Virus record (IMG/VR): IMGVR_UViG_3300043331_001256
Span: 1-33,366 of that record
DNA from: a virus
DNA: 33,366 bases
Reading direction: 5' to 3' (one strand)
The translations under genes and the position numbers were made by a program. Numbering within the stretch: position 1 is the first letter of the stretch; each line of letters begins with the position of its first letter. A model generated the notes under the pieces. That model was given only the letters and a program-made list of their open reading frames with translations. It was not told the origin of the DNA and did not search any database. Positions 1 through 33,366 of the stretch are shown in pieces.

Positions 1-435
1 ATAAAAAGAATTTTTAATTACTCAAAAGCACGGCATAAATTATTATACTATAATAACTCAGAGTATAGAGAAAAATTACTTGCAGATAGTAAACGGCGTG
101 GAAAATTAAAAAGGCACGGAGTATCTTTAGAGCTACAAGAAAAACAATTAAGCCGTCAAAATTATATATGCCCAGGGTGCGAAACTATAATTAGCTTAAA
201 TGCTGAAAATAAAGAGTTCAAGCCCGCTATAGACCACTGCAAGAAAACAAATAAAAATAGATGTGTAATGCATTTTTGTTGTAATAGAAACCTTGGCGCT
301 ATAGAAAAAATAAATCCAAATTGTACAACAATTAAAAACCTATATGAACGAGCAGCCAAACAAGTATTACCTGAATTTGCTAACGCTCGTGATAGCGTAA
401 AGCCTAAGAAAAACCGTAGGAAGCCTAATGTCTAA
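1..435 (+). CDS. Recombination endonuclease VII-like protein (5' end cut by window)
   Basis: The frame is open from base 1, so the N-terminus lies outside the window; 144 residues are visible. The core has the endonuclease VII (Pfam Endonuclease_7) layout: a first Cys pair (C57-x2-C60), a D78-H79-C80 catalytic motif, and a second zinc pair in the string HFCCNRNLG (91-99). Family members use a zinc-stabilised beta-beta-alpha metal nuclease to cut branched DNA, which in phages serves debranching before packaging or acts as a homing-type nuclease. The C-terminal tail is Lys/Arg-rich. Its last 8 bases overlap the SpsF-like start, so the genes are probably co-transcribed. The family is clear; whether it is a resolvase or a homing enzyme is not. 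Confidence 0.8.
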   Translation: MKRIFNYSKARHKLLYYNNSEYREKLLADSKRRGKLKRHGVSLELQEKQLSRQNYICPGCETIISLNAENKEFKPAIDHCKKTNKNRCVMHFCCNRNLGAIEKINPNCTTIKNLYERAAKQVLPEFANARDSVKPKKNRRKPNV

Positions 436-1156
436 CCTGATCCATCTCCCCCCCAGGCCCTCCGGGAAGGCTCCTAGGAAGCCCGGAGAGGGGGGCAGGA
501 GCGAGCCCTCGCTCGGGATCGTGATCCAGGCCCGCATGACCTCGCGACGGTTCCCAGGCAAGTCTATGGCGCTCCTGGCGGGTAAGCCTGTACTACAGCA
601 TGTAATAGAGAGATGTAAGCTAATAAAGTGGAAGAAGCAAATAATATTAGCTACGCCCGATACACCTGAGAGCGAACCAATGTTGCAGCTAGCAGAGCAA
701 CTAGGCGTCAAGCATTTTTGTGGCAGTGAGGATAATGTTTTAGAGAGATACTACGGAGCAGCTACGTTCTATGAGTTAACAAAAATAGTACGTATAACAG
801 CTGATTGTCCATTAATTTCTCCTGAGATATGTACAGAAGTGATAGACTTATTAGAGCTTGGCGAATACGATTACGTGTCTAATGTGTATCCTAAACGTAA
901 CTTCCCTAAAGGTTTAGACTGTGAAGCATTCACTTTTGAATGCTTAGAGGCAGCTTTTATATCTAAACGTGAAGATGAGCACGTAACATCCTGGATGCAA
1001 CTTACACCAGGAGTAAATAGAGCCTTATTAGCTCAAAAAGAAAATCGCTCGCATCAAAACTTATGTGTAGACTACCCCGAGGATATCAAACGCTTAGAGC
1101 GTATAATCAAACGCAAACCTGAGTTAGTGGTGAACAATGACAAAACAATTAAATAA
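428..1156 (+). CDS. SpsF-type cytidylyltransferase (CMP-sugar synthetase family, COG1861)
   Basis: This 242-aa protein belongs to the cytidylyltransferase group (CTP_transf_3) that activates nonulosonic and other surface sugars with CTP. Visible signatures are the nucleotide-binding QARMTSRRFPGK (34-45), GSEDNVLERY (99-108), RITADCPLI (122-130), the FPKGLDCEAF segment (159-168), DEHVT (183-187) and DYPEDI (215-220). Family proteins normally begin just before the QARM motif; here about 28 extra Pro/Gly/Arg-rich residues precede it. ATG 428 has a GGAAG ribosome site four bases upstream. It overlaps endonuclease VII by 8 bases and the methyltransferase by 20, giving an operon. The first ~50 codons are far more GC-rich than the rest, suggesting a mosaic gene. 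Known relatives sit in spore-coat polysaccharide and flagellin glycosylation loci; the actual sugar here is unknown. Confidence 0.85.
   Translation: MSNLIHLPPRPSGKAPRKPGEGGRSEPSLGIVIQARMTSRRFPGKSMALLAGKPVLQHVIERCKLIKWKKQIILATPDTPESEPMLQLAEQLGVKHFCGSEDNVLERYYGAATFYELTKIVRITADCPLISPEICTEVIDLLELGEYDYVSNVYPKRNFPKGLDCEAFTFECLEAAFISKREDEHVTSWMQLTPGVNRALLAQKENRSHQNLCVDYPEDIKRLERIIKRKPELVVNNDKTIK
437..590 (+). other. GC-rich patch at the 5' end of the SpsF-like gene
   Basis: By eye about 70% of these bases are G or C, while flanking DNA is near 40%. Codons such as CTC, ATC, GCC and CGC dominate and give way to AT-ending codons after about 590. The patch encodes both the extra Pro/Arg-rich N-terminus and the conserved QARM motif, so it looks like a recombined segment from a GC-rich source rather than only an inserted spacer. 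An assembly chimera is the alternative. Confidence 0.6.
460..488. repeat. GC-rich inverted repeat inside the SpsF-like gene
   Basis: Arms CTCCGGG (460-466) and CCCGGAG (482-488) pair perfectly, with a CCTAGG palindrome in the loop. It lies inside the GC-rich patch, in the non-conserved N-terminal extension. It could be a trace of a small palindromic element or chance in GC-rich DNA. Confidence 0.5.
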
Positions 1157-1757
1157 ATGGAGAGGAGAGTTTGGAGATGAATACACCAGACGTAATGACG
1201 TAACTGGTCCTACTCTAGAACAAAGAAAAACATTTTGGAGCGGGGTTATGATAGGAACCCTGCCAAAAATTCCAATGAGTATATTGGAAATAGGGGCCAA
1301 TACAGGTGCTAATCTAACAGCTTTACATGAACTATACGGCACCGAAAATAGCATAGAACTCTACGCTGTAGAGCCTAATGACAAGGCTAAAAAAGCTATT
1401 CCCCAAGATTACGTTAAAATAATAGATGAAGACGCATTTTGCATAAACAGATCTGATTACTCCATTGATATGGTATTTACATGTGGTGTCTTAATACATA
1501 TACATCCTGATAATTTATTAGCCGCTATGAAAGAAATATACAGGGTTAGCAGGGAATATATAATATGCGCAGAATACTTCAGCCCTAAATGTGAAGAAAT
1601 ACATTATAGGGGGGAAGATGAATTACTGTGGAAAAACGACTTCGGCAGCATATGGCTGGATAATTTTCCACTGCACTGTGTAATATGCGGGTTCGGGTGG
1701 AAAAGGGTATCCGGTATGGATAACTTAACGTTCCAAGTCTTCCGAAAGGTAAACTGA
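1137..1757 (+). CDS. Class I SAM methyltransferase, pseudaminic acid biosynthesis-associated type
   Basis: A 206-aa protein of about the normal length for the family (TIGR03587-like). The N-terminus has the family's W-x-x-x-FG-x-x-Y-x-x-RN string (WRGEFGDEYTRRN, 8-20). The SAM-binding motif I is LEIGANTGAN (50-59), followed by an acidic motif II at AVEP (77-80) and the post-motif TCGVLIHIHPDNL (115-127). Homologues occur beside pseB/pseC/pseI-type genes in flagellin and capsule glycosylation clusters, where they are thought to methylate the sugar or its precursor; the exact substrate is not established. The start overlaps the SpsF-like gene by 20 bases and the stop overlaps the GNAT start by one, consistent with translational coupling. 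Confidence 0.8.
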   Translation: MTKQLNKWRGEFGDEYTRRNDVTGPTLEQRKTFWSGVMIGTLPKIPMSILEIGANTGANLTALHELYGTENSIELYAVEPNDKAKKAIPQDYVKIIDEDAFCINRSDYSIDMVFTCGVLIHIHPDNLLAAMKEIYRVSREYIICAEYFSPKCEEIHYRGEDELLWKNDFGSIWLDNFPLHCVICGFGWKRVSGMDNLTFQVFRKVN

Positions 1758-2170
1758 TGGCTAAGATGAGCTATACCCCAGTATACTGGACGAAGCCATA
1801 CGATGCACTGTACGAGCTATTAAAAGAACGCAAGGCTAGCTCAAATATTAGTCATAAAGAAATGCCTACCTTTGAACAGCACTGCTCATACGTGGAAAGC
1901 CGTCCACATAAAGAATGGTATTTAATATATGCGGATGGGCAGGTTGCAGGACAAGTATATGTTACGGAAAAAAACGAGATAGGAATACAAATATTCAGTG
2001 CATTTCATCGCAGGGGATACGCCACGGAAGCAGTTAGAAATTTAATTAAAAATCATAAGAAGGGGGAACAATTATTAGCCAATATTAATCCAAAGAACAA
2101 GGCATCTATAGCCTTTTTCAAAAAACTTGGATTCAAGATTGTTCAGCATACATACGGATTGGCTACTTAG
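1757..2170 (+). CDS. GNAT family N-acetyltransferase
   Basis: The 137-aa protein has the GNAT acetyl-CoA loop HRRGYATEAV (about 77-86, pattern R-x-x-G-x-A) and the late motif NPKNKASIAFFKKLGF, a typical beta5/alpha4 signature. The N-terminal third (WYLIYADGQVAGQVYV) forms the beta2-beta3 hairpin. Coming after an SpsF-type enzyme and a pseudaminate-linked methylase, it could play the part of PseH, which N-acetylates an aminosugar nucleotide, but protein or antibiotic substrates are not excluded by sequence alone. It is the last + strand gene; its stop overlaps the stop of the opposing membrane-protein gene by 8 bases. Confidence 0.78.
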   Translation: MAKMSYTPVYWTKPYDALYELLKERKASSNISHKEMPTFEQHCSYVESRPHKEWYLIYADGQVAGQVYVTEKNEIGIQIFSAFHRRGYATEAVRNLIKNHKKGEQLLANINPKNKASIAFFKKLGFKIVQHTYGLAT

Positions 2171-2441
2171 ATCGCCTATTCGTATTAAACACTTTATTGT
2201 GCAACTCTTGTATGCGCTCCTCTATATGAGCGAGGCGCTGATTCTGCTTGGCTTGTTCTATTACTACATCCGTTAGTTTTTGCAGTTCTAATTTCATAGA
2301 ATTTATATCATCGCTCATGGCAGTGTTACTTACCTCCATGATTTCGAGTTTCGTTTTCAACCCCCAAATAAAATAAGCGGCGCTCCCCACAAGCGCCACT
2401 GTTTGAATAATAGTACCTAGGCTAATCGTTAGATCGAACAT
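2163..2441 (-). CDS. Small single-span membrane protein with coiled coil
   Basis: The chosen start is ATG 2441, three codons inside a longer frame that opens with TTG at 2450. The protein has about 92 residues: one hydrophobic helix near the N-terminus (TIIQTVALVGSAAYFIWGL) followed by a long Lys/Glu/Gln-rich coiled coil and a basic tail. This shape is common among small phage proteins in lysis regions (DUF2730-like or holin-associated), but I do not recognise the exact family. It follows a two-span membrane protein with a 20-base overlap and is the last gene of the - strand block, so a role in lysis or membrane work is possible. Confidence 0.65.
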   Translation of the reverse strand: MFDLTISLGTIIQTVALVGSAAYFIWGLKTKLEIMEVSNTAMSDDINSMKLELQKLTDVVIEQAKQNQRLAHIEERIQELHNKVFNTNRRSK

Positions 2442-2766
2442 TTCTACCAACCATAAATTGAGAATCTACAACAGCCAATATAGCAACTGATATGCAAAAT
2501 ACCATCATGGGAGACAAATGGCTGTATAAGTCATATGTGTGATCCATCAGGATCAATGCCTTAAATGACATAAAAGAATTATACCCAAGTATAACAACCT
2601 TCGATACAGGCCACCAATACCGATTTATAATATCGGATAATAATTCAGGTTCTGTGTAATCTCTTTCCAGCCTAGAATTATCCTCCCTGTACTCTTGCTG
2701 CCTATGTCCTTGGGAGCTATGATCTGGTAACCCAAGAACAGGTAGGTGTAGATGGTCACGCTGCAT
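2422..2766 (-). CDS. Two-span membrane protein, possible holin
   Basis: A 114-aa protein with a polar His/Arg/Glu-rich first half and two hydrophobic segments at about 52-74 (starting WPVSKVVILGYNSF) and 84-102 (LSPMMVFCISVAILAVV). Two helices and a location directly after lysozyme and spanin genes fit a class II-type holin, but there is no diagnostic motif and the 50-residue soluble N-terminus is longer than usual. The start at 2766 has AGGAG nine bases upstream and overlaps the preceding gene by 11 bases. Confidence 0.55.
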   Translation of the reverse strand: MQRDHLHLPVLGLPDHSSQGHRQQEYREDNSRLERDYTEPELLSDIINRYWWPVSKVVILGYNSFMSFKALILMDHTYDLYSHLSPMMVFCISVAILAVVDSQFMVGRNVRSND

Positions 2767-3028
2767 CGTCGCTTTCTCCTAGATCAGTTAAGGCGTCTGC
2801 TAATGCATCGTATTCCGCTATCTCTTCAACATCTAGACCAGTTTCCTTTTCGGCTTCCTGTATCTTCAACTCTATTCTATACAGTCGATCTTGCCAATCA
2901 TTATAGTACTCTTCAAGCTTATTGAAGTGATTTATTATTTTTCTTCCTTCTTCTTGAAGGTGCACTATCTCTAATCTCAACTCTTGCAAACTTGATAGGG
3001 TCGGGATTTTTTGTTTTGGGATCGACAT
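2756..3028 (-). CDS. Small acidic coiled-coil protein, unknown function
   Basis: The 90-aa product is almost wholly helical, rich in Glu/Lys/Leu, with a heptad-like run from about residue 13 to 65 and a very acidic C-terminus. I recognise no family. The start at ATG 3028 overlaps the previous gene by 110 bases in another frame, which is long for this genome; a GTG in the IVHLQ stretch, near residue 22, is a possible later start. The gene sits in the lysis/small-protein run. Confidence 0.6.
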   Translation of the reverse strand: MSIPKQKIPTLSSLQELRLEIVHLQEEGRKIINHFNKLEEYYNDWQDRLYRIELKIQEAEKETGLDVEEIAEYDALADALTDLGESDDAA

Positions 3029-3212
3029 AAGCCTTACATTTCTCCCACTTCCACCGCTTTTTCTTGCAGTAAGAAAAAACCCTATGTATAGACCAATCTT
3101 TCATGTAATTTAGTATAGGAGCTGTGTATATAATCTTATCATTAATAGATATAACTCCTGCACAAAAGTAAGGAGCATCTATATGTACAATTTCCTCACG
3201 CATCACAATCAT
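2919..3212 (-). CDS. Small conserved phage protein (FCAG...APIL type), unknown function
   Basis: I place the start at ATG 3212 (GGAG nine bases upstream) because the frame above it overlaps the Rz1-like gene and has no protein-like character; ATG 3203 is also possible. The 97-aa product has the string HIDAPYFCAGV, then APILNYM, then YCKKKRWKWEKC, a layout I associate with a widespread family of small phage proteins whose role is not known. The C-terminus is strongly basic and overlaps the next gene by 110 bases. Confidence 0.65.
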   Translation of the reverse strand: MIVMREEIVHIDAPYFCAGVISINDKIIYTAPILNYMKDWSIHRVFSYCKKKRWKWEKCKAYVDPKTKNPDPIKFARVEIRDSAPSRRRKKNNKSLQ

Positions 3213-3243
3213 TCTAACAGTCTCCAAGCCAGCTGTCAAGGGG

Positions 3244-3540
3244 TCACTTATTGTAAAGTTTTTGTAGGTTGCGATTATGCCTGTGGGCCTGTTCAATAGC
3301 AGTCTTATTAAGATCGTTAGCTCGCTCATATTCTCTCAGTACTGTAGCCGTAGCCTTGGCATCTTTAACAGACTTATTAGGTAACTTAGGCTCTGTATAC
3401 TTAACAGTGGGCGGTAGATTAGGGATTCTTATTTTTGCTGGAGCTACGAAATTTGCGTAGCTCGTCGAGCACGCCGGTAGGGATACAATCAGTAGCCCCA
3501 CTAAGGTTAAGACTATCCAAGGATTCCTGTAATTTTTCAT
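3244..3540 (-). CDS. Outer-membrane spanin-like lipoprotein (Rz1-like)
   Basis: The 98-aa protein starts with a signal peptide: basic MKNYRN, a hydrophobic run IVLTLVGLLIVSL, and a lipobox LPAC at about 21-24, so Cys24 should be lipidated. The mature part is Pro-rich early on (IRIPNLPPTVKYTEPKLPN), as in Rz1 proteins, then helical. Its first 122 bases lie inside the 3' end of the Rz-like gene in another frame, the classical overlapped spanin arrangement. It would pair with the inner-membrane partner to fuse inner and outer membranes at the end of lysis. GGTGAAGA upstream is a good ribosome site. Confidence 0.75.
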   Translation of the reverse strand: MKNYRNPWIVLTLVGLLIVSLPACSTSYANFVAPAKIRIPNLPPTVKYTEPKLPNKSVKDAKATATVLREYERANDLNKTAIEQAHRHNRNLQKLYNK

Positions 3541-3772
3541 TCTTCACCTTTGCTTCCTCAAGTTGAGAAAAAGCCTCACCTATCTGCTCTTGCTGATTTA
3601 TTATAAGTGCTTCATTATTTTTTACATTTTCATTCGCTGCTTTAAGCATAGACTGTAGTTTTTCAGTTTCACATATTACACGCCCCTGTGTTCTCCCTAT
3701 ATGATAAGAATAAAATAGCCCTCCAGCTGTACCAGCTACCATCATTAAAGCCAGTATCACACCAGGACTCAT
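3419..3772 (-). CDS. Inner-membrane spanin-like protein (Rz-like)
   Basis: The 117-aa product has one N-terminal transmembrane helix (about residues 5-24, VILALMMVAGTAGGLFYSY) and a periplasmic coiled coil rich in Glu/Gln/Asn from about 35 to 90, then a basic end. Size, topology and the out-of-frame lipoprotein gene overlapping its 3' end all match the Rz/Rz1 two-component spanin. The start shares an ATGA overlap with the lysozyme gene, so the two are translationally coupled. Assignment rests on architecture and context, since spanins are poorly conserved in sequence. Confidence 0.72.
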   Translation of the reverse strand: MSPGVILALMMVAGTAGGLFYSYHIGRTQGRVICETEKLQSMLKAANENVKNNEALIINQQEQIGEAFSQLEEAKVKNEKLQESLDSLNLSGATDCIPTGVLDELRKFRSSSKNKNP

Positions 3773-4719
3773 TTGCTTTCTCCTGATGGATCATACCTAC
3801 CCTGCTCCACATCTTCTTTCATCCACTTTTTAATATAATTAGTAGCTATAAATCCTATGATTAGAGCAAATATAAGTATAAATACACCATGAGATACAAC
3901 AAATCCCTTAATGCTATCTATAAATGTTTTAGTGGCATTTATCTGAGTAGCATCTAAAGTAGTGACTGTAGCAGTTACACCAGTTGTCCAGCCAAATAAT
4001 TGCTGTAGCCACTCTACTGCTCTGAATTTACGTGAAGTTTTGCGGAGTTCTTTGTTAGAAGGTTTAATTAAATCAGCTGCAGGACTAATAGGAGGATCTG
4101 TCGGAGGGTCTAAAATTGTTATTGTGCTAGTTATAGGCATATTATCCAGTACTAGTTTCAATACAACCATGGTACCTAGCTGCGAATCTACTGCTGTAGG
4201 ATCAAATACGCCATCCCGTATGTATTTACCTTTAATGTATTGATTAGAACCTGCCCACAGATACGGGCTGGCTATTCCACGCATACGGTACCCAAACCCG
4301 TTATACAGTTCCAGGTAGTAAGCCATAGTTGGAATATCCCAACTTTTAACTTTACCAAATTCTACTCTTAGAGCATCTATAGCGCTTTCCTCAAAGGTAT
4401 AGGTTACTCCATTATTAGGAGGAGCAACTGGCCTACCTTTGGGGACATGTACAGTACGCCTAGCTCTGCCACCTGCATTAAGAGGATCACCATTATGCAA
4501 ATGAGTATCGAAATTAAAATTGCTCTCTCTTAAGTGTAAAAGACCAATGAAGTACCACGGTACTCCTGTAGCCGCTTCTATCGGTACATATCTAGGTTTG
4601 AGCGCTATAATATCGTCCGCTACCTTTCTGGCCCGGGCCTCCACACTGTCATTTATCTGCATAGCATCCCAGGCAGATAAGTAACTATCCCTAGTGGTAG
4701 CAAGAGTATACTTCGGCAT
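3769..4719 (-). CDS. Lysozyme-family endolysin with C-terminal membrane anchor
   Basis: The true start is ATG 4719, with AGGAG seven bases upstream; the open frame continues to 4884 but that part lies inside the fibre gene. The 316-aa enzyme has the COG5526-type lysozyme core: LHLRESNFNFDTHLHNGDPL (61-80), with E65 the likely catalytic acid, then HVPKGRP (91-97) and the FEESAIDAL segment (109-117). It should cleave peptidoglycan glycan strands. Unusually, a ~60-residue Pro/Thr linker leads to a single hydrophobic helix at about 275-295, followed by positive residues. This anchor could hold the enzyme in the inner membrane until release. The spanin genes follow with a 4-base overlap. Confidence 0.8.
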   Translation of the reverse strand: MPKYTLATTRDSYLSAWDAMQINDSVEARARKVADDIIALKPRYVPIEAATGVPWYFIGLLHLRESNFNFDTHLHNGDPLNAGGRARRTVHVPKGRPVAPPNNGVTYTFEESAIDALRVEFGKVKSWDIPTMAYYLELYNGFGYRMRGIASPYLWAGSNQYIKGKYIRDGVFDPTAVDSQLGTMVVLKLVLDNMPITSTITILDPPTDPPISPAADLIKPSNKELRKTSRKFRAVEWLQQLFGWTTGVTATVTTLDATQINATKTFIDSIKGFVVSHGVFILIFALIIGFIATNYIKKWMKEDVEQGRYDPSGESK

Positions 4720-4729
4720 AAACAAACTC

Positions 4730-5656
4730 CTATGTGAAACTATAGCCGCGCGCTGAAAAATATCCAGCATCAAAAGTTCCGGCTGATAATGAAAATCGTG
4801 CATTAGTGATAGGATCAGTATTCGCCACAAGCCTGCCCCAACCATTACCATTAAAATATAGTCCTGCAGTGCTAGTACTGCCAAATTCGTATATAACCTG
4901 CTTGAAAAAACTACTAGCCGCTGGCCTATAAATCCTTATCTTAACTAATCCAGTTTCCCCAGCTGCGTTGCCTATACCAATGTTATTCACTAAGATTCTG
5001 CTATCCGCGCTATCATTAACAGCGCCACCCGACGTTAATAGCCCCCATGCATAATCTGAAGCACCAGTCAAATAAGAACTCCCATTGTCTTGGGAAAAAA
5101 CCATATTTATTAATGCACCATCATTAGATGGTTCAACAGCAAACAGCTCTATCTCTACCATATCACTAGAGCCTAGTGCTATATCTACATTGGTAGTCGA
5201 TGCCGCTACGGCCCCTTCATCAATGGCAGTAACTATTTGACTTACGGTAGCCCATTGCGGATTAGCGCCAGCGCCTTGTGTCTGTAGGAATTGGCCATTA
5301 GTTCCTGCAGCGAGTCTTGCCCAGGAGGAACTGCCCCTGTATAAAATATCCCCTTGCGCTGCGCTACCGATCCAATCTAATAGCTGGGTAAGTGTGACTT
5401 CTTCGGTATCTCCAGCACTCGCGCTATTCCTACCTAAAGCCCTAAATTGTGCAGAGATATTCTGAATTTTAGCGTAAGTAACAGCATCATTAGCTATCTT
5501 AGCTGTAGTTACGGCATCGTCGTCTATTTTAGTTGTGGTAACGGCGTCGTTTGCTATCATATCCGTGGTAATAGAGCCACTAGGAATAGCATCCGCCACA
5601 GTCATGCGTTCACCAGTTATAACGTTAATAAATGCTGGTGTAGTAGGCTCAGCCAT
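4730..5656 (-). CDS. Tail fibre-like protein with heptad-type TKI repeats
   Basis: The 308-aa protein begins with a conserved-looking MAEPTTPAFINVITGERM segment, followed by about four repeats of an IxxDAVTTxKI pattern (about residues 26-68), which forms trimeric fibre shafts in phage fibre and collar proteins. The middle is Gly/Ala/Ser-rich (ILYRGSSSWARLAAGTNGQFLQ is a frequent fibre motif), and the C-terminus is beta-rich with aromatic residues, a plausible receptor-binding head. It directly follows another fibre gene with a TAATG overlap. The role in adsorption is inferred from repeat type and position. Confidence 0.68.
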   Translation of the reverse strand: MAEPTTPAFINVITGERMTVADAIPSGSITTDMIANDAVTTTKIDDDAVTTAKIANDAVTYAKIQNISAQFRALGRNSASAGDTEEVTLTQLLDWIGSAAQGDILYRGSSSWARLAAGTNGQFLQTQGAGANPQWATVSQIVTAIDEGAVAASTTNVDIALGSSDMVEIELFAVEPSNDGALINMVFSQDNGSSYLTGASDYAWGLLTSGGAVNDSADSRILVNNIGIGNAAGETGLVKIRIYRPAASSFFKQVIYEFGSTSTAGLYFNGNGWGRLVANTDPITNARFSLSAGTFDAGYFSARGYSFT

Positions 5657-6864
5657 TACACATATACTTCTTCTACAAGAATATTAGAAACAGTAGACCC
5701 GCCTAATATGGTGCCAACCCCTGTGGAATTAATATACATAGTGGCGGATGAACTAGGACCGTATCTAAGTGAATATGTATGCGAGTTACTATCTCCTGGT
5801 GTATAATCAAACGAAAAAGTACAGTTTGTACGCATATTGCCGGATGATATATGTATACTAGCAGCCCCTATAGCGTCTGCGTTTGAATCAAAAAATACGG
5901 CAAATGTACCAGATACATTATCACTAAGAGATGTAAGAGGTATACTTACTGTAATTCTTACTTTACTATCAGATTTGTTAGTTGACATATCTAAAGTAAA
6001 TAATTGAGTACCTTCGGTTATTTGAGGAATAGTATTATCTTGTGGAATTTGAGCAGTGTTGTTAGTAGCAGCCGTACTTGACGTATATCCTCTGTTTGGA
6101 GGAGTTAGTATGGTTTCAACCCCAGCACTGTCTTTATACGCCAATATAGTAGCGCCAGACAAGTCTCTAGTGTATAATCTACTGACATTAGCGCTAGGTG
6201 ATGCAGGCGCAGATATTTCTATTGCGTCTACATATCCAGCTGTAGCAATTATGATAGTGTCATTATCTACAATAAAATTCTTGGTTACTTTAGTAAAAGT
6301 ATCGTCTACTTGTGCTATAGTAACTGTACCAACTATAAAATTAAATCTATTATTGCTACGATCGTATTGTAAATAATCATCAGTATCAAATAATACTACA
6401 GGCGCAGTAGATACAGTTCTATCTAAATAAAATGTTGCATCCCCTACTTCTAGCCTATCAGCTGTAGGTGTGCCGGAAAAACCAACTATTACACCAGTAG
6501 TAAACACACCAGTTGTACTTGTTACCCCTGCGCTAAACGTTTGCGCTCCTACCCAGGTAACGGCACCAGTAGCAGCGAAGGTGGCAGCTAGCACGCCTGC
6601 AGCTGCCCAGGATATTTCATTAGTTCCAGATAAATAAAATCCTGTAGTTAAAGCACTTCCAAAAGCATATCCCGGTGCACTAACTGTCCCCGATGCAGCT
6701 TTAATCTGACCCGTCATCGTAGACACGCCAGTCGTAGCAAGGCTCTGAGTAAGAGCCGTTGCTATGTCATTAAAGTCGTTATTTACGGAGGCAGAAAGAA
6801 TAGTAGTGCCCGGAACAAAGGCGGACTCAGGAAGAGAATACACACCTGAACTATTGCGAGCCAT
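5656..6864 (-). CDS. Tail fibre/appendage protein
   Basis: The 402-aa protein opens with MARNSSGVYSLP and PGTTILSASVNNDFNDIATAL, an N-terminal pattern very common in short-tailed phage fibres where it attaches the fibre to the tail. Residues 50-150 are Thr/Gly/Ala-rich repeats of beta-structure (FSAGVTSTTGVFTTG), then a segment beginning DRLEVGDATFYLDR, and a C-terminal beta-rich domain with Ser/Thr/Asn. No endosialidase or lyase motif is seen. It is followed immediately by a second fibre gene; the two may form one branched or layered fibre. Confidence 0.72.
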   Translation of the reverse strand: MARNSSGVYSLPESAFVPGTTILSASVNNDFNDIATALTQSLATTGVSTMTGQIKAASGTVSAPGYAFGSALTTGFYLSGTNEISWAAAGVLAATFAATGAVTWVGAQTFSAGVTSTTGVFTTGVIVGFSGTPTADRLEVGDATFYLDRTVSTAPVVLFDTDDYLQYDRSNNRFNFIVGTVTIAQVDDTFTKVTKNFIVDNDTIIIATAGYVDAIEISAPASPSANVSRLYTRDLSGATILAYKDSAGVETILTPPNRGYTSSTAATNNTAQIPQDNTIPQITEGTQLFTLDMSTNKSDSKVRITVSIPLTSLSDNVSGTFAVFFDSNADAIGAASIHISSGNMRTNCTFSFDYTPGDSNSHTYSLRYGPSSSATMYINSTGVGTILGGSTVSNILVEEVYV

Positions 6865-6868
6865 TTAT

Positions 6869-8011
6869 TTACCTTAATGTATTGTTGGGGGGAGGTACAT
6901 TATCAAAATCAATACGATCCTCCGGCCTCGTAAATTGTATACCAGCGGTTGGCCCTAAAGCATTCAATTCAGCTTGTAAATTAGGATGCATACGTGTACT
7001 AAGCCACCTGCGGCCCCCTCTAGTCCTAGCTAAAGTACGAGCTGCATTATATCCTATCTGGCCTAATAGACCACCGGCCATCATTCCCGGCAAGCTGCCC
7101 CCCGATATTAAATGCCCAGTAAGAGCACCAACTGCGGCAGGCATATACCTATTATAGGCCCTACTAGTCGTACGACCAGCCATGACTCTACGCTGATAAT
7201 TCAATAATTCTGCAAATTCACGGTCACGCGCACGTCCAGTTAGTCCAGGGCTTAAATTTCTATATATTTCAGCAACTCTACTAGGCCCAAGTTCAAACAT
7301 AATTTCCCTAGCGGCCTTGGGATCAGTAGGCATACCTCGGCTATCCAATCTTAAAGTACGACCAGGGCCAGATGGGGCAAATACTCTACCAGATAAAGGA
7401 CCAAAACTACCCAATATTCCGCCTGATAATCCACGTATAATTCTTTCAGTGGAATTACTAGGTCCAGCCAAATCTAAATAAGTGGCTAATTCTCTATCAG
7501 CTAGAGAGGTGCCGCCCCCCAGCAACCCTTGAGATACTGTGTCAGAAAACAACCCTGGGTAAATTCTATTTGATCTTCCGCCTACGTTTAACATATTTTG
7601 TAAGCCTGCAACCCCTCTTTGTACTCCCCTAGCCGCAAGTGCATATGGTGCAGTTCCTACCAAAAGCTGCCCTATAGTGGATGCGTGGGGATACGTTCTT
7701 TCATAATCTCTAGCCGCCTCCGTCCTAGGTACAAAATTACCCAATAGAGGTACACCCTGTGCAGCATTAGTTAGCCCCCCCATAAATGCACTACCGGGAC
7801 CATACCGGCTATGAAATTCCCTAGAAGACATACGCCTTCTGCTTAAAGGAATAGGTCGATCCGAAACCTCTAGGGGTGCAATTTCCCAAGGCATCCGACG
7901 CCCGGCCTCTAAATGCCCCCAGTCCGGGTTTTCTCGCTCAAGTTGCTGTCCTGGAGTTATAAGTTGACCGGGTACAATTTCCCACGGCATACGCCTTTCA
8001 GGCTCACTCAT
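6869..8011 (-). CDS. Gly/Ala-rich probable ejection (internal virion) protein with duplicated RMPWEI motif
   Basis: The 380-aa basic protein starts with two copies of RMPWEI (about residues 7-12 and 38-43) separated by a Gln/Pro-rich linker, and an R-x-RMSSREF segment follows. The body contains Gly/Ala-rich stretches able to enter membranes (PALAARGVQRGVAGL-like near 120-135, GALTGHLISGGSLPGMMAGGLLGQIGYNAA near 290-320). Placement after the 722-aa protein (ATGA overlap) and before the fibres mirrors ejection-protein genes of P22-like phages. The family is not recognised; the ejection role is inference from composition and order. Confidence 0.62.
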   Translation of the reverse strand: MSEPERRMPWEIVPGQLITPGQQLERENPDWGHLEAGRRMPWEIAPLEVSDRPIPLSRRRMSSREFHSRYGPGSAFMGGLTNAAQGVPLLGNFVPRTEAARDYERTYPHASTIGQLLVGTAPYALAARGVQRGVAGLQNMLNVGGRSNRIYPGLFSDTVSQGLLGGGTSLADRELATYLDLAGPSNSTERIIRGLSGGILGSFGPLSGRVFAPSGPGRTLRLDSRGMPTDPKAAREIMFELGPSRVAEIYRNLSPGLTGRARDREFAELLNYQRRVMAGRTTSRAYNRYMPAAVGALTGHLISGGSLPGMMAGGLLGQIGYNAARTLARTRGGRRWLSTRMHPNLQAELNALGPTAGIQFTRPEDRIDFDNVPPPNNTLR

Positions 8012-10176
8012 CGACTAATGATCCGCCAGTTGTTAGGATTACGTATTGGAGCCGTGCCAGTAATAGCAGTAGGTCCTACATATTGCCTATTACCCCATCT
8101 AAATCCAGTAGGTATATGCACACCAGTAGTATTTAGTATTCTATCCGCCAAATCGAGGCTTTGAGTTCTATATATTCTATCTATCTCTGTTCCAACATCC
8201 CCTAAGTCACCAGTCCTACCCCCTCTGGATAGTCTATTAAGTGCCATAGTGCCTAATTGAATATCGCGCTCTGCCATAGACCTAAGAACTGCAATCATCA
8301 ATCTAGAACCTTCAGGGGATGATCTTAATCCCGGATTAGCGCCTAAAAATGCCTGGAAATCAAATTGTGTTGGTCTATTGGTGAGCTGTCTAGCTGCAGC
8401 ACTTCCTAGGAACGTATTCAATTTCTGAATTGCTTCCATAACACTAACAGTAGATTCATCAAAGAAGGGCTCAGCCCCCGCAGCTCTTAGCACACCATTT
8501 ACAGTTCTAGTGAACTGCATCCACCTTTCCGCCAACTCACCAGTCATTATCTGTTCAGGTCTATTTAGCAAAGATTCTAGCCCATTTAATATATCAGTAG
8601 TTTGTCTAGCTAAGTCCCCACGTTCGCGAAGTTCATTCATCTGTGTGTTGAGGGAAGTAGCAGAGCTAGTAGCTATTCCTTCCCTATGCTTCAGCAGGGT
8701 AGCCGCGTCTGCAGCCTGTCCAAACACGCCGCGGGTAAATATATTACTATTTTCCGCAGTAATTCCTGGAGGCGTCTGTAAATTACCACTAGTAGGGGGA
8801 GCTTGCGAATTGGGCTGAGTTTGTGTATTAGCATTAGGATTAGTTTGTGTAGTTCCTGGCTCTAATACATAAGTAGTAGCTCTACCGAATTGATCGTGTA
8901 AAGTAACAGTGGGCACTCGCACACCACCAGTACCTATAATATGGTCAAAATGAGGAGTAGGAGTAAACCCTACTTCACCAGTAGCAGGGACAATCCAGCG
9001 CCTACCACCAGTCACTTCAGTATATTGAGGTGTCCACTGATACTCTAAATCTTTACGGTAATCAGTTCTCTCTTGCTGGGACAATCCTCTTAACGCCATA
9101 GACTGATCTTCAGTCATACCAAATCTGAACGGCGCAGGGCGGGGGTAGCTATTGTTCAATATACTTTGAAGCTGGTCCTGGCTAATCACCCTCATATTAG
9201 AAGTACGATCTTCTTCACCTGCAGGTGGAGGCGTTTCAAATGTCGGGGGCTGATTGCCAGGAGGCTGCCTATTAGATGGCGTAGTAGCTGTTAAATCTGT
9301 AGTAGTTTGGTCCAGTTGATTATTGTACCAATTAGTATTCTCATCTACTACTTCATCACTAGGTGGAGCAATATTCTCCTCTATGGGGGTGAACTCCCTA
9401 GTCTCCCTAAATCGATCATTAGGATTATTAAACGCCTCATTTTCATCTACTATATCTAACGAATTTCCAAAATCCCCCTGACCCCCCCTATTTAGTCCTG
9501 CGTAAGTAGGGGTATTTTTATCCATTTCGCTAACACCAGGAGCAATAGTGGTCTGACCGCGTAGCCTAGCGGCAATACGCTCCAAAATGCTACCACCAAA
9601 AGAAGCGGGACCACTATTGTTAGTGGGAGCTACTTCTAAGGCGCCGCTCTCAGGCGCTGAATTGAAACTTCTCGTAGGGCTACCTAGCCCATATCTACGC
9701 CTAAAGTCATCTCCTAAATCAAAGCTATCGGAGAATGGATTATTAGCAAACGGACTGCCTGGCTGCAAGTTGCCCGGAGGCTGTAAATTAGTGGGCGGAG
9801 GAGATTGATTGCCCGGAGGCTGTAAATTAGTGGGCGGAGGAGATTGATTGCCCGGAGGCTGTAAATTAGTGGGCGGTGCCCTATTAAGAGTTTGATTGCC
9901 TCTAATAAGACCTTGGCCCATTCTATTGAACGCTCTATTAGACGCAACATTTTCTAACAGTTGCTGTACGCCCATAGCTGGGCTAAACATCTGATATTTA
10001 GTAGGGTCTAAAGGCCGCCTGCGATCTTGCTGACGTTCATTTTCAGGTAAGTTACCTCCGGCTAATGCCTGTAAATAAGCCAATATCTCGGGCGGCAATA
10101 CACCGCCTTCAGTAGCGTTTATATTAGGCATAGTTTGCATTCTAAGCATCGAAAGTACATCGTCATTCTGGGGCAT
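8008..10176 (-). CDS. Large Pro/Asn-rich probable ejection protein
   Basis: The 722-aa protein has a short helical N-terminus (LPPEILAYLQALAGG), a disordered Pro/Asn/Gln-rich region to about residue 470, including near-perfect tandem copies of PPTNLQPPGNQSP, and a helical C-terminal 250 residues (from GVFGQAADAATLLKHREG). The C-terminal helical domain, with the sequence LNTFLGSAAARQLTNRPT, resembles domains found in internal or ejected virion proteins of other podoviruses. It lies between small structural proteins and the Gly-rich 380-aa protein. I infer delivery into the host at infection; no lytic motif is visible. Confidence 0.62.
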   Translation of the reverse strand: MPQNDDVLSMLRMQTMPNINATEGGVLPPEILAYLQALAGGNLPENERQQDRRRPLDPTKYQMFSPAMGVQQLLENVASNRAFNRMGQGLIRGNQTLNRAPPTNLQPPGNQSPPPTNLQPPGNQSPPPTNLQPPGNLQPGSPFANNPFSDSFDLGDDFRRRYGLGSPTRSFNSAPESGALEVAPTNNSGPASFGGSILERIAARLRGQTTIAPGVSEMDKNTPTYAGLNRGGQGDFGNSLDIVDENEAFNNPNDRFRETREFTPIEENIAPPSDEVVDENTNWYNNQLDQTTTDLTATTPSNRQPPGNQPPTFETPPPAGEEDRTSNMRVISQDQLQSILNNSYPRPAPFRFGMTEDQSMALRGLSQQERTDYRKDLEYQWTPQYTEVTGGRRWIVPATGEVGFTPTPHFDHIIGTGGVRVPTVTLHDQFGRATTYVLEPGTTQTNPNANTQTQPNSQAPPTSGNLQTPPGITAENSNIFTRGVFGQAADAATLLKHREGIATSSATSLNTQMNELRERGDLARQTTDILNGLESLLNRPEQIMTGELAERWMQFTRTVNGVLRAAGAEPFFDESTVSVMEAIQKLNTFLGSAAARQLTNRPTQFDFQAFLGANPGLRSSPEGSRLMIAVLRSMAERDIQLGTMALNRLSRGGRTGDLGDVGTEIDRIYRTQSLDLADRILNTTGVHIPTGFRWGNRQYVGPTAITGTAPIRNPNNWRIISR
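9770..9876. repeat. 39-bp tandem repeat, 2.7 copies
   Basis: Copies start at 9770, 9809 and 9848, each beginning ttgcccggaggctg. The unit is 39 bp, a multiple of three, and encodes PPTNLQPPGNQSP in the 722-aa protein. The copies are nearly identical, implying recent expansion. Confidence 0.9.
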
Positions 10177-10177
10177 T

Positions 10178-10507
10178 TTACTGGCCTCCTAATCCAATAT
10201 TTCTAAGTATAGATTGATGATCCAACCCCATACCACTAGACCAACTATCCCTGCCCGCAGTATGCCTCATAGGTTGTTGCATAGGGCTGCCAAACGTAGA
10301 TTGAGGCCCACTAAAAAAACCTTTTATTGTGTTCATATAATTCTGGTTATTATCCAATGGACTTCCCATCTGAGGAAGCTGTCCCATATTCATACTGCCT
10401 TGTTGATTGCTATTGGCATTAAATGTGCCTGTATCAAGGGTACTACCAAGAGACTGCGCCCCTGTACCTAATATAGCTTGTAAAAGCATTTGGTTATCGG
10501 TTATCAT
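10178..10507 (-). CDS. Small Gln/Asn/Met-rich virion-module protein, unknown function
   Basis: The 109-aa protein is low in charge and rich in Gln, Asn, Met, Gly and Ser, with a short helical start (MITDNQMLLQAILGTGAQSL). No motif is recognised. It overlaps the stop of the 260-aa protein by one base (TAATG) and ends one base before the 722-aa protein, so it belongs to the tail/ejection transcription unit. Confidence 0.6.
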   Translation of the reverse strand: MITDNQMLLQAILGTGAQSLGSTLDTGTFNANSNQQGSMNMGQLPQMGSPLDNNQNYMNTIKGFFSGPQSTFGSPMQQPMRHTAGRDSWSSGMGLDHQSILRNIGLGGQ

Positions 10508-11289
10508 TATATCATCATCATTGCAGCGTTGCCAGCACCGAATATACCACTCATAAGAGCATTATACTGTCCCAGCTTAGCTTGATACTGTTGTGAGGCA
10601 GCTTGGTTATACTGATTAGCTATGCTTCCGTAATCGACCCCCTGCAGATTAGGTCTGGGGGTGCTGACTAAATTACTAGTAAGAGAAGCCGGTTGGGTTA
10701 ATCCAAATATGCCTTGTAGAGTTTGCAAAGGTTGATTATACTGGGCCTGTGCCTGTTGGAAAGCTATAGGTTGTGTCTGATTTAAGAAGCTCATCATAGA
10801 TTGGTTTTGTGTATCAGTAAGTGTTCTTATTGCACGAGTATAAGCTTCAGTACCGGGCATAATACCTTGATTACGGAGCTGATTATCCAATTGTTCATTC
10901 TGCTGCGTAAAGAAAGGCTGCATATATGAAGCTTGCCTAGCCATATTTAACTGTGTCTGAGGGCCAGACAATTCTGAAAAATCAGGCGGAGCACTATACA
11001 TATCGAAGCTAGCATTAACTAAATTACCACCGGCGCCTCCCAATCCTATCTGGGACCCTTGTAAGTTAGTTAATATAGCTTGTTGTTGTGGAGATAAATT
11101 AGTGGTAGAAGCATACTGTGTATTACCAAATTGGTCTGTACCAATTGGATTGTACACTAAACTGCCAAATGGCGTAAATTGGTTAGTGTTTTGAGCAGTC
11201 TGTGTACCAGCTAATGTCTGCTGGTTAAGTTTAGCAGCATTAGCTGCTACACTAGAAGACGCTTCTGGTTTAGGTACTGCCGGTCCCAT
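10507..11289 (-). CDS. Conserved podovirus virion protein (TPFG...LSPQQQ type), unknown function
   Basis: The 260-aa protein carries NQFTPFGSLVYN (about 36-47) followed by TTNLSPQQQAIL (about 62-73), a pattern I have seen in many short-tailed phage genomes just after the nozzle gene. The remainder is Gln/Asn/Ala-rich helix with the conserved-looking LRNQGIMPGTEAYTRA segment near 137-152, ending in a Met-rich hydrophobic tail. It is probably a tail-tip or internal virion component, but the precise role is not established. It overlaps the GNAT-like gene by 20 bases. Confidence 0.65.
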   Translation of the reverse strand: MGPAVPKPEASSSVAANAAKLNQQTLAGTQTAQNTNQFTPFGSLVYNPIGTDQFGNTQYASTTNLSPQQQAILTNLQGSQIGLGGAGGNLVNASFDMYSAPPDFSELSGPQTQLNMARQASYMQPFFTQQNEQLDNQLRNQGIMPGTEAYTRAIRTLTDTQNQSMMSFLNQTQPIAFQQAQAQYNQPLQTLQGIFGLTQPASLTSNLVSTPRPNLQGVDYGSIANQYNQAASQQYQAKLGQYNALMSGIFGAGNAAMMMI

Positions 11290-11647
11290 TCAATTTAATC
11301 CACATGGCTGCTTGGTTTCTATGAAAACTAAATACGTGTGCAGCATCATCGATAGCATAGTATTTATCTAATATACAATCCTTGGCAAAACCAAACCTCT
11401 TCAATAAATTAATTTCTTCTATTTGATAGCTATGCGGTTTTGCCCTCAATATATTACATCCGAGGTAATTAAACACATAATTTAGAATAATTTTAATAGA
11501 CCTTTTACTTACACAGCCTTTTCCACATATATGTATTTCTACATTAGACCTATTATACTCAGTAAATAGTACCACGCCAGCTATTTTCTTATCTTTTAGT
11601 ACACCTATAACTGAATACGGATCACCTAAGATCTCCCCTGTTTTCAA
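11270..11647 (-). CDS. GNAT-like acetyltransferase of phage structural regions (start unclear)
   Basis: The visible motif order, VIGVLKDKKIAGVVLFTEY (beta hairpin), then SIKIILNYVFNYLGCNILRAK (helix and beta), then INLLKRFGFAKDC, fits the GNAT-like proteins many podoviruses encode beside tail genes; their substrate is unknown. The listed start is TTG 11647, the only conventional one, but coding sense continues upstream to a stop at 11738-11740, including the family-like run IEFVSGNSKDEVGKLL. That extension has no ATG, GTG or TTG, only ATT 11725 and ATA 11710, and overlaps the end of the nozzle gene at a run of five G. Initiation at a rare codon or a -1 frameshift from the nozzle gene is possible. 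Confidence 0.62.
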   Translation of the reverse strand: MKTGEILGDPYSVIGVLKDKKIAGVVLFTEYNRSNVEIHICGKGCVSKRSIKIILNYVFNYLGCNILRAKPHSYQIEEINLLKRFGFAKDCILDKYYAIDDAAHVFSFHRNQAAMWIKLNGTGST

Positions 11648-11706
11648 TTCCCACCATTCAGCTAGAAGTTTGCCTACCTCGTCTTTACTATTACCACTAA
11701 CAAATT

Positions 11707-13998
11707 CTATATCGCACCCCCAAATTCCATAGTAGTCTCAAACCCATTTATTTGGAACAAAGGGACGCCTAGGCCGCTAGTCGTAACACTGAAATCAGGA
11801 TCATTACCAACTAAAGCTATCTCCATCTTAATGGCTAGCGCTACACCTATAGCGCCTACACTTATCCAATCTGTGACAGTAATCGATCCAAGAGCCCACA
11901 CACCCACATCCCATAGACTAATATCCCATACAGCGCCGACTATCTCTGGTGTAGTAACGACGTTACTAAGTGTAGTATTACCAAAATCTACATCCACCCC
12001 AATGGCTGGCGATACCCTACCGTCTGTAACTAACAACGGCCGAAGCATATTCATGTATTTGTTACGACCAGGATCATCAAAATAATTGAAAGCGCATTTT
12101 ACAGCCGCGTTTATGGCCGCACCATTGTCAGAGCTACCAGCATAGCCTAAATTAACATTACCATCTCCATCCCCAAAATAAAAACTATCGTTAAAAGTTT
12201 CTGTACAAACAGCATCCCAACCTGTAAATCTACACCATGCACCAGTTAAATTATTCATCACAAATTGATATGAAGTATTGAACTCTTGCACTGGCACGTT
12301 AAGTACGTATAGACTCTGCTGGGGAAAAGGTAATAATTGCCATCCAAACACACTTTGGCCCATCTGAGCTGCACTAAGCATAGCATTCTGTATTCTATTC
12401 GTCAGAGCTACACTTCTCACACCAGAAGGGTCAAATGGTAGCGATTTAGATATAGGAAGTACACCTTCAAGAGTTATTAAGTTAAGATCAGAGCCTAGCT
12501 GAGAAAAGCACCTTCTGCCTATAGGTTTGGGTTGATTAAATACACCTACCAAGGCCCAGGCATTAGGATTAGCAGGATCGGTACCCTTATATATTATAAG
12601 TTGGCCTTCACTAGATATAAATACAGCTAAGTCATCAGGGCCATTACCACCGTCAACAGTCCACGTCGCCATAGCCATTAAAAATCCGCCGCGAGTAAAG
12701 AAAGCTCCCAAATCAAATGGATTCGGCTCTCCTTGTATGGCATCTGTATCTAGATACCAAGCTTTAGTGGAGTCTTCCTCTACAAACCACACTCGTCTCT
12801 TGTGTACATTTATATGTATAAATGAGCTAGGTATAGCGGAGCCAGTAAACGCTGGATTAGTCCAATCTGAACCATCATATAATAAAGGCTCGTCTGCGCC
12901 ATTTACTATATAAAGATACGTATCCCCATTGGCAGGAGTAAAGTTAACGTGTTGAAATCTAGCGCTGTTTAATCCTGAAACATCTGGGCCTATGGGAGGA
13001 CTAAATGCTTCAGTAAATAACGCTACACCTTTATCTATCTTAACTTCATCTCCATAAGCTGTTATATAGTTGCTGCTCTGGTTAGTATACAATCTACCAA
13101 CCACTAAACCGCCATTACCGGAATTTATAGCCTGCCCCGCACTTATTGACGTAACTGCAGTAGTGACTCCATCTTGATATAAAGTAATAGTAGTACTGCT
13201 TCGTACCACAGCCACATGGTCAAACTCAGCATCAGTTAAGATAGTAGAAGATGTCAGAGTGAAACTAGGAGTCCCATTATCACTAAAAAACGGTGCATTA
13301 TCTGTACCAAATACACCAGTCTGACCAAACCCTAACGCCCATCCATTACTAGCACTAATTCTAGCACTTATGATGCCATTAGACGCCCCCTGACTGCCGT
13401 TACGTCTAATATAAAGCTGTACAGTAAAATCCCCAGTACCAAAATCATAATCATCACTATCTGGAGTAGATATAAAACTACTGCCCGCACTAACCAAAAA
13501 TAAGGAACCTCCACCAAAAGCAAAAGTACTAGTAGTTATCTGGGCTGAGCCATTGGCAGTCCATACATGCCCTGCCTCATCTGTAATAGTAGTAGAGCCT
13601 TCTATGCCATTAAGGTGGAGCATTACTACTGTAGTACTGTCTAATGTTATTATATTCGACCCTTGATCGGATACGTTAAATATATTACTACCGGCTGCAG
13701 CAAACATCTCTTGTGGGGCACCAGGGCTCCTGTACGTCATTAAGGTTTCTATGGGTTCAACAAGGCCATTCACCCAATCGACGTAGCCACCACGTATCTC
13801 CACCCAACCAGGGCGGGGAACTATATTATCCAATACAACTGCAAATTTAGGTTCCATATTAGATAGGGGAGAAATGGCATCCCATCCGCCGGTAGGAGCC
13901 TGTACCAGCTTACTTTCTACATCGTGCCCAAAGTAAGGTTGCTTACCTGCAAATAGAGCACTTTGATTTTTATTGACATACCTATCTAAAGGCGGCAT
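11707..13998 (-). CDS. Tail nozzle protein (P22 gp10-like) with inserted LamG/concanavalin-like domain
   Basis: The 763-aa protein has the nozzle-type N-terminus (LVQAPTGGWDAISPLSNMEP, AVVLDNIVPRPGWVEIRGGY) and a beta-propeller-like body with FQHVNFTPANGDTYLYIVNGA and NNLTGAWCRFTGWDA. Residues about 120-340 form a separate domain with the LamG/concanavalin A look (DYDFGTGDFTVQLYIRR, EFDHVAVVRSS, ITLYQDGV), placed between IFNVSD and SARFQHVNF of the parent fold. Such domains usually bind sugars. It sits below the adaptor in the tail and would guide DNA exit. The preceding adaptor gene ends where this one begins. Confidence 0.78.
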   Translation of the reverse strand: MPPLDRYVNKNQSALFAGKQPYFGHDVESKLVQAPTGGWDAISPLSNMEPKFAVVLDNIVPRPGWVEIRGGYVDWVNGLVEPIETLMTYRSPGAPQEMFAAAGSNIFNVSDQGSNIITLDSTTVVMLHLNGIEGSTTITDEAGHVWTANGSAQITTSTFAFGGGSLFLVSAGSSFISTPDSDDYDFGTGDFTVQLYIRRNGSQGASNGIISARISASNGWALGFGQTGVFGTDNAPFFSDNGTPSFTLTSSTILTDAEFDHVAVVRSSTTITLYQDGVTTAVTSISAGQAINSGNGGLVVGRLYTNQSSNYITAYGDEVKIDKGVALFTEAFSPPIGPDVSGLNSARFQHVNFTPANGDTYLYIVNGADEPLLYDGSDWTNPAFTGSAIPSSFIHINVHKRRVWFVEEDSTKAWYLDTDAIQGEPNPFDLGAFFTRGGFLMAMATWTVDGGNGPDDLAVFISSEGQLIIYKGTDPANPNAWALVGVFNQPKPIGRRCFSQLGSDLNLITLEGVLPISKSLPFDPSGVRSVALTNRIQNAMLSAAQMGQSVFGWQLLPFPQQSLYVLNVPVQEFNTSYQFVMNNLTGAWCRFTGWDAVCTETFNDSFYFGDGDGNVNLGYAGSSDNGAAINAAVKCAFNYFDDPGRNKYMNMLRPLLVTDGRVSPAIGVDVDFGNTTLSNVVTTPEIVGAVWDISLWDVGVWALGSITVTDWISVGAIGVALAIKMEIALVGNDPDFSVTTSGLGVPLFQINGFETTMEFGGAI

Positions 13999-14963
13999 CA
14001 GCTTGTATTAGGTCCGGTTGCTCCAGGGAAGAACCCGTCTTGTACATTAGCAGGTGATATAAGTATGCTTTGAGGCTGCGCACTTAAACTTAACGTGGGG
14101 GCTGCACCATCACGAGAGATTAATCTTTCTACATAATCATCATATTCTTTACGTTTAGAAAGCCAATTAAAGCCTTTTTGCTCCCAAAACCTCCATTTAA
14201 TGCCCATTATAATGGCACGATCATCTAAAAGAGGTATATCAGTGTCATTAGTCCAAGGGAATCCAAAGCTAGTGGTAGAGCCTGCCAGCCTCACCCTATT
14301 TTGAGTTTGATATTCAAACACTAGCTGTAATTCACTAGCTATTTCAGTGGGAGGAGGCCATATTCTATAGTTATTAGGGAACGGGCCTATCTGTCTGAAA
14401 TACCTTCTAGGACCAACCGCAACTATGCCAGATAGGTGCCATTGATCTATCTGTGGTGAAAGCGGGCCTAATAGACTCCACCTATTAGTGCGATCCCACC
14501 ATGTTTGATTAATAAAATGATCAAAGTCACTAGGCTCAGGGTAAGTATCTTGAGCAAATATAAAATCTACACCAGTCTGAGTACCAGTGGCTAGCATAGT
14601 TAACGTTACTTGTGTAGCGCTATCTACCGTGGCTATACGGGCACCATTAGGTATATTATCACCTATGGCAGCAAAATATATACCAGAAAGAGTAGAAGTA
14701 TCAGGTATATTAGTTACAACTGCACTGCCTTCTGTAGTATCTCCAGTAGTTTCTAAGGGAGGATTTATGTTAAGATTGTACTCAAAAGTTAAAGCAGTCC
14801 AATCATGTTTCTTACCTAATTCCTCCAACTCAGATTGAGCAAACCCTAATAGCTGTACAGTAGTTGTATCCGTATTGCCAATAACTGTACTAGCCTGGGG
14901 AAGCCCAAGTTCTTGCTGTGCAGCATTAATTATATTAAGTAAAGTACGATTTTGACCGGGCAT
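13998..14963 (-). CDS. Head-to-tail adaptor (P22 gp4-like / tail tubular A-like)
   Basis: The 321-aa protein shows the adaptor pattern: a helical N-terminus (LLNIINAAQQELGLP), FAQSELEELGKKHDW, PEPSDFDHFINQTWWDR, and the late IRRY-like stretch PRRYFRQIGPFPNNYRIWPPP followed by LVFEYQTQNRV and helices. A Thr/Gly-rich Ig-like loop (about 70-135, TEGSAVVTNIPDTSTL) is inserted, as is frequent in this family. It would form the dodecameric ring beneath the portal that opens the DNA channel and binds the nozzle. TAATG overlaps link it to both neighbours. Confidence 0.78.
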   Translation of the reverse strand: MPGQNRTLLNIINAAQQELGLPQASTVIGNTDTTTVQLLGFAQSELEELGKKHDWTALTFEYNLNINPPLETTGDTTEGSAVVTNIPDTSTLSGIYFAAIGDNIPNGARIATVDSATQVTLTMLATGTQTGVDFIFAQDTYPEPSDFDHFINQTWWDRTNRWSLLGPLSPQIDQWHLSGIVAVGPRRYFRQIGPFPNNYRIWPPPTEIASELQLVFEYQTQNRVRLAGSTTSFGFPWTNDTDIPLLDDRAIIMGIKWRFWEQKGFNWLSKRKEYDDYVERLISRDGAAPTLSLSAQPQSILISPANVQDGFFPGATGPNTS

Positions 14964-15388
14964 TACGAGGAGTTAGCCGACCCTAATACAGCCCATGTAC
15001 TAATGGTAAGTGGGTAAGTAACAAATACTCTACCTGGAACAATTGTAACACCTGTAGTACCGACAACAGATATAGCTGATGCAAAAAATGTAACAGCGCT
15101 ACCCTTATCGTTATTAGATATGAACACACTAATATCTGCAGATGTCAAATTAACTATCTTATACTCAGCGCCAAGAACACCACCGTAACCTATACCATCT
15201 CCTCCTACCTGGGGTAATTTAACAGCACTCGTACCAGTATTCACTACGGTAGTGTACTGAGTACCCGGTATCTTCGCAGCACTGCCTGCAGTACTCCCAC
15301 TAGCAGTAAAAAGCGTAGGAGTATCCCCCATCAAATCTGCGACAAGGGGCGGAGTGCCAAGCCCTACTAAATCTAACTTAGTTGCCAT
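14963..15388 (-). CDS. Small beta-rich structural protein, unknown role
   Basis: The 141-aa protein is rich in Gly, Thr, Val and Ser and low in charge, with predicted beta-strands throughout (YTTVVNTGTSAVKLP, EYKIVNLTSADISVFIS). Lack of enzyme motifs and placement between a DUF115 gene and the adaptor suggest a minor head, decoration or neck component. It starts 11 bases inside the end of the DUF115 gene. Confidence 0.6.
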   Translation of the reverse strand: MATKLDLVGLGTPPLVADLMGDTPTLFTASGSTAGSAAKIPGTQYTTVVNTGTSAVKLPQVGGDGIGYGGVLGAEYKIVNLTSADISVFISNNDKGSAVTFFASAISVVGTTGVTIVPGRVFVTYPLTISTWAVLGSANSS

Positions 15389-16202
15389 GATTACTAACTC
15401 CTTCTACATCAATTTTCTGTCTAGCTAAATCCATTAAGTGTTTAAGTAACCCTTCACCATGGATAGTAACTTGTATTTTATCTGCGTAATATCTAAGCAT
15501 CTTTTGAAAGTCAAACAACTGAGTTAACATATAACCAGATACATAGAATTTTTTACCTTCCTCGCTACCTAAAGCTATTTCAGATATATTACCTAAAGTT
15601 TCTTTAGTTTCATCCTTAAATTCATAAGCATGATGCTTAAAATCTTTACTTAGACAGCTATCAAACCCATATAAGTGAAAATTACTGTACCCCATGCCTA
15701 TCATTAGGCATAATGCCCGAGTACCTACCGTGCAACCTCCACCTATTATCGCTTTATCTTCACCGAAAATTTTATAATCTAATTCCTTACCGCCCCCAGC
15801 ATGCCAGATATAAGCATGCTTCTTATTATCTGCCATCCATCCAAATACTTTAGGCGAGCATTGAGAAGCTATAAGATAGCATGTATTCGGACTATCTTTA
15901 GTAAGATACTCCAACACTATATCATCAGAATCGCATAGAACACAAAAGTAAGGGGTTATGCCGTTTTCTATAAGAAAATCATGGGAAGAGCCACAAGCTA
16001 CTATCAGCTTATCTTCACCTATATCTTTAATAGTATCCTTAAGAGAGGGTCCACCGCCTACAAGAGCTACTTTAATATTTTCTCGCCATATATAGCTGTC
16101 AGTGACCTCAGGTATAACATACCCACTGCTGGCCATTATATTAGCTTTTATTTCTTCCAAGGATTTGGCAGTAGTGGCCTCTACCCCATCGAGTTTTATC
16201 AC
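15378..16202 (-). CDS. DUF115/MptE-like protein (Maf glycosyltransferase-related), copy 2
   Basis: The 274-aa protein has the DUF115 (PF01973) signatures: VGGGPSLKDTI (48-58), CGSSHDFLIENGITP (70-84), CDSDD (90-94), IIGGGCTVGTRALC (152-165), GFDSCL (179-184), HAY (191-193) and IHGEGLL (247-253). This Rossmann-like fold is shared by the pterin kinase MptE and by Maf proteins that attach pseudaminic or legionaminic acid to flagellin. A short N-terminal extension precedes it; no membrane segment is seen. It is a paralogue of the protein at 16981-17862. The catalytic activity cannot be decided from sequence, but sugar transfer is a reasonable guess. Confidence 0.78.
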   Translation of the reverse strand: MIKLDGVEATTAKSLEEIKANIMASSGYVIPEVTDSYIWRENIKVALVGGGPSLKDTIKDIGEDKLIVACGSSHDFLIENGITPYFCVLCDSDDIVLEYLTKDSPNTCYLIASQCSPKVFGWMADNKKHAYIWHAGGGKELDYKIFGEDKAIIGGGCTVGTRALCLMIGMGYSNFHLYGFDSCLSKDFKHHAYEFKDETKETLGNISEIALGSEEGKKFYVSGYMLTQLFDFQKMLRYYADKIQVTIHGEGLLKHLMDLARQKIDVEGVSNHGN

Positions 16203-16984
16203 TTACTAAACTCCTTAGCTACATCACTAAGGGATTGAAAATGCTCTAATTCCTCTGAAGGGGGAGATTTAGGGCTGCCCCTTCCCAAGATCGGCCCTCC
16301 TGATCTAGCTATATCTGCAGTTATGTGCGTACTATTAATCCTCTCAGTCTGCACATCGTAGGAAGGATCGTACATACGATTTATCTGAGGATTACGGGTA
16401 GAGGCTATAAGGCTATCTACTTGCTGTATAAGCTGCGCTATTTGATCATCCTTTATTTTTATGGTCTGTTTGAGTAATTTAACATCATCCTGTAATTTGA
16501 GAAACGCAGACCCATCAGTAGCATTCTGTAAATACATATTGGCCATATTCACCCACTCCTGGGCACCCATACCAATAGTATCTATCGCATTGGCCGATAG
16601 CCTAGCCAATTGCTGTATTGTGTACACACCATGGCCTTTAAGATTATCTGCTACAGCTGGATTATTAGGGAATAATAGGTCTACTAAAGTACCTTCTGGT
16701 ACTTGTGTTTGATTTTGCATAAACCTGTTCCACTGAACAGGAAATCTATCTTTGTCCGCTTCCGCAACTGGACGATCAACAATGTTGAGCCTCTCTCCTG
16801 GCTCATGTATTTTAATAAATACAGCATTTTCAAAAAACCTAGTGCCTGTCTGCTTAGATTTAGCAGGATTCTCTATACTTCTGGTATAGAAAACTACAAC
16901 CTTCTGGTTGTCTTCACTAAATCTAACGGTACCATAATGAGCACCTGCCCAATCAATACCAGTCGGCCTAGCAAAATCACTCAT
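16199..16984 (-). CDS. Conserved coiled-coil protein between the two DUF115 genes, unknown function
   Basis: The 261-aa protein has a compact N-terminal domain (GTRFFENAVFIKIHEPGERL, RPVAEADKDRFPVQWNRF), a helix-hairpin-like middle (QLARLSANAIDTIGMGA, about 123-139) and a coiled coil of about 35 residues (FLKLQDDVKLLKQTIKIKDD onward). The VQWNRFMQ and PEGTLVDLLFP strings recur in proteins near capsid genes of other podoviruses. Four-base overlaps on each side tie it to both DUF115 genes. It might be a structural partner or target of them; that is inference only. Confidence 0.62.
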   Translation of the reverse strand: MSDFARPTGIDWAGAHYGTVRFSEDNQKVVVFYTRSIENPAKSKQTGTRFFENAVFIKIHEPGERLNIVDRPVAEADKDRFPVQWNRFMQNQTQVPEGTLVDLLFPNNPAVADNLKGHGVYTIQQLARLSANAIDTIGMGAQEWVNMANMYLQNATDGSAFLKLQDDVKLLKQTIKIKDDQIAQLIQQVDSLIASTRNPQINRMYDPSYDVQTERINSTHITADIARSGGPILGRGSPKSPPSEELEHFQSLSDVAKEFSK

Positions 16985-17862
16985 GCTGCTTCCTTCGTTG
17001 CACTAGATTTAGTCTCATTAGCCACTATAGCCGCTAAAAGCCCATCTCCGTGTATAGTAGGAGTAAACAATGTGTAATACTTTTTATAATAATCTAAAAA
17101 CTGGTGGGCTTGTGCTAACTGATAGCCTGCGCACTTATATGTTTTAGAGTCACTATCTACGCCAACTTTATTCCCAACTTTAATATCATAAATATGGCCA
17201 ACATCTTCAGCTAAATAGGCGTGCGAATTCCCATCCAAACCTAAGCAACTATCAAATCCAAACATATGGACATTTGTATACCCTAATACCTGTGATATAC
17301 ATATTGACCTCAGTCCTACAGTACAGCCCCCGCCTATAGCCTGGTATCCAGGCTCTATGTCATCCGGCTTATAATCATCACTATGGCAGTGCCACATTAC
17401 TACTTGATAGTCTTTAAAATAATCGAATATTTTAGCGTCGCACCCACTAGCAAGTAAATATTTAACCTCTGTATCCCTTTTCTGAAAATAATTTATACTT
17501 AATGGATCAGGGTCGCATATAGTAGCGTAGGTAGGAGTTATTCCGTTGCCCATCAAAAAATCATTAACACTCCCACAGGCTATAATAGTCTTAAATTTTC
17601 GTAACTCATCTAAATTATCTTTAAGAGAAGGTCCGCCCCCAACTATAGCTATTAATTTATCGTGACCTTTAACCTTGTGAAACTCAGGCAAGCCATGTAG
17701 TCTAGGTAAATTACGTTTAGCATTGATTTTTACATTGGCTAAAGTTTCGTCAAAAGATGTGGCAGTATTGGTTTGAATTTCCTTTAAAGGAACAAAAGGA
17801 AGCTCACCTGAAGATTTATACTTGATAAATTCTGCTTCATTCATTTGGTAAGTATTTATCAT
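16981..17862 (-). CDS. DUF115/MptE-like protein (Maf glycosyltransferase-related), copy 1
   Basis: The 293-aa protein carries the same ordered motifs as its neighbour: VGGGPSLKDNL (74-84), CGSVNDFLMGNGITP (96-110), CDPD (116-119), AIGGGCTVGLRSIC (175-188), GFDSCLG (202-208), HAY (214-216), CAGYQLAQAHQFL and IHGDGLL (270-276). The fold binds a nucleotide sugar or nucleotide in known relatives. The N-terminal ~65 residues are unlike copy 2. ATG 17862 has AGGA seven bases upstream. It is the first gene after a strong stem-loop downstream of the capsid genes, and it is coupled to the coiled-coil gene through a 4-base overlap. Confidence 0.78.
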   Translation of the reverse strand: MINTYQMNEAEFIKYKSSGELPFVPLKEIQTNTATSFDETLANVKINAKRNLPRLHGLPEFHKVKGHDKLIAIVGGGPSLKDNLDELRKFKTIIACGSVNDFLMGNGITPTYATICDPDPLSINYFQKRDTEVKYLLASGCDAKIFDYFKDYQVVMWHCHSDDYKPDDIEPGYQAIGGGCTVGLRSICISQVLGYTNVHMFGFDSCLGLDGNSHAYLAEDVGHIYDIKVGNKVGVDSDSKTYKCAGYQLAQAHQFLDYYKKYYTLFTPTIHGDGLLAAIVANETKSSATKEAA

Positions 17863-17874
17863 GGTTAGTCCTGA

Positions 17875-17906
17875 TAGAGCGGCAATAAGAATGTATTGCC
17901 GCTCTA
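17875..17906 (-). terminator. Perfect 13-bp stem-loop after the capsid/decoration genes
   Basis: Arms 17875-17887 (TAGAGCGGCAATA) and 17894-17906 pair perfectly around a 6-base loop. It lies between the decoration stop (17913) and the next gene start (17862). No T-run follows on the - strand, so it is a poor intrinsic terminator; attenuation or mRNA 3'-end protection, which would favour capsid transcripts, is as likely. Confidence 0.6.
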
Positions 17907-17912
17907 CTCTTA

Positions 17913-18521
17913 TTAGACCGATAGAACAGATATATTAACTGCCGGAGTAACGTAAGTAAACATACCGACTTCCGTTACAGTGATATCTCCGCCGCCTGAA
18001 GCGCTAACAGGAACAACTATACCATTGATCCTGCTGGCAGTGGCAGAAGTAGTTAAAAAGCCTGGAATACTGGGAGATATATAAAGAGCAGCGCCTGCAG
18101 CTACAGATACAGAGGCAGTGACATTAACACGAGCGCTATGTGCTACTTTAATTAAAGCCCAGAAACAATCCCCAGGATTAGCTACGCCACCACTTGCGCT
18201 ACCTGCCGTAACACCATTAAGGGGCTGAAATTCAGCAAACCCATAGGTATATACATTAGATGCTATAAGAGTAGACGTAGCATTATTTGCTAAATAGTTC
18301 CTATCCACTACCACATAATTAAATGCGGTAACGGTAGTAGACGCCACAACGAACAGCCATTCACTTCCGTTGTTGCCTTGAACCCTATCCCCTAACTGGT
18401 GAGGGATACCAGGGTACTCTGGCTGAGTAGGGTTATTAGTTACGGTAACGGACGTAACCACAGCGTTAAGGTTAACGCCGGCCTTATTGTCCATTACATA
18501 CCAATTAGTTTCAATTGTCAT
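17913..18521 (-). CDS. Probable capsid decoration protein
   Basis: The 202-aa protein follows the major capsid gene after 22 bases and is beta-rich, low in charge and rich in Val, Thr, Ala, Ser and Gly (VNVTASVSVAAGAALYISP). A W-Y-V-M-D-N start and a GDRVQGNNGSEWLFVVAS segment near 43-60 are seen in proteins in this position in other podoviruses. Decoration or head-stabilising function is inferred from place and composition. The ribosome site AGGAG is nine bases upstream of the start. A long stem-loop follows the stop. Confidence 0.6.
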   Translation of the reverse strand: MTIETNWYVMDNKAGVNLNAVVTSVTVTNNPTQPEYPGIPHQLGDRVQGNNGSEWLFVVASTTVTAFNYVVVDRNYLANNATSTLIASNVYTYGFAEFQPLNGVTAGSASGGVANPGDCFWALIKVAHSARVNVTASVSVAAGAALYISPSIPGFLTTSATASRINGIVVPVSASGGGDITVTEVGMFTYVTPAVNISVLSV

Positions 18522-18543
18522 TTTAATGAACTCCTACACACTA

Positions 18544-19575
18544 TTAGGTGGTAATAACGCCCTGAAGGAAGCTGTTAGATATAGTCATGTTACCAGCCCA
18601 ACCTAACAGTCTAACCATAGCATCCTGATTGATAGAAAATCTATCGGGATCAAGAGGAACCATGTTGCGCTGAGAATGTGGCCTAAAGTGCAGGTAATTA
18701 GTATTTAAGAAATACATAAACCCTGTAGGCGCACCACCAACAGCACTAGTGCTAGAGCTAGTCTGGAAGGGTATAAGATCGGAGCTAAAGCCCTGGAAGC
18801 CACCGTCTAGCACAACATCGCTATCCATGTACTTAAGCGAGGTATATCCTGCTTCAGCTAAATCAGGAGCACTGGCACTCGGACCAATGCGCTGAATAGC
18901 CTGTAGCGCCTGTAAGTAAAAGCGATACATGCTATTATCAGCAACAATAAGATCAGGCTTATCGCGGCCGCGTAACAGCTGCACATAGAGGGTATCCATG
19001 TAGCCTAGTATGTTAGCAGCATTAGTGGCTGCACCGCCATTAGTAAGCGCACTAAATACTAAGTTACGCCAGAAATTCCAGGTACCACGATCAATACCTC
19101 CTACAGTGCCGGTAGTAGGTGAGGCGGCTACTAGAAGCTGTAACCCACTAATAGAGCCACTGACAGTACCGTCACCGTAAATACCGTTAGAAAGACCATT
19201 CATGAAGGTCATTTCACCGTTTTCTACTCGACCTTCAAGTAAGTCTATAATAGCCTCCTCACCGCTATTCTGTATCTCCTCAAGGCCGGAGATGCTAACC
19301 GCTAACGCGGCTTGGCGGATAGGGAACTCAGCCGCAGTAAAAACCTGCGACGGATTAATATTTATAGTCTGATAGCCACTATACCAAGTGAAAGTAGTAT
19401 TGTTGGCGTAGTTAAGCTCTTGAACAATAGTCCGACCGCCAGAAAAAGTCTTAATTCGGCCGCGACGATTTAACCTAGCTAAAAGAGCGTTGTTACGAGA
19501 AACGTTATCTTGTAAAACGCCAGTCCGGTTGCGCAACGTAGTTGTCACAATCTCGGACAGATTAGGAAATGCCAT
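18544..19575 (-). CDS. Major capsid protein
   Basis: The 343-aa protein is placed after the scaffold as in P22-like phages. It begins with a helical N-arm (NLSEIVTTTLRNRTG), contains a GRTIVQELNYANN beta segment and aromatic WYSGY (about 64-68), a P-domain-like helix region (SGEEAIIDLLEGRVENGEM), a DKPDLIVADNSMYRFYLQAL helix and a late LIPF/FMYFLNTNYLHFRP strand pair, all usual for HK97-fold capsids of this group. Codon use is a little richer in C/G than its neighbours, as expected for a strongly expressed gene. GGAG and AAGGA lie just upstream of the start. Confidence 0.8.
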   Translation of the reverse strand: MAFPNLSEIVTTTLRNRTGVLQDNVSRNNALLARLNRRGRIKTFSGGRTIVQELNYANNTTFTWYSGYQTININPSQVFTAAEFPIRQAALAVSISGLEEIQNSGEEAIIDLLEGRVENGEMTFMNGLSNGIYGDGTVSGSISGLQLLVAASPTTGTVGGIDRGTWNFWRNLVFSALTNGGAATNAANILGYMDTLYVQLLRGRDKPDLIVADNSMYRFYLQALQAIQRIGPSASAPDLAEAGYTSLKYMDSDVVLDGGFQGFSSDLIPFQTSSSTSAVGGAPTGFMYFLNTNYLHFRPHSQRNMVPLDPDRFSINQDAMVRLLGWAGNMTISNSFLQGVITT

Positions 19576-19589
19576 CTATCCTTACTCCA

Positions 19590-20753
19590 TTAATTATTTA
19601 ATTCAGACATAGCTTGTCTGATAGATTCTCTAACAGAAACTTTACCGTTGGGTTTAGAATTATTAGCAGCATTATCAGTCGGAGAAGTAGGCTTCAACCC
19701 CATATCAAGGGAACGTGCCTTAGCCACGCGGGCTCTATCTTCTGCGGCTTTCTTAGCCTTAGCTGCCTTTTCAGCTTCCTGTGTAGCTTTCTGTTGCTCT
19801 GCCATAAGTGCTTGGCGTACTTCTGGAACTGAATAGCACGCATGATCATACGCAGTATCCAAATCCAATTGGCCATTTACTAATGGGATAGCTCCAGTAG
19901 AAAGCAAGCTAAACATGACTTGCCGAACTTCATTAAAATGCGGCTTATTTTTGAATGATCCATCTGTTTGTAGGCCAGCCCAATTATTAATATAATTGGC
20001 TGTATTATCCCAGCGAGCTTTTTCTTGCTGCTGCTTTAGCTGACTAACTTCCTGGTACATAGACCCTATGGTATCTGCCCATCTAGGGTCCATCTCTCGA
20101 TAATCTTGATTCTGATTCTGGTTCTGATTTTGGTTAGTGTTATCTGCCTGTTCAATAGGTGCATATATTTCAGCTAAATCCATGCCAAAATTATACGCTA
20201 ATTGCTCTATTGCGCTTACTTTATTAGGGCCACTAAGAGCATCCATCCATTGGAATAGCGCAGAAACAGTTTGCGCTGGAGTAGCCCCCCACTGTTGTAT
20301 CGCAGGTAAAAATGGAGCTATAGCCGCATCCATATCCTTATGTCGGCCTAAATTAGCCTTAGCATCCGCTAATTCCTTTTGTACCTTTGATACATAAGTC
20401 TTAGTAGCCGATGGGAGACTAGCCCAATCAGATTGAATTTCTTTAGGAAGTATAGAAGGGGCCTTGTCTTCTTTGTCTTCTTTATCTTCCTTTTCTGCGG
20501 CAACCTTTTTCGCCTTATCAGATTCGTCTGTTTCGACAATTTCTGATTCGACTTTTCCATCAGGTCCCTCTACCTTGGTATCGGTACCTTCGCCTTTAAT
20601 ATTCTCAATATTCTTATCTTTACTTACAGAATCTGACTCAGTATGCTCCTTAACAGCCTCTAATATAGACTCTCGCACAGATACAGGGCCTTCCTTCTCG
20701 GAAAGGCCGGTCTCTACCTTATTGTCAGATTCAGTCTCTACTTTATCCGCCAT
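19590..20753 (-). CDS. Capsid scaffold protein
   Basis: The 387-aa protein directly precedes the major capsid gene. It has a very acidic, repetitive N-terminal third (Glu/Asp/Lys/Ser, with EDKEDKEDK near 90), a helical centre (YVSKVQKELADAKANLGRH), a short Asn-Gln dipeptide run near residues 203-213, a coiled coil (MYQEVSQLKQQQEKARW) and a basic Ala/Lys-rich C-terminal part (EAEKAAKAKKAAEDRARVAKA) likely to touch the capsid. These are typical scaffold traits. VSVRESI occurs near both ends of the protein (about 24-30 and 374-380), an odd internal duplication. Confidence 0.78.
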   Translation of the reverse strand: MADKVETESDNKVETGLSEKEGPVSVRESILEAVKEHTESDSVSKDKNIENIKGEGTDTKVEGPDGKVESEIVETDESDKAKKVAAEKEDKEDKEDKAPSILPKEIQSDWASLPSATKTYVSKVQKELADAKANLGRHKDMDAAIAPFLPAIQQWGATPAQTVSALFQWMDALSGPNKVSAIEQLAYNFGMDLAEIYAPIEQADNTNQNQNQNQNQDYREMDPRWADTIGSMYQEVSQLKQQQEKARWDNTANYINNWAGLQTDGSFKNKPHFNEVRQVMFSLLSTGAIPLVNGQLDLDTAYDHACYSVPEVRQALMAEQQKATQEAEKAAKAKKAAEDRARVAKARSLDMGLKPTSPTDNAANNSKPNGKVSVRESIRQAMSELNN

Positions 20754-20759
20754 GGTTCA

Positions 20760-20788
20760 CCTATACTCTATGTCTTTCCAACCGTCAA
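20760..20788 (-). promoter_or_regulatory. Possible sigma70-type promoter before the scaffold gene
   Basis: On the - strand, TTGACG (20783-20788) is 17 bases from TATAGG (20760-20765). The predicted start would fall at or next to the scaffold ATG, giving an almost leaderless message, although an AGGTGA ribosome site is also present. It lies in one of the longer gaps of the block (59 bases), so capsid-unit transcription could begin here. Confidence 0.3.
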
Positions 20789-20812
20789 TATGTAACAAAC
20801 TTAATCAAGGAG

Positions 20813-21163
20813 TTACACCTTACGGCCATTATTCAGTTCCCATATGGCTCGCTTGATGTCTTCTCGTCGTTGACGCTTACTAGGTAATATAGATTTACGA
20901 GGTTTAAGCAAAGTATCTGATTCGTTGCCATATTCTATACAGCCTCGCGCTCTAGTTTCATCTCTAAATTTCTTTTTAGAAGTATATAATTTACCATTGC
21001 ACATATGTCTAGTGGGATTCATCTCATCAGCAATATAGTGAATCTTTACGGGCACATTACCTACTGTCATATGTAAATGTGCTTTTTGCATATATTTATT
21101 AAAATAATATTCCTCACTAGATACTAATTTATCTAACTCTTCACTATAAATATACCTGGCCAT
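20813..21163 (-). CDS. Conserved small phage protein between portal and scaffold, unknown function
   Basis: The 116-aa protein has the string IADEMNPTRHMCNGKLYTSK (about 44-63) followed by FRDETRARGCIEYGNE (66-81), which I recognise as a conserved phage pattern without a known role. The C-terminus is basic (PSKRQRREDIKRAIWELNNG). Its ATG overlaps the portal stop by one base. The position suggests a head assembly helper, but that is inference. Confidence 0.65.
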   Translation of the reverse strand: MARYIYSEELDKLVSSEEYYFNKYMQKAHLHMTVGNVPVKIHYIADEMNPTRHMCNGKLYTSKKKFRDETRARGCIEYGNESDTLLKPRKSILPSKRQRREDIKRAIWELNNGRKV

Positions 21164-23862
21164 TAAGTTTTACCTTTAGGCTTAGGCTGTTTAGCCTGCT
21201 GTTTCATTTGTGACATTTTATGGGTGTGTTGCTGTTGAGCCTGTTGGTTCTTAAGTTTACCTTGCTCTAAAGTCTGCTTGTGCTGCTGCTCACCTTGCTC
21301 TATAGTCTGTTTATGTTGCTGTTCATTAAGCTCCATGCTCTGTTGATGTTGTGTCTGATCTTGCTGTATTTCCATTTCAGACTGAGCCATTTCTTGCTGG
21401 CTTTGTTTATCCGCAATAACGGCCTGTTGCTGCATTTGCTGAGACTTCATTTGATGTTCTTGCTGCTTAAAACCAGCTTCCATCTGCATTTGTTGGGCTT
21501 TCATCTGAAGTTCACGCATAGCTATCTGGTGTTTAAGCTCTAACTCCCGTACCTTAAGTTCATGTTCCTTTTGTTTATGCTCCATTTCCATCTGATTAAG
21601 CTGCATCTGGCGTTGATCTTCCATATGCTGCTTTTGCAAATCCCGCTGATCATTAACATGCTGAGCTTGTAACTCCATTTGTATCTTTTGAACTTGTCCG
21701 TCATTCTGAGCTTTTTGAGACTGCAACTGCATCATCATTTTCATCTGCTCTATCTGAGCTTCTTGCTGCTCAGGAGAAGCCTGTGGATTCTTTATAGCTT
21801 GTTTAGCTTTCTTATCCATTTGGCGGACAAATAAGTCTATGGCAGCCTCTAAATCTCTACCAACTCTAAATTTACGTACACCAAACTGAAGAAATCTGCC
21901 TAATAAAGGCACCATTTCTGGCATTTCGACACCCATAGTAGCAGCATTAGACATAAATTGCATAACCGCTGTGATAAATTCCGTAGCATCCTGACGTTCC
22001 TGCGCAGCATCTCCAAAAATAGTACTATCAGTCTCTATTTCTATACGGTAACCACGGGGAACATCGTTGCGTAATAACTCTATAGCTTTAGCTATCTTAT
22101 CAGCTACTACATCTGCCGGATCAACCATAGGCATAAGCATGTCTTGTGATTGCATAGGCACAAGCGCATTCTGCTGCATAGGATTAGGCTGCTGCATAGG
22201 ATTAGGCTGCTGCATAGGATTAGGCTGCTGCATAGGATTAGGCTGCTGCATCATTTGCATCATAGATTGCATGGGATTAGGCTGATTATTTTCAGGCTGC
22301 TCAGGCTGCCCCTCAGTCTCTATCTCAGCCATTACAGCTTCAGGAGTTAATTCATCATCAAATAAAATACCACTAGATTCTATAATAGTTCTAGTATCAA
22401 AATGCTTAGCTATTATTTCAGCAACAATAGCCACAGTATCCCGAGCAAACCTTGCTACTTCATTTTGACGATCACTCAGCCTAGTCCCCGCATTATTATT
22501 CTTAAGCCTTATGCCACCAAGAGTTTCTCTACTATCCGTGGTGCCTCTGATAATATCACTAATACCTGTAATTAAATCTAAATCTTGCATTAATTGTTGA
22601 CGAACTTTCTGCAATGTTTCAATAACTTTTTGTATTTCGTCAATAGGGAGAAAGCTTATTCCACCTTGCACACCACCCTTTTCAGCATGTACAGCCCAGC
22701 TATCCACAGGCAATAATTCATTTTCCACTCCCTCAGAAAGTAATCTCTTAAGGGGGGCATTAGAGGAATCATAAGTTCCAGCCACTTTACAAGCTTTAGT
22801 AAGAAGAGCTAATCTTTGAGTTAATTCATCTATTTGTATGGCTTGATCCTGATATTCTATATAATCTGGTACAGGGATAAGGCTTTCATTAGTAATAGTA
22901 GCACTAATAGGCTCAGGTACAGGGAAGAATCTTTTAAGATTTAAAAAATCATCTTTTACGTCTACCAAATAGTCGTACCCAGGAGATACCCAGTACACTT
23001 TTCTATCGGTCTTGTTCCATATTTCATATATAACTATGCTGCGCTCATTTATATCTCTAAAGAAAGGACTCTCACTATAAGACTGGCGGTTACTCGACTG
23101 TCCAATAGGAGTAGTATCACCTTTAAGCTGAGAGCCAATCTTTTCTCCGAATCTCTTTTTAGCTTCAGTTTTAGATAGGTATACTCTTTTAGCCATAGCC
23201 TGGACTTCGTTCCAGACACGAGCCTTAACGGGGAATATGAGGAAATCATGCCAATCTATATAATCTACGGGGGCCTGTTCCGATAGTAATTGCTCACCAG
23301 TAGTCGTAAGCTTATCTGATTCCTCGTTATCGCTTTCAGCATTAATCTCCTCTAGTTCATCTTCTACACCACTTTGAGTAGTAACTGGTAAACTTCCTCC
23401 GTTGCCTATCTCTGGCTCATACCTAACCCAAACAACTCCCCTGCCCGGCAATAAATAATCCATAACCGCACGACTGAGTGCATGGTGCAATCCATTATCA
23501 TCAATTTGACTTCTAGTGGCGCGTTCAAGCATGGTAGCACTCATGCGACCAGTAGGATCACGCTGCAGAAACCTACGCTCAATAACAGGAATGGGTTTTT
23601 TACCGTATAAAGCAGGCTTAAGTATTTTAATGTTAGCCCACAGTACATTAAGCCTTCTTAAAGTGCTTTCATCTGCCTTGGTACGTTTGTCTTTAAAACG
23701 CTTTATAACTTCATTGCCATTTTTAATCCAAGTAGCGTTTTCCTTTTCAACAAAATCTATCTGATCTTTCCAAAAGGAAGCTATTTCCCTGGATTTATCA
23801 TTAGCGCCAGGAACAATATCATCGTCATCATTAGATACTACTTTTAATTTGGTTTTAGCCAT
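21163..23862 (-). CDS. Portal protein (P22-like) with long Gln-rich coiled-coil C-terminus
   Basis: The 899-aa protein matches the P22-type portal: REIASFWKDQIDFVEKENATW (helical wing, near 26-46), VLWANIKILKPALYGKKP (70s-80s), LPGRGVVWVRYEP (about 131-143), DYIDWHDF (about 198-205), FLPIDEIQKVIETLQKVRQQL and DIIRGTTDSRETLGG (440s). A tandem QPNPMQ run falls at 541-564. From about 690 to the end it is a highly charged, Gln/Met-rich coiled coil of about 210 residues, which may form a barrel like P22's. It would be the dodecameric vertex for packaging and tail joining. It starts one base inside the end of the 1566-aa gene. Confidence 0.82.
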   Translation of the reverse strand: MAKTKLKVVSNDDDDIVPGANDKSREIASFWKDQIDFVEKENATWIKNGNEVIKRFKDKRTKADESTLRRLNVLWANIKILKPALYGKKPIPVIERRFLQRDPTGRMSATMLERATRSQIDDNGLHHALSRAVMDYLLPGRGVVWVRYEPEIGNGGSLPVTTQSGVEDELEEINAESDNEESDKLTTTGEQLLSEQAPVDYIDWHDFLIFPVKARVWNEVQAMAKRVYLSKTEAKKRFGEKIGSQLKGDTTPIGQSSNRQSYSESPFFRDINERSIVIYEIWNKTDRKVYWVSPGYDYLVDVKDDFLNLKRFFPVPEPISATITNESLIPVPDYIEYQDQAIQIDELTQRLALLTKACKVAGTYDSSNAPLKRLLSEGVENELLPVDSWAVHAEKGGVQGGISFLPIDEIQKVIETLQKVRQQLMQDLDLITGISDIIRGTTDSRETLGGIRLKNNNAGTRLSDRQNEVARFARDTVAIVAEIIAKHFDTRTIIESSGILFDDELTPEAVMAEIETEGQPEQPENNQPNPMQSMMQMMQQPNPMQQPNPMQQPNPMQQPNPMQQNALVPMQSQDMLMPMVDPADVVADKIAKAIELLRNDVPRGYRIEIETDSTIFGDAAQERQDATEFITAVMQFMSNAATMGVEMPEMVPLLGRFLQFGVRKFRVGRDLEAAIDLFVRQMDKKAKQAIKNPQASPEQQEAQIEQMKMMMQLQSQKAQNDGQVQKIQMELQAQHVNDQRDLQKQHMEDQRQMQLNQMEMEHKQKEHELKVRELELKHQIAMRELQMKAQQMQMEAGFKQQEHQMKSQQMQQQAVIADKQSQQEMAQSEMEIQQDQTQHQQSMELNEQQHKQTIEQGEQQHKQTLEQGKLKNQQAQQQHTHKMSQMKQQAKQPKPKGKT
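22171..22250. repeat. 18-bp tandem repeat, four copies plus part, in the portal gene
   Basis: Copies of ctgctgcataggattagg start at 22171, 22189, 22207 and 22225, with a partial one at 22243. Each encodes QPNPMQ on the - strand. The exact copies and multiple-of-three unit imply recent in-frame slippage; copy number may vary between related phages. Confidence 0.92.
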
Positions 23863-26800
23863 TATGTATTCGGGTTTCCGCCCGCTTTCCTGATTCTAAA
23901 TAGTATTTCATCTTGTATGTTAGCTATGCCTCTACGTATTTCTTCGAGTAGAGACATATCTGAAGATGACATATTACCACTGCGCATCATCTCAAGCACA
24001 ATTCTAGATGCCGCCATATAATCGAAATTAAGCTCGGAAAATTGATTAATAGCTCTACGCATACCTTCTGGTGTAGATATATCCATCTGTCGTAAGGCTA
24101 AATACCTGTCGATAAAATTATTTATATTGTGGAACACGTTATCTTGTGTTATACCTTCAGAAGTCAAATAAGCTTTTCTAAGTGTTTCGGGTTTTCTAGC
24201 TCTAGCTCTATCCTGTTCCCAGTCTTGTATAATCCTGCCAATATTAGGGTCATTCGATAGAGCATCCACACGCTCAATTAATTCTTGAGAATTGTCTGCC
24301 ACCTCGTCTAGTAAATCAGCCAACAATCTACTTTCATCGTCCGATAACCCTCCCTTCTGTCGCTCTTGCATTATACCATTAGCTATTTGGCTATTTTCAA
24401 CAGAAAACCTATTCATATCATTAAATAGTTTATCTACATCTGCTACAGATTTAATCTCCAGCGTACCTATACGATTTAATATATTACTAGCCAACATTTC
24501 TAACCTACTAGAGAAATTACGCTCACCGCCAGTAAGATCAAAAGGAAGAGGCTTACGGGGCGGACGATTACCTCCACCAGAAGGTTGATTTACAAACTTA
24601 GTCCTAAAATTAGGCGGTTGAAATAGACCTGCCCCCATAGTCGTAGTGCGTGGGCCTTGCTTCAATAAAGCAGGAGTAAAATCATCAGGACGCCTATACA
24701 TACGTTCACCAGAAGATTTAGGTTGTCTGCCTCTCCCTCCACCTATACCCTCTTCCTCCACTACTTTCATAACCGCCCTATTAATAGCTTTACCGCTAGC
24801 CTTTATGCCTTCCCTTTCCGCTAGTAAGTTACGAGCTACCCTCAGTCTCCTGCTAAGACTGAGTTTGTCATTAATATTAACGCCACGCATAACCGATTTT
24901 ATTATTGCTTTAGCACTATCCCCCATGGGTATTTCGAGGTTTAAAGTTTGTTGCCCTAAATTAGACATATCATTTAAACTAAGGGCAGCTTTCTCTGGTA
25001 AAGCAGCCGAAAGTTTTGGATTGCTGCGCATCCCACCCCCCGTAAGAGGTAACTCTGATGGATTTACTACTCCTATTTGACGCATTAAATCAGGGCCGGG
25101 CTTTGCTTCTCCAGATAGCGTACGTTCAAGATCGCTAAATAACCTGGATAGATTCTCTCCATATAAATCACCATTAGAATTCCTAGTTATGCTGGCATTT
25201 TCAAATCCAGCTCTTTGAGTATATTTAGGTACCCCTAAATCAAACCTACGATAGACATTTCTATCTGACGGACTAACCCTGCCAATATGCCCGTCATTAG
25301 GTATTCGTATTTCTACATATCCTCTGCCCTTATCAGACATACTTACACTAAAATATACAGTTCCGCCTTGTGCCCTTTTTATATTATAGGGTATACCTCT
25401 ATCACTAAGCCACTCACTTACAGCACGTATTCTAGCGTTCGTATTATATATAGGTCTACCACGGATGTCTTTTTCAGTATCTAGCGCCTCAGCTGTCAAT
25501 TTTCTACGTTGTATGCCTCCGATTCCTTTACGTTCCCTACTTTGTAGCCCAGCTCCCATCGTTTCAGTACGCTTAGGGCCACCAGACCTTATACGCTGTT
25601 CCGGAGTAGGCAAATTGTGATATTTACGTTCTAACGTCCATTTACCATCTTTATACACTAACCTAGGGCCTTCAGTCGCAATAGGCATGTTACTAGTCTT
25701 AGGCTTAGGTTCGGGCTTAGGTTTAGGCTTAGACCTAGGATGTGTTTTTAATATATAGTGCACAGTGACGCTAGATAATTTACCTATATCGGGCATCCTT
25801 CGCCCTATTTCTGCACCAATTTTGCTTAAAGATAATCCTTCATCTCTCAATTCTCTAATTAACCGAACAACTTTACCCCTATGTTCAGCCTTAATCTGCC
25901 CCCCAACTTTAGCTCTATTAGAGCCATACGGCTGTCTTTCAGCCTGCAGCCGTTGGTTTCTGGCTTCCATTATAGCATCTATGTTTTCTCTCCTAATGTT
26001 AGATATAGTAGCAACACTCACTTTATGTTCTCTAGCTAAATCCGAACCTTTACGTCCAGATTTAAGGTCTTCCACTATTTTATTATAATCATATTCACGA
26101 ATATGTTTCATACCAACCCTAGATAATGGAGCGTACCAATCTTGACCCTTCATTAACTTATAAATACTAACTTTAGACAGTCTACCGACACCAGGCATCC
26201 TTTCGGCTATCTCTTCGCTTATAGCGCGTAATGAATAGCCTTTTAGCCTAAGTTCCTTTACTATATCTCTAACTTGATTCCTATTCTTAAGATTGCCTCT
26301 AGGCCATATCCTATCTTCATCGTGATGTCGTCTAATAGGTCCGAACCTAGATAATATACGCTGCTCAGGAGTAGGAAGATTATGGTATCTAGACTCAGGC
26401 TTTTTAATAGATAGCACACGCCTACCAGAAGAAGATATTTTAGGTTCTTCATCGGCAGCCTTCATGGCACGCCTTAATAACTCTTGTGGGGTAGGCGGCT
26501 TAAATAGCTGTGGCGCTGGTATAGTTGTAGGCGCAATAGGCGAAACAGGTAACCTAGAAACTGGCGGGACTACCACTGCCCCAGGTTGTGATTTAGGCTG
26601 CGGCTTAGGTTGCGGCTTAGGTTGCGGCTTGGGCTCATCCTTAATAAGTCCAAACCTTCTTTCTAGTCTTAATACATCAGCCGCCATATTCTTTAAAGTA
26701 CGAAGGTCATTAGTATTACTACCAACCCCTACTACCCCAGATTCCACTTGTCCATTTGGTGCACGTAAAGGTTGACCTGTTTCTTCTCTATGTCTAGTTA

Positions 26801-28562
26801 AGATATTTTTAATCACAGGATGCTCATATAATCTATGAGATGTATTAGCTGATCTAATCATATTCCAGCCGCGACTTAATATCCAATCATTAAATTCTTT
26901 AAAATTAGTCGGGCTAGGGTTACGATTAGAAATATCGGCAACAGTCTGTATTTTCGGTGGCCCACCAATATATCGGCCTTGCCCTAAATTCGGAATGTTG
27001 GTACTAACCTCTTCTCCACGGTACATTGGATTAGCTACATTATAACCTTCTAGCCTCCTGCCTACAGTAGGAATATCTCCTCTACTTAAGCCCATGGGTC
27101 CACTAGGTACATTCCTAAATCCTAAATCCACATCTCCCCGTTCAAATTCAGCACGAGACACATTAGGCGTGCGTCTAGCTACTCTATTCGCAACATTAGA
27201 AAATAACCCCACTTCTTGTATTGGCCTACCCACCCCTAAAACATTACTCACCCTTTTAGGTGGGGGAGTAAGTGCCCGTAAATACCTTCGTAACTGATCC
27301 CTATTTACAGTTAACCCTGTTTGAGTCCTTATTAAATTAGTTAACTCTCTAAAAAAAGGATTTACTTGACTGGACGGTATACTTCGTATCGCCCTTTCAC
27401 CGCTAGGTAGAGTTTCAGTAATTCTTTCCATAATAAGTCTATGCATAGTATTCACTGTATTAGCCGGTATATTAGGCATAAAATTAGTTACATAGTTATT
27501 AGGGACCCCTACATCCGGGCTAATACGGTTTAATAAACTATAAGTACTCTCTCCACGCTCTGCAGGAGGCATTATACGCCTAAAATTACCAGTACCTACA
27601 GGAACTATACCATTACTTCTCAGCACAGACTCCACACCAGATGTGCTTAATTCTCTTCTTCTCTGTTGAATAGCTCTATAAATATCTGCATCAGAAGACC
27701 CGCGCGCTCTAAGGCCAGCACTGAATCTATTTATATTACGGTTAAAATCTTCCAGCATAGTGCTAGATATCTGATTAGGAGTCTCCCCCCTATTGTGCCT
27801 AGATATAATAGCTCTATTTATAGTATAATCTACATTTCTATTGCCAATAAATGTAGCCGGAGGCTGCACCGGAGGCGGTGGCCTATTAGGAGGAATTATT
27901 CCAGGAGGTAATTCGCCCGAGGGCGGCGGAGAACGATAAGGAGGGGGCAATTGCCTCTCAGGGGGTATTCTTCCAGGAGTAATATCTCCCCCCTCTATAG
28001 GTGGATCACGTCTAGACACATATCCAGGGGGACGGCGCATAGGAAGATTAGCACCAGGAGCTATGCCCATAGTACTAAACAATAATGAACTTAATAAGCG
28101 TTGATACCAAGTAGGATCAGGGTCTTGTACTCCCAAATCGAATATGCTACCGCCAAGGGTACCCGGAGGTAATCTATATTGCCCTTCGTACTCTCTAGTA
28201 CGACGTTCACGATCTAATTGCTGATGACCTCTGCTGGTACGACCACTAAGCCATTCTAAGGCGCTAGCAGGTGGATCAAATATGCCAGTAAGCATACGAT
28301 CAAAGTTAGTGGGGTCTCTAGCTGTGGCGCTATTATCAATAAACGGTGAAGGAGCATTTTCTAAACCTATACCTGGAGGTAAAGCAAAAGGATTTCTAGG
28401 AGGTTGTTGGTTATTAGGAGGAGTAACTAAATTACGTAAAGGTGGCGCATTAGGAGGCTGCGGGCCTAGCTGCCTACCAAATGCAGGATTTTCCCACAGA
28501 TTATTTACGTTACTTAAATGGCTGCCCGTACGTAATGATTCTAATAATTCTTCTGGCGTCAT
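23862..28562 (-). CDS. Giant Pro-rich protein with helix-turn-helix-like repeats, unknown function
   Basis: The 1566-aa basic protein fills 4.7 kb between the terminase region and the portal. The first ~230 residues are Pro/Arg/Asn-rich and disordered. Helical and mixed parts follow, then linkers of KPQP repeats (about 643-657) and KPKP (about 940-950). Three HTH-like units lie at about 760-806 (VKELRLKGYSLRAISEEI), 822-865 (GRKGSDLAREHKVSVATIS) and 891-935 (IRELRDEGLSLSKIGAEIG); the first and third are clearly duplicated. The motif YHNLPTPEQRI occurs at about 725 and 981, flanking this block. An alpha/beta segment (VYFSVSMSDKGRGYVEIRIP) follows. It may be an ejected or DNA-bound virion protein; no known family is recognised. 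Confidence 0.75.
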   Translation of the reverse strand: MTPEELLESLRTGSHLSNVNNLWENPAFGRQLGPQPPNAPPLRNLVTPPNNQQPPRNPFALPPGIGLENAPSPFIDNSATARDPTNFDRMLTGIFDPPASALEWLSGRTSRGHQQLDRERRTREYEGQYRLPPGTLGGSIFDLGVQDPDPTWYQRLLSSLLFSTMGIAPGANLPMRRPPGYVSRRDPPIEGGDITPGRIPPERQLPPPYRSPPPSGELPPGIIPPNRPPPPVQPPATFIGNRNVDYTINRAIISRHNRGETPNQISSTMLEDFNRNINRFSAGLRARGSSDADIYRAIQQRRRELSTSGVESVLRSNGIVPVGTGNFRRIMPPAERGESTYSLLNRISPDVGVPNNYVTNFMPNIPANTVNTMHRLIMERITETLPSGERAIRSIPSSQVNPFFRELTNLIRTQTGLTVNRDQLRRYLRALTPPPKRVSNVLGVGRPIQEVGLFSNVANRVARRTPNVSRAEFERGDVDLGFRNVPSGPMGLSRGDIPTVGRRLEGYNVANPMYRGEEVSTNIPNLGQGRYIGGPPKIQTVADISNRNPSPTNFKEFNDWILSRGWNMIRSANTSHRLYEHPVIKNILTRHREETGQPLRAPNGQVESGVVGVGSNTNDLRTLKNMAADVLRLERRFGLIKDEPKPQPKPQPKPQPKSQPGAVVVPPVSRLPVSPIAPTTIPAPQLFKPPTPQELLRRAMKAADEEPKISSSGRRVLSIKKPESRYHNLPTPEQRILSRFGPIRRHHDEDRIWPRGNLKNRNQVRDIVKELRLKGYSLRAISEEIAERMPGVGRLSKVSIYKLMKGQDWYAPLSRVGMKHIREYDYNKIVEDLKSGRKGSDLAREHKVSVATISNIRRENIDAIMEARNQRLQAERQPYGSNRAKVGGQIKAEHRGKVVRLIRELRDEGLSLSKIGAEIGRRMPDIGKLSSVTVHYILKTHPRSKPKPKPEPKPKTSNMPIATEGPRLVYKDGKWTLERKYHNLPTPEQRIRSGGPKRTETMGAGLQSRERKGIGGIQRRKLTAEALDTEKDIRGRPIYNTNARIRAVSEWLSDRGIPYNIKRAQGGTVYFSVSMSDKGRGYVEIRIPNDGHIGRVSPSDRNVYRRFDLGVPKYTQRAGFENASITRNSNGDLYGENLSRLFSDLERTLSGEAKPGPDLMRQIGVVNPSELPLTGGGMRSNPKLSAALPEKAALSLNDMSNLGQQTLNLEIPMGDSAKAIIKSVMRGVNINDKLSLSRRLRVARNLLAEREGIKASGKAINRAVMKVVEEEGIGGGRGRQPKSSGERMYRRPDDFTPALLKQGPRTTTMGAGLFQPPNFRTKFVNQPSGGGNRPPRKPLPFDLTGGERNFSSRLEMLASNILNRIGTLEIKSVADVDKLFNDMNRFSVENSQIANGIMQERQKGGLSDDESRLLADLLDEVADNSQELIERVDALSNDPNIGRIIQDWEQDRARARKPETLRKAYLTSEGITQDNVFHNINNFIDRYLALRQMDISTPEGMRRAINQFSELNFDYMAASRIVLEMMRSGNMSSSDMSLLEEIRRGIANIQDEILFRIRKAGGNPNT
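26593..26634. repeat. 12-bp tandem repeat, about 3.5 copies, in the giant gene
   Basis: Units ttaggctgcggc / ttaggttgcggc start at 26593, 26605 and 26617 and end in a partial copy. They encode the KPQPKPQPKPQP linker just upstream of the HTH-like block. Confidence 0.85.
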
Positions 28563-28563
28563 T

Positions 28564-29421
28564 TTAATGGCCTACACCAAGAGGGTCCGTTAATATACGC
28601 ATAGTCCGTTCAGTATCTTCTATATTAGGTTGTCTGCTACTACGAACGCGGCCAAACCTATGTTCATTTGCATCTAGCCAACGCTTGAGATATCGGTTAT
28701 CAAATCTAGCCCATCTGGGCCTAGTCGCTAAATATTCACTTATCATCCTATGTAATTGTTCATCAGTCCACCCCGCATCCCTTACCGTACGACCAGTACT
28801 GCGACGAATAATATCCAGTATATCCGTAGACCGTGGCATAAATGGCATTTCAGAAGATAAATCCGTACTAGGTCTCTCTAGCTGTGGCCTACGGACATTA
28901 AATCGATCCTCTACATTAGAATAGTCTAATGTTACGCCAGAGGGGGGTACCATAGAGGTTCTATCTCTCACATTAAAAGCAGGCACACGTCTATGCGGAG
29001 GTACAAACATATTATTAACAGGTGGTATTTGTGTAGGTCCAGGAGGAGCCATACCCCTAAAGCCCCTATATTGAGGGCTTTGTATAAATCTAAGTATATC
29101 TTCTCTAGGTAGGCCCCTGCCTAATAAACTAGTAACATCATCCGATATTCTGCCAGCATCTATGCCTGATGGAGGCGGAGTCCCCCCAAGATCAGGATGA
29201 CTGCCCATTAAATTGTTAGGTATCTCTTGTGTATTTAAATTAGCCTCCCCCATAGAAGATGGGGGTGCCCTATTTATTGTAGTAGTCCAAGGATTACTAA
29301 CAGCCGGAGAGGAAATCGGACCCCCAGCTCCCATAATGCGAGCATTATTGGGCCTAGAATTAGGTGGGTATATACTCCCATAAGCCTCTCGCACCCAATC
29401 CCTAGGATCATCGTCAAACAT
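28564..29421 (-). CDS. Pro/Arg-rich protein after terminase, unknown function
   Basis: The 285-aa protein is Pro/Ser/Arg-rich and mostly disordered to about residue 195, then has a helical C-terminal part (STDILDIIRRSTGRTVRDAG, WTDEQLHRMISEYL, RYLKRWLDANEHRFG). It contains the tetrapeptide MGAG (about 30-33), also present twice in the adjacent 1566-aa protein, and the two share a proline-rich N-terminal style. It starts directly at the terminase stop and ends one base before the giant gene. The pair may have a joint role; no family is recognised. Confidence 0.65.
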   Translation of the reverse strand: MFDDDPRDWVREAYGSIYPPNSRPNNARIMGAGGPISSPAVSNPWTTTINRAPPSSMGEANLNTQEIPNNLMGSHPDLGGTPPPSGIDAGRISDDVTSLLGRGLPREDILRFIQSPQYRGFRGMAPPGPTQIPPVNNMFVPPHRRVPAFNVRDRTSMVPPSGVTLDYSNVEDRFNVRRPQLERPSTDLSSEMPFMPRSTDILDIIRRSTGRTVRDAGWTDEQLHRMISEYLATRPRWARFDNRYLKRWLDANEHRFGRVRSSRQPNIEDTERTMRILTDPLGVGH

Positions 29422-31014
29422 TTAGTGTATTCTCTCTTTATTTAAATTTAATTTTGGAGATATGGCGTCCAAACTATCTAATATAGCTATAGCCCCAAAC
29501 GTATTATCTTTTCTTTTAAGTATGTCTCTAATCAAATTATCACCAGTAGGTCGAGAATATGGTCTACTCATACAAGCATATCTTATTTCATCTGGAGCAT
29601 GGTCTTCGCCAGTAGTATCAACATCTTCCGGCTTAAGCTCATCGTGCTGTAAAGCAGGCAGCGTTCTAATAGCTTCGACACAATTATCCATGAAGTATAT
29701 CATGGGGCGACCATCTTCTCCTTTTAATCGTTGCCTAAGAGCATCCCATCCGCCTAACGCGCCAGCTTTAGCAGTCCTAGAATTGTCTGCCTTTTGAAAA
29801 TGTATATGATAGGGATAACTGCCCATACGTTCAGCTATACTAGGTCCACCATCTTCTTTATATGCCGACGGATCTATTACTCTATATGCTATACGCGCAC
29901 GACCGTTCTCATTACGAGGCTCTGATTGCTCTCTTAAACATATACCTGCAGCCACTTCTTCTGCGGTTAATTTAACTCCTGTATTTGGTACAGTTTTACC
30001 TTCCTTATCCTTTGGAGCACCATACCATTCTTTATACCTTACAATGGCGCCTTTAGGCAATATTAAAGGCCTACTGCCGAAAATAGGCTCTATCTTAGGA
30101 GGTTGACCGTAATATTTACTCTCATAGTCCATAAAGTCAAATTCATCAGGAACAACAGCCCACCAACCAACAGAAAAAGGCTTAGCACTGCCCCAATCCA
30201 TGCTCATAAATTTAGTCCAGGTATTGGGTATATTAAACCGTTTAATTATATGCTTTGAAGCATTCCATTCAGGAAAAAAGGCACCTAAAACAGCATTCCA
30301 GTCGCCTAACAACCAAGCTTTAACAAGTTCATCACTGCCTGACATATAAAGATTAGCTATATACTCATCAGTATTAGTAAATTTATTATCTGTAACTTTA
30401 GATGGTATAAATATGCGCTCTTTGATGAATATAGCATCTGTAAATGGGTTCTTATACTCTGTAGGTATAATCTTCATACCCAAGGGAGCAGGGTCTATAT
30501 ATCGCTGTTTAATCCAAAGATGCCCAGGACCTCCGGGGTTAGCTGTAGCAATGAATTTAGACGGAACAGAAGGATTACGGCCCAAGGTCGCTATTAGTTT
30601 TTTAATCGGAGCTTCATTAGGAAAAGTACCCATTTCCTCGACATATACCCTAGAATAGCTATGTCCCTGATAGCTCATCGCGTCAGAGTCATTTTCCAGA
30701 TAAGCAAACGTTAAACGCGCTCCATTGGGGAAGCGCCACATCTTATCAACTTCATTAAACTTAGCCCCTAATGGGCTATATATCATTTTAGATCGCTCAA
30801 TAAGCTCTCTAAGCTGTGTACGTTCGCGACGTACACATAACCCTACGGCTCCTTGCCCATACATATCCGCATGAGAGGCAAACTCACCTAAAACACCATC
30901 GCTTTTACCACCGCCGCGAGCACCGCCAAATAGTATTTCAAATATTGGACAAGTAAGTAGCCAAGTCTGTGGCCCAGGCTGAGGTCTCCATACTGACTCT
31001 AATTTTTCAGCCAT
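29422..31014 (-). CDS. terL: Terminase large subunit
   Basis: The 530-aa protein has the full packaging motor set: Walker A GGARGGGKS (30-38), Walker B VYVEE (123-127), the coupling motif FIATANP (154-160), and an RNase H-like nuclease with acidic residues D273 (SMDWGS), D381 (VIDPS) and D475 (APDEIRY). It cuts concatemeric DNA and drives it through the portal using ATP. The start overlaps the previous gene by 16 bases. A small terminase subunit is not obvious; it may be one of the small ORFs just upstream. Two unusual genes separate it from the portal. Confidence 0.95.
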   Translation of the reverse strand: MAEKLESVWRPQPGPQTWLLTCPIFEILFGGARGGGKSDGVLGEFASHADMYGQGAVGLCVRRERTQLRELIERSKMIYSPLGAKFNEVDKMWRFPNGARLTFAYLENDSDAMSYQGHSYSRVYVEEMGTFPNEAPIKKLIATLGRNPSVPSKFIATANPGGPGHLWIKQRYIDPAPLGMKIIPTEYKNPFTDAIFIKERIFIPSKVTDNKFTNTDEYIANLYMSGSDELVKAWLLGDWNAVLGAFFPEWNASKHIIKRFNIPNTWTKFMSMDWGSAKPFSVGWWAVVPDEFDFMDYESKYYGQPPKIEPIFGSRPLILPKGAIVRYKEWYGAPKDKEGKTVPNTGVKLTAEEVAAGICLREQSEPRNENGRARIAYRVIDPSAYKEDGGPSIAERMGSYPYHIHFQKADNSRTAKAGALGGWDALRQRLKGEDGRPMIYFMDNCVEAIRTLPALQHDELKPEDVDTTGEDHAPDEIRYACMSRPYSRPTGDNLIRDILKRKDNTFGAIAILDSLDAISPKLNLNKERIH

Positions 31015-31337
31015 TCATCTTCTTTACCCTTAATAATATAGGCTAAGGTATTTAAAACTAAAAACTCGTAAGATGTTAAATGCTCTACTAAAGATGTAAA
31101 CACACAATTTGTCTGCTCATCAGTAAATGATTTGCCGTATTTTTTAATTTGACTATTAACTAAGTTCCGTGCAGTAACTTTAACTATTTCCTCTAGCGCG
31201 CCTAACGGAAATTCTTTTGCTATACGAATTACCTGTCCTGAGTCCTTTAAATCTATGGGGCGTTCCTTTGATAAGGGAAACTTCCTTTTGCGGTAAGTTG
31301 CTTTGTCCATTAGCCGCATATCTATATGACCACCCAT
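30999..31337 (-). CDS. Small helical protein before terminase, unknown function
   Basis: The 112-aa product is helical, with AKEFPLGALEEIVKVTARNLV (51-71) and SFTDEQTNCVFTSLVEHLTSYEF, and charged ends. It overlaps the 96-aa gene by 158 bases in another frame, but its last 60 codons are unique and look coding. A TAG directly precedes ATG 31337, with ATG 31319 and 31310 as alternatives. Position just ahead of terL would suit a small terminase subunit or accessory, yet it lacks a visible HTH motif. Confidence 0.6.
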   Translation of the reverse strand: MGGHIDMRLMDKATYRKRKFPLSKERPIDLKDSGQVIRIAKEFPLGALEEIVKVTARNLVNSQIKKYGKSFTDEQTNCVFTSLVEHLTSYEFLVLNTLAYIIKGKEDEWLKN

Positions 31338-31470
31338 CTACAGGAGTTCTTACTGGAGGAGCCTTATTAAACTCATAATCACGTTTATAATGCTCCGCTT
31401 GCTCTTTAGCAGTATAAAGTTGAGATTGTACTATAAAGGGTCCAGATACCTCTTTAAGTTTCTTCGCCAT
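31180..31470 (-). CDS. Small basic protein, unknown function
   Basis: I choose ATG 31470 (AAGGTAAG upstream) over the earlier in-frame ATG 31512 because it gives a 17-base overlap with the previous gene, in keeping with this genome. The 96-aa product contains VSGPFIVQSQLYTAKEQAEHYKR-like helix-forming sequence and a basic tail (SYSKRISVRRARG). Its second half overlaps the following gene in another frame. No family is recognised. Confidence 0.55.
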   Translation of the reverse strand: MAKKLKEVSGPFIVQSQLYTAKEQAEHYKRDYEFNKAPPVRTPVDGWSYRYAANGQSNLPQKEVSLIKGTPHRFKGLRTGNSYSKRISVRRARGNS

Positions 31471-31723
31471 CTTGCTTACCTTCACCTTTAGGTAAATAGC
31501 CATGTCCATCAATGAGGAATCTTACCTTACCACTAGAGAAATAAGGTAATTGACATACAGGGCATATAGCGCTAGCTATCGTGTCTCCTGCCTTTGGATG
31601 CTTACTAAATTTCCAATCAAAGTAGTCTACACTGATGACATTGTATGGAGGCATATCCACTTTTGCAGTAGCTATATGATGGCCATTAGGACATACTACG
31701 CGCATACCTGCTTTTATATACAT
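31454..31723 (-). CDS. Small zinc-ribbon-like protein, unknown function
   Basis: The 89-aa protein has two Cys knuckle candidates: VVCPNGHHIA (about 9-18) and ICPVCQLPYF (about 53-62). With only three cysteines, a nearby His would need to be the fourth ligand. The central part (VDYFDWKFSKHPKAGD) is beta-like. Function is unknown; nucleic-acid or protein binding is typical for such folds. Confidence 0.6.
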   Translation of the reverse strand: MYIKAGMRVVCPNGHHIATAKVDMPPYNVISVDYFDWKFSKHPKAGDTIASAICPVCQLPYFSSGKVRFLIDGHGYLPKGEGKQDGEET

Positions 31724-31777
31724 TTTATTGACAGCCTCTTTATAAGCCTAACTTTAAGTTCATAGTATATCTTCATT

Positions 31778-32011
31778 TTAATCTATCTTCTTAGGGCGAA
31801 CAACGACAGGTCCAGATTTAAATCCCTTACAATCATGACCTATTCTATTAGATGCATTATGCAGGCTCTTAGAGGGGCTAGACTTACCTGTACCATGCGC
31901 GCTGCTCATCTTACCGCTAGAACGGCTAGCAGGGCTATGAGAAGTAGGTAAACGAGTACCCGTAAACTGAGCATGCGACATGTTACGCGCAGGATTGTAT
32001 TTCTTAGCCAT
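31778..32011 (-). CDS. Small Ser/Lys/His-rich basic protein, unknown function
   Basis: The 77-aa product is rich in Ser, Lys, His and Pro and looks disordered apart from a short C-terminal hydrophobic patch (SGPVVVRP). The start has a strong AGGAAGAG ribosome site and touches the stop of the four-cysteine gene, which supports real translation. Net positive charge suggests nucleic-acid contact, but nothing specific is visible. Confidence 0.58.
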   Translation of the reverse strand: MAKKYNPARNMSHAQFTGTRLPTSHSPASRSSGKMSSAHGTGKSSPSKSLHNASNRIGHDCKGFKSGPVVVRPKKID

Positions 32012-32202
32012 TATCTCTTCCTTTCAAATAATTTACACCAATAACTAGGGTGTATTTTACCTTGCACCAATGTACATCTACCAGACTGTATAAAATGGCT
32101 GCAATTGCCACACTTATCCTTATGATTAGTAGCTTTACTGTAATTAACTTCGGATTTAGGCTTTTTCACTGCCTTATCTATGGAGTCTCTTACAGAATCC
32201 AT
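32011..32202 (-). CDS. Four-cysteine HiPIP-like small protein
   Basis: The 63-aa protein has a charged N-terminus and the cluster CGNCSHFIQSGRCTLVQG, then HPSYWCKLF: Cys spacing C-x2-C-x8-C-x12-C. Spacing and the GKIHPSYWC context resemble the high-potential iron-sulphur protein fold, and similar mini-proteins are seen in other phages. It lacks a signal peptide, so a cytoplasmic zinc or Fe-S site is possible; its job is unknown. ATG 32202 overlaps the stop of the DUF6496-like gene. Confidence 0.65.
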   Translation of the reverse strand: MDSVRDSIDKAVKKPKSEVNYSKATNHKDKCGNCSHFIQSGRCTLVQGKIHPSYWCKLFERKR

Positions 32203-32348
32203 TACTTCTTAGCCTTACGCTGCTCACTCATAGCTATTGCAACAGCTTGTTTACGAGATGTTACTTTCGGCCCCGACTTAGAGCCACTATGCAGTGTACC
32301 ATGTTTATATTCATGCATAACTTTTTGAACTTTAGATTTGCGTTTCAT
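32202..32348 (-). CDS. DUF6496-like small basic protein
   Basis: This 48-aa ORF has the conserved KVMHEYKHGTLHSGSKSGP string followed by KVTSRKQAVAIAMSEQ, the mark of a small family common in bacteria and phages with no known function. It is rich in Lys and likely cytoplasmic. GGAG lies eight bases before ATG 32348. Stop and next start overlap (TAATG), so it is coupled to the four-cysteine protein. Confidence 0.8.
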   Translation of the reverse strand: MKRKSKVQKVMHEYKHGTLHSGSKSGPKVTSRKQAVAIAMSEQRKAKK

Positions 32349-32351
32349 AAT

Positions 32352-32777
32352 TTAACTCCAATCAATCTTAGGTTCAGAATACCCTTCATAAAATATATGC
32401 TTGCCAGACCCCACTTTATTTCTACGATTGGCGTACTCATTATCAGTAATTTTATCTCTACGGCTCTGCATAGCCTCAATTATACGCTTCTCTTGCTCCC
32501 TAGGGTCTTCTTTATTAATTTGTACGTATTTATCACCCTCAAGTCGCATCAGAACTACATTGTTCTTAGTTAAATTCTCACATATTTCTCCGTGCCTAGT
32601 TCTGAATACCTCTCGAATAGCCGCATCTATCTCTACGCTTGGGGCAGTCACCTTACCAAAGGTAAATCCATAATTAACCGTGGCCACTATATCCTTTACA
32701 TCCAAGGGAACATAAGGAACAACTGGTGCCGCGAGCAGCATAGATATAAAGCTACGACGAGATATTTTATTCACCAT
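32352..32777 (-). CDS. Exported protein with Tat-like signal, unknown function
   Basis: The 141-aa protein starts MVNKISRRSFISMLLAAPVVP: a twin-arginine motif SRRSFI followed by a hydrophobic stretch, then a soluble region with charged helices (DPREQEKRIIEAMQSRRDKI). A Tat signal on a phage protein is unusual; a plain N-terminal membrane anchor is the alternative. There is no clear signal-peptidase AxA site. The start overlaps the end of the small membrane-protein gene. Confidence 0.62.
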   Translation of the reverse strand: MVNKISRRSFISMLLAAPVVPYVPLDVKDIVATVNYGFTFGKVTAPSVEIDAAIREVFRTRHGEICENLTKNNVVLMRLEGDKYVQINKEDPREQEKRIIEAMQSRRDKITDNEYANRRNKVGSGKHIFYEGYSEPKIDWS

Positions 32778-32941
32778 TTAGCCCCTATAGGTGATATTAA
32801 CCCCCAGATAATTCCAAACCAGTCTTTTATTGCCTGTGTATATACTGTAGCTACAACGGGATCTTTACGTTTAATAAAATATTTAACCCCCCAGTAAATC
32901 GGCTTCCAAAATATCACCAATAATAAACTAAACCATATCAT
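32771..32941 (-). CDS. Short membrane protein, unknown function
   Basis: This 56-aa ORF starts at ATG 32941, in an ATGA overlap with the preceding structural-type gene, with GGGAG eight bases upstream. The product begins MIWFSLLLVIFWKPIYWGV, a short hydrophobic segment, then a basic loop (KYFIKRKDP) and a second aromatic, hydrophobic stretch (DWFGIIWGLISPIG). It overlaps the Tat-like gene by 7 bases. Such tightly packed starts support a real gene. Holin or membrane-anchor roles are guesses. Confidence 0.6.
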   Translation of the reverse strand: MIWFSLLLVIFWKPIYWGVKYFIKRKDPVVATVYTQAIKDWFGIIWGLISPIGAKW

Positions 32942-33366
32942 AATGTTCTCCCTTGCCTAAGAGCGTAAAACCTTACTAAATTAGCCCTTTCTGCGCTGCT
33001 CAACACACTAGGTACATTTATATAGCCATGGCATCTAAGCGCAAGCGTTGGACTTGTGGCAACAGCCAACAAAGACACTCCTGACATATCACCAGCACCA
33101 GAATCACCACTTACCCCGGCCCCTAAATCTACAGCTATATTACTAGTAGCCCCGTTGTTTATTTCTGTAGCTACAAAGTCTACATCTTGTGCTGGCGCTG
33201 TACCTACAGAAAGTTCCGTACCATTAAATATTCTCAACGTGTTAGAACTAACAAATAGTTGACCATTTCCACCTGCAGCACTGCCGGATAATTGCCCATC
33301 ATTACTGTCTAACCTACGCCATGCACTTACTTCCGAATAGGGTTGGGTAGGAGATACCCCACCAGT
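32938..33366 (-). CDS. C-terminal part of a beta-rich structural-type protein (cut by window)
   Basis: The frame is open to the right edge, so the 142 visible residues are the C-terminus of a longer protein; the TTG at 33237 is only an internal codon. The start of the visible part reads TGGVSPTQPYSEVSAWRRL, then GGNGQLFVSSNTLRIFNG and a Gly/Ala/Ser-rich domain (AVDLGAGVSGDSGAGDM). The style resembles tail-fibre or collar proteins with repeated surface loops. Lying upstream of the lysis-like small membrane protein, it may be an adsorption protein; the family is not recognised. Confidence 0.5.
   Translation of the reverse strand, partial: TGGVSPTQPYSEVSAWRRLDSNDGQLSGSAAGGNGQLFVSSNTLRIFNGTELSVGTAPAQDVDFVATEINNGATSNIAVDLGAGVSGDSGAGDMSGVSLLAVATSPTLALRCHGYINVPSVLSSAERANLVRFYALRQGRTL

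Follow-up and report, generated by a model that had tools for sequence, protein, structure and literature searches.

A candidate pathway for nonulosonate synthesis and capsid glycosylation in an uncultured tailed phage lineage

Genes of the locus

The stretch of DNA analyzed here (hereafter the window) is a linear viral fragment of 33,366 bp whose left end cuts a sugar operon. The visible portion of this operon comprises three overlapping genes on the + strand. The first (428..1156) encodes an SpsF-type cytidylyltransferase (PF02348, 70.9 bits, cutoff 22.6) that we propose to be a CMP-nonulosonate synthetase taking the place of PseF. It overlaps by 20 bp with the gene (1137..1757) for a pseudaminic acid biosynthesis-associated methylase (TIGR03587, 135.7 bits, cutoff 112.05), a candidate for nonulosonate methylation, which in turn overlaps by 1 bp with the gene (1757..2170) for a GNAT acetyltransferase (PF13302, 43.5 bits, and PF00583, 38.8 bits, both over cutoff), a proposed PseH-like N-acetyltransferase. 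A sequence-only reading of the same DNA had described an SpsF-type enzyme, a pseudaminate-linked methylase, and a GNAT enzyme overlapping in one + strand operon, and these ORFs and family scores bear it out.

The SpsF motifs QARMTS-R-FPGK and DCP are kept in ten phages, and the phage SpsF profile matches the cytidylyltransferase of PDB entry 6oew with an E value of 8.8e-38. Against the PseF equivalog model TIGR03584 the protein reaches 20.4 bits (cutoff 205.7), so it is not a PseF by family, although its sequence suggests that it may perform the PseF step. The GNAT protein likewise falls below the cutoff of the PseH equivalog (TIGR03585, 15.8 bits versus 93.1), and its gene is kept in the operon across relatives. 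A PseH role is plausible for this sequence, if weak by score.

Upstream of the trio, an endonuclease VII-like ORF (1..435, + strand; PF02945, 20.7 bits, below the cutoff of 23.6; phrog_2914, E 2.2e-9) is truncated by the contig edge. It is probably an inserted homing-type nuclease gene lying outside the pathway, and a parallel exists in one relative (G032), where an ORF inside the operon (L172:11319-11783) resembles HNH/endonuclease VII proteins as judged by eye. Because the truncated ORF reads in the operon direction, the operon is expected to extend past the left edge of the window.

A second group of genes lies on the - strand around the major capsid protein (MCP) gene (18544..19575; phrog_9953 major head protein, E 1.5e-110), which serves as a landmark and whose product, 53.5% identical to the MCP of Bradyrhizobium phage ppBjS10J-1, is itself a possible sugar acceptor. 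Adjoining it is a gene for a predicted capsid decoration-like protein (17913..18521), followed by Maf-like copy A (16981..17862; PF01973, 71.5 bits) and Maf-like copy B (15378..16202; PF01973, 70.3 bits), both well above the cutoff of 34.6. Between the two copies sits a conserved gene (16199..16984; phrog_20268, E 5.3e-12, unknown function). This gene belongs to the core of the phage family with or without Maf-like genes, and therefore is not in itself evidence of glycosylation. Beside copy B, in a conserved position, is a gene for a small Ser/Thr-rich protein (14963..15388, - strand; 23% S+T) that matches no family above threshold and is an alternative acceptor candidate by its composition.

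Upstream pathway genes in related contigs

Two 66-kb IMG/VR contigs, G001 and G002, are syntenic with the window (MCP 83-84%, TerL 59-62%, and portal 46-47% identity). In both contigs the three operon genes and the two Maf-like genes are all represented and identically ordered, with identities of 52-60% for SpsF, 39-46% for the methylase, 40% for GNAT, and 40-51% for the PF01973 (MptE-like) proteins; copy B alone is 40-47% identical to its syntenic copies in relatives. Because gene order is kept, this five-gene set is more than a chance assembly.

In G001 and G002 the trio adjoins the same converging genes as in the window, and directly upstream lie genes for a PseB-like dehydratase, a PseC-like enzyme, PseI, a WbuX/PseA-type amidotransferase, and a HisF2/WbuZ-like protein. 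For the G001 dehydratase and PseI, TIGR03589 (363.9 bits) and TIGR03586 (327.8 bits) are the best families, each below its equivalog cutoff (407.75 and 340.25, respectively). The N-acetyl sugar amidotransferase of G001 exceeds its cutoff (TIGR03573, 279.8 bits versus 203.2), and the HisF2/WbuZ-like protein scores 172.7 and 166.7 bits with HisF2 models, below cutoff (299.7 for the former). The PseC-like protein belongs to the DegT-type aminotransferases and matches PseC weakly; it is short, at about half the usual size, and lacks some 150 C-terminal residues.

The order PseB-PseC-PseI-WbuX-HisF-SpsF-methylase-GNAT recurs in G004, G007, G031, and G032, and the same gene set is rearranged in G033, G034, G036, and G035. 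Thus, upstream genes are present in all ten relatives that have the trio or most of it. The cluster of G035 includes a bona fide PseF (272.4 bits, cutoff 205.7) and no SpsF homolog was seen there, which favors a CMP-activating role for SpsF. When WbuX served as the query, additional viral contigs came up that hold part or most of the cluster, some having a distant MCP a few kilobases away, and in two further contigs PseI, PseB, and SpsF-like genes are sited between capsid and tail genes.

These relatives bear on the earlier remark that PseB, PseC, and PseI genes are missing and that the phage would have to tap host intermediates. The first part is true of the window. The second is not supported, since close relatives encode the upstream genes next to the same trio, and the window most likely stops short of them. 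The suggested search for pseB, pseC, pseI, and pseG outside the window was thus productive for the first three, with PseC in its PseC-like form, and gave no match for the PseG hydrolase (TIGR03590) in G000-G003. No HisH gene was noticed on inspection. Viral contigs searched with the methylase as the lone query gave no relative. Among 50,697 isolated phages, tblastn with SpsF, the methylase, Maf-like copy A, or WbuX found no match, and PseI and PseB found three distant records and nine records, respectively, at no more than 40% identity.

Nine further viral records have the TIGR03587 methylase alongside this operon, with scores at or just below the cutoff. A methylase scan of bacterial genomes returned eight loci. 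In several of them the methylase gene neighbors one for NeuB, SpsF, WbuX, HisF, PseB, or a PF01973 protein of Maf size; examples come from metagenome-assembled Desulfobacteraceae, Kofleriaceae, and Phenylobacterium genomes. The tie between this methylase family and nonulosonate genes is therefore seen both in phage relatives and in several bacterial loci. Together, the gene families and the operon of the relatives uphold the nonulosonate chemistry first suggested from the sequence.

Maf-like proteins and a decoration-like protein

The two PF01973 proteins, TRANSFERASES, are 293 and 274 aa long and contain the central Maf domain only, which is why we name them Maf-like and not Maf. With the PseD model NF050051 they score 28.1 and 17.5 bits (cutoff 670), and the three-domain Maf architecture of ~630-670 aa is absent. 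The central domain of Maf is known to resemble the sialyltransferase Cst-II (PMC11339370), and Maf glycosylates flagellin in the cytoplasm (PMC4065374).

When a profile of six phage PF01973 proteins was compared with PDB sequences, Magnetospirillum Maf (5mu5, E 2.4e-8) ranked ahead of an archaeal HPPK (8sd5, E 2.2e-5). An AlphaFold model of copy A, built from 41 sequences (pLDDT 90.1, pTM 0.88), gave the same ranking: its best fold match is Maf 5mu5 (Z 20.0, rmsd 2.8 over 219 residues) and its second is HPPK 8sd5 (Z 15.3). Next, together with SteA, come CMP-using sialyltransferases (mammalian 2wml, ST8SiaIII, Cst-I, and Cst-II) at Z 8-10. Foldseek agrees with this ranking. Thiamin pyrophosphokinase and other folds, at Z of ~8 or less, were read as sharing a common fold. 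The claim that two DUF115 proteins of the Maf fold lie near the capsid genes is thus sustained by family score, position, sequence profile, and predicted structure. From sequence and model, we propose that copies A and B transfer a nonulosonate to Ser/Thr residues of a protein, with copy A as a CMP-nonulosonate:protein transferase.

The gene at 17913..18521, which always lies between the MCP gene and the variable slot described below, yielded a model with a pLDDT of 83.6. Its ten best fold matches are all capsid chains, mostly decoration or cement proteins (Z 9.3-11.4), among them those of Pam3 (Z 11.4), XM1 (11.0), FCWL1 (11.0), T1 (10.6), Sf11 (10.3), and HFTV1 (9.9). The product is therefore predicted to be a capsid decoration-like protein and part of the virion, which strengthens the virion context that had been suggested for the Maf-like genes. 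We propose it as the sugar acceptor.

A variable slot behind the capsid gene

Among ~90 loci with a related MCP, the kept order is MCP, decoration-like gene, a slot of variable content, the gene equivalent to 16199..16984, which marks the right border of the slot, and a 13998-type gene. Most of these loci have between one and three Maf-like genes in the slot. The slot of G008 and G015 contains, directly behind a Maf-like gene, a cassette for a FemAB-type acetyltransferase, NeuB, a PseF-like CMP-transferase, a LegC-type aminotransferase, and NeuC. In G008, NeuC exceeds its cutoff (279.2 bits versus 235.9), and NeuB (262.7 bits), the PseF-like protein (109 bits), and the LegC-type protein (355 bits) score below theirs. 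Three loci lacking a PF01973 gene (L038, L028, and L062) instead have a TPR-repeat protein in the slot, with a weak terminal GT9 match in the two that were scanned (L038 and L062). No slot glycosyltransferase is annotated in the cultured relatives ppBjS10J-1, Stenotrophomonas phage BUCT555, and Myxococcus phage Mx9, or in one uncultured record.

A second GNAT gene of the window (11270-11647) was weighed as a further member of the system but rejected, because cultured relatives whose slot has no annotated glycosyltransferase carry an annotated acetyltransferase in the equivalent position.

In MCP-sampled contigs of at least 50 kb, NeuB was found in six of six with a PF01973 protein and in none of six without one (Fisher p 0.002). 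Over all 31 MCP-sampled records the figures are 7/23 and 0/8 (p 0.15, not significant), so that 16 of the 23 records with a Maf-like gene beside the MCP have no NeuB, some of them being fragments. Relatedness and fragment length weaken both p values, and the physical linkage seen in G008 and G015 is a stronger argument than these co-occurrence statistics.

Proposed pathway and alternatives

The explanation we favor, with a probability of about 0.6, is that this phage lineage makes a pseudaminic-type nonulosonate itself and attaches the sugar to its own capsid. Computed support comes from the gene families, the operon kept in relatives, the Maf fold, the decoration fold, and the position beside the capsid gene. 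Against it stand the lack of PseB, PseC, and PseI genes inside the window itself, the failure to find PseG in G000-G003, the PseB and PseI scores below cutoff, the shortened PseC-like enzyme, the many records with a Maf-like gene but no NeuB, and the restriction of the phage proteins to the central Maf domain. In the proposed scheme, PseB would convert UDP-GlcNAc to a 4-keto sugar, the compact PseC-like enzyme would form the 4-amino sugar, and GNAT would N-acetylate it. The PseG step, in which the sugar is released, would fall to some other hydrolase or to a host one. PseI would next condense the sugar with PEP, and SpsF would couple the product to CMP. WbuX and HisF would then change an N-acetyl group to acetamidino, followed by methylation by the TIGR03587 enzyme. 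As read from these enzyme families, the sugar is probably a CMP-activated, amidinated, and methylated one of the pseudaminic type.

Both Maf-like proteins would transfer this sugar in the cytoplasm to Ser/Thr residues of the decoration-like protein (or of the 14963..15388 protein) before or during assembly. A virion acceptor is favored over an exported glycan because Maf acts in the cytoplasm, where phage proteins are synthesized, and because of the gene position. We infer the exact sugar, the acceptor, the order of the late steps, and the presence of this phage's own upstream genes past the contig edge. Such a coat may serve in shielding, adsorption, or stability.

The phage-made sugar might instead be placed on a host structure, either flagellin or a surface glycan, and thereby change a receptor or block superinfection with no role in the virion. 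Known Maf enzymes do act on flagellin (PMC4065374), and Acinetobacter offers a known case of lysogenic conversion through phage genes that modify surface nonulosonates (PMC6586298). However, dozens of phages have their Maf-like genes embedded in the capsid region, with the decoration protein gene on one side and tail genes on the other, a place of late virion gene expression. In addition, genes for a lipid carrier, a flippase, or a polymerase were not noticed, and the phage copies are devoid of the flanking Maf domains. We consider a host target unlikely.

Less likely still is that the contig edge is the operon end and that this phage, having only the last steps of the pathway (activation, methylation, and acetylation), uses host intermediates. 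Nothing upstream of position 1 is visible, and the many Maf-like-bearing relatives without NeuB must use a host sugar or another one. But the upstream genes found in ten of ten comparable relatives, the location of position 1 inside an ORF running in the operon direction, and the G032 parallel for a nuclease gene within the operon all argue for continuation past the edge. It is very improbable that the PF01973 proteins are HPPK/MptE-type pyrophosphokinases or unrelated virion proteins and that the operon serves another purpose, for although PF01973 takes in archaeal HPPK, itself the second fold match, Maf is ahead in both sequence and fold with sialyltransferases next, nonulosonate genes adjoin a Maf-like gene in G008 and G015, and other slots contain TPR/GT9-like genes.

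Beyond this lineage, capsid coating by the phage may be more widespread. We consider it slightly better than an even bet that several uncultured tailed-phage lineages carry a near-whole nonulosonate pathway, of the pseudaminic or legionaminic type, together with Maf-type transferases for their own capsids, and that the cassettes are swapped at the slot that separates the decoration protein gene from the tail genes. If so, phages would go beyond binding or modifying sialic-acid-like sugars: they would make these sugars and show them on their own particles, in parallel with bacterial flagella, spores, and animal cells. The consequences would extend to phage adsorption, shielding, and persistence in soil and water. 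The decoration protein would become a named candidate acceptor, and the slot behind the capsid gene a place to seek new glycan chemistry. The system would also make Maf-type enzymes of a single domain, and a PseC-like aminotransferase of half the usual size, available for study.

Relation to known glycosylation systems

The search for precedents covered the open-access literature, which excludes most subscription journals and hence gives no proof of absence, and it yielded no description of a phage nonulosonate pathway. The combination of such a pathway with capsid coating was not found described before; phage virion glycosylation itself is already known. Mycobacteriophages encode glycosyltransferases that glycosylate the virion (Freeman et al. 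2023, as cited in PMC12691614 and PMC12619734), and there too phage enzymes are proposed to decorate their own particle. In that case the glycans are on capsid and tail tube subunits, and the passages in these two articles that deal with it mention no nonulosonate pathway or Maf-type enzyme.

The closest enzymatic likeness is to the bacterial Pse/Leg pathways with Maf in Aeromonas, Campylobacter, and Magnetospirillum. Shared features are the PseB, PseI, WbuX/PseA-type, HisF2-type, and TIGR03587 families, the Maf catalytic domain, and cytoplasmic transfer from a CMP-sugar as the likely mode. Unlike these systems, the one proposed here is phage-borne, its transferases are single-domain proteins of 274-293 aa encoded beside capsid and decoration genes and not beside flagellin, its PseC-like enzyme is half-size, and the search for PseG gave no match. 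Campylobacter and Legionella use PtmG to amidinate CMP-Leg5Ac7Ac and then PtmH to N-methylate the product, giving acetamidino and N-methyl-acetimidoyl legionaminic acid (PMC3766260). The phage clusters likewise pair nonulosonate genes with genes for an N-acetyl sugar amidotransferase and a methylase, but they differ in having a HisF2-like protein and PseB/PseI-type enzymes. By analogy, the phages may use two similar steps, WbuX and then the methylase; we do not claim that the TIGR03587 enzyme is PtmH.

In Bacillus subtilis, the sps genes include an SpsF-type putative cytidylyltransferase needed for sugar on a particle surface (PMC7439481). There the sugar is legionaminic acid on spores, not on a virion, and it is made by the Leg pathway and placed by other transferases. 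Outside the present window, which has no such gene, the TPR and GT9-like slot protein of L038, L028, and L062 resembles, in domain arrangement only, FlmG of Caulobacter, a flagellin glycosyltransferase that joins TPR repeats to a GT-B domain (PMC7591256).

Short enzymes and neighbors of the sugar operon

The PseC-like aminotransferases encoded by the related viral contigs are only ~205-250 aa in length (L003:5085-5756, L004:5376-6008, and L172:8911-9591, among others; L-handles denote loci in such contigs), compared with ~380 aa for a full-length LegC-type protein. In an alignment of nine of these phage proteins, the C-terminal part is missing and the PLP-lysine region SFHxxKxLGIxxGG is retained in every one. 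Short PseI/NeuB proteins of ~216-220 aa are encoded in the contigs G033, G034, and G036 (L192:6910-7566, L193:9976-10623, and L194:8023-8685). Because the NeuB match of these proteins skips the middle of the profile, their activity is doubtful.

Endonuclease VII-like ORFs that are perhaps mobile were observed within or bordering the sugar operon in two phages (window 1-435 and L172:11319-11783). WbuX, HisF, and the methylase are also encoded in additional viral contigs (L218, L221, L224-L227, and L229-L231), most of which carry PseB, PseC, and NeuB as well.

Other gene content of the capsid region

A second type of nonulosonate cassette, comprising NeuB, a CMP-transferase, LegC, and NeuC, is inserted immediately after a Maf-like gene in the capsid region of two loci (L196:9401-15423 and L199:6804-13348). 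In phages with a distant major capsid protein, the stretch between the capsid and tail genes (L187:10001-17541 and L182:9989-17703) holds PseI and PseB, followed by ORFs that by eye resemble a reductase, an aminotransferase, and acetyltransferases, and then by an SpsF-like gene. Elsewhere, the slot that holds Maf-like genes in other phages is occupied by TPR proteins (L038:12415-13854, L028:7055-8446, and L062:13470-15041), and both of the two that were scanned gave a weak GT9 match.

Other genes of the window

The second GNAT gene of the window (11270-11647), which lies amid structural genes, was considered as a member of the sugar system and rejected. Cultured relatives have an acetyltransferase annotated at the matching place, and therefore this gene is a core gene of the phage family. 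The structural protein encoded at 11707-13998 is 763 aa long versus ~560 aa in relatives. Its residues ~114-340 form an insertion, with matches to domains from families of virion/baseplate proteins.
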